A stretch of 64,000 nt of DNA from Sulfurospirillum sp. SCADC (lineage in GTDB: Bacteria > Campylobacterota > Campylobacteria > Campylobacterales > Sulfurospirillaceae). The stretch is from contig NZ_JQGK01000006.1 in the NCBI RefSeq assembly GCF_000743525.1, positions 1 to 64,000 of the forward strand. The letters run 5' to 3'. The translations under genes and the position numbers were made by a program. Under the pieces are notes generated by a model. The model saw only the letters and a program-made list of their open reading frames with translations, searched no databases and was not told where the DNA came from. Positions 1 through 64,000 of the stretch are shown piece after piece (positions within the stretch are counted from its first letter, which is position 1; each line of letters opens with the position of its first letter).

Positions 1-28
1 ATGTATTTTGATGGGGGAGTAATAGTTT

Positions 29-796
29 ATGAAAATACTCTCTATTTTAGGTGCTGGCTGGTTAGGCTTAGAACTTGCTCACACACTGAAAGACCACTAT
101 ACTATCAAGCTTGCTGCGCGTAATGAAGAAGCGAAACGCATTCATATGGACTTAGGCTTTGAATCTTATGTCTTAACGGAAGGTGTGTATGATAACCTTG
201 ATGTATTACTCTCGTGTGAGTATCTGTTTATCAACTATCCTCCATCCAAATTTAAGGATTATCTTCATTTTATAAAGAGACTCTCGCAGCACCCATCTTT
301 TTCAACCATTGAGAAAATATTTTTTGTAAGTTCGTCTTCTGTTTACCCTAAAACGCCTGGCGTTTATAATGAAAACAGTGAGATAACATCTTCATCAAAT
401 CCGTTATATTATGAAGCAGAAAAGAGTCTTTATGGAAAAGTGCATGTTATTTTTCGATGTGCTGGGTTAATGGGAGCTGGTCGCATTGCTGGTAAATATT
501 ATTCCAACAAACCTGTTAAGGATGGAAAGAGCCGCGTGAATCATGTTCATCAAATGGATGTCATTCGCGCTGTTATCTTTGCAATGGATCATTCTCTTGA
601 GGGCATTTTCAATCTATCGGCTCCTTTACATCCCACAAAAGAGGAACTTTATCGCCATCAGTGTGAGCAGTGTCAGTTGATCCTTCCACTTTTTATAGAC
701 AGTGTAGAGTCTAATCAACGCATTATTGAAGGTTGTAAGCTTGAAGATCTTGAATTTGAGTACCTGTGTAAAAATCCAATGGAGTTTATTCATTAA
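29..796 (+). CDS. YeeZ-like NAD(P)-binding SDR-type protein
   Basis: A 255-residue extended short-chain dehydrogenase/epimerase-like protein. The N terminus has a Rossmann nucleotide loop (ILGAGWLG, residues 6-13). FVSSSSVYP near residue 100 matches the beta-strand/catalytic Ser region of NAD-dependent epimerases, and a YYEAEK motif near residue 128 stands where YxxxK is expected. Length and layout resemble the YeeZ group, whose substrate is unknown. A GGGGAG ribosome site lies about 10 bases before the start. It converges on the LysR gene downstream. No operon partner is visible, since the window begins just upstream. Family assignment is good; the reaction cannot be given. Confidence 0.75.
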   Translation: MKILSILGAGWLGLELAHTLKDHYTIKLAARNEEAKRIHMDLGFESYVLTEGVYDNLDVLLSCEYLFINYPPSKFKDYLHFIKRLSQHPSFSTIEKIFFVSSSSVYPKTPGVYNENSEITSSSNPLYYEAEKSLYGKVHVIFRCAGLMGAGRIAGKYYSNKPVKDGKSRVNHVHQMDVIRAVIFAMDHSLEGIFNLSAPLHPTKEELYRHQCEQCQLILPLFIDSVESNQRIIEGCKLEDLEFEYLCKNPMEFIH

Positions 797-870
797 TATT
801 TTGTGCAAATATACACTTTAACCTAAAGAAAGAGGACACTCAATCAATGAAGGTTACATGTAAGCACAAA

Positions 871-1701
871 CTAGTGTAATTGCATCTGCTTTAAATAATC
901 CCCTATGAAAGGAATGGAGTCCTTTCTGCACACTAAATGGGTCTCTAAATTGCACGCATTGGGTGGGAGTTTGGTTAAGATGAGGTCATCGGTATAATGG
1001 TATTTATCGACAATTGTTTTTGACAAAAACGCTCTTCCCATGCCGGCTTTAACGCAGCCTAGCATCACTTCGTAATTTTCTAAAATGATCGTCGTGTACT
1101 CCGTGTTTCCCAACGCTTCCCAGTACTGCTTAAAGAAGTTCAAGTGCGTGCTTTTTTCGCGATAGCCTATGATGCAGTTTTGACTCGTTTTATGTTTGGA
1201 TTCAACCATGTAGAGATCATCGCTGAATTCATTTAAGATGATGATGTCTTTATGGTTCGGATCGCCTGTTATGAACGCAATATCGACTTTATACTCCAAA
1301 AGAGCGTCAATGACCTGCGGTGTTCCATTGGCAAAAAGTTCGATTTGCATGGTAGGATAATCAAGTGAAAGCTTTTCGATAAAGGTCAAGAGGCGAATAA
1401 TGGCATTGGCTTGGCTTGTTCCAATGCGTAAAAGCGTCTGCTCTGAGATATTTTTCATTTTTAAAATGGTTTCTTCCACTTTGGTAACAATATCAAGCGC
1501 ATAAGGGTAGAGTTTTTCTCCCTCATACGTCAAAATAACACCTTTTGGTACACGGTGAAAAAGAGGGTAGCCCAGTTTTTTTTCAAGTTGTTTAATGCGA
1601 AGCGTGACATTGGATTGCGTAAAATAGAGCTCTTGCGCCGCCAATGAGATGCTTTGATGCTTGGCAACCGCAACGAAAATCTTGAGTAATGATGAATCCA
1701 T
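871..1701 (-). CDS. LysR-family transcriptional regulator
   Basis: A 276-residue LysR-type regulator. An N-terminal winged helix-turn-helix (residues 1-60; AAQELYFTQSNVTLRIKQLE recognition region) is followed by a periplasmic-binding-like effector domain from about residue 90. The start has an AAGGAG site six bases upstream. It is transcribed divergently from the aconitase-like/dehalogenase operon across a 111-bp gap, the classic arrangement for a LysR activator of that operon, so it probably responds to a substrate or intermediate of it. The inducer cannot be read from sequence. Confidence 0.9.
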   Translation of the reverse strand: MDSSLLKIFVAVAKHQSISLAAQELYFTQSNVTLRIKQLEKKLGYPLFHRVPKGVILTYEGEKLYPYALDIVTKVEETILKMKNISEQTLLRIGTSQANAIIRLLTFIEKLSLDYPTMQIELFANGTPQVIDALLEYKVDIAFITGDPNHKDIIILNEFSDDLYMVESKHKTSQNCIIGYREKSTHLNFFKQYWEALGNTEYTTIILENYEVMLGCVKAGMGRAFLSKTIVDKYHYTDDLILTKLPPNACNLETHLVCRKDSIPFIGDYLKQMQLH

Positions 1702-1723
1702 ATTGCTCTCCTTTATATTGTAT

Positions 1724-1738
1724 ATAATTATGTATTAT
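1724..1738. promoter_or_regulatory. Candidate LysR operator in divergent intergenic region
   Basis: The AT-rich spacer between the LysR gene and the dehydratase operon holds ATAAT-N5-ATTAT, a perfect dyad that fits the LysR T-N11-A pattern. Its position between the two divergent starts is what autoregulation plus activation would need. AT-rich dyads arise easily by chance, so this is only a candidate. Confidence 0.35.
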
Positions 1739-1812
1739 TTGCTTTTAGATAACTACTTGCAATACAATAACCAAAAGAAATTTGAAAGTAACTGAAAAAG
1801 AGGAGAGGCATC

Positions 1813-3063
1813 ATGCACGCAATTGAGAAGCTATTGGCGAAAAAAGCAGGGTTGACGTCTGTCAAAGCGGGTGAGATTATTAACTGTGAAGTCGATATGG
1901 CAGGCATTAACGATCTGTATTTACAAACGATTCGCTCTTTTTATGAAATGGGTGGCGTTAAAGTGCATGACCCAAGCCGTGTGATTATGTTTTTAGATCA
2001 TTATGCACCTGCTTCAACGATCCTGCAAGCCCAAAATCAGAAGCAGTTTCGAGAGTTTTGTTGGGATCAAGGCATTGATCTTTTGATGGACATCGACCAA
2101 GGCGTGTGCCATCAAGTCCTTGTCGATAAAGGGTTGTCGTACCCCGGAGAGATCGTCGTTATTACCGACTCACACACTACGACGCATGGCGCGTTTGGCG
2201 CGTTTGGAACGGGTGTGGGAGCGACGGATTTGGCGATCATTTTAGTGACAGGAAAACTGTGGTTTAGAGTCCCCGAAATCATCAAAATCAATTTTGAAGG
2301 CAAACTCCCCAAAGGCGTTTACGCCAAAGATGCCATCTTGCATGCCATTGGCGAACTAGGAGCGGACTATGCTGTTTACAAAGCGGTTGAGTTTGGTGGC
2401 TCGATGTTGGAGCATCTTAGCATCTCAGAGCGTATGGCACTGTGCAATATGAGTACCGAAATGGGCGCAAAAACGAGCTACATTCAGCCTGATGCCATTA
2501 CGATGGCGTTTTTGAAAGAGAGAGTAGCGCGTCCTTACGAGATTTATCATACGGACGCTGACTTTCATTATGCGGATGAAGTCACGTTTGATGTGCATCA
2601 CCTCAAACCGCAACTCGCAGCTCCTTCCAGTGTGGATAACGTCTACGATTTGGGTCAATTTATCGGTCGGCACATCGATCAAGCCTATTTGGGGTCGTGT
2701 ACGGGTGGAAGGGCTGAGGACATCGGCATTGCAGCGCGTATTTTAAAAGGAAAAAAGGTTGCATCTCGCACACGTTTTGTCATTGTGCCTGCGTCTAAAG
2801 GCGTGCTCCTTGAATCAATGGAGAAAGGGTATGTGCAAACCCTCGTTGAAGCAGGTGCTACCTTTGTGACCCCTGGGTGTGCAGCCTGTTTGGGAACGCA
2901 TGAGGGGATGCTTGCCTCTGGTGAGACCTGCATCACCACGACCAACCGCAATTTCCCTGGGCGCATGGGTGACACCAAAGCGGAGATTTTTCTAGGTTCT
3001 CCTGCAGCAGTTGCTGCTGCGGCTTTAATGGGCGAAATCGTTGACCCAACACTTTACATGTAA
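1813..3063 (+). CDS. Aconitase-family dehydratase, large subunit (LeuC-like)
   Basis: A 416-residue [4Fe-4S] hydro-lyase of the short LeuC/homoaconitase type, which includes isopropylmalate, homoaconitate and dimethylmalate dehydratases. TDSHTTTHGAFGAFGTGVGATD near residue 118 is the family signature; cluster ligands are Cys in GSCTGG (about 295) and the CxxC of PGCAACLG (about 355-358). An AGGAG site precedes the start. It is followed 10 bases later by the small subunit and then by a fluoroacetate-dehalogenase-like gene. That partner and the LysR regulator argue against simple leucine synthesis, so no leuC symbol is given. The TTACATGTAA palindrome provides its last codons and stop (LYM, TAA). 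Confidence 0.85.
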   Translation: MHAIEKLLAKKAGLTSVKAGEIINCEVDMAGINDLYLQTIRSFYEMGGVKVHDPSRVIMFLDHYAPASTILQAQNQKQFREFCWDQGIDLLMDIDQGVCHQVLVDKGLSYPGEIVVITDSHTTTHGAFGAFGTGVGATDLAIILVTGKLWFRVPEIIKINFEGKLPKGVYAKDAILHAIGELGADYAVYKAVEFGGSMLEHLSISERMALCNMSTEMGAKTSYIQPDAITMAFLKERVARPYEIYHTDADFHYADEVTFDVHHLKPQLAAPSSVDNVYDLGQFIGRHIDQAYLGSCTGGRAEDIGIAARILKGKKVASRTRFVIVPASKGVLLESMEKGYVQTLVEAGATFVTPGCAACLGTHEGMLASGETCITTTNRNFPGRMGDTKAEIFLGSPAAVAAAALMGEIVDPTLYM

Positions 3064-3073
3064 AGGATAAAAA

Positions 3074-3598
3074 ATGCAAAAATTATTAACAGGCAATGCC
3101 TTTGTCTTTGGCAATAATGTCGATACGGATCAGATTTACCCAGGGCGTTTTGTGGAGTTTACCGATGTGGAAGATGTCGCCAAGTATGCGATGTTTGGAG
3201 CTGATCCTGAGTTTACATGTAACGTTAAAAAAGGCGATTTTATCGTTGCTGGATCGAACTTTGGCTGTGGTAGTAGTCGTGAGCATGCGGCGATTACCCT
3301 CAAAGCGGTTGGTGTGGGTGCGATTATCGCGGAGTCGTTTGCGCGTATCTTTTATCGCAATGCCATCAATTTAGGACTGCCCGTGTTGGTGTGCCCTTTG
3401 ATTTCAAAACTCGTCACATCAGGTGCCACTGTGCAGGTCGATCTTTTAAGTGGCGAAATTTGCGATGAAACGGGCAAAATTGCACAGGCAGAGCCGATGT
3501 CAGAATATACGCTGCATATTCTTGAAAGTGGTGGCATTAAATCGTTGATTAAAAAACAGATGGAGCTTAATATGGAGGAGAGAACGTCATGGCTATAA
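3074..3598 (+). CDS. Aconitase-family dehydratase, small subunit (LeuD-like)
   Basis: A 174-residue swivel-domain subunit partnering the upstream large subunit. The motifs NVDTDQIYPGRF (about residue 15) and GSNFGCGSSREHA (about 61-73) are diagnostic. The substrate-loop equivalent of the IPxRYL segment of LeuD reads IYPGRFVEF here, differing from the usual isopropylmalate form as I remember it, so the substrate may differ. AAGGA ribosome site upstream. The 3' end overlaps the dehalogenase gene by 10 bp, indicating translational coupling. Contains a TTACATGTAA copy at 3213 (FTCN). Confidence 0.85.
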   Translation: MQKLLTGNAFVFGNNVDTDQIYPGRFVEFTDVEDVAKYAMFGADPEFTCNVKKGDFIVAGSNFGCGSSREHAAITLKAVGVGAIIAESFARIFYRNAINLGLPVLVCPLISKLVTSGATVQVDLLSGEICDETGKIAQAEPMSEYTLHILESGGIKSLIKKQMELNMEERTSWL

Positions 3599-4503
3599 CG
3601 GATTATTTTCAAGGGTTTGAGCGTATGATGATAGATGTGGGCGATGTGTCGATCCATACGCTTGTTGGAGGCGAGGGCAAAGAGGTCATTTTACTGTTAC
3701 ACGGGCATCCTGAGAACTATCTTATTTGGCGAGACATTGCTCCCGATCTTGCGAAGCGTTACACTGTTGTAATGACCGATCTTCGCGGATACGGTGATAG
3801 CTCAAAACCCAAAGGGTTACCCGATCACTCGAACTACTCCAAACGTGTGATGGCCCTCGATCAAGTGAAGGTGATGGAGCATTTAGGCTTTAGTGAGTAT
3901 CACATCGTAGGGCATGACCGAGGGGCTAGGGTGTGCCATCGCTTGATGCTGGATCATCCCGACAAAGTGTTGACCTGTACGATGATGGATATTTTACCGA
4001 CGTACGATATGTATGAGCGCACCAACAGAGAGTTTGCGACGAAGTATTGGCACTGGTTTTTTTACATTCAGCCTTTCGATTTTCCTGAGCGATTTTTAGG
4101 CGCTGATCCTGATTATTTTATTCGCAATAATTTGCTGAAAAAAGCTTCCCCTGAGGCACTTAAAAACTTCCCAGAAGATGTTTTACAAGACTACATCCGA
4201 TGCTATTCTGACCCTGCGACGGTGCATGGGATCAGTGAAGATTATAGGGCGGCTGCGAGCATTGACCTTGAACATGACATCGTTGATCGCTCCACCAAGA
4301 TCAAAACACCGCTTTTAGTGTTGTGGGGCGCGAATGGTGTTGTGGGAAAACTGTGGGACATTCTTCAAGGGTGGAAAGATCGTGCCGAAGATGTCAGTGG
4401 CTTTGGGCTTTTGGATTGCGGTCATTTTGTGCCTGAAGAGAAGCCTCAAATTGTGTTGGAAGCGTTAGGCGCTTTCCTAGAGCAAAAACGTAAAAAAAGT
4501 TAA
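3589..4503 (+). CDS. Fluoroacetate/haloacetate dehalogenase-like alpha/beta hydrolase
   Basis: A 304-residue alpha/beta hydrolase keeping the residue set known for fluoroacetate dehalogenase of Rhodopseudomonas palustris: nucleophile Asp110 in GHDRGAR, carboxylate-binding Arg111 and Arg114, Asp134, halide-pocket His155 and Trp156 (KYWHWFF), Tyr219, and catalytic His279 (DCGHF). The numbering coincides almost exactly with what I recall of that enzyme. The oxyanion segment is HGHPEN (38-43). Expected reaction: hydrolysis of a 2-haloacid, for example fluoroacetate to glycolate, in the cytoplasm. Last gene of the dehydratase operon. Whether fluoro- or chloro-acids are the real substrates is open. 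Confidence 0.8.
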   Translation: MAITDYFQGFERMMIDVGDVSIHTLVGGEGKEVILLLHGHPENYLIWRDIAPDLAKRYTVVMTDLRGYGDSSKPKGLPDHSNYSKRVMALDQVKVMEHLGFSEYHIVGHDRGARVCHRLMLDHPDKVLTCTMMDILPTYDMYERTNREFATKYWHWFFYIQPFDFPERFLGADPDYFIRNNLLKKASPEALKNFPEDVLQDYIRCYSDPATVHGISEDYRAAASIDLEHDIVDRSTKIKTPLLVLWGANGVVGKLWDILQGWKDRAEDVSGFGLLDCGHFVPEEKPQIVLEALGAFLEQKRKKS

Positions 4504-4687
4504 ATCATTGTAGTGATCTTACGTAAACGGTAAAATTAAGCAAGCATTCTGAAAAAGAGTTCTATTCTAAGTCTTTAAAAGCATTGTAGGTGACTGCATT
4601 TTGGCTGTATCACCAACGCCAAATGAAGTGCAGAATCAGCTAAGTGGTGTTTAGGGCTTGCAATATAACCAAACTAAGGAATTCAAA

Positions 4688-5176
4688 ATGAGGGATAGTG
4701 CGATAAAAATGTATCGTTTAGGGATGGCTTTTATCTGTTTGGGCTCATGTGCTTTTGCAGAGGAGATTGGGTCGGTCAATACGGCTTTTGTTCTCTTGGG
4801 TGCCAATCATAAAATTGTGATTGAAGCATTTGATGACCCCAAAATACCTGGTGTTTCGTGCCATCTTTCGCGTGCAAAAACGGGCGGGGTGAAAGGCTCT
4901 TTGGGGATTGCGGAAGATACGTCGGATGCTTCGATCGCGTGCAGGCAAACAGGTGTTATCACATTGCCTCAAACGATTCAGTCCAAAAAGAGTGATGGTG
5001 AACGCGTTTTTAAAGAGTCAACATCGTTACTGTTTAAGCATGTGCAGGTGGTTCGCTTTTACGATGCCAAACGCAATACGCTTATTTATCTGACCTACTC
5101 TGACAAACTCATCGATGGTTCACCCCAAAATGCGATTTCAACGGTGCAAATTACCAATAGTATTTTTGAAAAATAA
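4688..5176 (+). CDS. CreA family protein
   Basis: A secreted or periplasmic protein of about 162 residues with an N-terminal signal peptide (hydrophobic core about residues 10-22, ending AFAEE). The body ([41 protein letters not shown]) matches the CreA family, whose role is unknown. Start chosen at 4688 because AAGGA lies seven bases upstream; an in-frame ATG at 4658 has no ribosome site. Two Cys residues could form a disulfide. The 184 bases upstream hold no other visible gene. A hairpin follows the gene. Confidence 0.75.
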
Positions 5177-5209
5177 TTGCGTCTAAAAAGCGTGGTTGAA
5201 GGAGAAAAA

Positions 5210-5237
5210 ACACTCAGAATGGGGGCAATCTGAGTGT
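5210..5237. terminator. Hairpin after creA-like gene
   Basis: ACACTCAGA (5210-5218) pairs with TCTGAGTGT (5229-5237) around a 10-base loop. There is no T-run downstream, but an A-run lies upstream, so it could act as a terminator on either strand. It is the first of three dyads between the CreA-like gene and the tolC-like gene. Confidence 0.5.
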
Positions 5238-5805
5238 CGAAATTTAACTTTGGAAGATCATTACAAAACAAATTGGCGTTTTTGTTTTGTAATGAAAGTA
5301 TAAATGAAAAACTTTAACGGTTTGATAATCTAGTGTGAACCAAATGTTAATCATGAATGAAAACCTATGCTAATAGGCTTACATGTAAAGAAATGAGAGA
5401 GGCAGTTTTAGCCTATTAAAGAAGTGACGGAGAGGGAGTATGGTAATCTGTTTTAAGATTTTCTTACCTCTAAATGTGGCATGAAGGGAGATAAAAAAGA
5501 TGAAATACACGAAGATTATAGCGTTATTTGAGGAGTGAAAGGAGTGCAATAACGTATAAATTAAAAAGAGATTTAAATCGTCTTTTAATAAAAATAGTGA
5601 AGAATATTACAAAAAGATTACAGCATAATTTTTAGTGACAAAAGGCTTTAAATAGGGCTTGTGAAAGCAAATTGTCACACATAAATACTTTTGAGACTTA
5701 TAATCCTCATTTTCTATTGCACTTGGAAAAATAATATGATACAATTGCTCAATCGATGAATAGGGTTCTGTATTATTTTGGTAAGATCAAACAAAGGGGG
5801 AGATT
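5238..5805. other. Long intergenic region upstream of the adhesion locus
   Basis: About 570 bases without a convincing gene. It contains a perfect 14-bp inverted repeat (CATTACAAAACAAA at 5259-5272, partner 5281-5294, 8-base loop), a TTACATGTAA copy at 5379, and a 7-bp dyad at 5522-5528/5548-5554. A 12-codon ORF at 5500 preceded by AAGGGAG is too short to call. A TATAAT box at 5699-5704 and TATGAT at 5735-5740 are candidate -10 elements for the tolC-like gene; no well-spaced -35 box was seen. The dyads make this a likely control region for adhesin export. Confidence 0.5.
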
Positions 5806-7128
5806 ATGAATCTCACAAAAGCATTAACTTTGGCAGCGATATGTTTTCCAGTGTTCGCTTTTTCTTTAACATTAGAAGAAGGCGCAAAAACGATTCTCGA
5901 ATCAAGTCCTAAAGTAAAGGAGAGTGTCGAGAATTTCAATGGAGTGAAGAAAGAGTATAACATTGCAGAAAATGGATACCTTCCAACACTTGACTTGGTT
6001 AGCTCCTACGGGCATCAGACGTACAAAGAACCAGGAGCGGGTAAACTTTCCAGTGTCACCGATGAGACTTCATTGGTTTTAAACCAAAATCTCTTTAATG
6101 GCTTTGCGACAGAAAATACCATCAAACAACAAAAAAATAGACTCGAAGCGGCATCGTTTGGCGTAACGGAGAAAGCCGATAGAACACTTTTGGCGTATAC
6201 CAACGCATACATTATGCTTTTAAAAAACAAAGAGCTTTTGGATCTTGCACGTGAAAACGCACAAACCCATGAAGCGATCTACAAACAGATTAAAGAGCGT
6301 TCTGATTCAGGTTTTGGTCGTCTCTCTGAGACACAACAAGCCGGTAGCCGTTATACGCTTGCACAATCCAATGTGATTTCGCAAGAAAACAACTATAAAG
6401 ACGCCGTTTCAACTTTTGAAAAACTCTACGGTCAAAAACTCGATGCTAAAGACCTTGTAAAACCAGACTTTGCAGCGACTGTTCCTGTCAGTTATGAAAA
6501 ATTCAATGAAAAAAGCTTTACATGTAACCCTTCCATTAAGATGCAAGAAGCCAATGTCAGACTTGCAGATGCTTTGTATGAAGGCTCTAAAGCAGCGTTT
6601 TACCCTAAAGTTGATTTTGAACTTGCCGGAACCGTTGGTCATGACCTTGATGGCGTTGATGGACGTTATGAAAACACCTCCGCGCTTTTAAAATTCAGAT
6701 ACAACCTGTATAACAAAGGTGCTGACATGCTCACCAAAGAGAAGTACACCATTTTGACGATGAAAGAAAAAGAGACCTTAGCCGCACTTGAACGTGATCT
6801 TAAAGAGAGTGTTAAGTTTTCATGGGAGAGTTATGAGTCGACTCAAAAACGTATTGACCTTTTGCAAGAACACAAAAAATTTAGCCAAGCAACACTCAAT
6901 GCGTACCAACAAGAGTTTGCAATTGGTAAACGCGATTTGATTAACCTTTTGGATGCCGAGGGCGAATACTACTCAGCACGACAAGCCCTCGCAGAAGCAG
7001 AAGCAACGTTGCTATACGCCAAATACAGAATCTTAGATAACATGGGTGTTTTAACCGACTATTTTGATGCTTCATTTGGGCAAACCTATGATGTTCAAAC
7101 ATGCTCTCATAAAAGTGTCTCATTTTAA
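5806..7128 (+). CDS. TolC-like outer membrane channel of type I secretion (LapE-like)
   Basis: A 440-residue outer membrane efflux protein with a signal peptide (about residues 1-19, ending FAFS). The long alpha-helical hairpins expected of TolC are visible as two related halves, with Asn-Leu-rich helix segments such as LNQNLFNGFATENTIKQQ (about 90) and FRYNLYNKGADMLTKEK (about 300). It should form the outer membrane exit for the adhesin encoded downstream, together with the ABC and membrane fusion components. First gene of the lap-type operon; a GGGGGAG site precedes the start. A TTACATGTAA copy at 6518 encodes FTCN. Both strong neighbours and fold support the call. Confidence 0.88.
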   Translation: MNLTKALTLAAICFPVFAFSLTLEEGAKTILESSPKVKESVENFNGVKKEYNIAENGYLPTLDLVSSYGHQTYKEPGAGKLSSVTDETSLVLNQNLFNGFATENTIKQQKNRLEAASFGVTEKADRTLLAYTNAYIMLLKNKELLDLARENAQTHEAIYKQIKERSDSGFGRLSETQQAGSRYTLAQSNVISQENNYKDAVSTFEKLYGQKLDAKDLVKPDFAATVPVSYEKFNEKSFTCNPSIKMQEANVRLADALYEGSKAAFYPKVDFELAGTVGHDLDGVDGRYENTSALLKFRYNLYNKGADMLTKEKYTILTMKEKETLAALERDLKESVKFSWESYESTQKRIDLLQEHKKFSQATLNAYQQEFAIGKRDLINLLDAEGEYYSARQALAEAEATLLYAKYRILDNMGVLTDYFDASFGQTYDVQTCSHKSVSF

Positions 7129-7172
7129 TGAGCAGACTTTAGGGAGATGGGCTAAAGCCCCAGAAACGAAGG

Positions 7173-7814
7173 ATGCGTAAAAAGCTATTTTTAGTTATTA
7201 TCTTTGTTGTTTTAACACTGTATGCAGGACAAGAATTTTTTACACAAGAAATCCTCAAAAAAGTTGAAACAAAATACGGAGGCTCTGCGAAGCGAAGAGT
7301 TGAGGCATTAAACACGCTGCTGCTCTCGCTTCAAACTTCTAGGGAATCTGAGAAGCTTGAGAAGGTCAACGCCTTTTTCAACCAGATGCAGTTTGTATCC
7401 GACGAATCCCTTTGGAAGCAGAAAGATTACTGGGCGACACGCATGGAGTTTATTGGGATGGGTGCGGGTGATTGTGAAGATTTTGTGATTGCGAAGTATT
7501 TTACGTTAAAGCAATTAGGCATTTCAACAGATAAGCTTTTTTTTACGTATGTTAAGGCTATAAAATTTCAACAAGCTCATATGGTTTTAACCTATTTTGA
7601 GACACCCACTTCTGTTCCTCTTGTTTTAGACAACATCAATTACAAAATTTTACCAGCAACACAGAGAAACGATCTCGTGCCTGTTTACAGTTTTAATGGT
7701 GATGCGTTGTATCTTGCCAAGCAACAAGGATTAGGGCAAATTGTCCCCTCCGGTATGCAGAAAAATAAAAAATGGTTTGATTTGATAGATAAGATTAGGA
7801 GAGAAGAGCAATGA
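7173..7814 (+). CDS. lapG: LapG-like periplasmic transglutaminase-like cysteine protease (copy 1)
   Basis: A 213-residue bacterial transglutaminase-like cysteine proteinase. An N-terminal hydrophobic segment (about 5-20) would export or anchor it. The triad is intact: Cys101 in GAGDCEDF, His136 in QAHMVL, Asp153 in VLDNIN. LapG cleaves the N terminus of LapA-type adhesins to release them from the outer membrane and is held inactive by LapD bound to c-di-GMP. The next gene is LapD-like and overlaps by 4 bp, so this is the canonical lapG position. The GAAGG before the ATG abuts it with no spacing, an unusual start, but no better one is seen. A second homologue lies at 21627. Confidence 0.88.
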   Translation: MRKKLFLVIIFVVLTLYAGQEFFTQEILKKVETKYGGSAKRRVEALNTLLLSLQTSRESEKLEKVNAFFNQMQFVSDESLWKQKDYWATRMEFIGMGAGDCEDFVIAKYFTLKQLGISTDKLFFTYVKAIKFQQAHMVLTYFETPTSVPLVLDNINYKILPATQRNDLVPVYSFNGDALYLAKQQGLGQIVPSGMQKNKKWFDLIDKIRREEQ

Positions 7815-9769
7815 CCCTTTTTAAACAGATAATTATTGTTTTGTCCATTTTTCAGACAGTGATTTTTGGCGCTGTGATGTGGTTCAATTTTAACAGTTCC
7901 AATGAATATGTCAAAGAACAAGCGTACACGGACGCGCTTCATACGGCGAATTCACTAGGCTTGTCCATCAGTTCGGTCGCAAGTGAAGATGACACTTCCA
8001 TGGCTGAAACAATGATTAATTCCGTGTTTGACAGTGGTTATTATGAAAAAATCACCCTAGAAGGAATGAACAAAGAGATTTTGGTTGAAAAAGTCCAAGA
8101 GGTCATTGTAGCAGACGTGCCTGCGTGGTTTGTTAAAAATATTAAAGTTGAAACGCCTGTCGCTAGTTCACAAATCATGCTAGGATGGACGCCTTATGGT
8201 ATTATCTCCGTACAGCTCAACAGTGGGCATGCGTACCGTCAATTATGGACGATTTTTAAAGAAGTATTAGCTGTTTTTATCGTCGCTTCATTTATCGGCT
8301 TTTTCTGCTTGCAACTCATCTTAACCATTGTGTTGAAGCCTCTCAAACGGGTCAAAGAGCAAGCCGAAGCTATTTTGGAGAGCGATTTTATCCTTCAACA
8401 TGACATTCCGTTTACCAAAGAGCTCAAAAACGTTGTTTTTGCGATGAACAGTATGGTGAAAAAAGTCAAAGAGATTTTTGAAAAAGAGGCGGATGCGGTT
8501 CGTCGTTACCATGAAATTCTCTACCAAGACACGGTCACCAAGATGTACAACCGTCGTTATTTTAACATCAAACTCCAAGAGTACCTCTCCAGCGAAGCTA
8601 AAAATGCGCAAGGGGCGTTGATTTTGGTCTCGTTGAATGATTTTGAGCGTTTGAAGGGAAAATTGGGGTATCAAAAAAGTGAAGCGTTTATCAAAGAGAT
8701 GGCATCGTGCATTACGATGGCGATTAGCAATCAAAAAGAGTATGTCAGTGCCAAACTCAGTGACACCGACTTTGCTATCTTAGCGCCTGCGACGTCACAA
8801 AGTTCGTTTGAGCTTCTTTGCGAAGAGATCAATGCGATGGTGAAAAACCTGACTAAAAATTATGAACTCAACGAAAAAGAGCATTTTATCAATATCGGGT
8901 ATGCCAAGTATTTTGCTAAGTCCGACTCCAAAGAGCTCTTCTCTAAAGCCGATTTTGCGCTGACCTCTTCCAAAGCCAGAGGTGCGTTTAGCATCAACAG
9001 TTTTGTGGAACAAGCAGGCGATTCGCAACTCGTGCTTGGTAAAGAGGCGTGGACACAAGAGCTTAAAAATGCGATGGATCAAAAACGCTTCAAACTCGCT
9101 TATCAAAATGTGGTGGCTATTCATACGGTCGCCTCAGAGTTTCACAGCGAGCTTTTCTTGCGTTTGGAAGATTATAATGGGCATCTGCACAATGCAGGCT
9201 ATTTTATGCCGATGGTGATGGAGCTTAAACTAGGCGCGCAACTGGATCATTATGTAATTCAGCGTGCCATCGAGGTTTTGCGTGAAAAACACTTTACATG
9301 TAAAGCGATTTGTATCAACCTTGGGAAAGATATTTTTATGCAAAGTAACGACTGGGCGTGGTTGGAAGACAGTGTGGAGGGCTTTAAAAAACTGGGCATG
9401 GAAGGGCTCTATTTTGAGATGCCAAGTTCCTTAGATATGCCGATTGAAATTTTGATCAAATTTTCAAAATACCTACGCAGTTTTGGATACGGATTTGGAA
9501 TCGATAACTTTGCGATTAACAGCGAAAGCCTAGATGCAATTCAGCAGATCAATCCTGATTACATCAAGATTCAAGCCTCATACATGATCGATCTTTTTGG
9601 TAATGGTCTGGATGCACCGAACCGAAGCCTTGGCATTATCACCGATAGTATGGAGATAAAAGTCATCGCGACCAATGTTGAGAACAGTACCCAAAAAGAG
9701 ACATTAGAGAAAATGGGTGTCAAATATATCCAAGGCAGTTTTATCGCCGAGCCTAAGATCATAGGATAA
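7811..9769 (+). CDS. lapD: LapD-like inner membrane c-di-GMP receptor (HAMP, degenerate GGDEF and EAL)
   Basis: A 652-residue protein: TM1 (about 5-25), periplasmic LapD/MoxY-type sensor domain (26-150), TM2 (about 152-175), HAMP, GGDEF-like domain (about 235-400) and EAL-like domain (about 410-650). Both enzymatic signatures are degenerate: the GGDEF loop reads LSDTDF and the EAL motif reads ELFLR, which keeps the Glu and Arg used to bind c-di-GMP. This is the LapD pattern, a receptor that sequesters LapG when c-di-GMP is high. It overlaps lapG by 4 bp and is 2 bp before the ABC gene. A TTACATGTAA copy at 9294 encodes FTCK. Confidence 0.88.
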   Translation: MTLFKQIIIVLSIFQTVIFGAVMWFNFNSSNEYVKEQAYTDALHTANSLGLSISSVASEDDTSMAETMINSVFDSGYYEKITLEGMNKEILVEKVQEVIVADVPAWFVKNIKVETPVASSQIMLGWTPYGIISVQLNSGHAYRQLWTIFKEVLAVFIVASFIGFFCLQLILTIVLKPLKRVKEQAEAILESDFILQHDIPFTKELKNVVFAMNSMVKKVKEIFEKEADAVRRYHEILYQDTVTKMYNRRYFNIKLQEYLSSEAKNAQGALILVSLNDFERLKGKLGYQKSEAFIKEMASCITMAISNQKEYVSAKLSDTDFAILAPATSQSSFELLCEEINAMVKNLTKNYELNEKEHFINIGYAKYFAKSDSKELFSKADFALTSSKARGAFSINSFVEQAGDSQLVLGKEAWTQELKNAMDQKRFKLAYQNVVAIHTVASEFHSELFLRLEDYNGHLHNAGYFMPMVMELKLGAQLDHYVIQRAIEVLREKHFTCKAICINLGKDIFMQSNDWAWLEDSVEGFKKLGMEGLYFEMPSSLDMPIEILIKFSKYLRSFGYGFGIDNFAINSESLDAIQQINPDYIKIQASYMIDLFGNGLDAPNRSLGIITDSMEIKVIATNVENSTQKETLEKMGVKYIQGSFIAEPKIIG

Positions 9770-9771
9770 AT

Positions 9772-11940
9772 ATGCAATCTGAAATCGAAGTCAAACAAGA
9801 TTATAAACAAGATCCATTGCTATCGTGTTTAGTGCTTTTTACAAAGCTACACAACATCCCGTACAGTGCTGAAGCGTTGATTGCGGGTTTGCCGATTGAA
9901 AAGGGGTTTAGCTCTGTGGAGCTTTTTTCCCTTAAAGGTGGCTCAAAGTCACTCTTTTCACGCGCTGCAAAACGTGCAGGATTTCTCACAAAGTTGGTCA
10001 AAAAAGACCTAGCGGATCTTTCTCCTTTGGTGCTTCCGTGCATTTTGATGCTTAAAAACCGCTCGGCGGTGATCTTGGAAAGCTTTGATGAGACACGCAA
10101 AAAAGCCAAGATTATTCACCCCGACATTGGTGAGGGTGAAAATTGGGTCGATGTAAGCACGTTAGCGCAAGAGTATTTGGGCTTTGCCTTTTTGCTCAAA
10201 AAAGAGTTTATGAGCCAAGAGAGTCGAAGTCAGATGATAGATCATGATGGGAGCAGTTGGTTTTGGGGAACACTGAAACGCTCTAAGCAGATCTATATTG
10301 ACGTGATTTTAGCCTCGTTGGTTGTCAACCTTTTTGTGCTTGCCAGTCCTCTTTTTACGATGAATGTGTACGACAGAGTCATTCCCAATAATGCGGTCGA
10401 AACCTTATGGGTGCTCTCTTTGGGGCTTTTTGTTGTGTATATTCTGGACATTGTCCTCAAATTTGTACGTTCGTATTTCTTGGAAATCGCAGGTAAAAAG
10501 GGCGATGTGATTATGTCCTCCATCTTGTTTGAAAAGGTGATGGATCTTAAAATGGCGTCGCGCCCAAAATCGGTAGGTGCTTTTGCAAGCAATTTACGCG
10601 ATTTTGACTCGATTCGCAATTTTTTCACCTCTTCAACGCTGAGTGCGATTATCGATCTTCCCTTTGCGCTTATTTTTCTCCTTACGGTCTATTTTATCGC
10701 AGGGGCGTTGGTGTTTGTTCCGATTGTCTTAATGTTGTTGATTTTGCTCTATACGTTTATGGTTAAAAAGCCATTGCAGCAAAGCATTGAGAGTACGTAC
10801 ATGGCATCTGCGATCAAAAATGGCATTTTGATTGAGAGTCTTAATGCGCTTGAAACGATTAAAACGCTCTCTGCAGGAGGTCATGCACAGTGGCGATGGG
10901 AAGAGGCGAGCGGCGAGATCGCCAATCGTGGCTTAAAATCTAAGATTTTATCAAACTCCATTACAACGATTACCTCGTTTCTGGTTCAGCTAGATACGGT
11001 CGTGGTGATTTTAATTGGTGTGTATATGATCAAAGAGGTTGAACTCACTATGGGTGGACTCATTGCCGCAGTCATTCTCTCGTCACGAGCGATTGCACCG
11101 ATGGGACAAGTGGCGGCACTGATTTCAAGTTTTGAGCAGACACGTACCGCTTATAACGCGCTTGATAACATTATGAAACTTCCCGTTGAGCGTCCGAGTG
11201 GTAAAAAATTTGTCAGACGTGAGCGCTTTAGTGGAAGAATTGAATTTAAAAATGTCTCTTTTGCCTATCCTGAGAGCAATAAGCAAGCCCTTGAAAATGT
11301 TTCTTTTAAGATCGAGGCAGGTGAAAAAGTGGGCATTTTAGGTCGCAATGGCTCGGGTAAAACAACCGTTGAAAAGTTGATTTTAGGGCTGTATGCCCCT
11401 GATAGCGGTTCTGTTTTGGTCGATGGCATCGACATCAACCAGATCGATCCTGTGGATTTGCGTAAAAATATCGGCTATGTGCCTCAAGATGTGGTTCTTT
11501 TTAACGGTACAGTGCGTGAAAATATCGTCTATAAAGCGCCGTATGTTGATGATGAAACGATTTTGAAAGCGGCAAAAATGGGTGCAGTCGATGAGTTCAT
11601 TGATGCGCATCCTTTAGGATTTGATATGCCTGTGTTGGAGCGAGGCGATGGCATATCAGGAGGGCAGAGGCAAAGCATCGCAATTGCGCGGGCTTTTTTG
11701 GTCGATGTGCCGATTATGCTTTTGGATGAGCCCACCAATTCGCTCGATAACACCTCAGAAAACCGCATTAAGCATGCGTTAAGAGAGGCTATTAAAGATA
11801 AAACAACGATTTTGGTGACACATAAAATGTCACTGTTAGATCTTGTAGACCGTTTGATCGTCATTGAAAACGGACACGTGCTCTTAGATGGTAAAAAAGA
11901 GGACGTTATTGCCAAACTCAATGGGGTGAAACACGCATGA
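9772..11940 (+). CDS. lapB: Type I secretion ABC transporter/permease (LapB-like)
   Basis: A 722-residue exporter: N-terminal C39-like domain (about 1-145, DPLLSCLVLFTKLH start), six-helix ABC transmembrane domain (about 165-460) and nucleotide-binding domain (about 490-715). Walker A GRNGSGKTT (about 525), signature SGGQRQ (about 627), Walker B IMLLDEPT (about 647) and switch His in LVTHK are all present. No convincing C39 protease Cys/His/Asp set is seen, so this is probably the non-proteolytic C39-like domain typical of RTX exporters. Powers export of the adhesin encoded at 14152. Overlaps the membrane fusion gene by 4 bp. Confidence 0.92.
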   Translation: MQSEIEVKQDYKQDPLLSCLVLFTKLHNIPYSAEALIAGLPIEKGFSSVELFSLKGGSKSLFSRAAKRAGFLTKLVKKDLADLSPLVLPCILMLKNRSAVILESFDETRKKAKIIHPDIGEGENWVDVSTLAQEYLGFAFLLKKEFMSQESRSQMIDHDGSSWFWGTLKRSKQIYIDVILASLVVNLFVLASPLFTMNVYDRVIPNNAVETLWVLSLGLFVVYILDIVLKFVRSYFLEIAGKKGDVIMSSILFEKVMDLKMASRPKSVGAFASNLRDFDSIRNFFTSSTLSAIIDLPFALIFLLTVYFIAGALVFVPIVLMLLILLYTFMVKKPLQQSIESTYMASAIKNGILIESLNALETIKTLSAGGHAQWRWEEASGEIANRGLKSKILSNSITTITSFLVQLDTVVVILIGVYMIKEVELTMGGLIAAVILSSRAIAPMGQVAALISSFEQTRTAYNALDNIMKLPVERPSGKKFVRRERFSGRIEFKNVSFAYPESNKQALENVSFKIEAGEKVGILGRNGSGKTTVEKLILGLYAPDSGSVLVDGIDINQIDPVDLRKNIGYVPQDVVLFNGTVRENIVYKAPYVDDETILKAAKMGAVDEFIDAHPLGFDMPVLERGDGISGGQRQSIAIARAFLVDVPIMLLDEPTNSLDNTSENRIKHALREAIKDKTTILVTHKMSLLDLVDRLIVIENGHVLLDGKKEDVIAKLNGVKHA

Positions 11941-13265
11941 AAAAGTCCTATACTGAACACGATTTAGAGTTTATGTCCAGCCTCAGTGAGGCGATTTTAC
12001 AAAAAGCTCCGAGCTCTTCGCGGAAGATTTTGTGGGTGATTGCAGCGGCTATTTTTTGGATTATTCTTTGGGCGAGCATCGCTGAGGTCGATGAGTTGAC
12101 ACGCGGTGAAGGCAAAATTATTCCTTCACAACAGTTGCAAGTGATTCAAAACTTAGAAGGCGGTATTGTCTCTGAGATCTTGGTCAAAGAGGGTGACCAT
12201 GTTCAAAAAGGGCAAATTCTTCTTCGCATCGATGATAAAAACTTTGCAAGCTCGTACGGTGAGAGCCGTCTGAGGTATGTTGAACTTAAAGCAAAGTCGA
12301 TGCGCCTTGAAGCTGAAGCAAGCGGTCAGCCTTTTGAAGTTTCACTGGAGAGTGAAAGCGAGGAGATGAAAAAGCAGATCATGTATGAGAAAAGTTTGTA
12401 CCAGTCCAATCAAGAACAGCTGATGCAAACGTTTCAAATTCTCAATGAACAGATCAAGCAAAAAGAGAGCGAGCTGACAGAGTTGGAATCGAAGGTATCT
12501 CAACTGCAAACCAGCTACAACTTGGTACGCAAAGAGGTTGAGATTATGGAGCCTTTGGTTAAAAAAGGGTTGGTCTCTGAGATCGAATTTTTGCAACTCA
12601 AACGCCAAACCAACAACATTCAAGGTGAGCTTCAAACCACGCGTCTTGCCATTCCAAGAGTTCAATCAAGCATCAGCGAGGTCAAAAGCAAACGGGGTGA
12701 AGCTGAGCTGAATTTTATGAATAAATCGAAAAAAGATCTCAATGAAGCCGTGGCGGAGATGTCGAGGCTCCAAGAAGCACAAACCAGTTTGGAAGATCGT
12801 GTGCAGCGAACGCTGGTGCGCGCTCCTGTGGATGGAACGGTGAAGCAACTTTTGGTCAACACGGTCTCAGGCGTTGTCAAACCGGGTATGGACATCTTAG
12901 AGATCGTTCCAACGGAAGATACTCTGCTCGTCGAAGCCAAGATCAAACCTTCCGATGTCGCTTTTTTGAGGCTTGGACTGGATGCGACGGTTAAATTTAC
13001 CGCGTATGATTTTTCGATTTACGGGGGACTTAAAGGCAAACTCGTCTTCGTCAGTGCCGATACAATTACCAATGACAAAGGAGAGAGTTACTATTTAGTT
13101 CATATCAAAACCGATAAAAATCATCTTGGAACAGCTGAAAAACCACTGGAATTAATGGTGGGGATGACCACAACCGTCGATATTTTAACGGGCAAAAAGA
13201 CCGTTTTGGACTATTTACTTAAACCTATTTTGAAAGCAAAAAATAATGCACTAAGGGAGCGTTAA
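11937..13265 (+). CDS. lapC: Type I secretion membrane fusion protein (HlyD/LapC-like)
   Basis: A 442-residue periplasmic adaptor. A cytoplasmic N terminus and one TM helix (about 28-48) are followed by a lipoyl half (VIQNLEGGIVSEILVKEGDHVQKGQILLRI, about 68-100), long coiled coil (about 110-295) and the second lipoyl/beta-barrel part (RAPVDGTVKQL, about 295-420). It links the ABC transporter to the TolC-like channel. Its start overlaps the ABC gene, and the next gene begins one base after its stop, so the operon is tightly packed. Confidence 0.92.
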   Translation: MKKSYTEHDLEFMSSLSEAILQKAPSSSRKILWVIAAAIFWIILWASIAEVDELTRGEGKIIPSQQLQVIQNLEGGIVSEILVKEGDHVQKGQILLRIDDKNFASSYGESRLRYVELKAKSMRLEAEASGQPFEVSLESESEEMKKQIMYEKSLYQSNQEQLMQTFQILNEQIKQKESELTELESKVSQLQTSYNLVRKEVEIMEPLVKKGLVSEIEFLQLKRQTNNIQGELQTTRLAIPRVQSSISEVKSKRGEAELNFMNKSKKDLNEAVAEMSRLQEAQTSLEDRVQRTLVRAPVDGTVKQLLVNTVSGVVKPGMDILEIVPTEDTLLVEAKIKPSDVAFLRLGLDATVKFTAYDFSIYGGLKGKLVFVSADTITNDKGESYYLVHIKTDKNHLGTAEKPLELMVGMTTTVDILTGKKTVLDYLLKPILKAKNNALRER

Positions 13266-13266
13266 T

Positions 13267-13878
13267 ATGATCATCCTCTACGCATCGCATGCCGACATTA
13301 TTGACCATTGGACAGAGAGCTTAAAAGCAGAAGAGATTCGTATTTGCCACCACGAAAAAGAACTTTTGAGCTTTTTAAAATCCTTACATGTAAAGGTTGT
13401 TTTACTGCTTGATGAGCGTTGTTATGGCGACGAGATCGAGGGGTTTTTAGATCTATTGCAGAGCGAATATGCGCATGTTCACATTATGCTTTTTAGCCAA
13501 AAACCAACGTTTGTCCAAGGCTCACTTTTGCTCAAATACGGGATACGAGCGTATGGCAACACCTATATGGACCCTTTGCATCTCGAAGAGGCATTAGCGG
13601 TTGTCAGACACGGCGATACATGGCTTTATCCTGAGTTTATTCAAACGATGATTCAAACCTTGATGACTCAAAAAACATCCTTACATGTAAAGCATCATTT
13701 GCTTGAAAAACTCTCCCTCAAAGAGCGCGATGTTGCACTGCTCATTAAAGAAGGGATGAGCAATAAAGAGATTGCGATGCGTGTGGGTACGACTGAACGC
13801 ACCGTCAAAGCACATCTCAGTTCCATTTATGAAAAAATTGGCGTAAAAGATCGCCTCGCGTTAGCCATCCTTCTATAG
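13267..13878 (+). CDS. LuxR-type regulator with atypical receiver-like domain
   Basis: A 203-residue protein. The C terminus (about 148-203) is a LuxR/FixJ helix-turn-helix (LSLKERDVALLIKEGMSNKEIA, then TTERTVKAHLSSIYEKIGV). The N terminus (1-120) has receiver-like length and strand pattern but no clear acidic pocket or phosphorylated Asp at the usual place, so it may be phosphorylation independent. It ends the secretion operon and directly precedes the adhesin gene, which it likely controls. Two TTACATGTAA copies (13384 and 13681) both encode LHVK. Confidence 0.8.
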   Translation: MIILYASHADIIDHWTESLKAEEIRICHHEKELLSFLKSLHVKVVLLLDERCYGDEIEGFLDLLQSEYAHVHIMLFSQKPTFVQGSLLLKYGIRAYGNTYMDPLHLEEALAVVRHGDTWLYPEFIQTMIQTLMTQKTSLHVKHHLLEKLSLKERDVALLIKEGMSNKEIAMRVGTTERTVKAHLSSIYEKIGVKDRLALAILL

Positions 13879-13952
13879 TGGATTTGGGGCATGAATAGGC
13901 TTCAAACCACACTTTTCCTTCGTTACATGTAAACACTCTCAAAACTTTTTTA

Positions 13953-14058
13953 TTAGCGTTCTGCAAGAACGCTAAACACGCTTTTAAAGCCAAGCTCTAA
14001 AAACTACGCTAACACTTGGTTTTCCTCGGCGGAATGCCCACGCACCTTGGGTGCTTTT
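13953..14058 (-). repeat. Structured intergenic repeat, copy A
   Basis: Read on the minus strand, this 106-bp segment matches 43858-43962 (plus strand) closely from end to end, roughly 85% by eye. Hairpins: GCACC/GGTGC with a 3-base loop; a 10-bp stem closed by TTG; and TTAGCGTTCT/AGAACGCTAA with a 3-base loop. The last stem differs in sequence from copy B yet stays fully paired. On the plus strand the first hairpin is followed by TTTT, so it could terminate the regulator transcript before the adhesin gene. Confidence 0.8.
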
Positions 14059-14072
14059 ACTTCACATAAAAT

Positions 14073-14094
14073 CTATTGTACCAAAGTACAATAG
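14073..14094. promoter_or_regulatory. Dyad upstream of the adhesin gene
   Basis: CTATTGTAC (14073-14081) and GTACAATAG (14086-14094) form a perfect 9-bp inverted repeat with a CAAA loop, 58 bases before the adhesin start. TATGAT at 14115-14120 may be the -10 box, which would place the dyad over the -35 region, a plausible operator for the LuxR-type regulator just upstream. Confidence 0.45.
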
Positions 14095-14151
14095 TCACAC
14101 TTTTGTAATTGCGTTATGATCTCATCATAAAATTCTAATAGGAGTAGCATC

Positions 14152-17100
14152 ATGGCACATTCAATCGGGACAATCAAAGAAATTAGCGGTATCGTCATCG
14201 CACGAAACGCAATGGGTGAAGAGAGAGTCTTAAAAGTAGGTGATACGATCAATTACCAAGATACTATTAGCACCGTTGGTGCAGGCTCTCACGCGACACT
14301 CATGCTCGCCGATGGTCGTGAGATCGCCTTGGGTGGCAATGATGGTCTACTCCTTGATAAAAGTGTTTACGCCGCAGGTGAAGCGTTTGGTGATGAAGCT
14401 GTTATCTCACAAAAAACCGCCAGTGCTGTCAGTGCTGGTAAAAGTGCCGCAGAGATTCAAGAAGCCTTGCTTCGTGGTGAAGACATCACCAACCTTGAAG
14501 AGACCGCAGCCGGTGGCGAAGGTGCTCCTGGTGGCGCGAACTTGATCTCAGGTTTTGCAACAGCGCAGTATGTCGCAGGGGGTACGGAGAGCAATGTTAC
14601 GGGTAGTGAGCGAGACCTTGGAGACGGTGCAGGTGGTGCAACGCTCTTTGCTTCGGGACTCTTTCAGGTTGATCCAAACGATGCCCCTGTCATAGGAAGT
14701 CTCGAAGGCGCTATGATCGAAGCGCTTGATGGTGAAAATACATTTACTGGAAATCTAGCTACAGGAACCGATGCCGATGGCGACGCGCTTACCTATGCTC
14801 TTGTTGCCGATAGTATCAGTGTGGATAGTGGATTGTCAATCCCTACTGTCACTGTCAATGCAGACGGAACCTATACCGTTACCGGTGACTTCAACGCCCT
14901 TGCCGCAGGCGAGAGTGCGACCATCACGTTCCAATATGTTGCCGATGATGGACAAGGATTTGATGGCACCGATGGAACCAACGCAAGCTCAATCAGCGCT
15001 CCTGCTACCGTGACGATTGTTATCACTGGTACGAATGATCAACCGGTTGTGAGTGATGTCACCATTGGAAGCGATGAGGTTACATCATGGTTACTTGGTA
15101 CATCTGTTAATTCCAATGATGATGAAAACGAGATAAGTAGTACAGATGGTATTGACCTAGCTGCAATCAATGCGTTTATCAGTCCAGAAGGGCTGGTTGA
15201 AATCGGAAATCTCTTTACAGAAGGGGATGGCAATAATCCACAAGATGGTTCTGCTATCAAATTTACCGTTAATACCATTGCCGGTGAGACCGTAACCTTT
15301 AACTGGACATTTAACGATGAAGAAGGCGATGAAGCTTCTTATAATGACTTTTCATTTGTCGTCATTGATGGGCAAACCATTTCATTGCTTGCTAGCGTTT
15401 CCGATGAAGGCGATACGAATAGTGGCGTCTTTACCTACACGTTTACAACAGCAGGAACCCATGAAATTACTTTTGGCGTCATGAACGATGATGACACTGC
15501 TGTGGATTCAAACTTAGAGATTACCTATGTGTCGGGTGGTGAAATTACGAATGTTGAAACCGTTGGCTATGTAGAACCGCTTGCAACAAATGCTGAATAT
15601 GAGTCATCAGCATCAGACGCTGTCTCATCTGATGTGACAACACTCTTTGCAGGTACCCTTCCTGAGGTTCAAGATGACGATGTTAGCGATAGCCATACTT
15701 ACGCGCTAGCACCCGATAGCAATGTAACACTATCTTCTACCGATATTGATACTACTAAAATTACAAATCTTGAAGTTAGCATTGACAAAACGACAGGTGA
15801 TTATACCGTCAGTGGAAATTTCAATGCCCTTGCTGCAGGTGAAACTGTCACAATTACATTCCAATATGTGGCGATAGATGATAGCATCAACCAAACCAAT
15901 GGTGAGTCCAACACTTCCGCACCAGCAACCGTTACGCTTACAATTACAGGAACCAATGATCAACCTGTAGTAAGTAACGTTGAAGTAAGTGCAACAGAAA
16001 CAAATGGTACAGACATATTTACTTTTGAAGGTGATCTCAAACTTGTAGCAACGGATGCTGACGTCAATGATGGACATACGTTCTATGCAGTAATGGATAA
16101 TAATGAGACAGAAGAAGGGGAAAGCGTTACCTATACCATCGAATCCGATGCTGATATTACTATTGATAACATTATTGTCAATACTAATGGAACCTATAGT
16201 ATCACGGGTGACTTCAATGCTTTAGCTGTAGGCGAAACTGCAACAATTACATTCCAATACTATGCCGTTGATGATAGTTTCACACAGGCTAATGGAGAAT
16301 CGAATACGTCTGAGCTTAAAACCGTAACTATAACCGTGACAGGAACGAATGATGCACCAGTCGCAACAGTAGAAGATAATTTTGGTGTGAATGAGGATAG
16401 TATTGTTTATGGACAATTGGTTGCAGATGATATTGACAATGACGATGATAGCACAACCCTTACCTATTCATTAGTGGGAGATGCACCAGCAGGATTTACG
16501 CTTGATTCTAATGGAAATTACACCTTTGATGCAAGCGATGAGGCGTACCAATCTTTAGCAAAAGGTGAAACGAAAGAGGTTACCTTTACGTGGATAGCCA
16601 CAGATAGCCATGATGCAACAACCACAGAGCAAACGGTCACGATTACTGTTACAGGAACCAACGATGCACCAGTAGCAGAAGTTGATACCAACAGTGTCAT
16701 AGAACGTGGAGATGAAACGATATTTGAATATGGCATGAAAGGTGTTGCAACAGGAAAGCTACTTACCAATGATACCGATGTCGACCATGGCGCTGATATT
16801 GATGTAAGTAAAATTCTTTCAGTGGGAACCAATCAAAGTGATACAACGCCTAGCTGGTTTTTCGGTAACTTGGATGTTCAAGGTTCGTATGGAATATTAA
16901 CCGTCAATAAAGAAACAGGGTTCTATTCCTATGGATTGATCAATGGAAACAGTGCGGTAAATGGTCTTGATGATGGAGAAACATTGACAGATACGTTTTA
17001 CTATACCATTACCGATGAGTATGGCGCGACCTCTACATCAACACTGACTATTACGGTTAATGGAACAAACGATGCACCAACGATTTCTGTTGATACAGGG

Positions 17101-20100
17101 AATGGGTGGTTTAACTGGAATGATACAGTGTATGAGTCAGGATTGCCTAATGGAACAAACGCTTCTGCTACCTCAGAAAATGCAACAGGAACCTTTACGA
17201 TTGGTGATGTTGATGGCTTAGATGATATTAAATCGATTCAAATAGGCACCCAAACATTTGTAATTGATGAAACACATTCTCTAGCCTCTCTTGTTAATCA
17301 AACAATTACTACAACATCCGGTAAAGTAAAAATCACAGACTATAGCAATGGCACTTTTAGTTATACCTATACATTGACTTCTGCAACAATCGACAAAGCA
17401 GGTCCAGAAACTGATAGCTTCAAAGTTATCGTTTCCGATGGCGAGAAAACAGATAGTGCAACGGTCACGATTAAGATTGAGGACGATGCTCCAATTGCAA
17501 AAGCAGATACCCAAACAACCAATGAAGATGCCGTCAGTATTTCTGGCAACGTTCTTGATAATGACAAAGTAGGGGCAGATGGTGTCCAATCCGTTAGCTT
17601 TACAACAACGCAAGGAACATACGGAACACTCTCTTATAATAGTGCAACAGGCGCTTATACCTATACGCTTAATGCGAATGCTCAAACATTAGGGACAAAT
17701 GATCACCCTCAAGAAAAATTTGCCTATACTGTGACGGATGGAGATGGTGATAAAAGTATCGCTATTTTAACTATTAACGTTGATGGACGTAACGATGCTC
17801 CTGTCCTTGATCTTAGCGGAAGCAATCATGCGTATACCGAATCTTTTGAACATCTCATTGGCGATACAGGTTGGACGATTCTTTCAAGCTCAACCTTTGC
17901 AGGAAACAATGGCATTGTATGGACAACAACAGGACATAACTTAGAAGTACAAAACAACGATGTCCTCGCTACTGTCAATGCTACGGATGGTCATGCCGTG
18001 GCAGAACTCGATTCTGATGGGCTTGTGAAACTCTCTACGAACCTTACACTAACCGATACAACGGCAACTTTAGCCTTTGATTATCATGCACGTCCTGAAG
18101 CTCAGCTCGATAGTAGTATGAAGGTCACTTTAGGTGCTGAATCGTTTGATCTGAGTTATACAAGTGAAGGAGTGCTTGCCATTACCAATGTAAGCGATGG
18201 CTTAAATGTCAGTTATACATATAATGTTACAACAGGTTGGTACAGCATCAGTGTCACAGCTACAGGACTTAGTGTCGGTGAAAATACCCTATCGTTTGAA
18301 GGAACAGGTATTGAAAATTCTTTGGGTGCTCTTTTGGACAATATCGCCCTCAAAGCCAATACTGACACAGGCTTTGAAACAAGCTACACTGAAAATGGTA
18401 CAGGCGTTTCTATTGTCGATCATGATGTGAGCATTAGCGATGTAGATGATACTCATATTGAAAGTGCAACGGTTACGCTTACAAATGCTAAAGAGGGTGA
18501 TTCTTTTGTAGTTGGCGATTTGTCTTCTTATGGTATTACAGCAACGATTATAGGAAACGTGGTCACATTGTCAGGCAGTGCAACATTAGCACAGTACCAA
18601 GACGCCCTTAAAGCTATTACCTATGCAAGCAGTAGTGAAGACCCAGATACAACAGATCGTGTTATTTCTATCATTGTAAATGATGGAGACGTTGATAGCA
18701 ATACAGCGTATACGGTTGTACATGTAAATGCCGTGAATGACGCACCAATATTTGTTGATCCTACACATAACACAACAATAGTCAATAGTTATACCTTTGG
18801 TTATGCCGAAAACGCTACAACAACGACTGTTCTAGGAACCGTTGCAGCGACAGATGCCGATGGTGATAGCGTTACCTACAGCATTAAAACGAATGTTCAA
18901 GATGCTAATGGCAATGATCTCTATACGATCAATACCACGACAGGTGCGATCAGCTTAACCGCAGCAGGTGTTGCTTCGTTTGCAGATGACTATGAAACAG
19001 CGACCAACGCTCATTCCATTACGGTCACCGCATCCGATAGCACAAAAACAACGGATATTACGGTTAACTTGAATGAGACGAATGTTAATGATAATGCACC
19101 AACGATTACCTTGACACAGGCGTATGACTTTACTGAAGATGAGAGTACCAATGTGGTTGGCTCAATCGTAGCAACGTATACCACCAGTGATGCTGATGGT
19201 GATCCTGTTTCCGTAACCCTTAGTGATACCACACATTATGCACTGGATGGCAATGGAAATGTCACTCTCACAGCCGAAGGTCTTGCCTTGGTCAATGCAG
19301 GTACAGAATTACCAGCGTTTACCTTGACACCAAATGATGGCACAGTCAATGGAACAGCTGTCAGTGCAGACCCAAGTGTGACAGCAGTCAACGATGTACC
19401 AGATAGCTTTACTAGTACGGCAACACTTAATGTTTCTGTTGATGAAGTGATGATTGGTAAATTTTCAGCAGGATGGGTGAATGTTGATACGACAGGTTCT
19501 GGTAGTGATAACTACACTGGAACCAATAACGACACTGATGCTTATAACGATATCATTAAATGGGGTGATTCTAATGGTTCTGGATATGTATTTGCAGATA
19601 ATGAATCCCTTCGAAGTAATAACGGTATCGAGATTGACTCAACCTTTAAAGTAGGAACATTTACACATAATAATTTTCCTATACAGGGTGATACGTTAGA
19701 ATCAGCCGATCTTCAAGTGAACTTTACGGTTACCATTAATGGTGTCGATTACCTGATTTCTCATGCGGTTCAATTTGAGCATAATGAGACAAGTAATGAC
19801 TATAACGATCCGATGAAAAATGCAGACATTGTGACCATTCAAAATGCAACGTTTTCACAAGAGATAGCGGGTCATACCTATACCTTTAGTATCTTAGGCT
19901 TTGTTGATACGAACGGAGAAATTGTGACGTCTGTCCATACGCTTGAAGATAAAGCCAACTCATATGATTTGGTTGCAAAAATTACTTCAACGGATGATTT
20001 ACCGACTATCTCTGAAACGATTGGACGTGTTGAGGCAGATTGGGGCGAAGATGGTCCTGCTACTACAGGAAGCCTTACATGGGAAAGTAATGGAACGGCT

Positions 20101-21627
20101 ATTGAAAATGGCACCATTCAAGGTCAGTATGGCACGTTACGTGTTTATAGTGATGGAAACTACACCTATACATTAGATCGCGATGTGAAAGATAGCATGG
20201 ATGTTGATGATTCGTATACGGAAACGTTTAAATATTATCTTACCGATGCTGATGGCGACAAAGTAGCTTCTTCGTTGAGCATTGCTATTAATGGTCAACC
20301 AACGTTGGATGCTGTGGATAATGTTGCTACGGCAACAATTAAAGAGGTGACGATCACTCCTGCTCCTGTTTCAGAAGAATTGATTGATACCTTTACCGTT
20401 AAAGGGGCAAGCGATAACTACAACAATGTATCGACAACAAAAACAGATACCTTTAGCATTGATGAGAATGAAACAGGTAAAATTAGTTTCAATGTGGATG
20501 TAACCACCGTTGGAAATAATACGAGTGCGACATACAGTTGGGTGCTTTATGAAGTTGTCAATGGTAATAATATAGTCGTTAGCAGCGGTACAGCACTTAA
20601 TAATGACAAAACCATTACAGTAGCAGATTTAGACAAAGGAAACTACAAAATTTCTGTGACGGCTAATACCAATGGTAGATCTGGTAATTGGTTCTCTGGA
20701 TATAGTTACCCAAGTGTTAAAGTCAGTGATGTGATTTTAGTAACCTTAGCCGCCTCCTATATGGAAGTACAAGCGGCAACGGCAAGTGGTAATATCTTAA
20801 GCGATGATGTCCTTGGTTCTGTTAATACAACACTGAACATTGAAAACAATGGTAGCTTTGAAGCGGTCAGTAGTACAGGTACTACTATCGATGGAGAGTA
20901 TGGTACATTAACGGTTCATGCAGATGGTAGCTACACATACACACCTGATGCACTGATGAATAATGTTGGACAAATTGAATCCTTTACATACCAATTGGTT
21001 TATCCAAATGGTACAACGGATGAAGCAACACTAAGCATCAAACTCGATAGTACTACGACTCCTGTCACATGGGGCTCAGATGCTAACGATACACTGATTG
21101 GCACAGCAGGAGATGATATTTTATCGGGTGGCGTTGGTGATGATCATCTGTACGGTGGTGAAGGTAATGATACACTCTATGGAGGTGCCGGCAACGACTA
21201 CCTTGATGGTGGCGCAGGAAGCGATGCCTTGTATGGTGGTGTTGGCAATGATACTTTGGTGTACGACGCGAGCGACAGTATCATCGATGGTGGAGCGGAT
21301 ACCGATACGCTTCTCATCAACACCGATGGCTCTGTAGACTTAAGCAATGTTGCGGATTTGGATGCAAAAATCAATAGCATCGAAGTGCTAGACCTTACGC
21401 AAGCGAGTGTTGCGCTTACGATCAATCCAGCGGATGTCTTGAGTATCACTGATGATGCAAGCACGATTCTTAAAGTCTTAGGTGGCAGTGATGATAGTAT
21501 CTCAGGTACAGGATGGACAGCTTCTACAGATACAGCGGATGCAGGCTTTACGCGTTACGAGAGTACCGTGAATAGTGCGATTAAAATCGACATTCAAGAT
21601 ACCATTGTTCATACTGACTTTCATTAA
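14152..21627 (+). CDS. Giant LapA-type RTX adhesin
   Basis: A 2,491-residue surface adhesin exported by the type I system upstream. The N terminus (1-125) is a LapA-like retention module holding TAAG at residues 118-121, the di-Ala site cut by LapG. From about 180 to 1760 come tandem VCBS/cadherin-like domains ending in GTNDxPV-type motifs near 293, 600, 730, 833, 970, 1213, 1528, 1646 and 1746. Three near copies of [14 protein letters not shown] mark the first repeats. Six RTX nonapeptides (GGxGxDxLx type, about 2318-2375) bind calcium, and the last 100 residues are the secretion signal region. AGGAG precedes the start. It contains no TTACATGTAA copy over 7.5 kb. Its stop overlaps the next ATG by one base. 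Confidence 0.92.
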
Positions 21628-22262
21628 TGCTTTTTAAAGTCGTCCTAGGCTTCATTCTTTTACATGTAAGCCTTTTAGGAGGGGAGTTTAAGCTCTCCTC
21701 CTCTTTTTTCTCCTCGCAACCTTCCCCCAAATCCAAAGCCATTTTCAAAGACTATGAGCGTTTTATGAACGAAACCAGCCCCAAACCTTTACATGTAAAG
21801 CTTGAAGCGGTGAACTTTTACGTTAATGCCTTTGTGGGTGCGTACGATGAGCAGACCTATGGAAGAGACGAATACTGGGCTAGCAGAGGCGAGTTTTTGG
21901 CGCACGGTGGTGGGGATTGTGAAGATTATGTGATTACAAAGTTTTACACACTGAAAGACTTGGGTGTAGAGGCTAAAAAGATGGGGTTGTGCGTGGTCAA
22001 AGACACTGATCGTGGGCTTTGGCACATGATCTTGTTGGTGTTTGCAACGCACAAAGAGGAGCCTTTAGTGCTCGATAACCTGAGCTTTAAAGTCTTGCCG
22101 CTAAGTAAACGCTACGACATTGCCATCAAAGAGTGTATGAACGAAGAGGGCAGTGTGAAACTGCACAACAACACGTTTGTACCCGACACAGCACACAGAG
22201 CGTTTAAAAGTTACAAAGCGATGTTGGAGCGCACGTCCAAAGAGTCTCTCTGGCAACACTAA
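21627..22262 (+). CDS. LapG-like transglutaminase-like cysteine protease (copy 2)
   Basis: A 211-residue homologue of the protease at 7173, also with an N-terminal signal segment (about 1-19). The triad is intact: Cys98 in GGGDCEDY, His133 in LWHMIL, Asp150 in VLDNLS. It starts within the adhesin stop codon (TAATG), so it is cotranslated with the adhesin. Most lap loci known to me carry one LapG; here a second one has a C-terminal tail of about 55 residues after the core. It may act on the same TAAG site, on another site, or be outside LapD control. Two TTACATGTAA copies lie in the gene. Confidence 0.85.
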   Translation: MLFKVVLGFILLHVSLLGGEFKLSSSFFSSQPSPKSKAIFKDYERFMNETSPKPLHVKLEAVNFYVNAFVGAYDEQTYGRDEYWASRGEFLAHGGGDCEDYVITKFYTLKDLGVEAKKMGLCVVKDTDRGLWHMILLVFATHKEEPLVLDNLSFKVLPLSKRYDIAIKECMNEEGSVKLHNNTFVPDTAHRAFKSYKAMLERTSKESLWQH

Positions 22263-22356
22263 TCTTTACATGTAACGTCCACACGCGTTAAAGCAAGACT
22301 GAAGAATACTGCTTAATACATAGCCAAACTCCTCACTCAAACCCCTCACTTCATGC

Positions 22357-22362
22357 TATAAT
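22357..22362 (+). promoter_or_regulatory. Extended -10 promoter element before the amidoligase operon
   Basis: TGC-TATAAT (22354-22362), 46 bases before the transglutaminase/DUF2126 start, is a perfect -10 box with the TGn extension, so a -35 box is not essential. A TTACATGTAA copy starts five bases further on (22367), where transcription would begin. Confidence 0.55.
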
Positions 22363-22408
22363 ATTTTTACATGTAAAGCGTTTTTACTTTCTGTTTTAAA
22401 GGATTATT

Positions 22409-25400
22409 ATGTCACTCAAAGTTGTGCTATCGCATAAAACAGAATACCACTACGACCGCTATGTAGCGCTCTCACCACACATCATCCGTTTGCGCCCAGC
22501 CCCACATAGTCGCACACCCATCGAGGCGTACTCCCTTAAAATAAAACCTGACAACCATTTTATCAACTGGCAGCAAGACCCGTTTGGCAATTACCTCGCG
22601 CGCATTGTGTTTCCTGAAAAGACGAAGGAGCTGTGCATTGATGTCGAAATTATCGCCGATTTGATTACGATCAATCCGTTTGATTTTTTTGTCGATGAGT
22701 ATGCCAGTGAGTTTCCTTTCTTTTACACCAAAGAGCTTCAAAAAGAGCTGATACCTTACCTCGAAGAGAGCGAAGATGGCGAGCTGTTGCGCTCTTTTGT
22801 GCGCTCCTTGGATTGCAAGAAACGCCCGATTATCGACTTTTTGGTTTATCTTAATTCCGCGATCAATCAGCATTTAAACTACACCATCAGGTTAGAACCG
22901 GGTGTGCAAAGTTGCGAAGTGACACTGGGCAATAAACTGGGCAGTTGTCGCGATTTTGCGTGGCTGTTTGTGCAGGTACTTCGTCATTTAGGGCTTGCGG
23001 CACGTTTTGTCTCAGGCTATTTGGTGCAACTCAAAGCCGATGTCGCTTCACTCGATGGTCCTAGTGGCCCCGCCGCTGATTTTACCGACCTTCATGCGTG
23101 GACAGAGGTTTACATCCCCGGAGCCGGCTGGGTCGGACTGGATTCGACGAGTGGACTTTTTGCAGGCGAAGGGCACATACCGCTAGCCTGCACGCCTTCC
23201 TTTGAGAGTGCTTACGCGATAGAAGGGCTGAGCGACCAATGCGAAACCGAATTTGTGTACGACAACACCGTTACGCGCATTTTCGAGTCACCGCGTGTGA
23301 CAAAGCCGTACCGCGATGACCAATGGAATGCTATTTACAATCTTGGTTTTGAGGTCGACAAAGTCCTAGAAGAGGGCGATGTGAGGCTTTCCATGGGTGG
23401 CGAGCCAACCTTTGTCTCCATCGACGACATGGAAGGCGATGAGTGGAATACCAAAGCCGATGGCGAGCACAAACGCGCTCTTGCCGACACCCTTTCACGC
23501 AAATTATTGAACTCGTTTGCCAAAGGGGGCATGCTCCATTACGCGCAGGGCAAATGGTACCCCGGAGAGCCGCTTCCGAGATGGCAAACGTCTATCATTT
23601 GGCGCAAAGATGACAAACCCATCTGGCACAATCCCGACCTTCTTGCCGATATGAACGCTGAGTACAGCTACACCAACGAAGACGCCAAACGCTTTTTGTC
23701 AAAGCTTTCACTCACCCTTGGCATCAGCGATCAAAACATTGTTGAAGCTTACGAAGATCCGCTCTATTACATCGTCAAAGAGTCTGAACTTCCCATCGAC
23801 ATTGACCCGATGAAGTCCGATCTTTCCGATTCGTTGGAGCGAAGAACCATCGCCAAAGTGCTCTCACAAGGGCTCAACACACCTGTGGGCTACGTGCTTC
23901 CTCTCAATTATGGCGAGCACGAATGGATGACATCAACGTGGGAATTGCGCAGAGGTTACGTCTATCTGAGTGCAGGAAATTCACCGATGGGACTGAGACT
24001 TCCTCTGAGTTCTTTGCCTGAAAAACCTAAAGATGCGTTGGCACTTCATCCTGAACCAGACCTTTTTGCACCGTATGCAGCGCTTGGCGAGTACTCTGAT
24101 GCGGCAAAAAGGCGTTGTGCATCAGCAGGAGAAGCGAGCATTGAAGCGACACATCACCGTGAAAAGTTTGTACGCACCGCACTGTGTACGGAAGTGCGAG
24201 AGGGTAAACTCTATGTTTTCCTTCCACCACTGAATCACTCGGAATCTTTTTTAGAGCTGATTGCAAGCATTGAAGCCGTTGCGGAATCTTTACATGTAAA
24301 GGTTATTTTGGAAGGCTACGAGCCTGCGCATGATCTCAGACTCGATCACATCAAAGTCACGCCAGACCCCGGGGTCATCGAGGTGAACATCCAACCTGCG
24401 ACGTCATGGAAGATGCTCAGCGATAATCTTTTACTCCTCTACAAAGACGCACGAGAGTCACGTTTGGGCACAGAAAAATTTATGCTGGATGGCAAACACA
24501 CGGGAACAGGTGGCGGCAATCACGTCACGATTGGAGCGCTCAAACCCGAAGACAGTCCACTGCTTCGCCGACCCGATCTGCTTCGCAGTCTCATCACCTT
24601 TTGGCAACACCATCCGGGACTTTCGTATCTTTTCTCCGGTGCATTTATAGGCCCAACATCCCAAGCGCCTCGCGTGGACGAGGGCAAGGTGGAAAATCTT
24701 TACGAGCTTGAGATCGCTTTTTCGCAGATTCCTGAAAATGAGGAGGTTCCGTTTTGGCTGACCGACAGACTTTTCCGCCATATGCTAACTGACATCACGG
24801 GCAACACACACCGAAGCGAATTTTGCATCGACAAGCTTTATTCGCCCGATTCCAGTAGTGGAAGACTGGGCATCTTAGAGCTTCGAGCGTTTGATATGCC
24901 TCCACACGCCCAAATGGCGCTGTTGCAGATGCTTTTGGTACGCACGCTCGTCGCACTCTTTTGGAAAAAACCGTACAAACACAAATTGGTTCGTTGGGGC
25001 ACACAGCTTCACGATAAATTTTTGTTAGAGCACTATGTCAAAGAAGACTTACGTGATATTGTCGAATTTTTACAAGCGGAAGGCTATGCGTTTGAGTTAA
25101 ATTGGTTTGATTCTTTCTTTGAGTTTCGCTTTCCATTGTATGGAATGACCACGATTGAAAATATGCACCTAGAACTTCGTGCCGCCATCGAGCCGTGGAA
25201 TGTATTGGGTGAAGAGAGCAGTTCGCAAGGCACGGCGCGTTATGTGGACTCTTCGTTGGAGCGCGTACAAGTCAAAGTGCAAAACTTCACCCCTGAGCGC
25301 TACACGCTTACATGTAACGCGGTGGCGATTCCTCTAGCACCTACAGGCATGGAAGGCGAGTTCGTTGCTGGCGTGAAGTACAAAGCGTGGGAGCCATACT

Positions 25401-25771
25401 CTGCACTGCATCCAACCATCGGTGCCGACACGCCTTTGGTCTTTGACATCGTCGATACATGGAACAAACGCTCCATCGGTGGAATGACCTACTTTGTAGC
25501 CCATCCAGGAGGTCGAAGTTATGACACCTTCCCTGTGAACAGCTATGAAGCAGAATCCCGTCGCATCAACCGTTTTTGGGACTTCAACCACACCCAAGGT
25601 GAAGCAGAGTACCAAAGCAGTTCCGTGATACCCCATGTGGTTGAGGGCAGTGAACGCACCGTTGTCGTGCATAAACCCAAAGCGCTCAAACAGTTTGTGT
25701 TTCAAGAACTGCCGATCAGCAGTGAATTTCCACACACCTTAGATCTTAGACGTAAATGGAATGCCAAATAG
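22409..25771 (+). CDS. Transglutaminase-like plus DUF2126 putative amidoligase protein
   Basis: A 1,120-residue cytoplasmic protein. Residues 1-280 are a bacterial transglutaminase module: N-terminal beta domain (HKTEYHYDRYV), then Cys in GSCRDFAW (about 176), His in DLHAWTEVYI (about 230) and Asp in GLDSTSG (about 246), all intact. From about 310 to 1110 is the DUF2126 putative amidoligase domain (RLSMGGEPTFVSIDD near 325; LDGKHTGTGGGNH near 695). Such proteins travel with ATP-grasp, alpha-E and transglutaminase partners and are proposed to make and process peptide-like amides (Iyer and co-workers' amidoligase analysis, from memory). First gene of a three-gene operon. The product is unknown. 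Confidence 0.85.
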   Translation: MSLKVVLSHKTEYHYDRYVALSPHIIRLRPAPHSRTPIEAYSLKIKPDNHFINWQQDPFGNYLARIVFPEKTKELCIDVEIIADLITINPFDFFVDEYASEFPFFYTKELQKELIPYLEESEDGELLRSFVRSLDCKKRPIIDFLVYLNSAINQHLNYTIRLEPGVQSCEVTLGNKLGSCRDFAWLFVQVLRHLGLAARFVSGYLVQLKADVASLDGPSGPAADFTDLHAWTEVYIPGAGWVGLDSTSGLFAGEGHIPLACTPSFESAYAIEGLSDQCETEFVYDNTVTRIFESPRVTKPYRDDQWNAIYNLGFEVDKVLEEGDVRLSMGGEPTFVSIDDMEGDEWNTKADGEHKRALADTLSRKLLNSFAKGGMLHYAQGKWYPGEPLPRWQTSIIWRKDDKPIWHNPDLLADMNAEYSYTNEDAKRFLSKLSLTLGISDQNIVEAYEDPLYYIVKESELPIDIDPMKSDLSDSLERRTIAKVLSQGLNTPVGYVLPLNYGEHEWMTSTWELRRGYVYLSAGNSPMGLRLPLSSLPEKPKDALALHPEPDLFAPYAALGEYSDAAKRRCASAGEASIEATHHREKFVRTALCTEVREGKLYVFLPPLNHSESFLELIASIEAVAESLHVKVILEGYEPAHDLRLDHIKVTPDPGVIEVNIQPATSWKMLSDNLLLLYKDARESRLGTEKFMLDGKHTGTGGGNHVTIGALKPEDSPLLRRPDLLRSLITFWQHHPGLSYLFSGAFIGPTSQAPRVDEGKVENLYELEIAFSQIPENEEVPFWLTDRLFRHMLTDITGNTHRSEFCIDKLYSPDSSSGRLGILELRAFDMPPHAQMALLQMLLVRTLVALFWKKPYKHKLVRWGTQLHDKFLLEHYVKEDLRDIVEFLQAEGYAFELNWFDSFFEFRFPLYGMTTIENMHLELRAAIEPWNVLGEESSSQGTARYVDSSLERVQVKVQNFTPERYTLTCNAVAIPLAPTGMEGEFVAGVKYKAWEPYSALHPTIGADTPLVFDIVDTWNKRSIGGMTYFVAHPGGRSYDTFPVNSYEAESRRINRFWDFNHTQGEAEYQSSSVIPHVVEGSERTVVVHKPKALKQFVFQELPISSEFPHTLDLRRKWNAK

Positions 25772-28252
25772 ATGAATTTTTTAGATAATTACAGTTCGGC
25801 TTCGCAGTTTGATGAGATGCTCGATGCGCAGTTACGCGTCAGGGAGCATTGGCAACCGCTTCTAGAACGCCTTGAAGCGATCAGTGCTGAGGAGCTCGCC
25901 AATAAACAAGCAGAAATCGCGTGGCATTTGGAAGACAATGGTGTCACGTACAACGTCTACAACGACCCTGAGGGCAATGGCAATCGTCCGTGGAGTTTGG
26001 ATCCGATTCCCTTTGTCATCACGAAGACGGAGTGGAAAGCGATCAAACAAGGGATCAAACAGCGCGCAAAACTCTTCAACTTGATCTTAAAAGACCTCTA
26101 CGGCGAGCAGAAACTGCTTAAAGAGAACATCATCCCTGCCGAGGTGATTTACGGGCATAAAGGGTTTATTCCTGCTGTTCACACTTTGGGATCAATGGAA
26201 GATTTTCAGCTTCACTTTTACGCGCTCGATATGGCACGAGGGCCTGATGGGAAAATGTGGGTCATCAATGATCGCACCCAAGCGCCCTCAGGGCTTGGAT
26301 ATGCCGTTGAAAATCGCTTGACGATGAACATCGTCTCTAAAGACCTCTACCCAGAACACGAGATCAAAAAACTGCTTCCGTTCATCGATGAGTTTAAAAA
26401 ACTGTTGAAAAAACTCTCCAAAGGCGACATCACCAAAGCGGCACTGCTGACTCCGGGACCTTTAAGTGAGACCTACTTTGAACATGCCTATTTGAGCTCT
26501 TTTTTGGAGATCAACTTGGTTGAGGGCGATGACTTGCTCTCTAAAAATGGCGCATTGTGGCTGAAGAGTTTGAGTGGGCTAAAGCCTATCAACACCCTGT
26601 TAAGACGTTTGGATGATCGCTTTTGCGACCCCCTTGAGCTTCTTAATGACTCAAAATTGGGCGTGGCAGGTTTGGTTGACTGCTTAAGGCAGGGCAATCT
26701 TGGTATGATCAACCCCATCGGCAGTGCGATTGTGGAAAACATCGGGCTGAACCCGTTTATGGAGCGCATCTGTCGTTATTTTTTAAATGAAGAGCTTTTA
26801 CTGCCACAGATCGCGACGTGGTGGTGTGGGCAGAGCCATGAGTTGGAGTATGTGCTTGAGCATTTTGACAGTCTCATCATCAAAAAAATTGACCGCACTG
26901 AGGCGATTCAGACGCATTTGGTGAAAAAACTCTCCCATGAGATGAAGCAGCAGCTTAAACATAGCATTCTCCAAAACCCTCACCAGTACGTTGCGCAAGA
27001 GGAGATCAGTTTTTCCACGACTCCTTTTTATGCCAACGGGAAAATCGAGCCTCGCAACGCCGTTGTGCGTGCGTATGCCCTGAAAAAAAGTGAGAATTAC
27101 ACGGTGATGAATGGAGGACTGGTGCGCGTTTCTGCCTCCAAAGATGCCCTTTTGGTCTCATCTCAAAAAGGTGGGACGAGTAAAGATTTGTGGATTTTGG
27201 GGGAAGATGACACGATCGATATGAGCTCCATTTTCAACACGCTTCCTTATGTGGATGTCTCGATTCACACGATGCCCACGCGCAAAGCAGAAAACCTATT
27301 TTGGTTGGGGCGCTACCTCTGTCGTACGATTACGACCATTCGCCTCATTCGCTATGTGGTGAAAAAAATGACCAATTTCAGCCGCTACGAAGGGGCTTTA
27401 TCGCACGAATCGCAACTGATTTTGGAAAAATCCTTGACCCATTTAACGATGACATATCCGGGCTTTTTGGATGAAAAAAGTGTGTACAATCAAATGAGTG
27501 AAATCGAGTCGCTCATCAAAGACAAAAGCAAGCAAGGGGGACTTTCTTTTACGATGGAGATGCTCTTTAGCGCGAATGTCTCGATCAAAAGTCTGCTGGC
27601 GATTGAGGCGTGGAAGCTCTTTGACAAGATGCAAAAAGAGTGGAAAATCTTTATGCGCAAAATCAACTCTCCGACGCAGACGATTTTAAGCGAACTCGAT
27701 AAATTTTTGCTCTACCTTGTTGCCTACAAAGAGCTGGTCGAAGAGAGCATGTACAAAGAGCAGGGGTTGATTTTGTATGACATCGGGTATAAGCTGGAGT
27801 CTGCACTTTTGACGATCTCCAAAGCGCGCTCGATGCTCTGTGTCAAACATGAAAAGTCCGCAAGCTACGACATCTTAGAAGGTATGCTCAATTCGTGTGA
27901 GAGTTTTAATGCGTACCGAACGCAGTACAAAAGCTCGCTTCAGTTGGACAATGTGTTGGAGTTTTTGATTCTCAGCCCGCAATTTCCAAAGTCGATTGCT
28001 TACCTAACCAACGAGCTTTTGGAAGATCTCAAAGCACTTCCGAAGAGTAAAAAGTACCTGAGCAGTTACGAAGAGCCTGTGTTTCAAGCGTTTTCATCGC
28101 TGAAACTCACCAATGTCGCAAGCTTGATGCAGATAGAAGAGGGTGGAAGTGTGTATCAAAAACTCGATGAATTTTTAGCAAAATTGACAGCGCATTTCTC
28201 GCTCTGTTCGATGGAGCTTTCCAAAACCTATTTTTCACACTACGATGAGTAA
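25772..28252 (+). CDS. Circularly permuted ATP-grasp fused to alpha-E domain
   Basis: An 826-residue protein beginning directly after the upstream stop codon. Residues about 60-500 are a circularly permuted ATP-grasp domain (RQGNLGMINPIGSAIVEN near 310, KGGTSKDLWIL near 470); residues about 510-820 are an alpha-helical alpha-E domain (KAENLFWLGRYLCRT). The segment where the second operon's ATP-grasp has a Gly-rich loop reads IIKKIDRTEAIQ here, so ATP binding may differ or be weaker. Expected role: ATP-dependent peptide-bond formation with the neighbouring amidoligase and transglutaminases. Its two halves correspond to two separate genes in the convergent operon at 32980-35012. Confidence 0.82.
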   Translation: MNFLDNYSSASQFDEMLDAQLRVREHWQPLLERLEAISAEELANKQAEIAWHLEDNGVTYNVYNDPEGNGNRPWSLDPIPFVITKTEWKAIKQGIKQRAKLFNLILKDLYGEQKLLKENIIPAEVIYGHKGFIPAVHTLGSMEDFQLHFYALDMARGPDGKMWVINDRTQAPSGLGYAVENRLTMNIVSKDLYPEHEIKKLLPFIDEFKKLLKKLSKGDITKAALLTPGPLSETYFEHAYLSSFLEINLVEGDDLLSKNGALWLKSLSGLKPINTLLRRLDDRFCDPLELLNDSKLGVAGLVDCLRQGNLGMINPIGSAIVENIGLNPFMERICRYFLNEELLLPQIATWWCGQSHELEYVLEHFDSLIIKKIDRTEAIQTHLVKKLSHEMKQQLKHSILQNPHQYVAQEEISFSTTPFYANGKIEPRNAVVRAYALKKSENYTVMNGGLVRVSASKDALLVSSQKGGTSKDLWILGEDDTIDMSSIFNTLPYVDVSIHTMPTRKAENLFWLGRYLCRTITTIRLIRYVVKKMTNFSRYEGALSHESQLILEKSLTHLTMTYPGFLDEKSVYNQMSEIESLIKDKSKQGGLSFTMEMLFSANVSIKSLLAIEAWKLFDKMQKEWKIFMRKINSPTQTILSELDKFLLYLVAYKELVEESMYKEQGLILYDIGYKLESALLTISKARSMLCVKHEKSASYDILEGMLNSCESFNAYRTQYKSSLQLDNVLEFLILSPQFPKSIAYLTNELLEDLKALPKSKKYLSSYEEPVFQAFSSLKLTNVASLMQIEEGGSVYQKLDEFLAKLTAHFSLCSMELSKTYFSHYDE

Positions 28253-28255
28253 GCC

Positions 28256-29146
28256 ATGACCTATGAAATCTACCACAAAACCGCCTTCGCCTATGAAAGC
28301 CTCGTCACCTTTAGCCACAACATTGCCCGTCTCAAACCCAAAGACACGCCTTTTCAGCGCGTGATGGATTTTGGCATGGAGATCACGCCTATGCCGTATG
28401 AGCAAAGCGAATTTGATGACATGTTTGGCAACCACACGACGCATCTATTGATTCGCGAAGCGCATGAGTCACTCTGCGTTATCGGCAGGTCGCACGTTGA
28501 TCTCAATGGTGATGCAATGCGTTTACATGTAAGCAATCTTCGCGCGCAAAGCACCTCGTATGAGGCGTCTTTAGGACTGTTGCAACAGTTTGATCTGAAC
28601 GATCTGGTTGCAAAGCCTTTTATGTTTGACTCAGCGCTTATTCCCAAAGCATCGCGTGGCATTGTCGAATACGCGAAGCGCTCATTCACGCCACAACGCA
28701 ACCTTGTGGATGCCGCACAGGAGTTTATGAACCGCATCTTTCAAGACTTCGCTTTTGTTGCAGGTTTTAGTGACGTGACCACGCCCATCGAGGAGATTTT
28801 CGAGGCTAAAAAAGGGGTGTGTCAAGACTTCGCACAGTTCGCCATCGCCGCCCTTCGCTCCATCGGTCTGCCCGCTAAATACATGAGCGGCTACATCGAA
28901 ACCATTCCTGCCGTTGGCATGCCCAAACTCTTTGGCGCCGACGCCTCCCACGCATGGTTTGCACTCTACATTCCGCGCCTTGGCTGGCTAGAACTCGACC
29001 CCACCAACAACATCATCCCCGAAGATCAACACATTTTACTCGGATCTGGCAGAGACTACAACGACGTCGCACCTCTAAAAGGTGTGGTATTAAGCAGCGG
29101 ACAGAGCGAACTCTCCATCGAAGTGAACGTGCAGAAGATGGTTTAA
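28256..29146 (+). CDS. Transglutaminase-like protein of the first amidoligase operon
   Basis: A 296-residue transglutaminase-family protein. The N-terminal beta-rich domain begins YEIYHKTAFAYE; the catalytic core has Cys in KGVCQDFAQ (about 186), His in ASHAWFALYI (about 233) and Asp in LELDPTNN (about 248), so it should be an active thiol peptidase or transamidase. Starts three bases after the ATP-grasp/alpha-E gene. A TTACATGTAA copy at 28523 encodes LHVS and another follows the gene at 29152. Cleavage or transfer of the peptide made by the operon is the likely role. Confidence 0.85.
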   Translation: MTYEIYHKTAFAYESLVTFSHNIARLKPKDTPFQRVMDFGMEITPMPYEQSEFDDMFGNHTTHLLIREAHESLCVIGRSHVDLNGDAMRLHVSNLRAQSTSYEASLGLLQQFDLNDLVAKPFMFDSALIPKASRGIVEYAKRSFTPQRNLVDAAQEFMNRIFQDFAFVAGFSDVTTPIEEIFEAKKGVCQDFAQFAIAALRSIGLPAKYMSGYIETIPAVGMPKLFGADASHAWFALYIPRLGWLELDPTNNIIPEDQHILLGSGRDYNDVAPLKGVVLSSGQSELSIEVNVQKMV

Positions 29147-29192
29147 GAGCTTTACATGTAAAGCGATTCTGGTATCGGAATTTCCTCAATAA

Positions 29193-29221
29193 TTGACAAA
29201 AAACTACGATAGTCGTATAAT
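29193..29221 (+). promoter_or_regulatory. Consensus promoter with internal operator-like dyad
   Basis: TTGACA (29193-29198) and TATAAT (29216-29221) are perfect sigma-70 boxes with a 17-base spacer. Inside lies TACGA-TAG-TCGTA (29205-29217), a perfect dyad overlapping the -10 box, as expected for autorepression by the HTH protein encoded 20 bases downstream. Confidence 0.75.
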
Positions 29222-29241
29222 TATGCCAAAAAGGAGTTCCA

Positions 29242-29625
29242 ATGAAAGCAAAAGAGATCGCTGATATTTTTGGTGTTCCTCAATCGACTCTCAATGAATG
29301 GAAAAAAGAAGGACATTCAAAAAAAACTTTAGCTGATTTTTTAACCAATGTCGATACAGGCGCTATCTTAAACTTATACAAGTCAGCAACAGCTTACGAT
29401 ATGCTCGTATCAACAGTCAATGCTTCTATCGGTAATGAATCGAAGCACCTTGGAGCCAATGATCTTAAAAAGCTTTTGATGGGAAAAATTCCTGAAAAGC
29501 CTATCGAAAAATACGCCTTGGATATTATTAAAACCGAAGCGCTGAAAGTTGAGATAGAGGATTTTGCAAGCCACTTTAAAATACCGATGAAAAAAGTCAA
29601 TAAAGTACTCAATCATGGATACTAA
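29242..29625 (+). CDS. HTH antitoxin-like protein
   Basis: A 127-residue small protein with an N-terminal helix-turn-helix (KEIADIFGVPQSTLNEWKKEG, residues 3-24) and a helical C-terminal part. It has a strong promoter and AGGAG site, and overlaps by 11 bp a nucleotidyltransferase of the AbiEii type. Position and architecture suggest the antitoxin of a type IV-like toxin-antitoxin pair, although the N terminus is not the usual AbiEi form. Reading frame intact while the partner is interrupted. Confidence 0.6.
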   Translation: MKAKEIADIFGVPQSTLNEWKKEGHSKKTLADFLTNVDTGAILNLYKSATAYDMLVSTVNASIGNESKHLGANDLKKLLMGKIPEKPIEKYALDIIKTEALKVEIEDFASHFKIPMKKVNKVLNHGY

Positions 29626-30316
29626 AACCCACTCTTTCATCCTTGCGATATATGCTAAACAAATTAAAGCACTGAATGATCTCATCAGTGAGTGTAAAAA
29701 GCTACTTCCAAATAACGATCTCTCTTTGATACGATTTGGCGGTGGCACAGCTTTAGCGATTTATCATTTCTAGCATCGAAAAAGTTTTGATATTGATCTG
29801 TTCGTGACTGATCCACAACTATTGAATTACCTAAGCCCAAAACATTGGTTGGAAGACTCACGCTCGTTTAATACCGCAAAGTATATTGACCTAGCCAATC
29901 ATATCAGACTGCTCACGAAGGAAAATATCAAAATTGACATTTTAGTATCGCAAGATTTTCTAGGTCATGCCATCATCGATGATAGTCACACGTTTTTTCA
30001 TGAGAGTATTTATGTCGAAAGTTTGGAAGATATTTTGGCAAAGAAAATCGTCTATCGAAAAGATCAAAATAAATCAAGAGATATTATCGACCTCAGTGTT
30101 GCACTTTATCATGATAGCTCTATTTTTGAGAAGCTTTTAAACTCTGGTTCCGTTACGTTTCAAGATTTACGTGACTTACATGATGCGCTGAAAAGACTCG
30201 ACACCCAAAAATACTTAGATGAAATCGATCTTGTTGAGCCTATAGAATTTTATTTAGATATTGCACAAAAGGCACCTGAGGCAATAAAACAAGCATTGAA
30301 AAAGCTTTACATGTAA
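29615..30316 (+). pseudogene. AbiEii-like nucleotidyltransferase toxin with in-frame amber codon
   Basis: Translation from ATG 29615 gives RFGGGTALAIYHF, then TAG at 29771-29773 (codon 53), then in the same frame HRKSFDIDLFV. GG-T-AL and HRxSxDIDLF are the AbiEii/nucleotidyltransferase motifs, so the stop falls within the active-site region. The rest runs open to 30316, 233 codons in all including the amber codon. A single C-to-T change of CAG, or a change of TAT or TGG, would explain it. An ORF from 29804 alone would lack the catalytic motif. The stop codon is supplied by a TTACATGTAA copy. Sequencing error or nonsense suppression are alternatives to a dead toxin. Confidence 0.78.
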
Positions 30317-30319
30317 AGC

Positions 30320-31273
30320 TTAAAGAGTGTTTTGTGCGGATTCGACTTTGACGATGCGATACGCAATGGCGTTTTGGAAGATGAGCGAATAGTCGTAGCG
30401 ACAGGAGATGATGCCATCGCAGGGTGAGATGATCGTCTGGATGAGTGTGCCATCGAGTGCGTTGAAAATGCGTGCTAAGGGTTGACCGTGTACGACAGAG
30501 TCACCGATGTTGGCGAGAGTGTCAAAGAGTCCTGCGGCACTGCTTTTGATCGCTTCCACATCGTTTGGCATAACAAGATTGCCGTGTGAGCCTTCAAACG
30601 TTGAGAAGTCGATGAGCTCTTTTTTGACTAAAAAGCGCACGATGGCATCAAACACTTTGTTGGCTTCGTGTTTGTGAAGGATGCCTTTTTTACCTGAAAT
30701 GAGCGAAAATGCTTTGGCATTCCACACATTCCAGTTATACGTTAACGAGACCGTGTCATTGGGCATTTCCTCTTTGACATGAATAAAATCAAGCCCAAAC
30801 GCTCTTGCATCCTCGATGTAGCTCATACCCGATTCGAGCACTTCAACGTAGGGAATGCACTCAACGTGATCTTTTCTCGCTTCAAGTAAAATGGCGTAGT
30901 CGTAGTTATTGGTTTTTTCAAACAAGCGTGCGGCGATGCGTTGGGTTGTCTCACCTTTGTCGTAGCCTGGGAACATCACATCGATGTCGGTGTTATCGAG
31001 CGGCCAGAAGTTTTTCCCCATGTTAAAGGAGTAGGGATTGACGGTGGGGATCACAAGAATTTCACCTTTGACAAAGGCGGCATTCGCCAGTTCATGTTGA
31101 CGTAAAAAGCGCACCAATTGCGATGCTATCCAAAGCTGATCGATGGCAGTGCCCATCATAGGTCCTACGATGACGCAACTAGGCGTCGTGCCCTCTCTTC
31201 CAAAACGAAACCCCTTGACTTTGAGAGAATTGCGACTCAGAGAGCTGATCTCAAATAAAACTTCTTCTTTCAT
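30320..31273 (-). CDS. M14/AstE-like deacylase paralogue lacking the zinc site (likely pseudoenzyme)
   Basis: A 317-residue protein with the same length and fold pattern as its upstream neighbour, a succinylglutamate desuccinylase/aspartoacylase-like enzyme. All key residues are gone: the GIHGDE zinc motif reads GPMMGT, DLNRNFPG reads IDVMFPG, DIHAS reads LLEARK, and the catalytic VVEMG segment reads SLISGK. The C-terminal beta domain (SPCDGIISCRYDYSLIFQN) is kept. The frame is open, so the protein is probably maintained for a non-catalytic role such as binding the substrate or the active partner. Last gene of the five-gene operon, overlapping the active paralogue by 4 bp. Confidence 0.78.
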   Translation of the reverse strand: MKEEVLFEISSLSRNSLKVKGFRFGREGTTPSCVIVGPMMGTAIDQLWIASQLVRFLRQHELANAAFVKGEILVIPTVNPYSFNMGKNFWPLDNTDIDVMFPGYDKGETTQRIAARLFEKTNNYDYAILLEARKDHVECIPYVEVLESGMSYIEDARAFGLDFIHVKEEMPNDTVSLTYNWNVWNAKAFSLISGKKGILHKHEANKVFDAIVRFLVKKELIDFSTFEGSHGNLVMPNDVEAIKSSAAGLFDTLANIGDSVVHGQPLARIFNALDGTLIQTIISPCDGIISCRYDYSLIFQNAIAYRIVKVESAQNTL

Positions 31274-32223
31274 AGGGCGGTGTCCTCTTTGGGGTCTTCA
31301 AGTATGCGTGCAAGAAGGGAGCCTTCGTACACGACGGGGTATTCGCGAATGGTAAATAACAAGCCATTGCAGGGGCTAATGAGTGTTTCTTGAATCCGTC
31401 CTGAGAGCGGATCGATGATTTCCCCGAGTTTTTCACCTTTTAAAACAGTGACATTGTGTTCTAAAATAGGAATAAAAATCCCTGATTTGGAAGCGTTGAC
31501 AAAAAAGACTTCGGAATGCAGGTTTGAAACAGTTGTTTTGGTTGTCGGCAGGACGGCTCTTTCGATGATGCCCACGTGTGCGAGCAGGTTTAAAATACCT
31601 TTGGTGAGGCTTTGCCCGTACTCCTTGGTGATGCGCATTCCCACACCCATCTCTACGACGAGTGTTTTGGTACCAAGCGAGTTCATCGCATGCGCAAAGG
31701 TAGACTCCAAAACCGTCACCGCGTCGTGCACCCAAATAAACTCAATGTCAAGTTTTTCCGCTAAGGGGATGAGTTCATCGGCGGTGGAGCGACTGATGCG
31801 CACTTGAGGGAGTTCGCGTAAAAAGATGTTACTCGCATGAATATCGATGGCAAAGTCACTGCCTCGTACGGTATCGACAATCGCATTGGCGACTTGCGCC
31901 GGCATGAAATCAGAGGTATTGCCAGGGAAATTTCGGTTGAGATCGACATCGTAAAACGGAAAACCTCGCGTGATGCTGTCGATGCCCATCGGATTCATAG
32001 AGGGGTAAATGTCCACAATGCCTTTGATGCAGTGTTTGTTGTTATTGAGCCATTTGGCAAGCAGATAACAGACGTATTGCCCTTCGATCTCATCGCCATG
32101 AATGCCCGTGACGATTGAGATGCGTTTGGTTGAGGTGGAAATGTCCTCAGGCGAAAAACGGTTGCGTCTGAGCGTTAAGGTTTCATTGACGGGTAAGTTG
32201 ACGTTAAAGACCTCTTCAATCAT
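31270..32223 (-). CDS. M14/AstE-like zinc deacylase (succinylglutamate desuccinylase/aspartoacylase family)
   Basis: A 317-residue zinc amidohydrolase/carboxypeptidase. Zinc ligands His42 and Glu45 lie in TGIHGDEIEG, substrate Arg in DVDLNRNFPG (about 113), third ligand His in AIDIHAS (about 149), and catalytic Glu in LVVEMGVG (about 212). A C-terminal beta domain follows. Genuine AstE or AspA substrates are not implied; in an ATP-grasp/transglutaminase operon it more likely trims an acyl-amino acid or peptide amide made by the operon. 4-bp overlaps with both neighbours imply coupled translation. Confidence 0.82.
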   Translation of the reverse strand: MIEEVFNVNLPVNETLTLRRNRFSPEDISTSTKRISIVTGIHGDEIEGQYVCYLLAKWLNNNKHCIKGIVDIYPSMNPMGIDSITRGFPFYDVDLNRNFPGNTSDFMPAQVANAIVDTVRGSDFAIDIHASNIFLRELPQVRISRSTADELIPLAEKLDIEFIWVHDAVTVLESTFAHAMNSLGTKTLVVEMGVGMRITKEYGQSLTKGILNLLAHVGIIERAVLPTTKTTVSNLHSEVFFVNASKSGIFIPILEHNVTVLKGEKLGEIIDPLSGRIQETLISPCNGLLFTIREYPVVYEGSLLARILEDPKEDTAL

Positions 32224-32990
32224 TGTTCATTCCTCTCAATTCGACCCATGATCTTTAAAATATGCTGACGCTTACCGATGTAACTGCCTCTGTGAATCTG
32301 ACACTCTGAAAAATCACGCCCATGAGCGATCTTGATGTAAGGTTCATCGTGAATGAAAATGCCACTTTGCGGATCAAGCCCTCTCCAATCCCCATCCATA
32401 AACGCTTCCACCCAGGTGTGTGTTTTATTGACACCATCGATAAAGCCGTTGACAAAACGTGCAGGAATGCCGTTACTGCGCAAGAGCGCAATCAGTAAAT
32501 GGCTAAAATCTTGGCTGATGCCCTCTTTGTAGAGCAAAAATGTCTTGATCCCTTTGGCTTTAGGCTCTTCTAGGGCTCTAAACTGCTCATAGAGTAGTTG
32601 GGTTAAAAAATGCGCTTTGCGAAAGTCTGTCACAGGAAGCTTGAGCGAACGAGAAAAATCGCGCACATCTTCGCACAAAGGTGCCAACGTGGAGTGCGGC
32701 AGATAAAGCTCCACAGGCTCTTGGTCGTGGTAAATATACGTAGAGAGTTCTATCTCACCTTCGATGTTGGCTTTAAGCGCACGATGCGGTTTCCCACAAT
32801 AACCATACACCAAATGGTTTTCAAATCCATCACGTGTTTGGTAATAAGGAATACCATCGTTGAGATTAAGTTTCCAATCCAAAAGCGTTTGTATGGCATT
32901 GGTGTGCGGCACCATGCGCAGACAAAAGTGATGGTTGCGTACGGGCTCATCAAAGGTGAGCGTAAAATCGTAAGAAAAATTAACTTTCAT
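32220..32990 (-). CDS. Transglutaminase-like protein with Cys-to-Ser active site
   Basis: A 256-residue transglutaminase-fold protein, shorter than the related protein at 28256. At the catalytic Cys position it reads EGISQDFSH, where KGVCQDFAQ stands in the active relative; the codon is AGC, one base from TGC. The His (NKTHTWVEAF) and Asp (RGLDPQSG) are kept. It may be inactive, a slow serine variant, or a binding scaffold. Overlaps the alpha-E gene by 11 bp and the active deacylase by 4 bp. Confidence 0.8.
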   Translation of the reverse strand: MKVNFSYDFTLTFDEPVRNHHFCLRMVPHTNAIQTLLDWKLNLNDGIPYYQTRDGFENHLVYGYCGKPHRALKANIEGEIELSTYIYHDQEPVELYLPHSTLAPLCEDVRDFSRSLKLPVTDFRKAHFLTQLLYEQFRALEEPKAKGIKTFLLYKEGISQDFSHLLIALLRSNGIPARFVNGFIDGVNKTHTWVEAFMDGDWRGLDPQSGIFIHDEPYIKIAHGRDFSECQIHRGSYIGKRQHILKIMGRIERNEQ

Positions 32991-33642
32991 GCTTTGTGGT
33001 CAATGCCTCGAATACTGAATTGATCGTTTGTAATGTTTTAAATTTATTACTGGACGAAAGTGTAACACGTTTATGATTTGGGCGAACTTTCTCAGCAATG
33101 CTGTTAAGCTTTTCCACATCCATCAAAGCCGCTTCAATGCTATCGTAAAGGCGAATATTAAGATCCATTCGCTCTACCACTTTGCCCAGCTGAATCAAGG
33201 GAGACTCTTTGGCTTCAACGAGTGAAAGCTCCAAGTTGCCCCAAATGGCATCAAGCTCTTTGAGCGTACTCTCTAACCAATAGAGCGAAACAGTACGCTC
33301 CTCTTTAGCTTCTTGGTAGGCTAAATAGAGTGCATTAATGCGGCTAAACATACGGTTTGAGAGGTGCGAGCGTGTCAAAATGGCATTTTCACGCGCCATG
33401 TTAATCGTATTGTACAAGCTCGCATCTTCTAAGTTAAAGACACTTTCTCTCAAAAACATTTGTGCCGAATCATACGCAAGTTCGATGCCAAGTTTGGCGT
33501 AAAAGACCTTTGCATCCTCAAAATCTTCATCTAAAATTTTATCAAAAAGGGCAATGACCAGACGTGTCATACTCTCGGAGCGTTGAATGTACCTGCCCAT
33601 CCAGTAAAGATGTTCTGCCGCTTGTGGGGGTATGAGAATCAT
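32980..33642 (-). CDS. Alpha-E domain protein
   Basis: A 220-residue, mostly helical protein of the alpha-E family (AAEHLYWMGRYIQRSE near the N terminus, later LDLIWGNLELSL-like helices). Start placed at 33642 because AAGGAG lies six bases upstream and the ATG then overlaps the ATP-grasp stop by 4 bp; the longer reading from 33663 has no ribosome site. It is the separate counterpart of the C-terminal half of the fused protein at 25772. Alpha-E proteins occur with circularly permuted ATP-grasp ligases; their biochemical role is unproven. Confidence 0.83.
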   Translation of the reverse strand: MILIPPQAAEHLYWMGRYIQRSESMTRLVIALFDKILDEDFEDAKVFYAKLGIELAYDSAQMFLRESVFNLEDASLYNTINMARENAILTRSHLSNRMFSRINALYLAYQEAKEERTVSLYWLESTLKELDAIWGNLELSLVEAKESPLIQLGKVVERMDLNIRLYDSIEAALMDVEKLNSIAEKVRPNHKRVTLSSSNKFKTLQTINSVFEALTTKHES

Positions 33643-35012
33643 CTGTGCTCCTTTAAAACCCATGTATCTTTAAAACCGCCACCTTGGGACGAGTTGACGA
33701 TGTAACTGGTCGGATCCATCGCAAAACGCGTAAGTCCTCCTGGCCAGACAAAAATATCTTTACCGTAAATGGAAAACATTCGAAGATCGGCTTTGCGAGG
33801 TGAAAAAGTGCCTGCTTCATCCAAACATTCGATGTCGTAAAACTCGATCACCTCTTGTGCGATAAAACGCCTAGGTTCCGCGATAATAGCATCTTTGAGT
33901 TTTTCACGTTCACTCTTGGTGAGTTGTGAGCCAAACACAACGCCATATCCTCCAGCTTCTGCAACATCTTTGATGACGAGGGTTCGCATATTTTGTAAAA
34001 TGTGGTTGCGATCTTTCTCAAAAAATGCCAAGAACGTTGGGGCATTTTGCAAGATTGGCTCTTCATTCATGTAATATTTAATCATCGCTGGCACAAAGTA
34101 GTAAATGCCCTTATCGTCTGCGATGCCGTTTCCGATACTGTTCATCAGCGCTACATTGCCCGCGCGATACGCTTGGGTGATGTTGGGAACTCCGATCAAA
34201 GAGTCTGGATGAAACTCGACAGGATCAAGCGCATCATCATCAAGCCGTCGGTAAATGGCGCCCACACGTGCTTTTTTACCATTGTACGTTTTGAGATACA
34301 CTTTGTCTTTCTCGACGACCAAATCTTCACCATTGGCAAGAATCGCACCACTCTCTTTGGCGAGATACGAGTGCTCGTAAAACGCAGAATTATAACGACC
34401 CGGTGTTAAGATGACATTGATGCCACCCGTGTTAACATAGTCCATCGCCGCTTCGAGTTTCTTTGGATAGTCTCGCACATCTTGAATCGGAAGTTTTTCA
34501 AAAAACTCAGGAAACACTTTGCGTGTGAGCAGGCGAAGTGAGAGCGGATAACTCACGCCACTGGGTACTCGGATGTTGTCTTCAAGCACAACCCAACCAT
34601 CCCCAACGCTGTTTTTAACAAGGTCGATACCGCTGATGTGCACGCGAATGTTTTTCGCCACAGGTGTGTTGGCAAATGCTGGCAGATAGGCTTTGGATGA
34701 GAAGACAAATTCACTAGGAATGATGCCGTCTTTAAGAATTTTCTGTACACCGTAGATGTCTTCTAAAAAGAGATTGAGCGCATAGATGCGCTGTTGTATC
34801 CCTTTTTCAAGGTACGCAAATTCTGACGGGGAGACGATTCTTGGAATGATGTCAAAGGGAAATTTGCGCTCTATAAACGCGTTGTTTTTAAAAAGGTTGA
34901 AGTTGATCGCTTCGGTATTCATATACGTGAGCAACTCTTGGACGCGGTTCTTGTCGATAGTGTTTAAGATGCCTTTAAACGTATCATAGAATGGACTGTT
35001 TGACTCAATCAT
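33639..35012 (-). CDS. Circularly permuted ATP-grasp ligase
   Basis: A 457-residue stand-alone ATP-grasp protein. Family motifs are complete: YRRLDDDALDP (about 243), NSIGNGIADDKG (about 277), LVIKDVAEAGGYGVVFG with the Gly-rich loop (about 330), RKADLRMFSIYG (about 405) and SSQGGGFKDTWVL at the end. It should form amide bonds using ATP. First gene of the five-gene minus-strand operon; AAAGG precedes the start. Compared with the fused homologue at 25772 its ATP-binding loop is better conserved. The substrate is unknown. Confidence 0.85.
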   Translation of the reverse strand: MIESNSPFYDTFKGILNTIDKNRVQELLTYMNTEAINFNLFKNNAFIERKFPFDIIPRIVSPSEFAYLEKGIQQRIYALNLFLEDIYGVQKILKDGIIPSEFVFSSKAYLPAFANTPVAKNIRVHISGIDLVKNSVGDGWVVLEDNIRVPSGVSYPLSLRLLTRKVFPEFFEKLPIQDVRDYPKKLEAAMDYVNTGGINVILTPGRYNSAFYEHSYLAKESGAILANGEDLVVEKDKVYLKTYNGKKARVGAIYRRLDDDALDPVEFHPDSLIGVPNITQAYRAGNVALMNSIGNGIADDKGIYYFVPAMIKYYMNEEPILQNAPTFLAFFEKDRNHILQNMRTLVIKDVAEAGGYGVVFGSQLTKSEREKLKDAIIAEPRRFIAQEVIEFYDIECLDEAGTFSPRKADLRMFSIYGKDIFVWPGGLTRFAMDPTSYIVNSSQGGGFKDTWVLKEHR

Positions 35013-35144
35013 AGTGTACCTTTTGCCCTTTCACCTAAATGTGATACAAGCAGTTTAGCACAAAATTAAGCAGAGAAAGCGAATAAAAGTCTCATTTTTT
35101 GATTATTTTTTAAACACTAACAAAAGTGTGACAAAAGTTTAATC

Positions 35145-36500
35145 TTAGCCATGCCACAGATAGGCGAAAAACAACCCTTCGATCAAAAAGAGACTGCAAA
35201 AGAGCAAGTTCCATTTGAGCGAGACTTCTAGCGGTGTTACATGTAAAAATTTGGCGGTCATCAGTGACATTCCTGCAAACGGTGAGATGATAAAGGAGAT
35301 GGCAGATGATAAAATCAAAATGAGCGCGATGGAAACGGACGAGAGTGGCAGTGAAACGGCGAGTAAGATTTTGCCAAACATCACGGCAAGTACCAAGGGA
35401 TGGATGCCACATACGGCGATAAAGATAAATAAAAGCGGAATGACAAGGAGGGAGAGGATGCCAAGGTGATTGACGCTTCCTTGCAAGAGTGGCTGAATAT
35501 GACTCAAAACACCGCTGTGATCGACCGCGCCTGCAAACAAACCCACGGCGATAAAAAAGAGTGAAAAATCGGTCGCTTGCGTGATGCCATTTTCCCAATA
35601 GAGATTCAAAACGCTCTTAAGTTCCACATTTTTGAAAAATGAGACGATCCAGATGGTCGAGACAAGCAGCCCAGAAAGTAAAATTCTCCCCGTGGGTGAA
35701 CCGATAGAAAGCGCCTCAAACAACGAGATCAACACCAAAAGAGCGATGACAACAAGGATAATATGCGCTGTTTGCTTTGGCGCATTTTTGACAATACTCG
35801 ATGTCTCAAGCAGCGGTTCTGTAACGATGGATTTATTTAACCCTGAAAAATGCTCCAAGGCATACGAAGTCAGTAAGCCGATAACGCTTAAAAGAAGTCC
35901 AGGTAAAAAGAGCTGTGACCACGAAACATGCGTCACTTGCATCACCAATAGCATGATCACCGCACCGGGCGCCCAAAAAAGGACAAGCGCATAGCCTCGC
36001 ATAATGGCAGTTGCAAAAAAACGCTGGTGCTCGGAGACATTGTTTTTAAGCGCTTTGTTAAAGAGCGAAACCATTACAGAAACCGTTCCAAAAAGCAAAA
36101 AGCTCGCGAAGAGGTTGGTGACAAGCATCGCAAAAAGGTAGAGCGAACTCTCTTTTTTAAAGAGCTTTTTGAGCCAATACTCGACAGTATCGCTGTAGCG
36201 ACCAATCTCGATCGGAATGGAAAAAAGCTGCATTACTACGATGATGGCGATGATGTTGGTCATGGAAGTGAGCGACTGCATCCAAATCGGGAAGGGAAGT
36301 TTGTAGTAGAAAAGTATGAGTGAACCCATGAGAAAAAAGAACAGCGTGATGGTACGAAACCCGCTTTTTTGCCTAAAAAGACCCACCCCAAACAAAAGAG
36401 CTGTAAAAAACGTTAAAAGTTCCAAACTCACGGGCATAAAAAGGTGCGTTACATGTAAAAGTGTGATGACCAAAAGCGCCATTTTACAGAGGGTTTTCAT
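35145..36500 (-). CDS. Polytopic inner membrane transporter, family uncertain
   Basis: A 451-residue protein with about ten to twelve hydrophobic segments in two halves separated by a cytoplasmic loop near residue 230 (NKSIVTEPLLETSSIVKNAPKQ). The arrangement and the Gly/Pro-containing helix breaks resemble ion-transporter superfamily permeases for organic anions, but no diagnostic motif is recognised. It sits upstream of the second amidoligase operon on the same strand with a 132-base gap, so it could export or import the product, though a separate promoter is likely. It holds two TTACATGTAA copies (35237 and 36449). Confidence 0.6.
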   Translation of the reverse strand: MKTLCKMALLVITLLHVTHLFMPVSLELLTFFTALLFGVGLFRQKSGFRTITLFFFLMGSLILFYYKLPFPIWMQSLTSMTNIIAIIVVMQLFSIPIEIGRYSDTVEYWLKKLFKKESSLYLFAMLVTNLFASFLLFGTVSVMVSLFNKALKNNVSEHQRFFATAIMRGYALVLFWAPGAVIMLLVMQVTHVSWSQLFLPGLLLSVIGLLTSYALEHFSGLNKSIVTEPLLETSSIVKNAPKQTAHIILVVIALLVLISLFEALSIGSPTGRILLSGLLVSTIWIVSFFKNVELKSVLNLYWENGITQATDFSLFFIAVGLFAGAVDHSGVLSHIQPLLQGSVNHLGILSLLVIPLLFIFIAVCGIHPLVLAVMFGKILLAVSLPLSSVSIALILILSSAISFIISPFAGMSLMTAKFLHVTPLEVSLKWNLLFCSLFLIEGLFFAYLWHG

Positions 36501-36636
36501 CTAAATTCCAAAATTAAAGTGCGCTATTGTACCCAAAGGAAGGTTAGAAAATGTGACTAAGACAAGACTTTTATTGGGTATTGTACAAAAGAGTGATCTC
36601 ATTGAGTCATTGTATTGACTTCGTAGATTGAATAAA

Positions 36637-36675
36637 TTATAATAACTCAAATTATTACAACATAGGTTATTATAA
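36637..36675. promoter_or_regulatory. Inverted repeat reaching the ATPase start codon
   Basis: TTATAATAAC (36637-36646) and GTTATTATAA (36666-36675) are perfect 10-bp inverted copies 19 bases apart. The left arm contains TATAAT, a candidate -10 box, and the right arm ends on the A of the start codon. No Shine-Dalgarno sequence is seen. This could be an operator or a structure that hides the start. Confidence 0.5.
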
Positions 36676-37985
36676 TGAAATTTTACAATCGAAGTGCAGA
36701 GCTGGCTCTTTTAAAAAAAGCGGATGCATTAAAAAATGAGCACTCTGTTATGACCATACTCATTGGCAGAAGGCGCATAGGTAAAACAACCTTAGCCCTT
36801 CAACCCTTTACCAAAGAGCCCAAACTTTACTTTTTTATCTCTAAAAAAGAAGAGTCTTTGCTGTGTGAAGAGTTTTTGGAAGAGATTAAAGATAAACTAG
36901 CCCTTCCTATCTTTGGAGAGATCAAAACATTTGAAAATCTTTTTGCGCTCTTAATGCAAGCGGCACAAAGTATCTCCTTCACGTTAGTCATTGATGAATT
37001 TCAAGAGTTTGAACGCATCAATGCTTCTATTTACTCTGTCATGCAACGCATTTGGGATACCCATAAAGCATCCACGAAAATGCACCTCATTTTGAGTGGT
37101 TCGATGTATTCATTAATGAAAAAAATATTTGAAAATGCGCATGAGCCTCTGTTTGGACGAGCCGATTTTAAATTACATCTGCAACCTTTTCATGTCTCAA
37201 CACTTCAAGAGATTTTAAAAGACTATGATGCAAGTTCTGCTAAAAATCTCTTAGATTTTTTTATCTTAACAGGCGGTGTGGCTAAGTATATTGAGCTTTT
37301 CATCAATGTTAAAGCGTTCGATAGAATTTCGATGATCAATGAAATAGTCAATCCCAATGGTCTTTTTTTAGATGAGGGACGCAATCGGTTAATTGAAGAG
37401 TTTGGAAAAGAGTATGGTGTCTATTTTTCGATTCTCTCACTCATCGCTAATTCTAAAACATCCAAAAGTGAAATTGAAAGCATTTTGGAAAAAAACATTT
37501 CGGGTTATTTATACCGCTTGGAGAATGATTATAACATCATTAAAAGCATCAAGCCTATCAATGCAAAGCCCAATTCAAAAGTTCAAAAATATGAAATTGT
37601 CGATAATTTTCTCTATTTTTGGTTTCGTTTCATTTTTAAATATCAATCACTCATTGAAGCAGGAAGTTATGAAAAACTCAAAGAGATTATCCTAAGAGAT
37701 TTTGATATGTTTAGCGGTAAATTTTTAGAAAAACTCTTTGTCGATCAATTTAGAGAGCAACAACAATTCGCCCATATTGGCTCTTACTGGGAGAGAGGCA
37801 ATCAAAATGAAATAGACATCGTAGCGATTGATGAATTTGCCAAAACACTGATGATTTGCGAGGTTAAACTTGCCAAAAAACGTTTGGATCAGAGCGTGCT
37901 TGAGGCAAAGGCTAAAAAACTGTTAGTGGATTATCCCAATTATACTATGCAATGGAAACTTTTGAGTTTGGAAGATATTGTATAA
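36675..37985 (+). CDS. AAA ATPase with C-terminal DUF234/nuclease-like domain
   Basis: A 436-residue archaeal-type ATPase. Walker A is GRRRIGKTT (about 29-37) and Walker B LVIDEFQEF (about 107-115). The C-terminal part (about 330-425) resembles DUF234, with NEIDIVAID followed by MICEVKLAKK, an E-x-D...E-V-K pattern like PD-(D/E)xK nucleases. Such proteins are scattered in archaea and bacteria, probably mobile, with unknown function; defence or DNA maintenance is a guess. It stands alone between two unrelated transcription units and lacks TTACATGTAA, which fits acquisition. Confidence 0.78.
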   Translation: MKFYNRSAELALLKKADALKNEHSVMTILIGRRRIGKTTLALQPFTKEPKLYFFISKKEESLLCEEFLEEIKDKLALPIFGEIKTFENLFALLMQAAQSISFTLVIDEFQEFERINASIYSVMQRIWDTHKASTKMHLILSGSMYSLMKKIFENAHEPLFGRADFKLHLQPFHVSTLQEILKDYDASSAKNLLDFFILTGGVAKYIELFINVKAFDRISMINEIVNPNGLFLDEGRNRLIEEFGKEYGVYFSILSLIANSKTSKSEIESILEKNISGYLYRLENDYNIIKSIKPINAKPNSKVQKYEIVDNFLYFWFRFIFKYQSLIEAGSYEKLKEIILRDFDMFSGKFLEKLFVDQFREQQQFAHIGSYWERGNQNEIDIVAIDEFAKTLMICEVKLAKKRLDQSVLEAKAKKLLVDYPNYTMQWKLLSLEDIV

Positions 37986-38094
37986 AATGACGCATCGGTT
38001 CATGATTACATGTAAAGCTAAAACTAAAATGATGAAATAAAAGGCAATTGATTTCTTAAGTTTCAACCTATTTAGACTATGATTCTCACATAAA

Positions 38095-38880
38095 ATGCAA
38101 AAAGGATTTCCCACGATTTCAAAGGAAGAACAGACCAGAATCACCACCGTTGTTGTGAGAGTCGCGGCGATGCTTTTGGAGTACGGCGCTGAGAGTCGTT
38201 TGATCGAGCAACTCTCGTCTCGTTTGGGCGTGGCACTTGGGTGTACGTCCATTGAGATTTCGCTGATTCCCTCTGCGATTGTTTTGACCACGCTCATTGG
38301 CGACTCTTCGGTTACGACCACGAGGCGCGCGCACGAACAGCCGATCAATATGTCCATCGTGCATCAAATCGTCACGATCTGCATTGCGGCGGAGAAAAAT
38401 CCTCGCGACATTATGATGGTGGAAACCAAGCTTGCCAACATTCATTCAAATCCGTATCCTGCGTGGTTGATTGTTCCGATGATTGGGCTTTCGTGTGCGG
38501 CGTTTAGCCATTTACAAGGGGCGGATTGGGCAGGATTTTGCATCACTTTTTTGGCAGCTTCAGTGGGGATGATGGTACGTAGGGCACTCTCTTCTCGTAA
38601 TTACTCTTTGCTGATTGTCTTTGCCTTTACCGCGTTTGTGTGTACGATGATCGCCAGCCTCTCTTTTTATCAAGGTCTCAGTGCCACAGGAAGTATCGTT
38701 CTCTCTTCGAGTGTTTTACTCCTTGTCCCGGGATTTCCCTACATCAACTCGATGCTCGATGCGTTCAAAGGCTACATTAGCATGGGCTGGGGACGTTGGA
38801 CGCAAGCGACGCTTTTAACACTCATGTCTTCTCTTGGTATCATGCTCGCCATGGGGCTTTTGGACATCAAAGGATGGTAA
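38095..38880 (+). CDS. ThrE-type threonine/serine exporter, N-terminal component (DUF1212)
   Basis: A 261-residue protein: a soluble N-terminal part (1-115; VRVAAMLLEYGAESRLIEQLS, TSIEISLIPSAIVLT) followed by about five TM helices. In Corynebacterium this domain is the first half of ThrE; here the second half is the next gene. No good ribosome site precedes the ATG; TATGAT at about 38079 suggests a short leader. Role: efflux of threonine, serine or related small amino acids, by family. Confidence 0.78.
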   Translation: MQKGFPTISKEEQTRITTVVVRVAAMLLEYGAESRLIEQLSSRLGVALGCTSIEISLIPSAIVLTTLIGDSSVTTTRRAHEQPINMSIVHQIVTICIAAEKNPRDIMMVETKLANIHSNPYPAWLIVPMIGLSCAAFSHLQGADWAGFCITFLAASVGMMVRRALSSRNYSLLIVFAFTAFVCTMIASLSFYQGLSATGSIVLSSSVLLLVPGFPYINSMLDAFKGYISMGWGRWTQATLLTLMSSLGIMLAMGLLDIKGW

Positions 38881-38882
38881 CG

Positions 38883-39347
38883 ATGGAATGGGTCACTCTT
38901 TTATTGGACGCGATGTGGGCGGCGATTCCTGCTGTGGGTTTTGGGATGATTTTCAATGTTCCGCGCTCAGCTCTGCCGTTGTGTGCGGTGGGTGGCGCAT
39001 TTACGTATGGGTTTAGAGAGGTGCTAATGCACCATCACCTCACCATCGAACTTTCAACGTTTATCGCCGCAACGGCAATCGGCATTATCGGTGTTTTTTG
39101 GTCACGCGCTTATGTGATGCCCAGACCCGTCTACACCGTTCCTTCCATCATTCCGATCATCCCTGGAACGTACGCGTATGAGATGATGATAAGCCTTGTT
39201 TCGATGAATACCGATGGCGTCACCGATGCCTTGCTCTCAAGTTTTATAGAGAATGGGCTGCATGCGGTCAGTATTTTATTTGCGATTGCCTTTGGCTTGG
39301 TGCTCCCTTCGATGTATTATACCAAGCGCCAAAAGCCTATTATTTAG
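38883..39347 (+). CDS. ThrE-type threonine/serine exporter, C-terminal component
   Basis: A 154-residue protein of about five TM helices (MEWVTLLLDAMWAAIPAVGFG start; RPVYTVPSIIPIIPGTYAY is the family signature). The start at 38883 lies two bases after the upstream stop; a longer reading would run 87 bases into the preceding gene. It completes the split ThrE exporter with the gene before it. Confidence 0.8.
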   Translation: MEWVTLLLDAMWAAIPAVGFGMIFNVPRSALPLCAVGGAFTYGFREVLMHHHLTIELSTFIAATAIGIIGVFWSRAYVMPRPVYTVPSIIPIIPGTYAYEMMISLVSMNTDGVTDALLSSFIENGLHAVSILFAIAFGLVLPSMYYTKRQKPII

Positions 39348-39423
39348 GGGTTTTGGTGTTTACATGTAAAAGAATTTCCTCTTCGTTTTGAGTATTAGAT
39401 GACAAAATTTTAAAGGAATGGCA

Positions 39424-39882
39424 ATGTCGTATTGGAAATGGGAGCCAGCTTTTTCGGTGGGTATTGCAGTGATTGATGATCAGCATAAGCAAATGATTGC
39501 GTATATTAATGAGCTCGGTACGATTTCGATCTATCACGATAACGAAAAAGTGCGTACGGTGCTTTTGGCGTTGATGGATTATACGGTGTCCCATCTTGCC
39601 TTTGAAGAGCGTTTGATGGAAGAGGCAGGGTATCCTAAATTGGAAGCTCATAAGCAGATTCATCTCTCTTTTATTGAGCGCATTCATTTCTTTCAAGAAC
39701 GCTATGAAAACGGTGAAGATATTTCAAAACAGCTGATGATGGATCTGCAAATGTGGCTTATCAATCACATACAACACGACGATACAGACTATAAAGAGGT
39801 TGTCCAAGCGATGCTTCACAAAAAAGAAGCTCAAATGAACGGCGGATGGCTCACAACCTTGATCGATAAATTTTTTAAATAA
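39424..39882 (+). CDS. Bacteriohemerythrin
   Basis: A 152-residue diiron oxygen-binding protein. Ligand pattern: His in DDQHKQM (about 21), His in SHLAFEERLM with Glu (about 59-63), His in EAHKQIH (about 78 and 82), and His...Asp in INHIQHDDTDY (about 120-126). Start at 39424 gives six bases to the AAAGGA site; the ATG at 39418 would touch it. Single-domain hemerythrins are common in microaerophilic Campylobacterota and are thought to store or sense oxygen. TTACATGTAA copies flank it (39360 and 39898). Confidence 0.88.
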   Translation: MSYWKWEPAFSVGIAVIDDQHKQMIAYINELGTISIYHDNEKVRTVLLALMDYTVSHLAFEERLMEEAGYPKLEAHKQIHLSFIERIHFFQERYENGEDISKQLMMDLQMWLINHIQHDDTDYKEVVQAMLHKKEAQMNGGWLTTLIDKFFK

Positions 39883-39911
39883 CCACCATTTGAGTGTTTA
39901 CATGTAAAGCA

Positions 39912-39939
39912 AAAACGCTCCTCATGTGAAGAGCGTTTT
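39912..39939. terminator. Bidirectional terminator between hemerythrin and metal ATPase
   Basis: AAAACGCTC (39912-39920) pairs with GAGCGTTTT (39931-39939) across a 10-base loop; A-run and T-run on either side make it work for both convergent genes. A TTACATGTAA copy (39898-39907) lies five bases to the left. Confidence 0.82.
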
Positions 39940-39946
39940 GCGTAGT

Positions 39947-41938
39947 TTATTTATGCGTTAAAACCCGTGTAGCGTTGAGTACAGCGATGAGCGCAACGCC
40001 CACATCGCCAAAGACCGCTTCCCACATCGTGGCAATTCCCATCGCCCCCATGATCAAAATAATCCCTTTAACACCCAGTGCAAAGATGATGTTTTGCCAG
40101 ACGATGGCGTGGGTTTTACGGGCGATTTTAAGCGCGGTGGCGACTTTGCTGATCTCGTCGGTCATGATGACAATGTCGGCGGCTTCAATCGCCGCGTCTG
40201 AGCCCACGCCACCCATCGCAATGCCGATGTCTGCGCGTGCTAAAACAGGTGCGTCATTGATGCCATCTCCCACAAAAACGGTTTTGCCTTTGCCGCTTTT
40301 GCGTGCCATAATCGCTTCAAGCTTTTCGACTTTTTGGTGTGGCAAAAGCTCTGCTTCCACATGCGTAATGCCAAGCTCCTTAGCGACTTTATCGGCGGCA
40401 GCTTTATTGTCGCCTGTGAGCATCACGATGTTTTTAATGCCAAGTGCTTTGAGTCCTAAAATGGCTTGTTTGCTATCTGTTTTGGGTGTATCGGCGATGA
40501 TGAGGTAGCCTGCTAAAACGCCCTCAACCACGACATAAACGACGGTGTCGGGGGTATCGATTGTTTCATGAATGATGGTGTGCTCAAGGAGGAGTTTATC
40601 GTTGCCTGCAAGAACGGTTTTGCCTTCTATGGTCGCTTTAACGCCGTAGCCTGCGAGTTCCTCATAGTTGCTCACCATCGCTTCCAAAGGCTCTGTGTAC
40701 GCGCGTTTGATGGAAAGGGCGATGGGATGGCTTGAGTGCATCTCAGCCAGAGCCGCAAGCCGCAAGACATCCACTTCACTGTAACCGTGTAGTACGGTAA
40801 TAGAGGTTACGCTAAAAATGCCTTTGGTTAGTGTGCCAGTTTTATCCAAAACAACGGTATCGACGCCATTGAGTGCTTCAAGGAAGTTGCCCCCTTTGAC
40901 CAAAATACCGTTTTTAGATGCACCACCGATACCTCCAAAAAAGCTTAGCGGAATAGAAACCACCAGTGCGCACGGGCATGAGACAACAAGGAAAACTAAG
41001 GAGCGTCTAAACCAGTCACTGAGAAGCGCGTCTTGCATCAAAAGCGGCGGCACAAACGCGAGTAGGGCAGCTGAGATGACGACAAGTGGCGTATAGTATT
41101 TGGCAAACGTGGTGATAAATTGCTCTGTCTTGGCTTTTTTAGCGCCTGCATTTTGCACAAGGTCTAAGATCTTAGAAACCGTAGACTCTGAGAAAAGTTT
41201 GGTCGTCTCTACGATAATCACACCCGTTTTATTGATGGTTCCAGAGAGAATTTCACTGCCGACTGCGACTTCTTTGGGCAAAGATTCACCTGTGAGTGCC
41301 GAGGTGTCCAGCGTGGAGCGACCCTCTAAAATGACGCCATCGAGTGGGATTTTCTCTCCCGGTCTGACGATGATGCGACTGCCTAAAGCAACATCACTTG
41401 GGTTTACTTTGTGCTCGCCGGTTTCGCTTTGAAGGTTTGCAAAATCGGGTCTAATGTCCATCAGTTTGGTGATGGATTTGCGAGAGCGATCGACCGCTAA
41501 GTCTTGGAAAAACTCACCGATGCGGAAGAAAAGCATCACCGCAACGCCCTCAGGATACTCGCCGATGCTAAACGCTCCAACAGTAGCAAGCCCCATCAAA
41601 AAGTTTTCATCGAAAACATGCCCTTTAAAAAGGTTGGTGACCGCCATGTAGAGAATCTCGCCACCCACTAAGAAAAAGCTGATCAGATAGGTCCAAAACA
41701 TCAAAGAATTGCTCTCATCCATCACAATAGCAGAGACGAAGAGCACCGCGCCGATGCAAAACGTGAAGAAATGCCACGATCTTAGCATCTCCATTAGACT
41801 CGAATCGCTTAATCCGTGTTGATGTGCATGCGCTTCATGCTCTTGATTGAAATCCTGCGGAACGGCAGGTTTACACCTTGAACAACAACTCTCCGCTGTT
41901 GTGGTGCATGTTTGGGGTGCGGTCTCATGAAATTGCAT
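39947..41938 (-). CDS. Heavy-metal P1B-type ATPase (Zn/Cd/Pb efflux type)
   Basis: A 663-residue metal pump. The N terminus has a Cys/His-rich metal-binding stretch (CTTTAESCCSRCK, then HEAHAHQHG) instead of a ferredoxin-like domain. TM metal site is SCPCALVVS (about 325), phosphorylation motif DKTGTLTKG (about 365), SSHPIALS (about 400), hinge GDGINDAP (about 565). CPC plus a TM8 region with GVKGII suggests the Zn/Cd/Pb class. ATG 41938 is preferred, with GAGGA seven bases upstream; a TTG at 41944 is too close. It overlaps its regulator gene by 14 bp. Confidence 0.9.
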   Translation of the reverse strand: MQFHETAPQTCTTTAESCCSRCKPAVPQDFNQEHEAHAHQHGLSDSSLMEMLRSWHFFTFCIGAVLFVSAIVMDESNSLMFWTYLISFFLVGGEILYMAVTNLFKGHVFDENFLMGLATVGAFSIGEYPEGVAVMLFFRIGEFFQDLAVDRSRKSITKLMDIRPDFANLQSETGEHKVNPSDVALGSRIIVRPGEKIPLDGVILEGRSTLDTSALTGESLPKEVAVGSEILSGTINKTGVIIVETTKLFSESTVSKILDLVQNAGAKKAKTEQFITTFAKYYTPLVVISAALLAFVPPLLMQDALLSDWFRRSLVFLVVSCPCALVVSIPLSFFGGIGGASKNGILVKGGNFLEALNGVDTVVLDKTGTLTKGIFSVTSITVLHGYSEVDVLRLAALAEMHSSHPIALSIKRAYTEPLEAMVSNYEELAGYGVKATIEGKTVLAGNDKLLLEHTIIHETIDTPDTVVYVVVEGVLAGYLIIADTPKTDSKQAILGLKALGIKNIVMLTGDNKAAADKVAKELGITHVEAELLPHQKVEKLEAIMARKSGKGKTVFVGDGINDAPVLARADIGIAMGGVGSDAAIEAADIVIMTDEISKVATALKIARKTHAIVWQNIIFALGVKGIILIMGAMGIATMWEAVFGDVGVALIAVLNATRVLTHK

Positions 41939-42302
41939 ACTCAAATCCTCGTGGTTCTAAAATGTGTTCTAAGCTTTGGTTAAAAATGGTTTTGATATGT
42001 TCGTCATCGAGTGAATAAAAGACGACTTTGCCTTCTTTACGGTGCTTGACAAGTCTTGCTTGACGAAGGACACGCAGTTGGTGCGAGATGGAAGAGGGCG
42101 TCATGTGCAACAGTTCTGCGATGTCACACACGCACATCTCTGCTTCAAAAAGGGCTGAGATGATCTTCACGCGCGTCGTGTCACCAAAGACTTTAAAGAG
42201 CTCAGCTAGATCGTAAAGCTTCTCCTCTTGAGGCATCTTTTTTCTAACCATTTCGATGACATTTTCATGCACAATGTCGCAACTACAAAATTCATCGCTC
42301 AT
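41925..42302 (-). CDS. ArsR/SmtB-family metal-responsive repressor
   Basis: A 125-residue winged-helix repressor. An N-terminal Cys pair (EFCSCDI, residues 4-10) and the alpha-3 motif EMCVCDIAELLHMT give the thiolate site expected for Cd/Pb sensing of the CadC kind, and DDEHI...SLEHI near the C terminus offers an alpha-5 His/Asp site as in zinc sensors. The recognition helix is SSISHQLRVLRQA. It is first in the operon and should derepress the efflux ATPase when metal binds. A candidate operator lies just upstream. Confidence 0.88.
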   Translation of the reverse strand: MSDEFCSCDIVHENVIEMVRKKMPQEEKLYDLAELFKVFGDTTRVKIISALFEAEMCVCDIAELLHMTPSSISHQLRVLRQARLVKHRKEGKVVFYSLDDEHIKTIFNQSLEHILEPRGFEYAIS

Positions 42303-42337
42303 CGGTTCCTCCTCTTGAAATTATGTACAAATGCTCA

Positions 42338-42355
42338 TATGAACAATTACTCATA
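42338..42355. promoter_or_regulatory. Candidate ArsR/SmtB operator
   Basis: TATGA-N8-TCATA (42338-42355), 36 bases before the repressor start, with CTCATAT directly repeated on each side. It fits the short imperfect dyads bound by SmtB/ArsR proteins. Confidence 0.45.
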
Positions 42356-42459
42356 TATTAAAACAATTCAAATGAGAGAAAGCTTAAAATGATAGACAAA
42401 CTCAAAAAGTTTTACATGTAAAGAAAAAAAGTCAAAAGATTTGCCCCTTTTGTAAGGAT

Positions 42460-42505
42460 AATCCAAAAATTGCTCGGATAAAACTAAGTTGGCAATTTTT
42501 GGATT
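42460..42505. promoter_or_regulatory. 14-bp inverted repeat upstream of glyA
   Basis: AATCCAAAAATTGC (42460-42473) and its exact inverse (42492-42505) are separated by 18 bases and lie 55 bases before glyA. GATAAT at 42457-42462 overlaps the left arm and may be the -10 box, so the repeat would sit at the start of the transcript: an operator, attenuator or mRNA stem. A TTACATGTAA copy is 38 bases upstream. Confidence 0.55.
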
Positions 42506-42560
42506 GAGTGAAAGAACATTTATGGCTAAACTGTCTTCCATCAACCCCAAAGGAGATCAG

Positions 42561-43823
42561 ATGAGTTTTATCAACAATGATCGTTTAGCCACAGCCGATG
42601 ATGCTGTTTTTAGGATTCTTAACAATGAGTTTGAGAGGCAAGCTACGCATCTTGAGATGATCGCGAGTGAGAATTTTACCTCGCGTGCGGTTATGGAAGC
42701 AACAGGAAGTATTTTTACCAATAAATATGCTGAGGGTTACCCACAAAAGCGCTACTACAACGGTTGTGAATGTGCGGATGCGGTCGAGCAACTTGCCATT
42801 GACAGACTCTGTGAGATTTTTGGATGTACCTATGCCAATGTACAACCGCACTCAGGTAGCCAAGCCAATGGTGCGGTGTATGCGGCACTTTTGAATGCAA
42901 ACGATAAAATATTGGGTATGGATTTACAGCAAGGTGGTCACTTAACGCACGGTGCGAAAGTAAGTTTTTCAGGTAAAAATTATCAATCGTTTAGCTATGG
43001 TGTCGATGCGAATGGTTATATTGATTATGCCAAGGTTCTGGAGATTGCGAAGATTGTGAAGCCTAAGATGATCGTATGCGGTGCTTCGGCGTATGCGCGT
43101 GAGCTTGATTTTGCAGCATTTCGTGAGATTGCGGACGCGGTGGGTGCAATTTTAGTGGCTGACATCGCGCACATCGTAGGTCTGGTTGCCGCAGGTGAGC
43201 ACAGGAGCCCTTTTCCGCATGCGCATGTCGTCACTTCGACAACCCATAAAACATTGCGCGGTCCAAGAGGCGGTGTGATTATGACCAATGATGAAGCGCT
43301 TGCGAAAAAGATCAACGCGGCTATTTTCCCCGGAATCCAAGGCGGTCCTCTGTTACATGTTATCGCGGCAAAAGCGGTGGCATTTGGTGAAGTGTTAAAG
43401 CCGCAGTGGAAAGAGTATGCCAAGCAGGTCAAACGCAATGCCAGCGTTTTGGGCGAGGTTATGCTTGAACGGGGTTTTGATTTGGTCAGTGGTGGAACCG
43501 ATAACCACTTGATTTTGGTATCATTACTGAACAAAGATTTCTCAGGCGAAGAGGCGAGCACCGCCTTGGAAAATGCAGGTATAACGGTCAATAAAAACAG
43601 TGTCCCTAACGATACGCGAAGTGCGAAACTAACATCAGGTATCCGCATCGGATCTGCGGCATTAACGACACTGGGTATGAAAGAAAAAGAGTTTGAATTG
43701 ATCGCGCACCGCATTTGCGATGTGTTGAAAAATATTCACGATTTAGCGTTACATGTAAAGATTAAAAAAGAGTTAGTGGCACTTTTGCAAAACTTCCACG
43801 TGTACGAAAGTGCGACGTATTAA
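42561..43823 (+). CDS. glyA: Serine hydroxymethyltransferase
   Basis: A 420-residue PLP enzyme interconverting serine and glycine with tetrahydrofolate. Typical blocks: [12 protein letters not shown] (about 30), [13 protein letters not shown] (about 54), [12 protein letters not shown]-like region, [15 protein letters not shown] with the PLP Lys (about 225), IFPGIQGGP (about 255). ATG 42561 has AGGAG five bases upstream and matches family N termini; an in-frame start at 42489 would read through the inverted repeat. A TTACATGTAA copy at 43749 encodes LHVK near the C terminus. Confidence 0.95.
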
Positions 43824-43829
43824 ATAGAG

Positions 43830-43855
43830 TTCTTGCAAAACTTATTTTGCAAGAA
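43830..43855. terminator. Hairpin after glyA
   Basis: TTCTTGCAAAA (43830-43840) pairs with TTTTGCAAGAA (43845-43855), 4-base loop, seven bases after the glyA stop. A T-run is within the stem only, so termination strength is unclear. It leads straight into structured repeat copy B. Confidence 0.6.
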
Positions 43856-43857
43856 GG

Positions 43858-43962
43858 AAAAGCACCAAGGGTGCGTGGGCGTTCCGCCGAGGAAAACCCA
43901 GTGTTAACGTAGCCTTTAGAGCTTTGCTTTAAAGGCGTGTCAAGAGTTCTGTAAGAACTCTT
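43858..43962 (+). repeat. Structured intergenic repeat, copy B
   Basis: Counterpart of 13953-14058 in the opposite orientation. Hairpins: GCACC/GGTGC (loop AAG); CCTTTAGAGC/GCTTTAAAGG (loop TTT, one G-U pair); AAGAGTTCT/AGAACTCTT (loop GTA). Compared with copy A the second and third stems change on both arms and remain paired, which suggests selection for RNA or cruciform structure. It ends just before a likely promoter for the AraC fusion gene (ATGACAAAAT). Confidence 0.8.
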
Positions 43963-43988
43963 ATGACAAAATGACGAAGGAGGGCGCG

Positions 43989-45260
43989 ATGAGAGAGATG
44001 GAAGCGTTGCATACTAACTATCAGCTGATTGAAAAAGCGATCAAATACATCGATGCGCATTTTAAAGAACAGCCCTCCATCGATGTGATTGCTAGCAGTA
44101 TCGGCATGAGCAAATACCATTTTATCCGCGTGTTTAAAGAGTATGTGGGCGTGACACCCAAACAGTTTTTGCATTCGGTGACGCTCAATTACGCCAAAGA
44201 GCACATCAAAGAGTCCAAGTCTATTTTAGACAGCACACTAGACATTGGGCTCTCGAGTGTCAGCAGGCTGCACGAGCTTTTTGTCAATTTGATCGGCGTG
44301 ACACCCAAAGAGTGGCGCGAAAAGGGCAGGGATGTCATCATCACGTATGGTTTTGGCATCACCCCTTTTGGTGAAGCACTGATCGCTTACACCGACAAGG
44401 GCATTTGTTATTTGGGGTTTATTGACCAGAACAAAGAGGCAATTTTTACACGGTTTCAAGAGCTTTGGGAAAATGCCAATTTGGTGCATGATGATCTTAA
44501 AGCGCAAACCTATTTAGAAAATATCTTCATCAACAATAAAAAATACAACCTCTTGGTCAAAGGAACGAACCTTCAGATCAATGTCTGGAAAGCGCTTCTC
44601 AATCTTCCCAACGGTGCTGTGACCACCTATCAAGACATTGCCAATTTCATCGATCAACCCAATGCGGTGCGAGCCGTTGCCAGTGCCATCGGGAAAAATC
44701 ACATCGGCTATCTCATTCCCTGTCACCGCGTCATTGCCAAAAGTGGTGCGATGAGCGGGTACAGTTGGGGCATTGAGCGCAAAAAAATCCTCATCGCCTA
44801 TGAATCAACTTATAAAAAGAGTCACCCAGACTTTAGGCTCGCAACGATCGAAGACATACCCAATATCTGCCAATTTCTGCATGCTATTTTTCCAAAGAGT
44901 GCGCAAAATAGGGCGAAAATTGTCTCTGAGATGATTCAAAATACCAATACCCATGCTCTCTTTCTTGCTATACATGAGGCAAAGATGGTAGGCGTGCTGC
45001 CCGTCCTCTACAACGTATCGGTTGTATCAGGGGAAAAGGTAGCGATGTTTGAAGCGGTGATCGTGGATGAAGTTGGCAGTGACCATGCTATTGAAAAGGA
45101 ATTGCTTGAATATGCCATCGCTTCGTGCACGAAAAGGGGCTGCCAAAAACTAAGACTATGGGCAAAAGAGGCGTCAGATTATGAGCGTTTTAAAGAGCTT
45201 GGCTTTGAACAATCAGAGCGAAAACTCTTTACATGTAAAGTGTTACGCGACGAGTTTTAG
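43989..45260 (+). CDS. AraC-type HTH, O6-alkylguanine-DNA methyltransferase and GNAT fusion
   Basis: A 423-residue three-domain protein: AraC helix-turn-helix (about 10-110; [23 protein letters not shown]), MGMT domain (about 115-275; acceptor Cys in IPCHRV at about 247) and a GNAT acetyltransferase-like domain (about 285-420). The first two parts resemble Ada without its N-terminal methylphosphotriester domain. Expected: repair of O6-alkylguanine by self-methylation, with DNA binding; the acetyltransferase role is unknown. ATG 43989 follows AAGGAGGG. The end overlaps the convergent chemoreceptor gene by 18 bp; a TTACATGTAA copy at 45229 encodes FTCK. Confidence 0.83.
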
Positions 45261-47057
45261 CGACTCTTTTTTCTTTTCCACTGCGATGGTAGCGCTCTCT
45301 TGGTATAAAAATTTGGAGAGGAGTTTGGTGAGCGTATGGGAAATCTCAAAGAGCTCTTCAGCAACATTGGCGACCGCTTGTCCATTGCCACGGTTGGTCA
45401 CACTGAGTGCTAAGGTCTCTTGCATTTGTGCGATAAGGGTATTGACATTGTGGGAAACGGCGTGTGAGAGGTTGACAGCTTGGTTGGCGACGCTGAGCGA
45501 ATGAGTGATCTCCTCTTGCGTCTCGGTTGCAATTTTCCCAAGTGACGCCATGCGCACGCTGGTGTCTTCCATCAAACTTGCCACATGGTTAAGCCGTTTG
45601 GTGTTGCTGCCTACCCCTCCAATGATCTGCTTGGTGATCACATCGATGTTGCCTAAACTCTCTTGGGTACGTTCTGCGAGTTTTCGCACTTCATCTGCTA
45701 CCACGGCGAAACCGCGTCCATGTTCCCCAGCACGTGCCGCTTCTATGGCAGCATTGAGGGCTAACAGATTGGTCTGTTCGGCGATCTCATCGATGAGGTT
45801 AAAGACATTTTTCATCTCATCGACCTGTTTGGTCAGTGCTACCATTTGTTGATTGACCGCATGTTGCTCTTTTTTACTCTCTTGCACATCGTTGTGCAAT
45901 GCGTCAAGATCTTGCATAAAGTGTCCCATAACGCCCATATTTTGCTTGAGGACATCTCTGGTTTGCACACTCATCCCTTCGGATTCATTGAGCGTTTGTT
46001 TCAGCGAAGCGATAGGTTTTTGCATCGTCTCAATGTTGCTCTCTTGCGCATGAATCGTGCCTAATAAGGTTTGAGAGGTTGTTTGCAAGCTTTGTGCCGA
46101 GTGGTGCGCATCGTTTGAAATGGTGGCGATGCGTGAAATCGTCTGTGCCACGTTGGTAAAGACAGAGTCAATAGTCTGCGTGATGCCATCGAGCTCATCT
46201 TTGGTGTTTTCACTGACTCGTTTGAGTTTATGACGAAAATCGATATGGTGTGGGGCAAAAATGACTTTTTGCAAAAAGGCGTAAATCTGCACCGTTTCAA
46301 GCACCACCAAGCGAATCATCAACGATAAAAAGAGCAACGTCGCTATAAAAAGAAGCGAAGCGATAAAAAGGTAAAAAGTGTTGTTTTGGTTGGTTTGATG
46401 CAAGGAGGTAATCAAAAGATGGTTGTGCTCTAGTGTGTTTGCATCACGGGTGAGGTTGGTATTGAGATGGGTCAGATTGGTATTGACCTTTGCCATGGTT
46501 GCTTCCGTTTTTTGGTTGAATGCTAACGCCTCTTCAATGATTTTCCCTGTAATATCTTCGATCACCAATGCGATGTCACGCACGCCATCTTCACTGGGCT
46601 CACTGCGCATGCGCTCCGCCAAGATGGTAAATTGCCCAGCATACGGGGCGATAAACGGGTGTTTTCCTGCACTGCTGTTTTGCCATGCAATCAGCTCATC
46701 CAAAAGACGTTCAAGTTTTCGTTGTTGGGAAGGTTTGAAATTTAAGGTGGTGAGTTCGTTGCGAATGTTCCGCAAATTGGCAAGATCGTTGTACCATATG
46801 CCCACCTCTTTGGCTTGGTGCTCTAAGGCGCTAAACTCTGTGATGGTGCGAGCATTGGCATTAGAGGTCTCTTGAAGGTTGCTTTTGAGGATTTCGCTCT
46901 GTTCGATCTGCGCGTGAAAAAAGTCTTGATTTTGAAAATAACCAACACCATAAAGGATGCCCATAATCACAAAGGCAACAAACAGTGTCAAAAATCCTAG
47001 ATAAAAACGATGCGCAATGCTCAGTTGTTTTAAAAGGGTACTTACAAATTGCGGCAT
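45243..47057 (-). CDS. Methyl-accepting chemotaxis protein with helical sensor domain
   Basis: A 604-residue receptor: TM1 (about 15-40), helical periplasmic domain (about 41-235), TM2 (about 237-262), HAMP-like linker and a signalling domain with the conserved tip [36 protein letters not shown]-like segment near residue 440. The ligand domain has no Cache signature and looks like a long four-helix bundle. Start set at 47057 (MPQFVSTLL) because GGAG lies six bases upstream; the 18 codons further upstream have no site. The ligand is unknown. Confidence 0.85.
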
Positions 47058-47211
47058 AAAAAGCTCCACTATAAAAAATTTAATATGAAGTGTATGATAA
47101 GTTGATTGCAAAAGGATTACTAAAGTTTTGGATAAAAATTATGCACTATTGTAATGTTTTTGGAATATTTTTAAGCGTATACTGTCACACAGTTTTTGTC
47201 AAGGGGGAACT

Positions 47212-49092
47212 ATGTCATTTAAAGGGAAAATCATCGGAGCACTCTGCGTTTTGATGTTTTTAAGTCTCAGTATTTTTAGCTTTATCAGCTATTTCGATAC
47301 AAAAAAGAACAGTGTGATTCAAACGGAAAACAGTCTGAAAATGGCATCACGCGCGCTGAGCGATTATATTGATGTTTGGCTTGCTGGTAAAAAAAGTGGC
47401 ATGGAAAGCAGTGCGAGGTATCTTACCAACATTCAGTCCATGGAAAAATCAGAGATTATCGCTATTTTGCAAGAGACAACTAAAACTTTGGGTGGTTTTG
47501 ATACCACTGTGGGGTTGGAAGATGGCAGTGCGATGACAGGCACAGGAACGCCGTTATCGGCTGGGTACGATCCTCGTGTGAGAGGTTGGTATAAAAGTAT
47601 CAAAGAATCAAAAAAAGTCAGTGTTACCGATGCTTACATCGATGCAACAACCAACAAATTGATCGTTTCCATTATGGCTCCGATCATGAAAGAGGGCAAA
47701 TATGTGGGTGGTGTGATTTTAGATATAGCACTTGACACCCTGACCAAAGCGACTGCGGATGTTAATTTTAATGGCGGTTATGGGATGCTGTTTGATACCG
47801 CAGGCATTGTGATCGCGCACCCTAATAAAGAGATGTACGGAAAAGAGCTTTCCCAATTCTTGCCCGAATTGACCCAACAGATCAAAGGTAAAAGCGATGG
47901 TTTGGTCGAGTATCAGTTCAACAATGAGAGCAAAATCTTTGCGTTTAAAGTTTCCAAAGAAGCAGGCTGGACACTAGGGATCACCTTCGATAAAGAGGTT
48001 GCGTACAGCTTTTTAAAGACCCAAATGCGTGAGCTGTTTATCGCAGGTATTCTGATGCTTCTTCTTTCCATTGGTATTATGATTGTTCTCATCAAAGCCT
48101 TATTAAAACCACTGGATAATCTTAACCGTGTTGTCAAAGAGCTCTCTAGCAACGAAGGTGATCTAAGACACCGTTTGGAAACAACCTCCAACGATGAGTT
48201 TGCACAAGTCTCAGGCAATATCAACAAATTTATCGAAAAATTGCATGAGATTGTTAAAAATTCCAAAATCATCAGTACTGAAAATGCGTCCATCTCCGAA
48301 GAGCTTTCACGTACCGCTTCTGAGGTTGTCCGCAATGTGGAGAGTGAATCTCGCATCATGGATACGACCAAAGATGAGGGCATTGCGTTGGTCAAAAGTC
48401 TTGAAACCTCGGTGGTGAAAGCCAAAGGTTCCCAAGAAGCCCTGAGTCAAACACAACATGACATCGTTGAGGTCAAAAGCAAAGTTGAACAACTTGAGTC
48501 CACGATGCAAGCAGCTGCGATTAAAGAGCAGGGTTTAGCAGAACGACTTGATAACGTCAGCCACAATGCCAATGAAGTTAAAGATGTACTAGGAGTTATT
48601 CGTGATATTGCCGATCAAACGAACCTTTTAGCGTTGAATGCCGCCATTGAAGCAGCGCGTGCAGGAGAGCACGGACGTGGATTTGCGGTAGTTGCCGATG
48701 AAGTACGAAAATTGGCTGAACGTACCCAAAAAGGGTTGGTAGAGATCGATGCAACGATCAATGTCGTTGTCCAGTCCATCATGGATGCCAATACTGACAT
48801 TGCTCAAAATGTTCAAGAGGTGCAAGCGTTAGCCTCCATTACCTCGGATCTTCAAAATAGCATGAATAATGTTGCTAATATTATTCAAAAAACCATTGAT
48901 CAGAGCCATTACAATGTTGATAACTTTATCGATACTTCGACGAAAATCAAAAAGATTGTGGATGCGATTGAGCAAATTCATGGCATTTCCAAAGAGAATG
49001 TGGGAAGCATCGACAATGTTTCACAAGCGAGTGAGCATTTACATGTCATGACCGAAAACCTCAACAATGAACTGGGAAAATTTAAGTCCTAA
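47212..49092 (+). CDS. Methyl-accepting chemotaxis protein with dCache sensor domain
   Basis: A 626-residue receptor: TM1 (about 7-28), double Cache domain (about 35-275), TM2 (about 280-302), HAMP, signalling domain with the conserved tip near residue 470. The membrane-distal Cache pocket has [15 protein letters not shown] and TDAYIDATT; the Arg-x-Trp-Tyr and Asp positions resemble the amino-acid-binding dCache pattern, so an amino acid or similar ligand is possible. AAGGGGGAAC precedes the ATG. Followed by a strong terminator. Confidence 0.88.
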
Positions 49093-49108
49093 CCGCACTT
49101 TTTACTCA

Positions 49109-49145
49109 AAATTGCCTACGCTTCGTTATATTGCGTAGGCAATTT
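49109..49145 (+). terminator. Terminator after chemoreceptor gene
   Basis: A 13-bp stem, AAATTGCCTACGC (49109-49121) with its exact inverse (49133-49145), closed by an 11-base loop, ending in ATTT. Starts 17 bases after the stop codon. Confidence 0.8.
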
Positions 49146-49190
49146 AAGCTTTGAGTCTGTACAATCTTTGTAAAAAAACAGAGAGCATTT

Positions 49191-49817
49191 ATGTTAAACA
49201 AAGAACTCCTCAAAGGACTTTATGTCCTCACCGATGCAACCCTAACCCCAACGGAAACAATACTTGAACAGGTAGAACGCGTTTTAAAAAGCGGCGTTAC
49301 GATCATCCAATACCGCGACAAATACGCTAGTGATGAAGAGGCTGAAAAACAGTGCATCAGGCTTCAAGCGTTGTGTGACTATTACGAGGCAGTGTTCATC
49401 ATTGATGATCGCTTGGAAATTGCGTATCGCATCCATGCCGATGGTTTACATGTAGGCGAAGATGATGTAAGTTACGAAGAGGCTCGCGCCCTGCTAGGAG
49501 ATGATAAAATCATCGGCGTTTCCTGTTATGGCGACATCGAACGCGCAAAAAAATACGCCAATCTAGGAGCCGACTATGTCGCATTTGGCTCATTTTTCCC
49601 ATCCCCAACCAAACCCCATGCCAAAATCGTAGACCCTGAATTGCTGAAAACAGCCAAAGCGCAACTGAATGTGCCTATTTGTGCCATTGGAGGCATTACT
49701 CAGGAGAATATTGAGCTTCTTTCACGCTATGATATTGCGATGTATTCGCTCGTTAGTGCGGTGTATAAAGACGATAAGATCGAGGAAAATTTAGAAAGAT
49801 TACAGGCTAAAATTTAG
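49191..49817 (+). CDS. thiE: Thiamine-phosphate synthase
   Basis: A 208-residue TIM-barrel enzyme joining hydroxymethylpyrimidine diphosphate and thiazole phosphate. Family blocks: GLYVLTD (about 9), IIQYRDK (about 38), FIIDDRLEIAYRIHADGLHVGEDD (about 64-87), GVSCYGD, ADYVAFGSFFPSPTK (about 123-137), ICAIGGITQENI (about 163). IIQYRDK replaces the more common QLR-K form but keeps Arg and Lys. It lies alone among unrelated genes, with no thi neighbour in view. Confidence 0.93.
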   Translation: MLNKELLKGLYVLTDATLTPTETILEQVERVLKSGVTIIQYRDKYASDEEAEKQCIRLQALCDYYEAVFIIDDRLEIAYRIHADGLHVGEDDVSYEEARALLGDDKIIGVSCYGDIERAKKYANLGADYVAFGSFFPSPTKPHAKIVDPELLKTAKAQLNVPICAIGGITQENIELLSRYDIAMYSLVSAVYKDDKIEENLERLQAKI

Positions 49818-49844
49818 AAAAATTATACGTTATTAGGAGCGGGT

Positions 49845-50831
49845 ATGGTTTTAGAAAAGTTTGATGTCTCCATCACCAATGCGAGTAAAGGAATGGCACT
49901 GATGCTGATTTTGTGGCATCATCTTTTCTATGAAAAGCCTGAAATGGGCTTGATCGTCTTTCAAACAGCACTTTTGGCGAAAGTCTGTGTGGGCATTTAT
50001 GTGGTGCTCAGTGGGTATGGTTTGGCGGAATCTGTGAAGAAAAAAGGGTTGGAACTGGGCGTTTTTTACAAGCGACGTTTGCTAAAACTGTACATGAATT
50101 ACTGGCTGATCGCGCTTATTTTTGTGCCGATTGGTGTCTGGTTTATGGAAAGGTCGCTTTCAAGCGTTTACGGCGAGCATGTTTTTCAAGGCTTTATGCT
50201 TCAAATGCTAGGTATCCATATGTTCACGTGGGTTGGTTATGGTTACAATGCAACATGGTGGTTTATGAGCCTGATCATCGTGCTATACGCTATTTTCCCC
50301 TTGGTGAATGTCTTAACGAAAAAATACCACCTCTGGTTTTTAGCCTTTTGTGCATGGCTTCTCTTTTTCCCCATTCCCTTGGTCAATGACTGGATATTCC
50401 CTTTTGCGGTGGGCGTGTACCTTTCGCAAAAAGATGGGTTTGTCAAACTGCTCATTTGGCTCGATAAACAAGGTAAAGCACGCTTTATCACGCTTGCGAT
50501 TTTAACCGTGTGCGTGGCGTGGTATAGACAAAATGGCTGGCTTTTTGACAGTGTCCGTGCCGATACATTTTTTGCGATTTTACTGATCCTTTGGACAACG
50601 GAACTGGTTGTTTTTTCACCCTTGGCAAAAAAAGCGTTTGAGTTTGTGGGCGTACATTCGTTTAATATTTTCTTATTTCACACGTTCATTTACTACTACT
50701 ATTTTCCTGATTTTATCTACAGTTTTCACTATCCCGTAATGATCTTTGCAGTACTTTTGGGGGTTTGTTTGGTGATCTCCGTAGGAATCGAGAGCTTTAA
50801 GAAGAAAATTGGATTTGATAAATTGATTTAA
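49845..50831 (+). CDS. Membrane acyltransferase, acyltransferase-3 family
   Basis: A 328-residue polytopic protein with about ten TM helices. LILWHHLFY near residue 22 holds the conserved His of the acyltransferase-3 family, and ending segments (FNIFLFHTFIYYYYF) fit. These enzymes acetylate or acylate cell-surface glycans such as exopolysaccharide or O-antigen. GGAGC precedes the ATG; start is 28 bases after thiE. The target sugar is unknown. Confidence 0.78.
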   Translation: MVLEKFDVSITNASKGMALMLILWHHLFYEKPEMGLIVFQTALLAKVCVGIYVVLSGYGLAESVKKKGLELGVFYKRRLLKLYMNYWLIALIFVPIGVWFMERSLSSVYGEHVFQGFMLQMLGIHMFTWVGYGYNATWWFMSLIIVLYAIFPLVNVLTKKYHLWFLAFCAWLLFFPIPLVNDWIFPFAVGVYLSQKDGFVKLLIWLDKQGKARFITLAILTVCVAWYRQNGWLFDSVRADTFFAILLILWTTELVVFSPLAKKAFEFVGVHSFNIFLFHTFIYYYYFPDFIYSFHYPVMIFAVLLGVCLVISVGIESFKKKIGFDKLI

Positions 50832-50838
50832 AAATAGC

Positions 50839-50869
50839 TTCCAAACCCACTTGTTTTACGGGTTTGGAA
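50839..50869 (+). terminator. Terminator after acyltransferase gene
   Basis: TTCCAAACCC (50839-50848) pairs with GGGTTTGGAA (50860-50869), 11-base loop, directly followed by CTTTACATGTAAA, so the palindrome occupies the place of a T-tail. Confidence 0.75.
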
Positions 50870-50884
50870 ACTTTACATGTAAAT

Positions 50885-50977
50885 AGATTTCTTGCAAAAT
50901 TGCAAGAAATCTTCTGCCTCGAAGAGGCAAGCTTTAGCGCCATAGCGGCGTAGCGTAGGTTATTAGGCTTTGCCTAA
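50885..50977. repeat. Intergenic hairpin cluster C
   Basis: A run of stems between two convergent genes: AGATTTCTTGCAA with exact inverse (50885-50897/50900-50912), TGCCTC/GAGGCA (50915-50929), and TTAGGC/GCCTAA (50963-50977). The first stem resembles the hairpin at 43830 (TTCTTGCAA core). Overall similarity to repeats A and B is too weak to claim one family, though layout is alike. Confidence 0.55.
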
Positions 50978-50994
50978 CAACCGTGATAAAATGG

Positions 50995-51507
50995 TTAAAT
51001 CAGTGCTGATTTTTGCACAAATTTTTCACTTAAGTGGTTAAACTCGGCACTCTCCACCCATGTTTCGGGAGCACTCACATACTCGACGATGTTTTCTAAA
51101 AGCACATAATGGGCATGTTCCTCTTCGGCAATGCGTAAAAAGGCATTTCTTTGTTCACCCTCTTCAAGCATCAACGCTTTTTCGGTGTAAAATTTGTAAC
51201 TGCTCTCTTCAGAGCGTAAGGCATTTTTGTAGAGGTTGATGTGATCTTCGGTAAAACAGGGCACGTGATTTGATTTTTGCATCTTCTCAAAGATGTTTTT
51301 GGTGTGTTTGAACAGATCGACACTGGGAACAGTTGGAATGGCTCTGTTTTGGTTCATCTTCTCAAAAATATGGTAGTGTTTGACCTCTTCTTCGGCAAGC
51401 ATCGTCCATATAGACTTTAAGCCTGCATCATCGGTTTTTGTTGCAAGCTCTCTGTAGTAGAGCTCCCCATCTTTTTCCGCTTTCATCGCGTATTCATAAA
51501 CGTTCAT
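50995..51507 (-). CDS. Rubrerythrin-like ferritin-fold diiron protein
   Basis: A 170-residue four-helix protein with two rubrerythrin-type halves: EKDGELYYRELA and AEEEVKHYHIF (first Glu plus ExxH), then RSEESSYKFYTEKA and AEEEHAHYVLL (second set). There is no rubredoxin domain. It probably binds a diiron centre and acts in peroxide handling or iron storage in the cytoplasm, fitting a microaerophile. Convergent with the acyltransferase gene. Confidence 0.83.
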   Translation of the reverse strand: MNVYEYAMKAEKDGELYYRELATKTDDAGLKSIWTMLAEEEVKHYHIFEKMNQNRAIPTVPSVDLFKHTKNIFEKMQKSNHVPCFTEDHINLYKNALRSEESSYKFYTEKALMLEEGEQRNAFLRIAEEEHAHYVLLENIVEYVSAPETWVESAEFNHLSEKFVQKSALI

Positions 51508-51595
51508 CGTACACCCCTTTTGTGATAGTTTGATAAAGTAAATCTATATCCATTTTATAAGAAATCTATGATAAAAGTCTGATAAAGAATCAATC

Positions 51596-52252
51596 TTAAT
51601 TCATTATCAGCAATAAAACCATAAAAAAGTGAAATGTAGAACCTCCTAAGACGAAAAAATGCCAGATAGCGTGGTTGAGATAGAGTTTTCTCCAGACGTA
51701 AAAGATAACACCAACCGTATACGTGACGCCTCCGGCTATTAGAAGTGAAAGGGTCAGGGTGTCCAGATTGGTGAGGAGTGTTTTAAACACACCAACCACC
51801 ATCCATCCCATTAAGATATAAAGAATAACCGCAGGGCGATGAAAGCGATGGGGGAAAAAAAGATTGAGACTAACCCCAACGGCTGCAATCGCCCACGCAA
51901 TGCCAAAAAGTACCCATCCCGTAACCCCTTGGATGCCGAGCAAACTAATCGGCGTATAGGTTCCTGCAATGAGAATGTAAATGGCACAATGGTCAATGAG
52001 CTGCAAAATAGATTTTGTTTTTGGGGCGCATATGGCGTGATAAAGGGTAGAGGCTCCGTACATAACGATCAAAGAGAGTCCAAAAACGACAGCACTCGCG
52101 ATCTTTGCGCCATCACCACTTTGTCCTGCAAAAACGCACAAAATACTCAGCGCACTCACACTGAGCAATAACCCAAGTCCATGAATGCTACTATGCCAAA
52201 TCTCTTCCATTAAAGAGTAGTCGTGTGATGTTGCGATGGTATCTCCTTTCAA
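51596..52252 (-). CDS. Hemolysin III/YqfA (PAQR-type) membrane protein
   Basis: A 218-residue protein with seven TM helices. Family marks: EEIWHSSIHGLGLLLS at the N terminus, STLYHAI (about 68), DHCAIYILIAGTYTP (about 88-102) and LNHAIWHFFVLGGSTFHFF near the end; the His/Asp residues could bind a metal. True cell lysis activity is doubtful for most members; membrane homeostasis is more likely. An AAAGGAGAT site precedes the start. Confidence 0.88.
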   Translation of the reverse strand: MKGDTIATSHDYSLMEEIWHSSIHGLGLLLSVSALSILCVFAGQSGDGAKIASAVVFGLSLIVMYGASTLYHAICAPKTKSILQLIDHCAIYILIAGTYTPISLLGIQGVTGWVLFGIAWAIAAVGVSLNLFFPHRFHRPAVILYILMGWMVVGVFKTLLTNLDTLTLSLLIAGGVTYTVGVIFYVWRKLYLNHAIWHFFVLGGSTFHFFMVLLLIMN

Positions 52253-52332
52253 AGAATTTCGTAAGAGAGTGTCTTTATTATACTGCGATTTTGCCGATTT
52301 AGTTCACATCAGCTATTTGGGGGCAAAAAGCT

Positions 52333-53322
52333 ATGATTATCGAATCATCATCACTGACATTACAGTCAAATCATGAGGCGCTGGAAAACAGTACAGCGTA
52401 TAGGCGCACAACCGATACAGATGTGCAAACACTCACACGCATCCGCGAAGCAGAAACGTTACAGCTTCAAGCAACAGGAAATGTCACGACACAATCAGGC
52501 GATGTCTTGGATATTAGCTTGCAGAGTACGTTGGAGCGCTATGATCGTTATGAGACCTTTACCTCTCAGTCCATTGCTTCTTTGATGGACCCTTTGGTGA
52601 TTAATCTGAGTGGCGGACTCGCCGATGTTGACGCATTAAACACCTTTTTGTTTGATCTAAACAGTGATGGCTCAGCCGATGAGATGTCACTCTTGGGACA
52701 CAATAACGGATTTTTAACCTATGATAAAAACGAAAATGGTATCATTGATGATGGCAGCGAACTCTTTGGTACCCAAAGTGGCGATGGATTTGCTGATCTA
52801 GCACAGTACGATGATGATGGCAATGGGTGGATCGATGAGAACGATAGCATCTTCCCTATGCTAAAAATTTGGCAAAAAAGTGCTTTGGAAGATAGCCTGA
52901 TCTCTCTAAGTCAAGCCCAAGTGGGAGCGCTTTTATTGGAGAGTGCGGACTCTTCATTTACCTACAAAAAGGGTGCCGATACCAATGCCCAGCTTCAAGA
53001 AAGCAGCGTTGTTCTTTTTGAAAATGGCAAAGTAGGGTGGGTGTCGCATGTCGATTTTGCGATCACTTCGACGCAAGAGCAGAGCGGTCAAACAAGCACG
53101 CCAAGCCTTACTGCCAGTACGAGCAGTGTTTTAAGTGCGTCACTTGGGAAACTTAAACAATCCTCCTCTTCGGATCTTGGGGAAAATCTACTCTCTTCGC
53201 TTAAAAATAGACTCAAAGTTTTACATGCTAAACTTGCGAAGACGCATGATGAAAGTGAAAAAAGTGGCATTATCATGCAAATCCTCAAAATCTCCATGCA
53301 AATTGCGCAACTGGGTGGTTAA
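52333..53322 (+). CDS. Calcium-binding EF-hand-like protein, role unknown
   Basis: A 329-residue acidic protein without a signal peptide. Three EF-hand-like loops stand in the middle: DLNSDGSADE (about 115), DKNENGIIDDGSELFG (about 135-150) and DDDGNGWIDENDSIF (about 162-176). This arrangement is seen as a module in RTX adhesins and related secreted proteins. Ser/Thr-rich stretch (about 240-275), then a helical C terminus. It could be exported by the type I system at 9-13 kb, but has no RTX repeats; this link is a guess. A 14-bp palindrome (53323-53336) follows the stop. Confidence 0.65.
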   Translation: MIIESSSLTLQSNHEALENSTAYRRTTDTDVQTLTRIREAETLQLQATGNVTTQSGDVLDISLQSTLERYDRYETFTSQSIASLMDPLVINLSGGLADVDALNTFLFDLNSDGSADEMSLLGHNNGFLTYDKNENGIIDDGSELFGTQSGDGFADLAQYDDDGNGWIDENDSIFPMLKIWQKSALEDSLISLSQAQVGALLLESADSSFTYKKGADTNAQLQESSVVLFENGKVGWVSHVDFAITSTQEQSGQTSTPSLTASTSSVLSASLGKLKQSSSSDLGENLLSSLKNRLKVLHAKLAKTHDESEKSGIIMQILKISMQIAQLGG

Positions 53323-53376
53323 CCTAAAGCTTTAGGCGGTACAATTTTACATCTTTACATGTAAAAGGAGATTACG

Positions 53377-54003
53377 ATGCTTGAGCTTCAAACCATTGTG
53401 ATGTTTGTGACCGCTTCAACCTTGTTAGCCCTTGCTCCAGGACCTGACATCCTCTTTGTTTTAACCCAATCTATGAGCAAGGGAAGTCGTTCTGGCATTG
53501 TCATAGCCCTAGGTCTTTGCAGCGGGCTCATCTTTCACACAACCGCCGTTGCTTTGGGTGTTGCGGTGATTTTTCAAACCTCGGCTTTAGCCTTTACCCT
53601 TCTCAAATTCGTGGGAGCTGCGTATCTTTTGTACCTCGCATTTATGGCATTTAAAGATGCCAGTAAGAGTAAACTCGAATCGTCTAAAAGCCGCCTCAGT
53701 CTCGTTTCACTTTACAAACGTGGCATTTTGATGAACATCACCAACCCAAAAGTTTCCATCTTTTTTCTAGCGTTTTTACCGCAATTCACCAACCCTGAAG
53801 TGGGCAATGTTACTGGGCAAATTTTTACGTTGGGCGCTTTGTTTATGCTCAGTGCCTTTGTGGTTTTCACCTTGGTCTCCTTGCTTGCAGGTCGTGTGGG
53901 TGCATGGTTTTCCAAAACCAAAAACGGTGAGAAAATTCTCAACCGCGTTGCTGGAACCATCTTTGCAGCATTGGCTGTTAAATTAGCCTTTACATCCAAA
54001 TAG
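53377..54003 (+). CDS. LysE/RhtB-family amino acid exporter
   Basis: A 208-residue protein with six TM helices. PGPDILFVLTQSMSKGSRSGIVIALG (about 22-47) is the LysE/RhtB signature, and NPKVSIFFLAFLPQF (about 125-139) the second one. Exports homoserine, threonine or another amino acid by family. AAAGGAG from the flank of a TTACATGTAA copy (53355) acts as ribosome site. Confidence 0.88.
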   Translation: MLELQTIVMFVTASTLLALAPGPDILFVLTQSMSKGSRSGIVIALGLCSGLIFHTTAVALGVAVIFQTSALAFTLLKFVGAAYLLYLAFMAFKDASKSKLESSKSRLSLVSLYKRGILMNITNPKVSIFFLAFLPQFTNPEVGNVTGQIFTLGALFMLSAFVVFTLVSLLAGRVGAWFSKTKNGEKILNRVAGTIFAALAVKLAFTSK

Positions 54004-54013
54004 GGCTTACACG

Positions 54014-54106
54014 ATGAAAAAAAGTCAACTCTTAGCCGTCATTCTTGCGCTCTTTGCAGGAGTGTTACTTATTGAAATCATTTTACAAAATATAGTAGGC
54101 TCGTAA
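54014..54106 (+). CDS. Possible 30-residue membrane miniprotein
   Basis: A short frame after the exporter gene: MKKSQLLAVILALFAG start, one hydrophobic helix, end QNIVGS. Only weak AGGG upstream. Lys-rich start and a single TM helix are typical of real bacterial miniproteins, and a promoter for the next operon begins after its stop. No homology can be judged by eye. Confidence 0.35.
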   Translation: MKKSQLLAVILALFAGVLLIEIILQNIVGS

Positions 54107-54120
54107 AAAATATCATACGT

Positions 54121-54148
54121 TTGTGTGACATAGTTGTTACGATATAAT
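54121..54148 (+). promoter_or_regulatory. Promoter of the lut operon
   Basis: TTGTGT (54121-54126) and a perfect TATAAT (54143-54148), 16-base spacer, 28 bases before the lutA start. GGAG at 54167-54170 is the ribosome site. Confidence 0.6.
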
Positions 54149-54175
54149 GAAAAAATTAGAATTAATGGAGTAGAG

Positions 54176-54919
54176 ATGAAAATAGGTCTTTTTATCCCCT
54201 GTTTTATGAACGAGTTATACCCTGAAGCCTCCATGGCAACACTCAAGGTGCTGGAAAATTTGGGGTTAGATGTGGAGTATCCGCTGGAACAAACCTGTTG
54301 TGGACAAGCCCAAGCCAACACAGGTTGCACGAAAGAGACCGCGGTTTTAGCCGAACGTTTTTTAAAAATCTTCAAAGATTACGACTACATCGTAGCACCC
54401 AGTGGAAGCTGTGTGAGCATGGTGCGTCATAACTATGCCCAGTTTTTAGAGGGACGTGATGGGTTTGAGCGCATGCGTTCACACACCTTTGAACTCATCG
54501 AATTTTTACACGATGTGATCAAGCCAACTTCGATGAATGCTTCGTTTCCTCACAAAGTCGGCATTCACAACAGTTGCCATGCGCACAGAGAGCTTGGCAT
54601 GGCGAGCATGAGTGAGAAAAATGTACCTGAGTTTTCCAAAATCAAAAATTTACTCGACAAAGTGGAAGGCATCAGCTACTCTGAGCTCACGCGTAAAGAT
54701 GAATGCTGTGGCTTTGGCGGTACGTTTTCCGTGAGTGAAGAAGCGATGAGTGTGGCGATGGGGCGAGCGCGTTTGCAAGACCATTTGGATGCTGGCAGTG
54801 AGTACATCACGGGGGTGGATATGTCGTGTTTGATGCACATGCAAGGCGTGATTGATCGCGAAAAAATGCCGCTTAAAACGATCTATATCGCTCAAATTTT
54901 AGCAGGAGATCTCCAATGA
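54176..54919 (+). CDS. lutA: Lactate utilization protein A (Cys-rich CCG-domain subunit)
   Basis: A 247-residue cytoplasmic subunit with two CCG domains: TCCGQAQANTG (about 41) and ECCGFGGTFS (about 178), plus HNSCHAHRELG (about 127). Homologous to GlpC/HdrB-type heterodisulfide subunits. With LutB and LutC it oxidises L-lactate to pyruvate. Start 54176 (MKIGLFIPCF) fits the family and the GGAG site; the frame opens 42 bases earlier without one. Overlaps lutB by 4 bp. Confidence 0.92.
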   Translation: MKIGLFIPCFMNELYPEASMATLKVLENLGLDVEYPLEQTCCGQAQANTGCTKETAVLAERFLKIFKDYDYIVAPSGSCVSMVRHNYAQFLEGRDGFERMRSHTFELIEFLHDVIKPTSMNASFPHKVGIHNSCHAHRELGMASMSEKNVPEFSKIKNLLDKVEGISYSELTRKDECCGFGGTFSVSEEAMSVAMGRARLQDHLDAGSEYITGVDMSCLMHMQGVIDREKMPLKTIYIAQILAGDLQ

Positions 54920-56289
54920 GTCACAATCACTCTGAACTGGCCGATAAATTTGCGAGCAACGTTGAGCGTATGAAATGGCACGACAAAGCATTGTGGTTTG
55001 TTCGTGTCAAACGCGACAATCAAGCCAAAAGCTTGGACGAGTGGGAAGAGCTACGCAATACCGCCGATAAAATCAAATCACATACACTGGCGCATTTAGA
55101 TGAGTATCTTGAACAGTTTGAAAAAAATGCCTTAGCACGGGGTATTCGCGTGCATTGGGCGAAAGATGCGAAAGAGCACAACGAGATCGTTTTAGATTTA
55201 TTGCGTTCTCACAACGCTAAGATGATCGTCAAAAGCAAATCCATGCTCACCGAAGAGTGCCATCTGAATCCTTACTTGGAAGAGCACGGCATCGAAGTGG
55301 TCGACACCGATTTGGGTGAGCGCATCGTACAACTACGCAATGAGCCACCTTCGCACATCGTTCTTCCAGCGATTCACCTCAAAAAAGAGGACGTTGGAAC
55401 GACGTTTGAAAAATTTTTAAACACCCAAAAAGGCAATTCCGATCCGACCTATTTGACCCGTGCGGCGCGTGCGCATTTGCGTGAAAAATTTGTGGGTGCC
55501 GATGCGGCAATGACAGGTGTCAACTTTGCCATCGCCGAAACGGGTGGCATCGTGGTCTGTACCAATGAGGGCAATGCCGACTTGGGTGCAAGTTTACCGA
55601 AGCTTCATATCGCGTGTATGGGCATTGAGAAGATCATTCCTCGCCTGAAAGATCTCAGCATCTTTACGCGCCTTTTAGCCAGAAGTGCCACGGGTCAGCC
55701 TGTCACAACCTACACATCGCACTATCATGGCGCCGTGGAAGGTGGTGAAATGCACGTGGTCATCGTGGACAATGGAAGAACTAAAATCCTCGCCGATAAA
55801 CGTTACGTCAAATCGCTTCAGTGCATTCGCTGTGGTGCGTGTTTGAACACATGCCCGATATACCGTAGAAGCGGTGGATACAGTTATGGTTACGTCATTC
55901 CAGGACCGATTGGTTCAACGTTGGCTCCAAGTCGTGATCTTAAAAAATACTACAGCTTGCCGTTTGCCTGCTCTCTGTGTTTTTCATGCTCCAACGTCTG
56001 TCCTGTCAAAGTGGATTTGGCTGATCAGCTCTATTTAAAACGCCAAGATGTGGTCGATGCGGGCTATCTAAGTCCTGTCAAACACAATGCTTTGAAGATG
56101 GCGACATGGCTGATGTGCCGTCCAAAACTGATGGACTTTGCAGGCTTTATGGCGCGTAAAATGGTACCACTTTTGCCGCGCGCACTGGTTTATTCAAAAT
56201 TCAACCTCTGGGGCAAAAATAGAGAGTTGCCGCCATTTCCCAAAAACAGTTTTAAAGAACTTTACAAAGTGAAAAAGGGTATCAAATGA
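54916..56289 (+). CDS. lutB: Lactate utilization protein B (iron-sulfur LUD protein)
   Basis: A 457-residue protein: LUD domain (about 60-290; ITGVNFAIAETG-like, DAAMTGVNFAIAETGG), then two 4Fe-4S ferredoxin motifs (CIRCGACLNTCPIY at about 302-315 and CSLCFSCSNVCPVK at about 353-366), and a C-terminal tail. It carries the electrons from lactate oxidation. 4-bp overlaps on both sides show coupling with lutA and lutC. Confidence 0.93.
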   Translation: MSHNHSELADKFASNVERMKWHDKALWFVRVKRDNQAKSLDEWEELRNTADKIKSHTLAHLDEYLEQFEKNALARGIRVHWAKDAKEHNEIVLDLLRSHNAKMIVKSKSMLTEECHLNPYLEEHGIEVVDTDLGERIVQLRNEPPSHIVLPAIHLKKEDVGTTFEKFLNTQKGNSDPTYLTRAARAHLREKFVGADAAMTGVNFAIAETGGIVVCTNEGNADLGASLPKLHIACMGIEKIIPRLKDLSIFTRLLARSATGQPVTTYTSHYHGAVEGGEMHVVIVDNGRTKILADKRYVKSLQCIRCGACLNTCPIYRRSGGYSYGYVIPGPIGSTLAPSRDLKKYYSLPFACSLCFSCSNVCPVKVDLADQLYLKRQDVVDAGYLSPVKHNALKMATWLMCRPKLMDFAGFMARKMVPLLPRALVYSKFNLWGKNRELPPFPKNSFKELYKVKKGIK

Positions 56290-56876
56290 GTTCACGCGAA
56301 GCCATTTTAAATGCAATCAAAGAGGCAAAACCTCAAAATAGCGAAAGTGCCCTTCCTGAGGTCAACATTCTTCATACGACGTATGATGATTTGGATGCAA
56401 AATTTGCAACAACCCTTGCAGGCGTGGGTGGAAATGCCGTTCATTTGGACTCTTTGAGCGTGGTTGATAGCTACATTAAAGAGCATTACAAAGAAGCAAT
56501 GGTCATTGTCTCAACCGTGGAAGGTTTGTCAACAAACACGAAAGAGCTAGGTGCAACGGATGATCCGCATACGCTTAAAGATGTCGATTTGGCGATCATC
56601 AAAGGTGAATTTGCCGTGGCTGAAAATGGTGCTGTGTGGATCAAAGAAGCCGATGCAAGGCACCGCGCTCTTTATTTTATTACTCAAAAATTGATGATCA
56701 TCGTCCCCAAAGGTGAGATCGTTCACAGCATGCACGAAGCGTATACAAGAGTGAATTTTGGCGATAAAGATGTCTTTGGGCTTTTCATCAGCGGACCTTC
56801 CAAAACCGCTGACATCGAACAATCCCTCGTCATCGGAGCGCATGGCGCTACTGAGGCGTGTGTGGTGTTTATTTAA
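56286..56876 (+). CDS. lutC: Lactate utilization protein C (LUD domain)
   Basis: A 196-residue LUD-domain protein, third subunit of the LutABC lactate oxidation complex. MSSREAILNAIKEAK start and the LAIIKGEFAVAENGAVW block (about 110) match the family. Last gene of the operon, closed by a terminator. None of the three lut genes holds a TTACATGTAA copy, though one lies just past the terminator. Confidence 0.9.
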   Translation: MSSREAILNAIKEAKPQNSESALPEVNILHTTYDDLDAKFATTLAGVGGNAVHLDSLSVVDSYIKEHYKEAMVIVSTVEGLSTNTKELGATDDPHTLKDVDLAIIKGEFAVAENGAVWIKEADARHRALYFITQKLMIIVPKGEIVHSMHEAYTRVNFGDKDVFGLFISGPSKTADIEQSLVIGAHGATEACVVFI

Positions 56877-56883
56877 ATATATT

Positions 56884-56908
56884 GCCTCGTAAATATTATT
56901 TACGAGGC
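56884..56908 (+). terminator. Terminator of the lut operon
   Basis: GCCTCGTAAAT (56884-56894) with exact inverse ATTTACGAGGC (56898-56908), 3-base loop. Followed by TTTACATGTAAA, so the palindrome again stands in for the T-tail. Confidence 0.85.
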
Positions 56909-56948
56909 TTTACATGTAAACATGAGCGCTGAGTTCTTATTTATTTCA

Positions 56949-57506
56949 TCAATCTTTTTCTATTTTTCCATTTAAAACATTTAAGTAAATTTTATTACTA
57001 CTTCTCATTGCACCACAATATATAAAATAATAGTTTTCGCCCCTTGTTTTTATTGTTGATTGTCCCCACGGTCCAAATTTTTCAAAATCTTTTAGTGTAC
57101 ATTTTCCTTGTTTGATCAATTCTTCAGAAGCTTTTATCATTACATCAGAATATTTTTCAAAATCATCAGAGTTTTCGATATATTTTTTAACAAGAGAATT
57201 AGATTCAATTATTTTTTTAACAGGTTTTTCAGCTGATAGAGCATTTACCGAGACCCAGCGAGCGACAGTACCATCTACTCCTTCAGACCATCCATCATAG
57301 TATTTTGAAACACGCGCATAGTTGTTTTTGATTTCTAAAACAGTAACAGTCTCATATTTTCTCACTTTTCCTGTTTCTTTGCCTTTATCGCTCGCCGAAA
57401 GCAAAACTTTGGCAGAATCACTTTTAACATAATTTTCTCCAAGTTTTATTCCTGCTGAAAACAATGTTGTTGTGAATAACACTAAAAATATAAGTATACT
57501 TTTCAT
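56949..57506 (-). CDS. Secreted protein with SH3-like domain
   Basis: A 185-residue protein with a signal peptide (about 1-18, ending LFSA). Residues 20-95 look like a bacterial SH3 domain (KVRKYETVTVLEIKNNYARVSKYYDGWSEG, then RWVSVNAL); the rest is unassigned, with two Cys residues (about 137 and 163) that could pair. The gene is more AT-rich than its surroundings, has no TTACATGTAA, and is next to the TIR-like gene, suggesting both arrived together. Role unknown. Confidence 0.65.
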   Translation of the reverse strand: MKSILIFLVLFTTTLFSAGIKLGENYVKSDSAKVLLSASDKGKETGKVRKYETVTVLEIKNNYARVSKYYDGWSEGVDGTVARWVSVNALSAEKPVKKIIESNSLVKKYIENSDDFEKYSDVMIKASEELIKQGKCTLKDFEKFGPWGQSTIKTRGENYYFIYCGAMRSSNKIYLNVLNGKIEKD

Positions 57507-57558
57507 TATTTACGCCTTTTTATTTAAATAAAGAATCTTATAATATGAAAGCATATAA

Positions 57559-58389
57559 TTAAATACTATCTTTGCTTACGCTATAACCTGAAGCTTTAAG
57601 TTCTTCTACAAGTTTATATTGCCAACCCCCATGTTCATCCATTTGTGTATAAACTAGACCACTTATATCACTAGGTGTTTCGACTTTATCTTTTACTAAT
57701 GCCATAGTATTTTCTCTTCCAAGTCTTGCCATCAAATAACCATGTTCTAAAACTACATTTTGTCTAGCCCGCGATTTAAGTTGATTAGGTGTTTTCCCAC
57801 CCACATCGCAAGCTGTATATAATACAACTCCAAAGCCCACTTCATTTGACAATCTTTCTATTTTTTCAATTATAGTATTCCCTTTGCTTGGTTCATCTCG
57901 TAATACAATTGGTTCTAATCCTAATTTTCTTAATATCTCCGAAACTTGGACTATTGCTAATTCATCGTGCCCATGTACTATGAATACTTTAGTTTTAGGG
58001 GTATTATCTGATACATTAATGACATTTACTGTTATATTTTCGAATTTTGTAGTTACTAAATCGAATGAAATATTCTTATCCCATTCGTTTACCCTATCCA
58101 TTACTGATTCAATTAATGCTTTTGAATCATTTATAGCTTTATGATATTTATTTAATTCTGTAGTGCCTCCCCAAACTTTATCTAAACCTTGTTGTTGTGG
58201 ATTGTCGATAAATTTTAAATCTTTATGTTCATTGAAATATTTAGTCATATGAGGAATAGATTCTAAGGTGTATTCAATTTTTCTATACCATTTGTCATAT
58301 TCTTGATTACTATTTGGTTGATAAGCTGGTAATGTATCTGCTTTTTGTAGTAAATTATTTAATTTTTCTAATAACTCAATTTTTGTCAT
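57559..58389 (-). CDS. TIR-like nucleotide-binding protein (Cap12/Pycsar-effector type)
   Basis: A 276-residue protein. The C-terminal half (about 130-270) is the TIR-like fold of the Cap12 group: KVFIVHGHDELA (about 134), LGLEPIVLRDEPSKGNTIIEKIE (about 154-176), GFGVVLYTACDVGG and RARQNVVLEHGYLMARLGREN. A Glu in the DEPSKGNTIIEKIE segment or in LEHGY is a candidate NADase residue. The first 130 residues form a helical region of unknown kind. Such proteins can destroy NAD as antiphage effectors. No cyclase, STING-like or other sensor gene is adjacent. AT-rich, no TTACATGTAA. Confidence 0.75.
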   Translation of the reverse strand: MTKIELLEKLNNLLQKADTLPAYQPNSNQEYDKWYRKIEYTLESIPHMTKYFNEHKDLKFIDNPQQQGLDKVWGGTTELNKYHKAINDSKALIESVMDRVNEWDKNISFDLVTTKFENITVNVINVSDNTPKTKVFIVHGHDELAIVQVSEILRKLGLEPIVLRDEPSKGNTIIEKIERLSNEVGFGVVLYTACDVGGKTPNQLKSRARQNVVLEHGYLMARLGRENTMALVKDKVETPSDISGLVYTQMDEHGGWQYKLVEELKASGYSVSKDSI

Positions 58390-58780
58390 ATTTATATTTC
58401 CTAAAATAAAATCTAATATTCTACTTCAATAACTATGAAAATTATATACGATTTTAAGAAGAATAGATTTATAGATTTATTTTTTCAAATTATTTAGAAA
58501 TTGATAATTTGCATAAGCGATCACTTAGTAGACTCACAAAAAACATAGTTGAAAATTGGAAATATTATATAAAATGAAATTAGCTATAAAAGAAGAAGCC
58601 AGAAAAATATAAAGCTTCTGGTATTAACTTTTCTCCTTTTTTTGTATTAGGTTGTGTAAGAAGATTGCAAAAGGTAGCTTGATATCGTGTAAAGTGTTTT
58701 ATTCTGCGATGAGATATATGGGGCATTATGCTTTATTTAGATTTAAGCACAACTTTTATTATGAAAAAAAGATTTATATG
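58390..58780. other. AT-rich intergenic stretch between TIR-like and EamA genes
   Basis: About 390 bases with no convincing gene. An alternative-pairing hairpin stands at about 58600-58622 (CCAGAA with TTCTGG, or AGAAGC with GCTTCT) followed by TTTTCTCC and a T-run, possibly a terminator. A frame from 58652 runs into the EamA gene and looks spurious. The composition matches the TIR-like gene, so the insert probably ends here. Confidence 0.4.
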
Positions 58781-59686
58781 CTAGATGAATCTCTCTTTTG
58801 CACGAAAGCGTGGCAGTTGCGAGACGATAATCCCTCCGAAAATGACAAAGCTTGCCATCATCTCTGTTTGGCTGAGTACTTCGCCTAAGAAAATATACGC
58901 GAGAAGAACCGTGAAAACGGGAATGAGGTTGACAAAGACGGAGGCACGTGAGGCTTCGATGCGGCTTAAGGCTAGGTTGAACATGCCATACCCTCCGAGC
59001 GTCACGACGATGCCGAGGTAACACAACCAGCCGAGCGCCTCCCATGAAAGCGTGAGTGGCACGCCCCATGATTCCCAAACGGCTAATGGAAAGAAGAAGA
59101 GCATTCCCACAAAGGTTTGAACGGCGGTGAGGAAGAGGGCGGAAAAGCGTTGGCTGAGGTAACGTACTGAGATGGCGTACCATGTTCCACAGACCATCGC
59201 ACAAAATTCTAAGAAATTGCCCAAAAGGGGATTGCTCGCGTGTTCACTGCTTTGTGCGCCAAGACTGAGCCAAACAGCTCCTGCTACGGCTAAAATGGAG
59301 CCTACGACGATGCGTTTGCTCAGGTACTCTTTGAGCACAAAACTTGCCGCGATGGCGGTCATGAGTGGCATCATCGAGGTGATCATGCCTGCTTGGGACG
59401 CGGTGGTGAGTTGCAAGGCTTTGGCTTCAAAAATGAAGTAGAGACACGGTTCAAAAAACGTCAACAGTAAGATGTACTTCACATCTTTTTTGGTAAATTC
59501 AAGCTTGGAAAATTGCTTAATAAAATAGACAAAGCAGAGGCTCGCAATTGCCATACGACCGAACATCGCGCTCATGGGTCCTAACACACCAAGGACGGCT
59601 TTAAGGGCGATAAAAGAGCTTGCCCATGTGAGCATAGCGATGAGTAAAAATACAATGCCGATCAAATCAATACGTTCTTGCTTCAT
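58781..59686 (-). CDS. EamA/DMT-family transporter
   Basis: A 301-residue protein with ten TM helices in two EamA repeats (about 5-140 and 150-290). Family blocks include MLTWASSFIALKAVLGVLGP near the start and LLAYIFLGEVLSQTEM near the end. Exports amino acids or other metabolites by family; the substrate is unknown. Start 59686 (MKQERIDLIG) fits the usual EamA length; an ATG at 59719 lacks a ribosome site and would overlap the upstream region of the divergent esterase. Confidence 0.85.
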   Translation of the reverse strand: MKQERIDLIGIVFLLIAMLTWASSFIALKAVLGVLGPMSAMFGRMAIASLCFVYFIKQFSKLEFTKKDVKYILLLTFFEPCLYFIFEAKALQLTTASQAGMITSMMPLMTAIAASFVLKEYLSKRIVVGSILAVAGAVWLSLGAQSSEHASNPLLGNFLEFCAMVCGTWYAISVRYLSQRFSALFLTAVQTFVGMLFFFPLAVWESWGVPLTLSWEALGWLCYLGIVVTLGGYGMFNLALSRIEASRASVFVNLIPVFTVLLAYIFLGEVLSQTEMMASFVIFGGIIVSQLPRFRAKERFI

Positions 59687-59766
59687 TCCGTAATCTCTTT
59701 TTGAAAAAGTGTGTGCCATTATATCTTTTGTTTGCTAAAACGAGTAGTATAGTGTACAATGAAGCC

Positions 59767-60414
59767 ATGGAACTCTTTAACGTACGCAATCTCATTCTTA
59801 TCATTCTGCTGATCGTTGGCATCAACTACTATAAGAGCACGCAAGAGGTCAATCCTCAAAGTCTCTCGTTGCCGCTTGATACCAAAATCCTTGCCTTTGG
59901 CGATAGCCTTACCTACGGTTATGGCGTCACACGCGACAAAAATTACCCAACGGTTTTGGGCGATCTTTTACATGTAAACGTCATCAACGAAGGGGTGAAT
60001 GGAGAACTAAGTGAGCAAGGTCTCGCCAGGCTCGCCTCTGTTTTAGCGCGTCATAAGCCCGATATCTTGGTGCTGTGTCACGGAGGGAACGATATTTTAC
60101 GCAAAAAAGATTTGACGCAAACGAAAAGTAATCTCGCTGAAATGATAAAAATGGCAAAAGAGAAGGGCGTTTATGTCCTTTTAGTCGGCGTTCCGACCTT
60201 TGACATCTTGACGTTTAACGTGCCTTCGTTTTACTATGAGGTCGCGAAAGAAAATGGCATCGAGATAGAAGATAGCAGTCTTAAAAAAGTGATGGATGGC
60301 GAAAATCTTAAATCCGACCAAGTCCATCCCAATGCTGAAGGCTACGAGTTGATGGCGAAAAACATCGCTAAAATACTCAGCGAAGAGTACCACCCCTCAG
60401 CGAAATCGTTTTAA
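59767..60414 (+). CDS. GDSL/SGNH-family esterase (TesA-like)
   Basis: A 215-residue hydrolase anchored or exported by an N-terminal hydrophobic helix (about 7-22). SGNH blocks: ILAFGDSLTYGYG (Ser, about 43-47), NEGVNGELS (Gly/Asn), LCHGGNDILRKKD (Asn, about 105), and DQVHPNAEGY (Asp/His, about 190). Acts as an arylesterase, thioesterase or lysophospholipase in the periplasm. A TTACATGTAA copy at 59968 encodes LHVN. Its end overlaps the convergent small gene by 18 bp. Confidence 0.83.
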   Translation: MELFNVRNLILIILLIVGINYYKSTQEVNPQSLSLPLDTKILAFGDSLTYGYGVTRDKNYPTVLGDLLHVNVINEGVNGELSEQGLARLASVLARHKPDILVLCHGGNDILRKKDLTQTKSNLAEMIKMAKEKGVYVLLVGVPTFDILTFNVPSFYYEVAKENGIEIEDSSLKKVMDGENLKSDQVHPNAEGYELMAKNIAKILSEEYHPSAKSF

Positions 60415-60648
60415 AATCCCCTTTAAATACTCCTCTGCCAATGTTGCGATCTCCTCGTCTGTAAGGGTGATCGGCTCGGTTTGAGAGGGAATGTTAGTGA
60501 GAAGGACAGAGAGTTGTGTGCAGGTTTTAAACAGCTCCTCAGGGCTCATCGAAACCATTACATGTAAAACATCGTTGGGGAGATTTTTGGGTTCTAATTG
60601 ATGCAGGGCGGTAAGCTTGGCTAAAAAAGTTTCAATGGTAGGATGCAA
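60397..60648 (-). CDS. Conserved-looking hypothetical protein, 83 residues
   Basis: A small soluble, probably helical protein (MHPTIETFLAKLTALHQLEPKNLP start; LTDEEIATLAEEYLKGILKRF end). No family recognised. Charge pattern and codon use look like a real gene, and a TTACATGTAA copy (60558) falls in frame. It overlaps the esterase 3' end by 18 bp. The start lies near a MITE-like element. Confidence 0.55.
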   Translation of the reverse strand: MHPTIETFLAKLTALHQLEPKNLPNDVLHVMVSMSPEELFKTCTQLSVLLTNIPSQTEPITLTDEEIATLAEEYLKGILKRFR

Positions 60649-60662
60649 ACGTTTTTCCTTAT

Positions 60663-60828
60663 TAGACTTCTTTCATAACCCATTGAAAAAAGAGTATCGC
60701 TCATAGCACATCACTTTTTGAAACTAAAAACATCGCCATAGCTTCGGCTATGACTCAATTTTGAGTTTTAAAAATTAACGCACTCTGAACAAACTCTTTA
60801 TCTTTTCAAGGGTTATGAAAGAAGTCTA
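60663..60828. mobile_element. MITE-like element with 19-bp terminal inverted repeats
   Basis: TAGACTTCTTTCATAACCC (60663-60681) and its exact inverse (60810-60828) bound a 166-bp non-coding segment; similarity continues inward with TTGAAAA and AAGAG. The centre holds a perfect hairpin CATAGC-TTCG-GCTATG and CTCAATTTTGAG. Clear target duplication is not seen. It fits a miniature element mobilised in trans by an IS, or a large folded RNA. Confidence 0.6.
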
Positions 60829-60946
60829 TTTTTTGTGTGCAATTATGCCACATTCTTCGTTGATCTTTCCACTTATTCTTTACATGTAAGCATTTTTTGG
60901 CTCGCTTAGCGTTACAATCAAAGCTACTCACTTTAAGGGGCTTTGC

Positions 60947-62764
60947 ATGAGCATGCACGATTTAGAGGCGTTTTTGCGCTCCATTCATCCGTTTCAACTG
61001 CTTTCAAAAACAGAGATGGCGAAAGCCATTGGCGCGATGAACATTGCTTACTACAAAAAAGAGACGCTGTTGCTCTCTCCTTCAAAACCTGCGGAGTTTT
61101 TGTACATCATCATCAAAGGTGAAGTCGGAGAGTTTCATGAGGAAGAGCTCCTTAAAGTCTACAGCAAATCCAACTCATTTGATGCAGACGCGCTCATCTA
61201 TGCCAAAAGCGAAAACAGTTTTAAAGTGCTTGAAGAGCTCATCTGTTATGAGCTTAAAAAAGAGGATTTTCTCTCACTTTTGGACTCCAATACAACGTTT
61301 AAAGCCTATTTCATCCAAGACCTTGCCAATAAAATCCAATCCGCCAAAGCCAAAGAATACACCACCGAACTTTCAGGATTTATGATGGCGCGCGTGCAGG
61401 ACAGCTATTTGCATGAGCCGACCATCGTGGAAAAAGAGTGTTCCATCATGGAAGCACTGCGCCAAATGGAGGCAAAAAAGAGCAGTTGCATCATCGTGCG
61501 AAGTGGCGAAGGGTACGAGTATGGCATCGTCACCGACAGTGTCGTGCGCCGCCACGTGCTCTTTAACGAATACGACAAACACGCCGCCATCGGCCCCATA
61601 GCGCTTCATCCCATCATCACCATCGAGGCGGACGATTATTTGTTTAACGCGCTCCTCTCCTTTACCAAGCACTCCATCAAACGTATCGTCGTGACGCGCG
61701 ATGGCGAGATCATCGGTATTTTAGAGCAACTCGATCTTCTCAGCTACTTTGCCAATCACACCTATCTCGTCGCCGTTCAGATCCGCAAAGCGACCACGAT
61801 TGACGAGCTCAAACAAGCCAGCAGCGATCTTATGAGCATCGTGAAAAAGTTACATGTAAAAGGCACGAAGGTTGATTATATTGCTAAATTGATCTCTGAG
61901 ATTAACGAAAAAATTTATGAAAAACTCTATGCGATGATACTCCCAGAAGCACTTGCTAAAAAAGCGTGTTTGATCGTCATGGGCAGTGAAGGGCGCAAAG
62001 AACAGTTGCTCAAAACCGACCAAGACAATGCGCTCATCATCGATGATGCCATGGATGCAAGCCTTTATACGCCGTACATGCAACGCTTCACGCAAGCGCT
62101 CATCGACTTTGGGTTTCCGCGCTGTGAGGGCAACATCATGGTTTCAAATCCCTATTGGTGCAAGCATAAAAGCGCTTATCATAAAGAGATCGTACGATGG
62201 TTTGATGCTCCTAGTATGGAAGATGTGATGAACCTCGCGATCTTTTTTGATGCGATCCCTGTAGCGGGAGATGCGTCGATGTTGCGCAGTCTCAAAGCAG
62301 AGGTCTTTGAGCATGTGGAAGAACAGAGTCCTTTTTTATCAAACTTTGCCAAAGCTGCAATAGCGTTTGAAACGCCCATCGGTATGTTTACCAATCTCAT
62401 TGCGCAAAACAATAAAATCGATGTCAAAAAAGGGGGAATTTTTCCCATCGTTCAAGGCATTCGAGCCCTTGCCTTGGAGCATAAAATTGAGCCAACCGAC
62501 ACAGTAACGCGCATCAAAAAGCTTGCCAAATTCGACATCATCGACGCAGATTTTGCAGGTGCTCTCATCGAAGCACTCGACACACTTCTTAATTTACGCC
62601 TCAAAGAGCGCTTGGCACGTGGCGAAGAAAAAGGACTCGATAACTTTGTTAGCATCGAAAACCTGAACCAGTTGGAGCTAGAACTGCTCAAAGACAGCTT
62701 CAAAATCGTCAATAAATTTAAGAAGTTTTTGATGCACCATTTTAAACTTTCCATGGTCAGCTAG
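60947..62764 (+). CDS. cNMP-binding, CBS-pair and DUF294 nucleotidyltransferase protein
   Basis: A 605-residue soluble signalling protein: cyclic-nucleotide-binding-like domain (about 10-125), two CBS domains (about 150-275), DUF294 GlnD-like nucleotidyltransferase (about 300-440; MGSEGRKEQLLKTDQDNAL near 345 with GS and DxD-type residues) and a helical C-terminal DUF294 domain (about 455-600). A TTACATGTAA copy at 61850 encodes LHVK. The exonuclease gene follows by one base. Members may uridylylate or adenylylate an unknown protein in response to nucleotides. Confidence 0.87.
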   Translation: MSMHDLEAFLRSIHPFQLLSKTEMAKAIGAMNIAYYKKETLLLSPSKPAEFLYIIIKGEVGEFHEEELLKVYSKSNSFDADALIYAKSENSFKVLEELICYELKKEDFLSLLDSNTTFKAYFIQDLANKIQSAKAKEYTTELSGFMMARVQDSYLHEPTIVEKECSIMEALRQMEAKKSSCIIVRSGEGYEYGIVTDSVVRRHVLFNEYDKHAAIGPIALHPIITIEADDYLFNALLSFTKHSIKRIVVTRDGEIIGILEQLDLLSYFANHTYLVAVQIRKATTIDELKQASSDLMSIVKKLHVKGTKVDYIAKLISEINEKIYEKLYAMILPEALAKKACLIVMGSEGRKEQLLKTDQDNALIIDDAMDASLYTPYMQRFTQALIDFGFPRCEGNIMVSNPYWCKHKSAYHKEIVRWFDAPSMEDVMNLAIFFDAIPVAGDASMLRSLKAEVFEHVEEQSPFLSNFAKAAIAFETPIGMFTNLIAQNNKIDVKKGGIFPIVQGIRALALEHKIEPTDTVTRIKKLAKFDIIDADFAGALIEALDTLLNLRLKERLARGEEKGLDNFVSIENLNQLELELLKDSFKIVNKFKKFLMHHFKLSMVS

Positions 62765-62765
62765 C

Positions 62766-63377
62766 ATGTTCGCCTCTTTTTTTGCCAAACGCAATGCTAA
62801 AAAACTCAAAGATGAGCAGTACCGTTTTTTATTTGAGGAAGCCCCCGTTGGTGAAGTCGTGGTGTTCGACACCGAAACCACAGGGCTGAACCCCAAAAAA
62901 GATGAGATTCTCTCCATCGGCGCCGTGAAAATCAAAGGCAATAAAATCCTGATGTCCGAAAAATTTGAGCTCTTCATCAAACCCAGCCGCGAGATCAACG
63001 AAAAAAGCATTAAGATTCATCAAATCCGCAATGTCGATTTAGAACACGGCATCGCCCCACACGAAGCGATTGTCCAGTTTTTGCACTTCATCGGTTCACG
63101 CCCACTGGTCGGCTACTACCTTGAATTTGACATCAAGATGATGAACACCTACGTCAAACCATGGCTTGGCATCAACCTACCCAACCCCCAAATTGAAGTC
63201 TCAGGACTCTACCACGATAAAAAGATCAAATTCATCCCCGATGGCGTCATCGACCTGCGCTTTGATGTGATGATGAACGATCTTGGATTGCCCATCTTTG
63301 GAAAGCATGACGCACTTAATGATGCCGTGATGACGGCGATGATGTATATTAAATTGCAGAATATTGGGAAGGTGTAG
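62766..63377 (+). CDS. DnaQ-like 3'-5' exonuclease
   Basis: A 203-residue DEDDh exonuclease. Motif I is VVFDTETTGLNP (about 34-45), motif II region YYLEFDIKMMN (about 119), and motif III GKHDALNDAVMT (about 180-190) with the catalytic His. It is cotranscribed with the DUF294 protein; this pairing is common and suggests a shared regulatory or repair task rather than replication proofreading. Confidence 0.88.
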   Translation: MFASFFAKRNAKKLKDEQYRFLFEEAPVGEVVVFDTETTGLNPKKDEILSIGAVKIKGNKILMSEKFELFIKPSREINEKSIKIHQIRNVDLEHGIAPHEAIVQFLHFIGSRPLVGYYLEFDIKMMNTYVKPWLGINLPNPQIEVSGLYHDKKIKFIPDGVIDLRFDVMMNDLGLPIFGKHDALNDAVMTAMMYIKLQNIGKV

Positions 63378-63432
63378 GGAGTTTTTTGCTTTACATGTAA
63401 AGGTTATTTACGATTCTACCGCTAATTTTCTA

Positions 63433-63699
63433 TTATGTTAAATTTGAAAGCCAACTAGCTGTTCTTTGCATTAAATTCTTACATTCACCAGCGTATCCAA
63501 AGATCAGTGTTTTCAAAAACTGATAGATGAAATAACAAATATAAAGAGCAAGCGCTAAAAGACTTCCTTCTGAGACCCAAATAAAATATGATGGAAAAGT
63601 CAGTAATTTTGCTAAACCATAAACAAAGCTATTAAGGATTATTAAACCAATGAGTAGCAAACATACGAATCGTAATTCACATTTTAAAAATGACCACAT
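63433..63699 (-). CDS. Small membrane protein, 88 residues
   Basis: Two TM helices (about 10-32 and 42-66), with a Cys/charged C-terminal tail. No family recognised. It is AT-rich and lies between the exonuclease gene and the RHH gene; a degenerate palindrome TTACATGTAT stands upstream (63733). No clear ribosome site, so the start is uncertain. Confidence 0.5.
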   Translation of the reverse strand: MWSFLKCELRFVCLLLIGLIILNSFVYGLAKLLTFPSYFIWVSEGSLLALALYICYFIYQFLKTLIFGYAGECKNLMQRTASWLSNLT

Positions 63700-63842
63700 T
63701 TAAATCCTCCATTTTAAGGCTTTTATTTGGCTTTACATGTATATTTGAATTGTAGTTAGTCAAGACTTAAAAGATGATAGACCACGAGAGGCAAACTTTT
63801 TCTCTCGTGATGAACGCCTAATATGCTATCTCTTTTTTCAAA

Positions 63843-63862
63843 ACAGTATGCTATACTACTGT
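63843..63862. promoter_or_regulatory. Promoter/operator of the RHH gene
   Basis: ACAGTA-N8-TACTGT (63843-63848 and 63857-63862) overlaps an extended -10 box, TGC-TATACT (63849-63857). A dyad over the promoter of a ribbon-helix-helix gene is the standard layout for antitoxin autorepression. Confidence 0.6.
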
Positions 63863-63885
63863 ATTACAAACTACAAGGAGACAAT

Positions 63886-64000
63886 ATGACAGCAACCGTA
63901 CGGCTTGATGAAGCACTAGAACTAAAGCTTGAGCGCATGGCAAAGACGTTGCACAAGAAAAAAAGCGATGTCATTCGTGATGCGATAGATTTTTATGCCA
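63886..64000 (+). CDS. Ribbon-helix-helix (CopG/RelB-like) antitoxin, 3' end outside window
   Basis: The first 38 codons: MTATVRLDEALELKLERMAK, then KKKSDVIRDAIDFYA. A beta strand followed by two helices with the SDVIRDAI motif is the RHH DNA-binding fold. AAGGAG lies five bases before the ATG. A RelE/ParE-type toxin gene is expected right after the window edge, which cannot be checked here. Confidence 0.8.
   Translation, partial: MTATVRLDEALELKLERMAKTLHKKKSDVIRDAIDFYA

Follow-up and report, generated by a model that had tools for sequence, protein, structure and literature searches.

Why should an aconitase-family gene pair that resembles leuCD lie beside a gene for a hydrolase that resembles fluoroacetate dehalogenase? 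The question is raised by a locus close to the start of the window, the 64,000-nucleotide stretch of DNA analysed here, with which contig C6 of the 2.66 Mb genome of Sulfurospirillum sp. SCADC begins (its closest named relatives are Sulfurospirillum). A sequence-only reading of this locus had connected its two halves through fluoroacetate, on the ground that this acid poisons aconitase by way of fluorocitrate.

Organization of the locus and the LeuCD-like pair

Three open reading frames on the forward strand, located exactly where that reading had placed them (positions 1813-4503), form one dedicated operon. They encode LeuC2, an aconitase-superfamily large subunit and proposed meso-tartrate dehydratase (1813-3063; 416 aa; PF00330, hacA_fam subfamily), its small subunit LeuD2 (3074-3598; 174 aa; PF00694, TIGR02087) and an alpha/beta hydrolase of the fluoroacetate-dehalogenase/epoxide-hydrolase family, proposed to be a trans-epoxysuccinate hydrolase (3589-4503; 304 aa; PF00561). 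LeuC2 and LeuD2 are spaced by 10 bases, and the LeuD2 and hydrolase frames share 10 bases. A LysR-family regulator gene (871-1701, reverse strand; PF00126 and PF03466) is divergent from the operon and belongs to the same system; judging by position, the 111 bp between it and LeuC2 (1702-1812) presumably contain the operator and promoter.

The LeuC2-LeuD2 pair does not serve leucine synthesis. A housekeeping leuC (G000:C8:90175) and a leuD directly 5' of leuB (G000:C2:56443) are encoded elsewhere in the same genome, and for this reason LeuC2-LeuD2 constitutes a second leuCD. The sequence-only reading had asked whether separate leuCD genes exist; that the window pair could be the only one was ruled out by these two loci. 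In profile searches LeuC2 reached 505 bits with the model of the homoaconitate hydratase family, above the cut-off of 386, and fell below the leucine equivalog cut-offs (443 of 611 bits for TIGR02083 and 240 of 560 for TIGR00170), as did LeuD2 (158 of 246 bits for TIGR02084), for which the family model is LeuD/DmdB. LeuC2 is 44% identical to the housekeeping LeuC of the genome.

Together the two subunits carry the hallmarks of the aconitase superfamily, namely the aconitase and swivel domains (PF00330, PF00694), the cluster cysteines and the motifs GSCTG, PGCAACLG and GSSRE, and among solved structures they are closest to isopropylmalate/citramalate isomerase subunits. They share the large and small subunit arrangement, the cluster motifs and GSSRE with the group formed by LeuCD, homoaconitase and 2,3-dimethylmalate dehydratase (DmdAB), but differ from it in having GSCTG in place of GSCTN, an FVEF recognition stretch, no leucine context and scores under the leucine cut-offs. 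The GSCTG form (Gly298) is present in 37/37 LeuC2-type relatives, whereas GSCTN, with Asn, occurs in 15/15 housekeeping LeuC proteins. Alignment places the substrate-recognition stretch of LeuD2 at F26-V-E-F29 (3149-3160), with an acidic residue, where the genome's own LeuD has YLNT, the Methanocaldococcus jannaschii isopropylmalate isomerase YLVY and the homoaconitase of the same organism YLRT; this small-subunit stretch decides the choice of substrate (PMC7308503). The genome separately encodes an aconitase-family protein of 860 aa. Membership in the dimethylmalate/nicotinate pathway was also considered and set aside, no lyase or other gene of that pathway being seen near the operon.

Active site and kinship of the hydrolase

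The hydrolase matches solved fluoroacetate dehalogenases with E values of 1e-69 to 1e-86, its best solved match being Alr0039 (PDB 3qyj; E 2e-102). As the sequence-only reading had proposed, D110, R111, R114, D134, H155, W156 and Y219 (RPA1163 numbering) are all present, and they are invariant in 36/36 close relatives. Like 36/36 relatives, the protein has the complete fluoroacetate dehalogenase (EC 3.8.1.3) set, consisting of the Asp nucleophile (Asp110, 3916-3918), the Arg pair, the His/Trp/Tyr halide pocket and the catalytic His and Asp. Fluoroacetate dehalogenases proper share this same named set, which cannot separate hydrolysis of a carbon-halide bond from that of an epoxide.

One pocket residue differs. 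Trp185, part of the substrate pocket of RPA1163 (PMC11465415), is present in RPA1163, DehH1 and 3qyj and is replaced in the hydrolase by Lys185 (4141-4143). Lys occupies this position in 35/36 aligned rows, the exception being Reyranella, whose sequence is more distant. With a basic residue here the pocket would suit a second carboxylate, which is only suggestive. An enzyme that bears the name of fluoroacetate dehalogenase, PDB 9c9f, carries Arg at 185 and in the tree clusters with a LeuCD-linked enzyme from Paraburkholderia; because of 9c9f Lys185 is not decisive, and residue 185 was discarded as sole discriminator.

In the tree the hydrolase belongs to a clade of its own (35 rows, support 100/100). 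The members come from Campylobacterota, Bacillota and Mycoplasmatota, with a few Pseudomonadota bins, and RPA1163, DehH1 and 1y37 are not among them. RPA1163 (PDB 3r3u) and DehH1 (from pUO1) are like the window enzyme in fold, Asp nucleophile, Arg111/Arg114, His155/Trp156/Tyr219 and catalytic His, but they fall outside its clade and have Trp185 rather than Lys185. Unlike them, the window hydrolase is linked to LeuCD, has relatives with dicarboxylate genes nearby and has no adjoining fluoride exporter. Alr0039, its top-scoring solved relative, also differs by Trp at 185. A second clade, which includes enzymes linked to LeuCD and to tartrate dehydrogenase, contains PDB 4nvr from Salmonella, which differs by Trp at 155.

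Recurrence of the gene pairing and its partners

A scan of an 84,980-species collection recovered 28 loci, in 20 of which the hydrolase adjoins a short-type LeuC2-LeuD2, in both gene orders. These loci come from Campylobacterota, Bacillota, Mycoplasmatota and Pseudomonadota. Also, a long-type LeuCD occurs in operons with related hydrolases on plasmids of Klebsiella, Pantoea, Methylobacterium and Paraburkholderia, which are unevenly sampled and whose related records are not independent, and in 4/5426 E. coli genomes. Since the long-type protein is only about 33% identical to LeuC2, two LeuCD lineages are paired with this hydrolase family. Within the genus, where genomes are likewise non-independent, hydrolase and LeuC2 always occur together (both in 16/24 genomes, neither in 8/24), in 8 of the 16 with hydrolase and LeuCD2 far apart. 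The LysR ortholog follows this linkage exactly: all eight genomes with linked LeuCD2 and hydrolase have it, and the remaining 16 lack it. The arrangement is not due to chance and recurs across several phyla. Several closely related hydrolases encoded on plasmids, in Rhizobium, Komagataeibacter, Acetobacter and one Pantoea, lack both LeuCD and tartrate genes in their neighbourhood.

The genes that accompany either half of the system converge on a route from tartrate to oxaloacetate. In genomes of the S. diekertiae type, LeuCD2 lies beside a DASS carrier, TtdA, TtdB and a GntR regulator, and TtdA and TtdB pass the L(+)-tartrate dehydratase equivalogs with 470 and 314 bits (cut-offs 365 and 264). 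The GntR gene is beside LeuCD2 in all seven genomes examined in which the genes are unlinked from the hydrolase, and TtdAB in six of them. In Ruegeria the hydrolase starts at the base right after a tartrate dehydrogenase gene (559 bits, cut-off 470). DASS carriers are encoded next to the hydrolase in Clostridium magnum, Lacrimispora, Maledivibacter and two Burkholderiaceae bins. In C. magnum, oxaloacetate decarboxylase alpha and beta genes also lie a few genes away; hydrolase, carrier and decarboxylase are present there with no close LeuC2. The ttdAB genes of the SCADC genome itself are outside the window, on contig C13, the clustering of tartrate dehydratase or dehydrogenase with dicarboxylate carriers having been observed in related loci rather than in the window itself.

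Anaerospora shows the order DASS-LeuC2-LeuD2-sensor-OadA and has a second LeuCD2 copy beside a HAD type II haloacid-dehalogenase-family protein, which scores 104 bits against L-2-haloacid dehalogenase and 58-65 against cis-epoxysuccinate hydrolases, and which could act on a halo-acid or on an epoxide. The Klebsiella and E. coli operons include an FAH-family gene; the named models that match it best describe other enzymes and stay below their cut-offs. This family includes FAHD1, an oxaloacetate tautomerase/decarboxylase (PMC12176266), and oxaloacetate chemistry is no more than a possibility for the Klebsiella and E. coli protein.

Candidate substrates and the proposed pathway

The sequence-only reading had the hydrolase destroying fluoroacetate while the aconitase relative helped in detoxification or replaced the poisoned aconitase. 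The full residue set and the placement of tested defluorinases in the same family agree with this idea, which is nevertheless very unlikely. The hydrolase falls outside the clades of tested dehalogenases and carries Lys185 for Trp185, the conserved partners are dicarboxylate, tartrate and oxaloacetate genes that do not act on C2 acids, and the genome holds its 860-aa aconitase-family gene separately. Near the operon no CrcB or fluoride riboswitch was found (the only CrcB match of the genome is on another contig), whereas crcB adjoins DehH1 on pUO1. Literature searches for a fluoroacetate dehalogenase beside leuCD recovered none. Detoxification of fluoroacetate was accordingly rejected on clade, pocket residue, absent fluoride genes and gene neighbours. 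The broader suggestion, that the operon degrades a halogenated acid or converts a hydroxy-acid after dehalogenation, fares better in one part, since a hydroxy-acid step after the hydrolase is probably correct in outline; it is the link from fluoroacetate through fluorocitrate to aconitase that finds no support. Cooperation of a dehalogenase-family hydrolase with an aconitase-family hydro-lyase, apart from leucine synthesis, is supported.

A C4 halo-acid such as 2-halosuccinate or halo-malate, dehalogenated to malate or tartrate with LeuC2D2 processing the hydroxy-diacid, would make use of the complete H155/W156/Y219 pocket and would account for the HAD type II gene that takes the place of the hydrolase in Anaerospora; halo-hydroxysuccinate would also fit the tartrate and oxaloacetate neighbours. 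We give this a small chance, as simple halosuccinate would yield malate, which calls for fumarase rather than for aconitase-type or tartrate enzymes and leaves the neighbouring tartrate dehydrogenase and TtdAB unexplained. It is improbable that LeuC2D2 is instead an isopropylmalate-, citramalate- or dimethylmalate-type hydro-lyase of C5-C6 acid metabolism, with the hydrolase acting on an ester or lactone of the same acid: its nearest solved relatives and the LeuD/DmdB model point that way, but no leuA, leuB or lyase adjoins, the housekeeping genes are located elsewhere, the neighbours in relatives are C4 dicarboxylate genes and the LeuD2 recognition stretch has an acidic residue. Opening of cis-epoxysuccinate to D- or L-tartrate, followed by dehydration of that isomer, would fit the same neighbours, and one type of known cis-epoxysuccinate hydrolase is akin to haloacid dehalogenases (PMC10869282). 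Against it, the (2R,3S) rule of aconitase-type enzymes predicts meso-tartrate, L-tartrate is already covered by TtdAB and the fungal acid of PMC8230503 is the trans isomer, making this option quite improbable.

A pathway for a dicarboxylate epoxide is thus best supported, and a halide is less likely. It is moderately probable that the operon degrades a C4 dicarboxylic epoxide, most likely trans-epoxysuccinate, by way of meso-tartrate to oxaloacetate, the latter step being catalysed by the aconitase-superfamily dehydratase; we infer both activities. Asp110 would attack one epoxide carbon while Arg111/Arg114 hold one carboxylate, His155/Trp156/Tyr219 the leaving oxygen and, possibly, Lys185 the second carboxylate, and hydrolysis of the ester intermediate would release meso-tartrate. 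LeuC2-LeuD2, as a [4Fe-4S] heterodimer, would dehydrate this product in the way its relatives dehydrate (2R,3S)-isopropylmalate. Oxaloacetate would form by way of its enol and may feed fumarate respiration in this organism or, in fermenters, be passed to oxaloacetate decarboxylase. Sensing of the substrate presumably falls to the LysR protein. The operon structure, the second leuCD, the active-site residues, the recurring neighbours and the co-occurrence are observations; the two substrates, the in vivo stereochemistry and the regulation are predictions.

Stereochemistry is consistent with this route. Hydrolases with an Asp nucleophile invert the attacked carbon, so that anti-opening turns a trans-epoxide into meso-tartrate and a cis-epoxide into D- or L-tartrate, and aconitase-type enzymes use (2R,3S) hydroxy-acids. 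A geometric check indicated that exchanging isopropyl for hydroxyl in (2R,3S)-3-isopropylmalate gives (2R,3S)-tartrate, the meso form. Fungi make trans-epoxysuccinate as an overflow acid that can be transformed to meso-tartrate (PMC8230503), and genes for its biosynthesis occur in more than 100 fungal species and in cyanobacteria (PMC12568646). Because partners, stereochemistry and fungal source agree, the route from trans-epoxysuccinate through meso-tartrate to oxaloacetate is the simplest reading.

A trans-epoxysuccinate hydrolase of the same proposed reaction type has reportedly been obtained from Pseudomonas koreensis; the epoxysuccinate literature searched contained no alpha/beta-hydrolase sequence for comparison. 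Known cis-epoxysuccinate hydrolases resemble the window enzyme in the proposed reaction, from epoxy-diacid to tartrate (PMC10869282, PMC6429283), but those forming L-tartrate have a HAD fold instead of the alpha/beta hydrolase fold. TtdAB and tartrate dehydrogenase TtuC stand at the same proposed level of the pathway and in related loci are physically linked to LeuCD2 or the hydrolase, yet they are of unrelated protein families and use a different isomer or catalyse a different reaction.

The enzyme families are known and the proposed function is new. A 2021 structural paper lists no tartrate dehydratase among the functions of the aconitase superfamily (PMC8184944), which, if our proposal is true, would gain one. 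More tentatively, and with somewhat less than even confidence, we suggest that fungal trans-epoxysuccinate is degraded by a previously undescribed pathway that has spread horizontally and for which two distinct aconitase-superfamily lineages were recruited as meso-tartrate dehydratases; the Klebsiella/E. coli version and Salmonella SupQ-NewD would then be the same enzyme. We take SupQ-NewD of classical Salmonella genetics to be the enterobacterial second LeuC/LeuD pair; to our knowledge its native function was never found. Salmonella ST313, in which ttdA is broken, still respires meso-tartrate (PMC4372345), and therefore another enzyme is called for. If true, the proposal would give this second pair a testable native function, and 'leuCD' and 'haloacetate dehalogenase' annotations in gut fermenters, Sulfurospirillum, Klebsiella plasmids and a few E. 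coli would be read as encoding the breakdown of a fungal epoxide acid, correcting a recurrent mis-annotation.

Genes downstream of the window operon

The gene that follows the operon, at 4658-5176 of the window, encodes a CreA-family protein (PF05981) of unknown function. It probably lies outside the operon, since in the locus of a close relative (G012, L097) the CreA-family gene is found on the opposite side of the operon. Further downstream (5806-9769), genes for a TolC-like outer-membrane protein, a LapG-like cysteine protease and a LapD-like GGDEF/EAL protein were recognized by eye, and their co-occurrence suggests a type I secretion/adhesin control cluster.

Long-type LeuCD loci in other genomes

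E. coli FAM21845 carries an MFS / leuC-leuD-FAH-hydrolase-LysR set (L147, 5270-11932) neighbored by VirB-type genes, an integrase and a tRNA-Asn, as on an integrated element; this whole set is rare in the species, being present in just 4 of the 5426 E. coli genomes. A Bradyrhizobium plasmid (L148, 6001-10663) encodes a long-type LeuCD with 61% identity to that of Klebsiella. Downstream of this pair lie genes for a 2-hydroxycarboxylate transporter and for a protein with a mannonate dehydratase annotation; this is possibly another hydroxy-diacid cluster, devoid of the hydrolase.

Altered surroundings of the short-type pair LeuCD2

One Anaerospora locus (L145, on G150:C3) encodes at 7436-8110 a member of the HAD type II haloacid-dehalogenase family, flanked by a class II fumarase-like gene on one side and a second copy of LeuCD2 on the other. 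This protein has a GSPFD motif where L-2-haloacid dehalogenase has SNAWD, and it may take the place of the alpha/beta hydrolase without being homologous to it.

Members of the S. diekertiae group (L095, L124-L129) lack the LysR gene, and their LeuCD2 adjoins the GntR gene that belongs to the L-tartrate dehydratase locus; regulation of LeuCD2 has apparently been rewired naturally.
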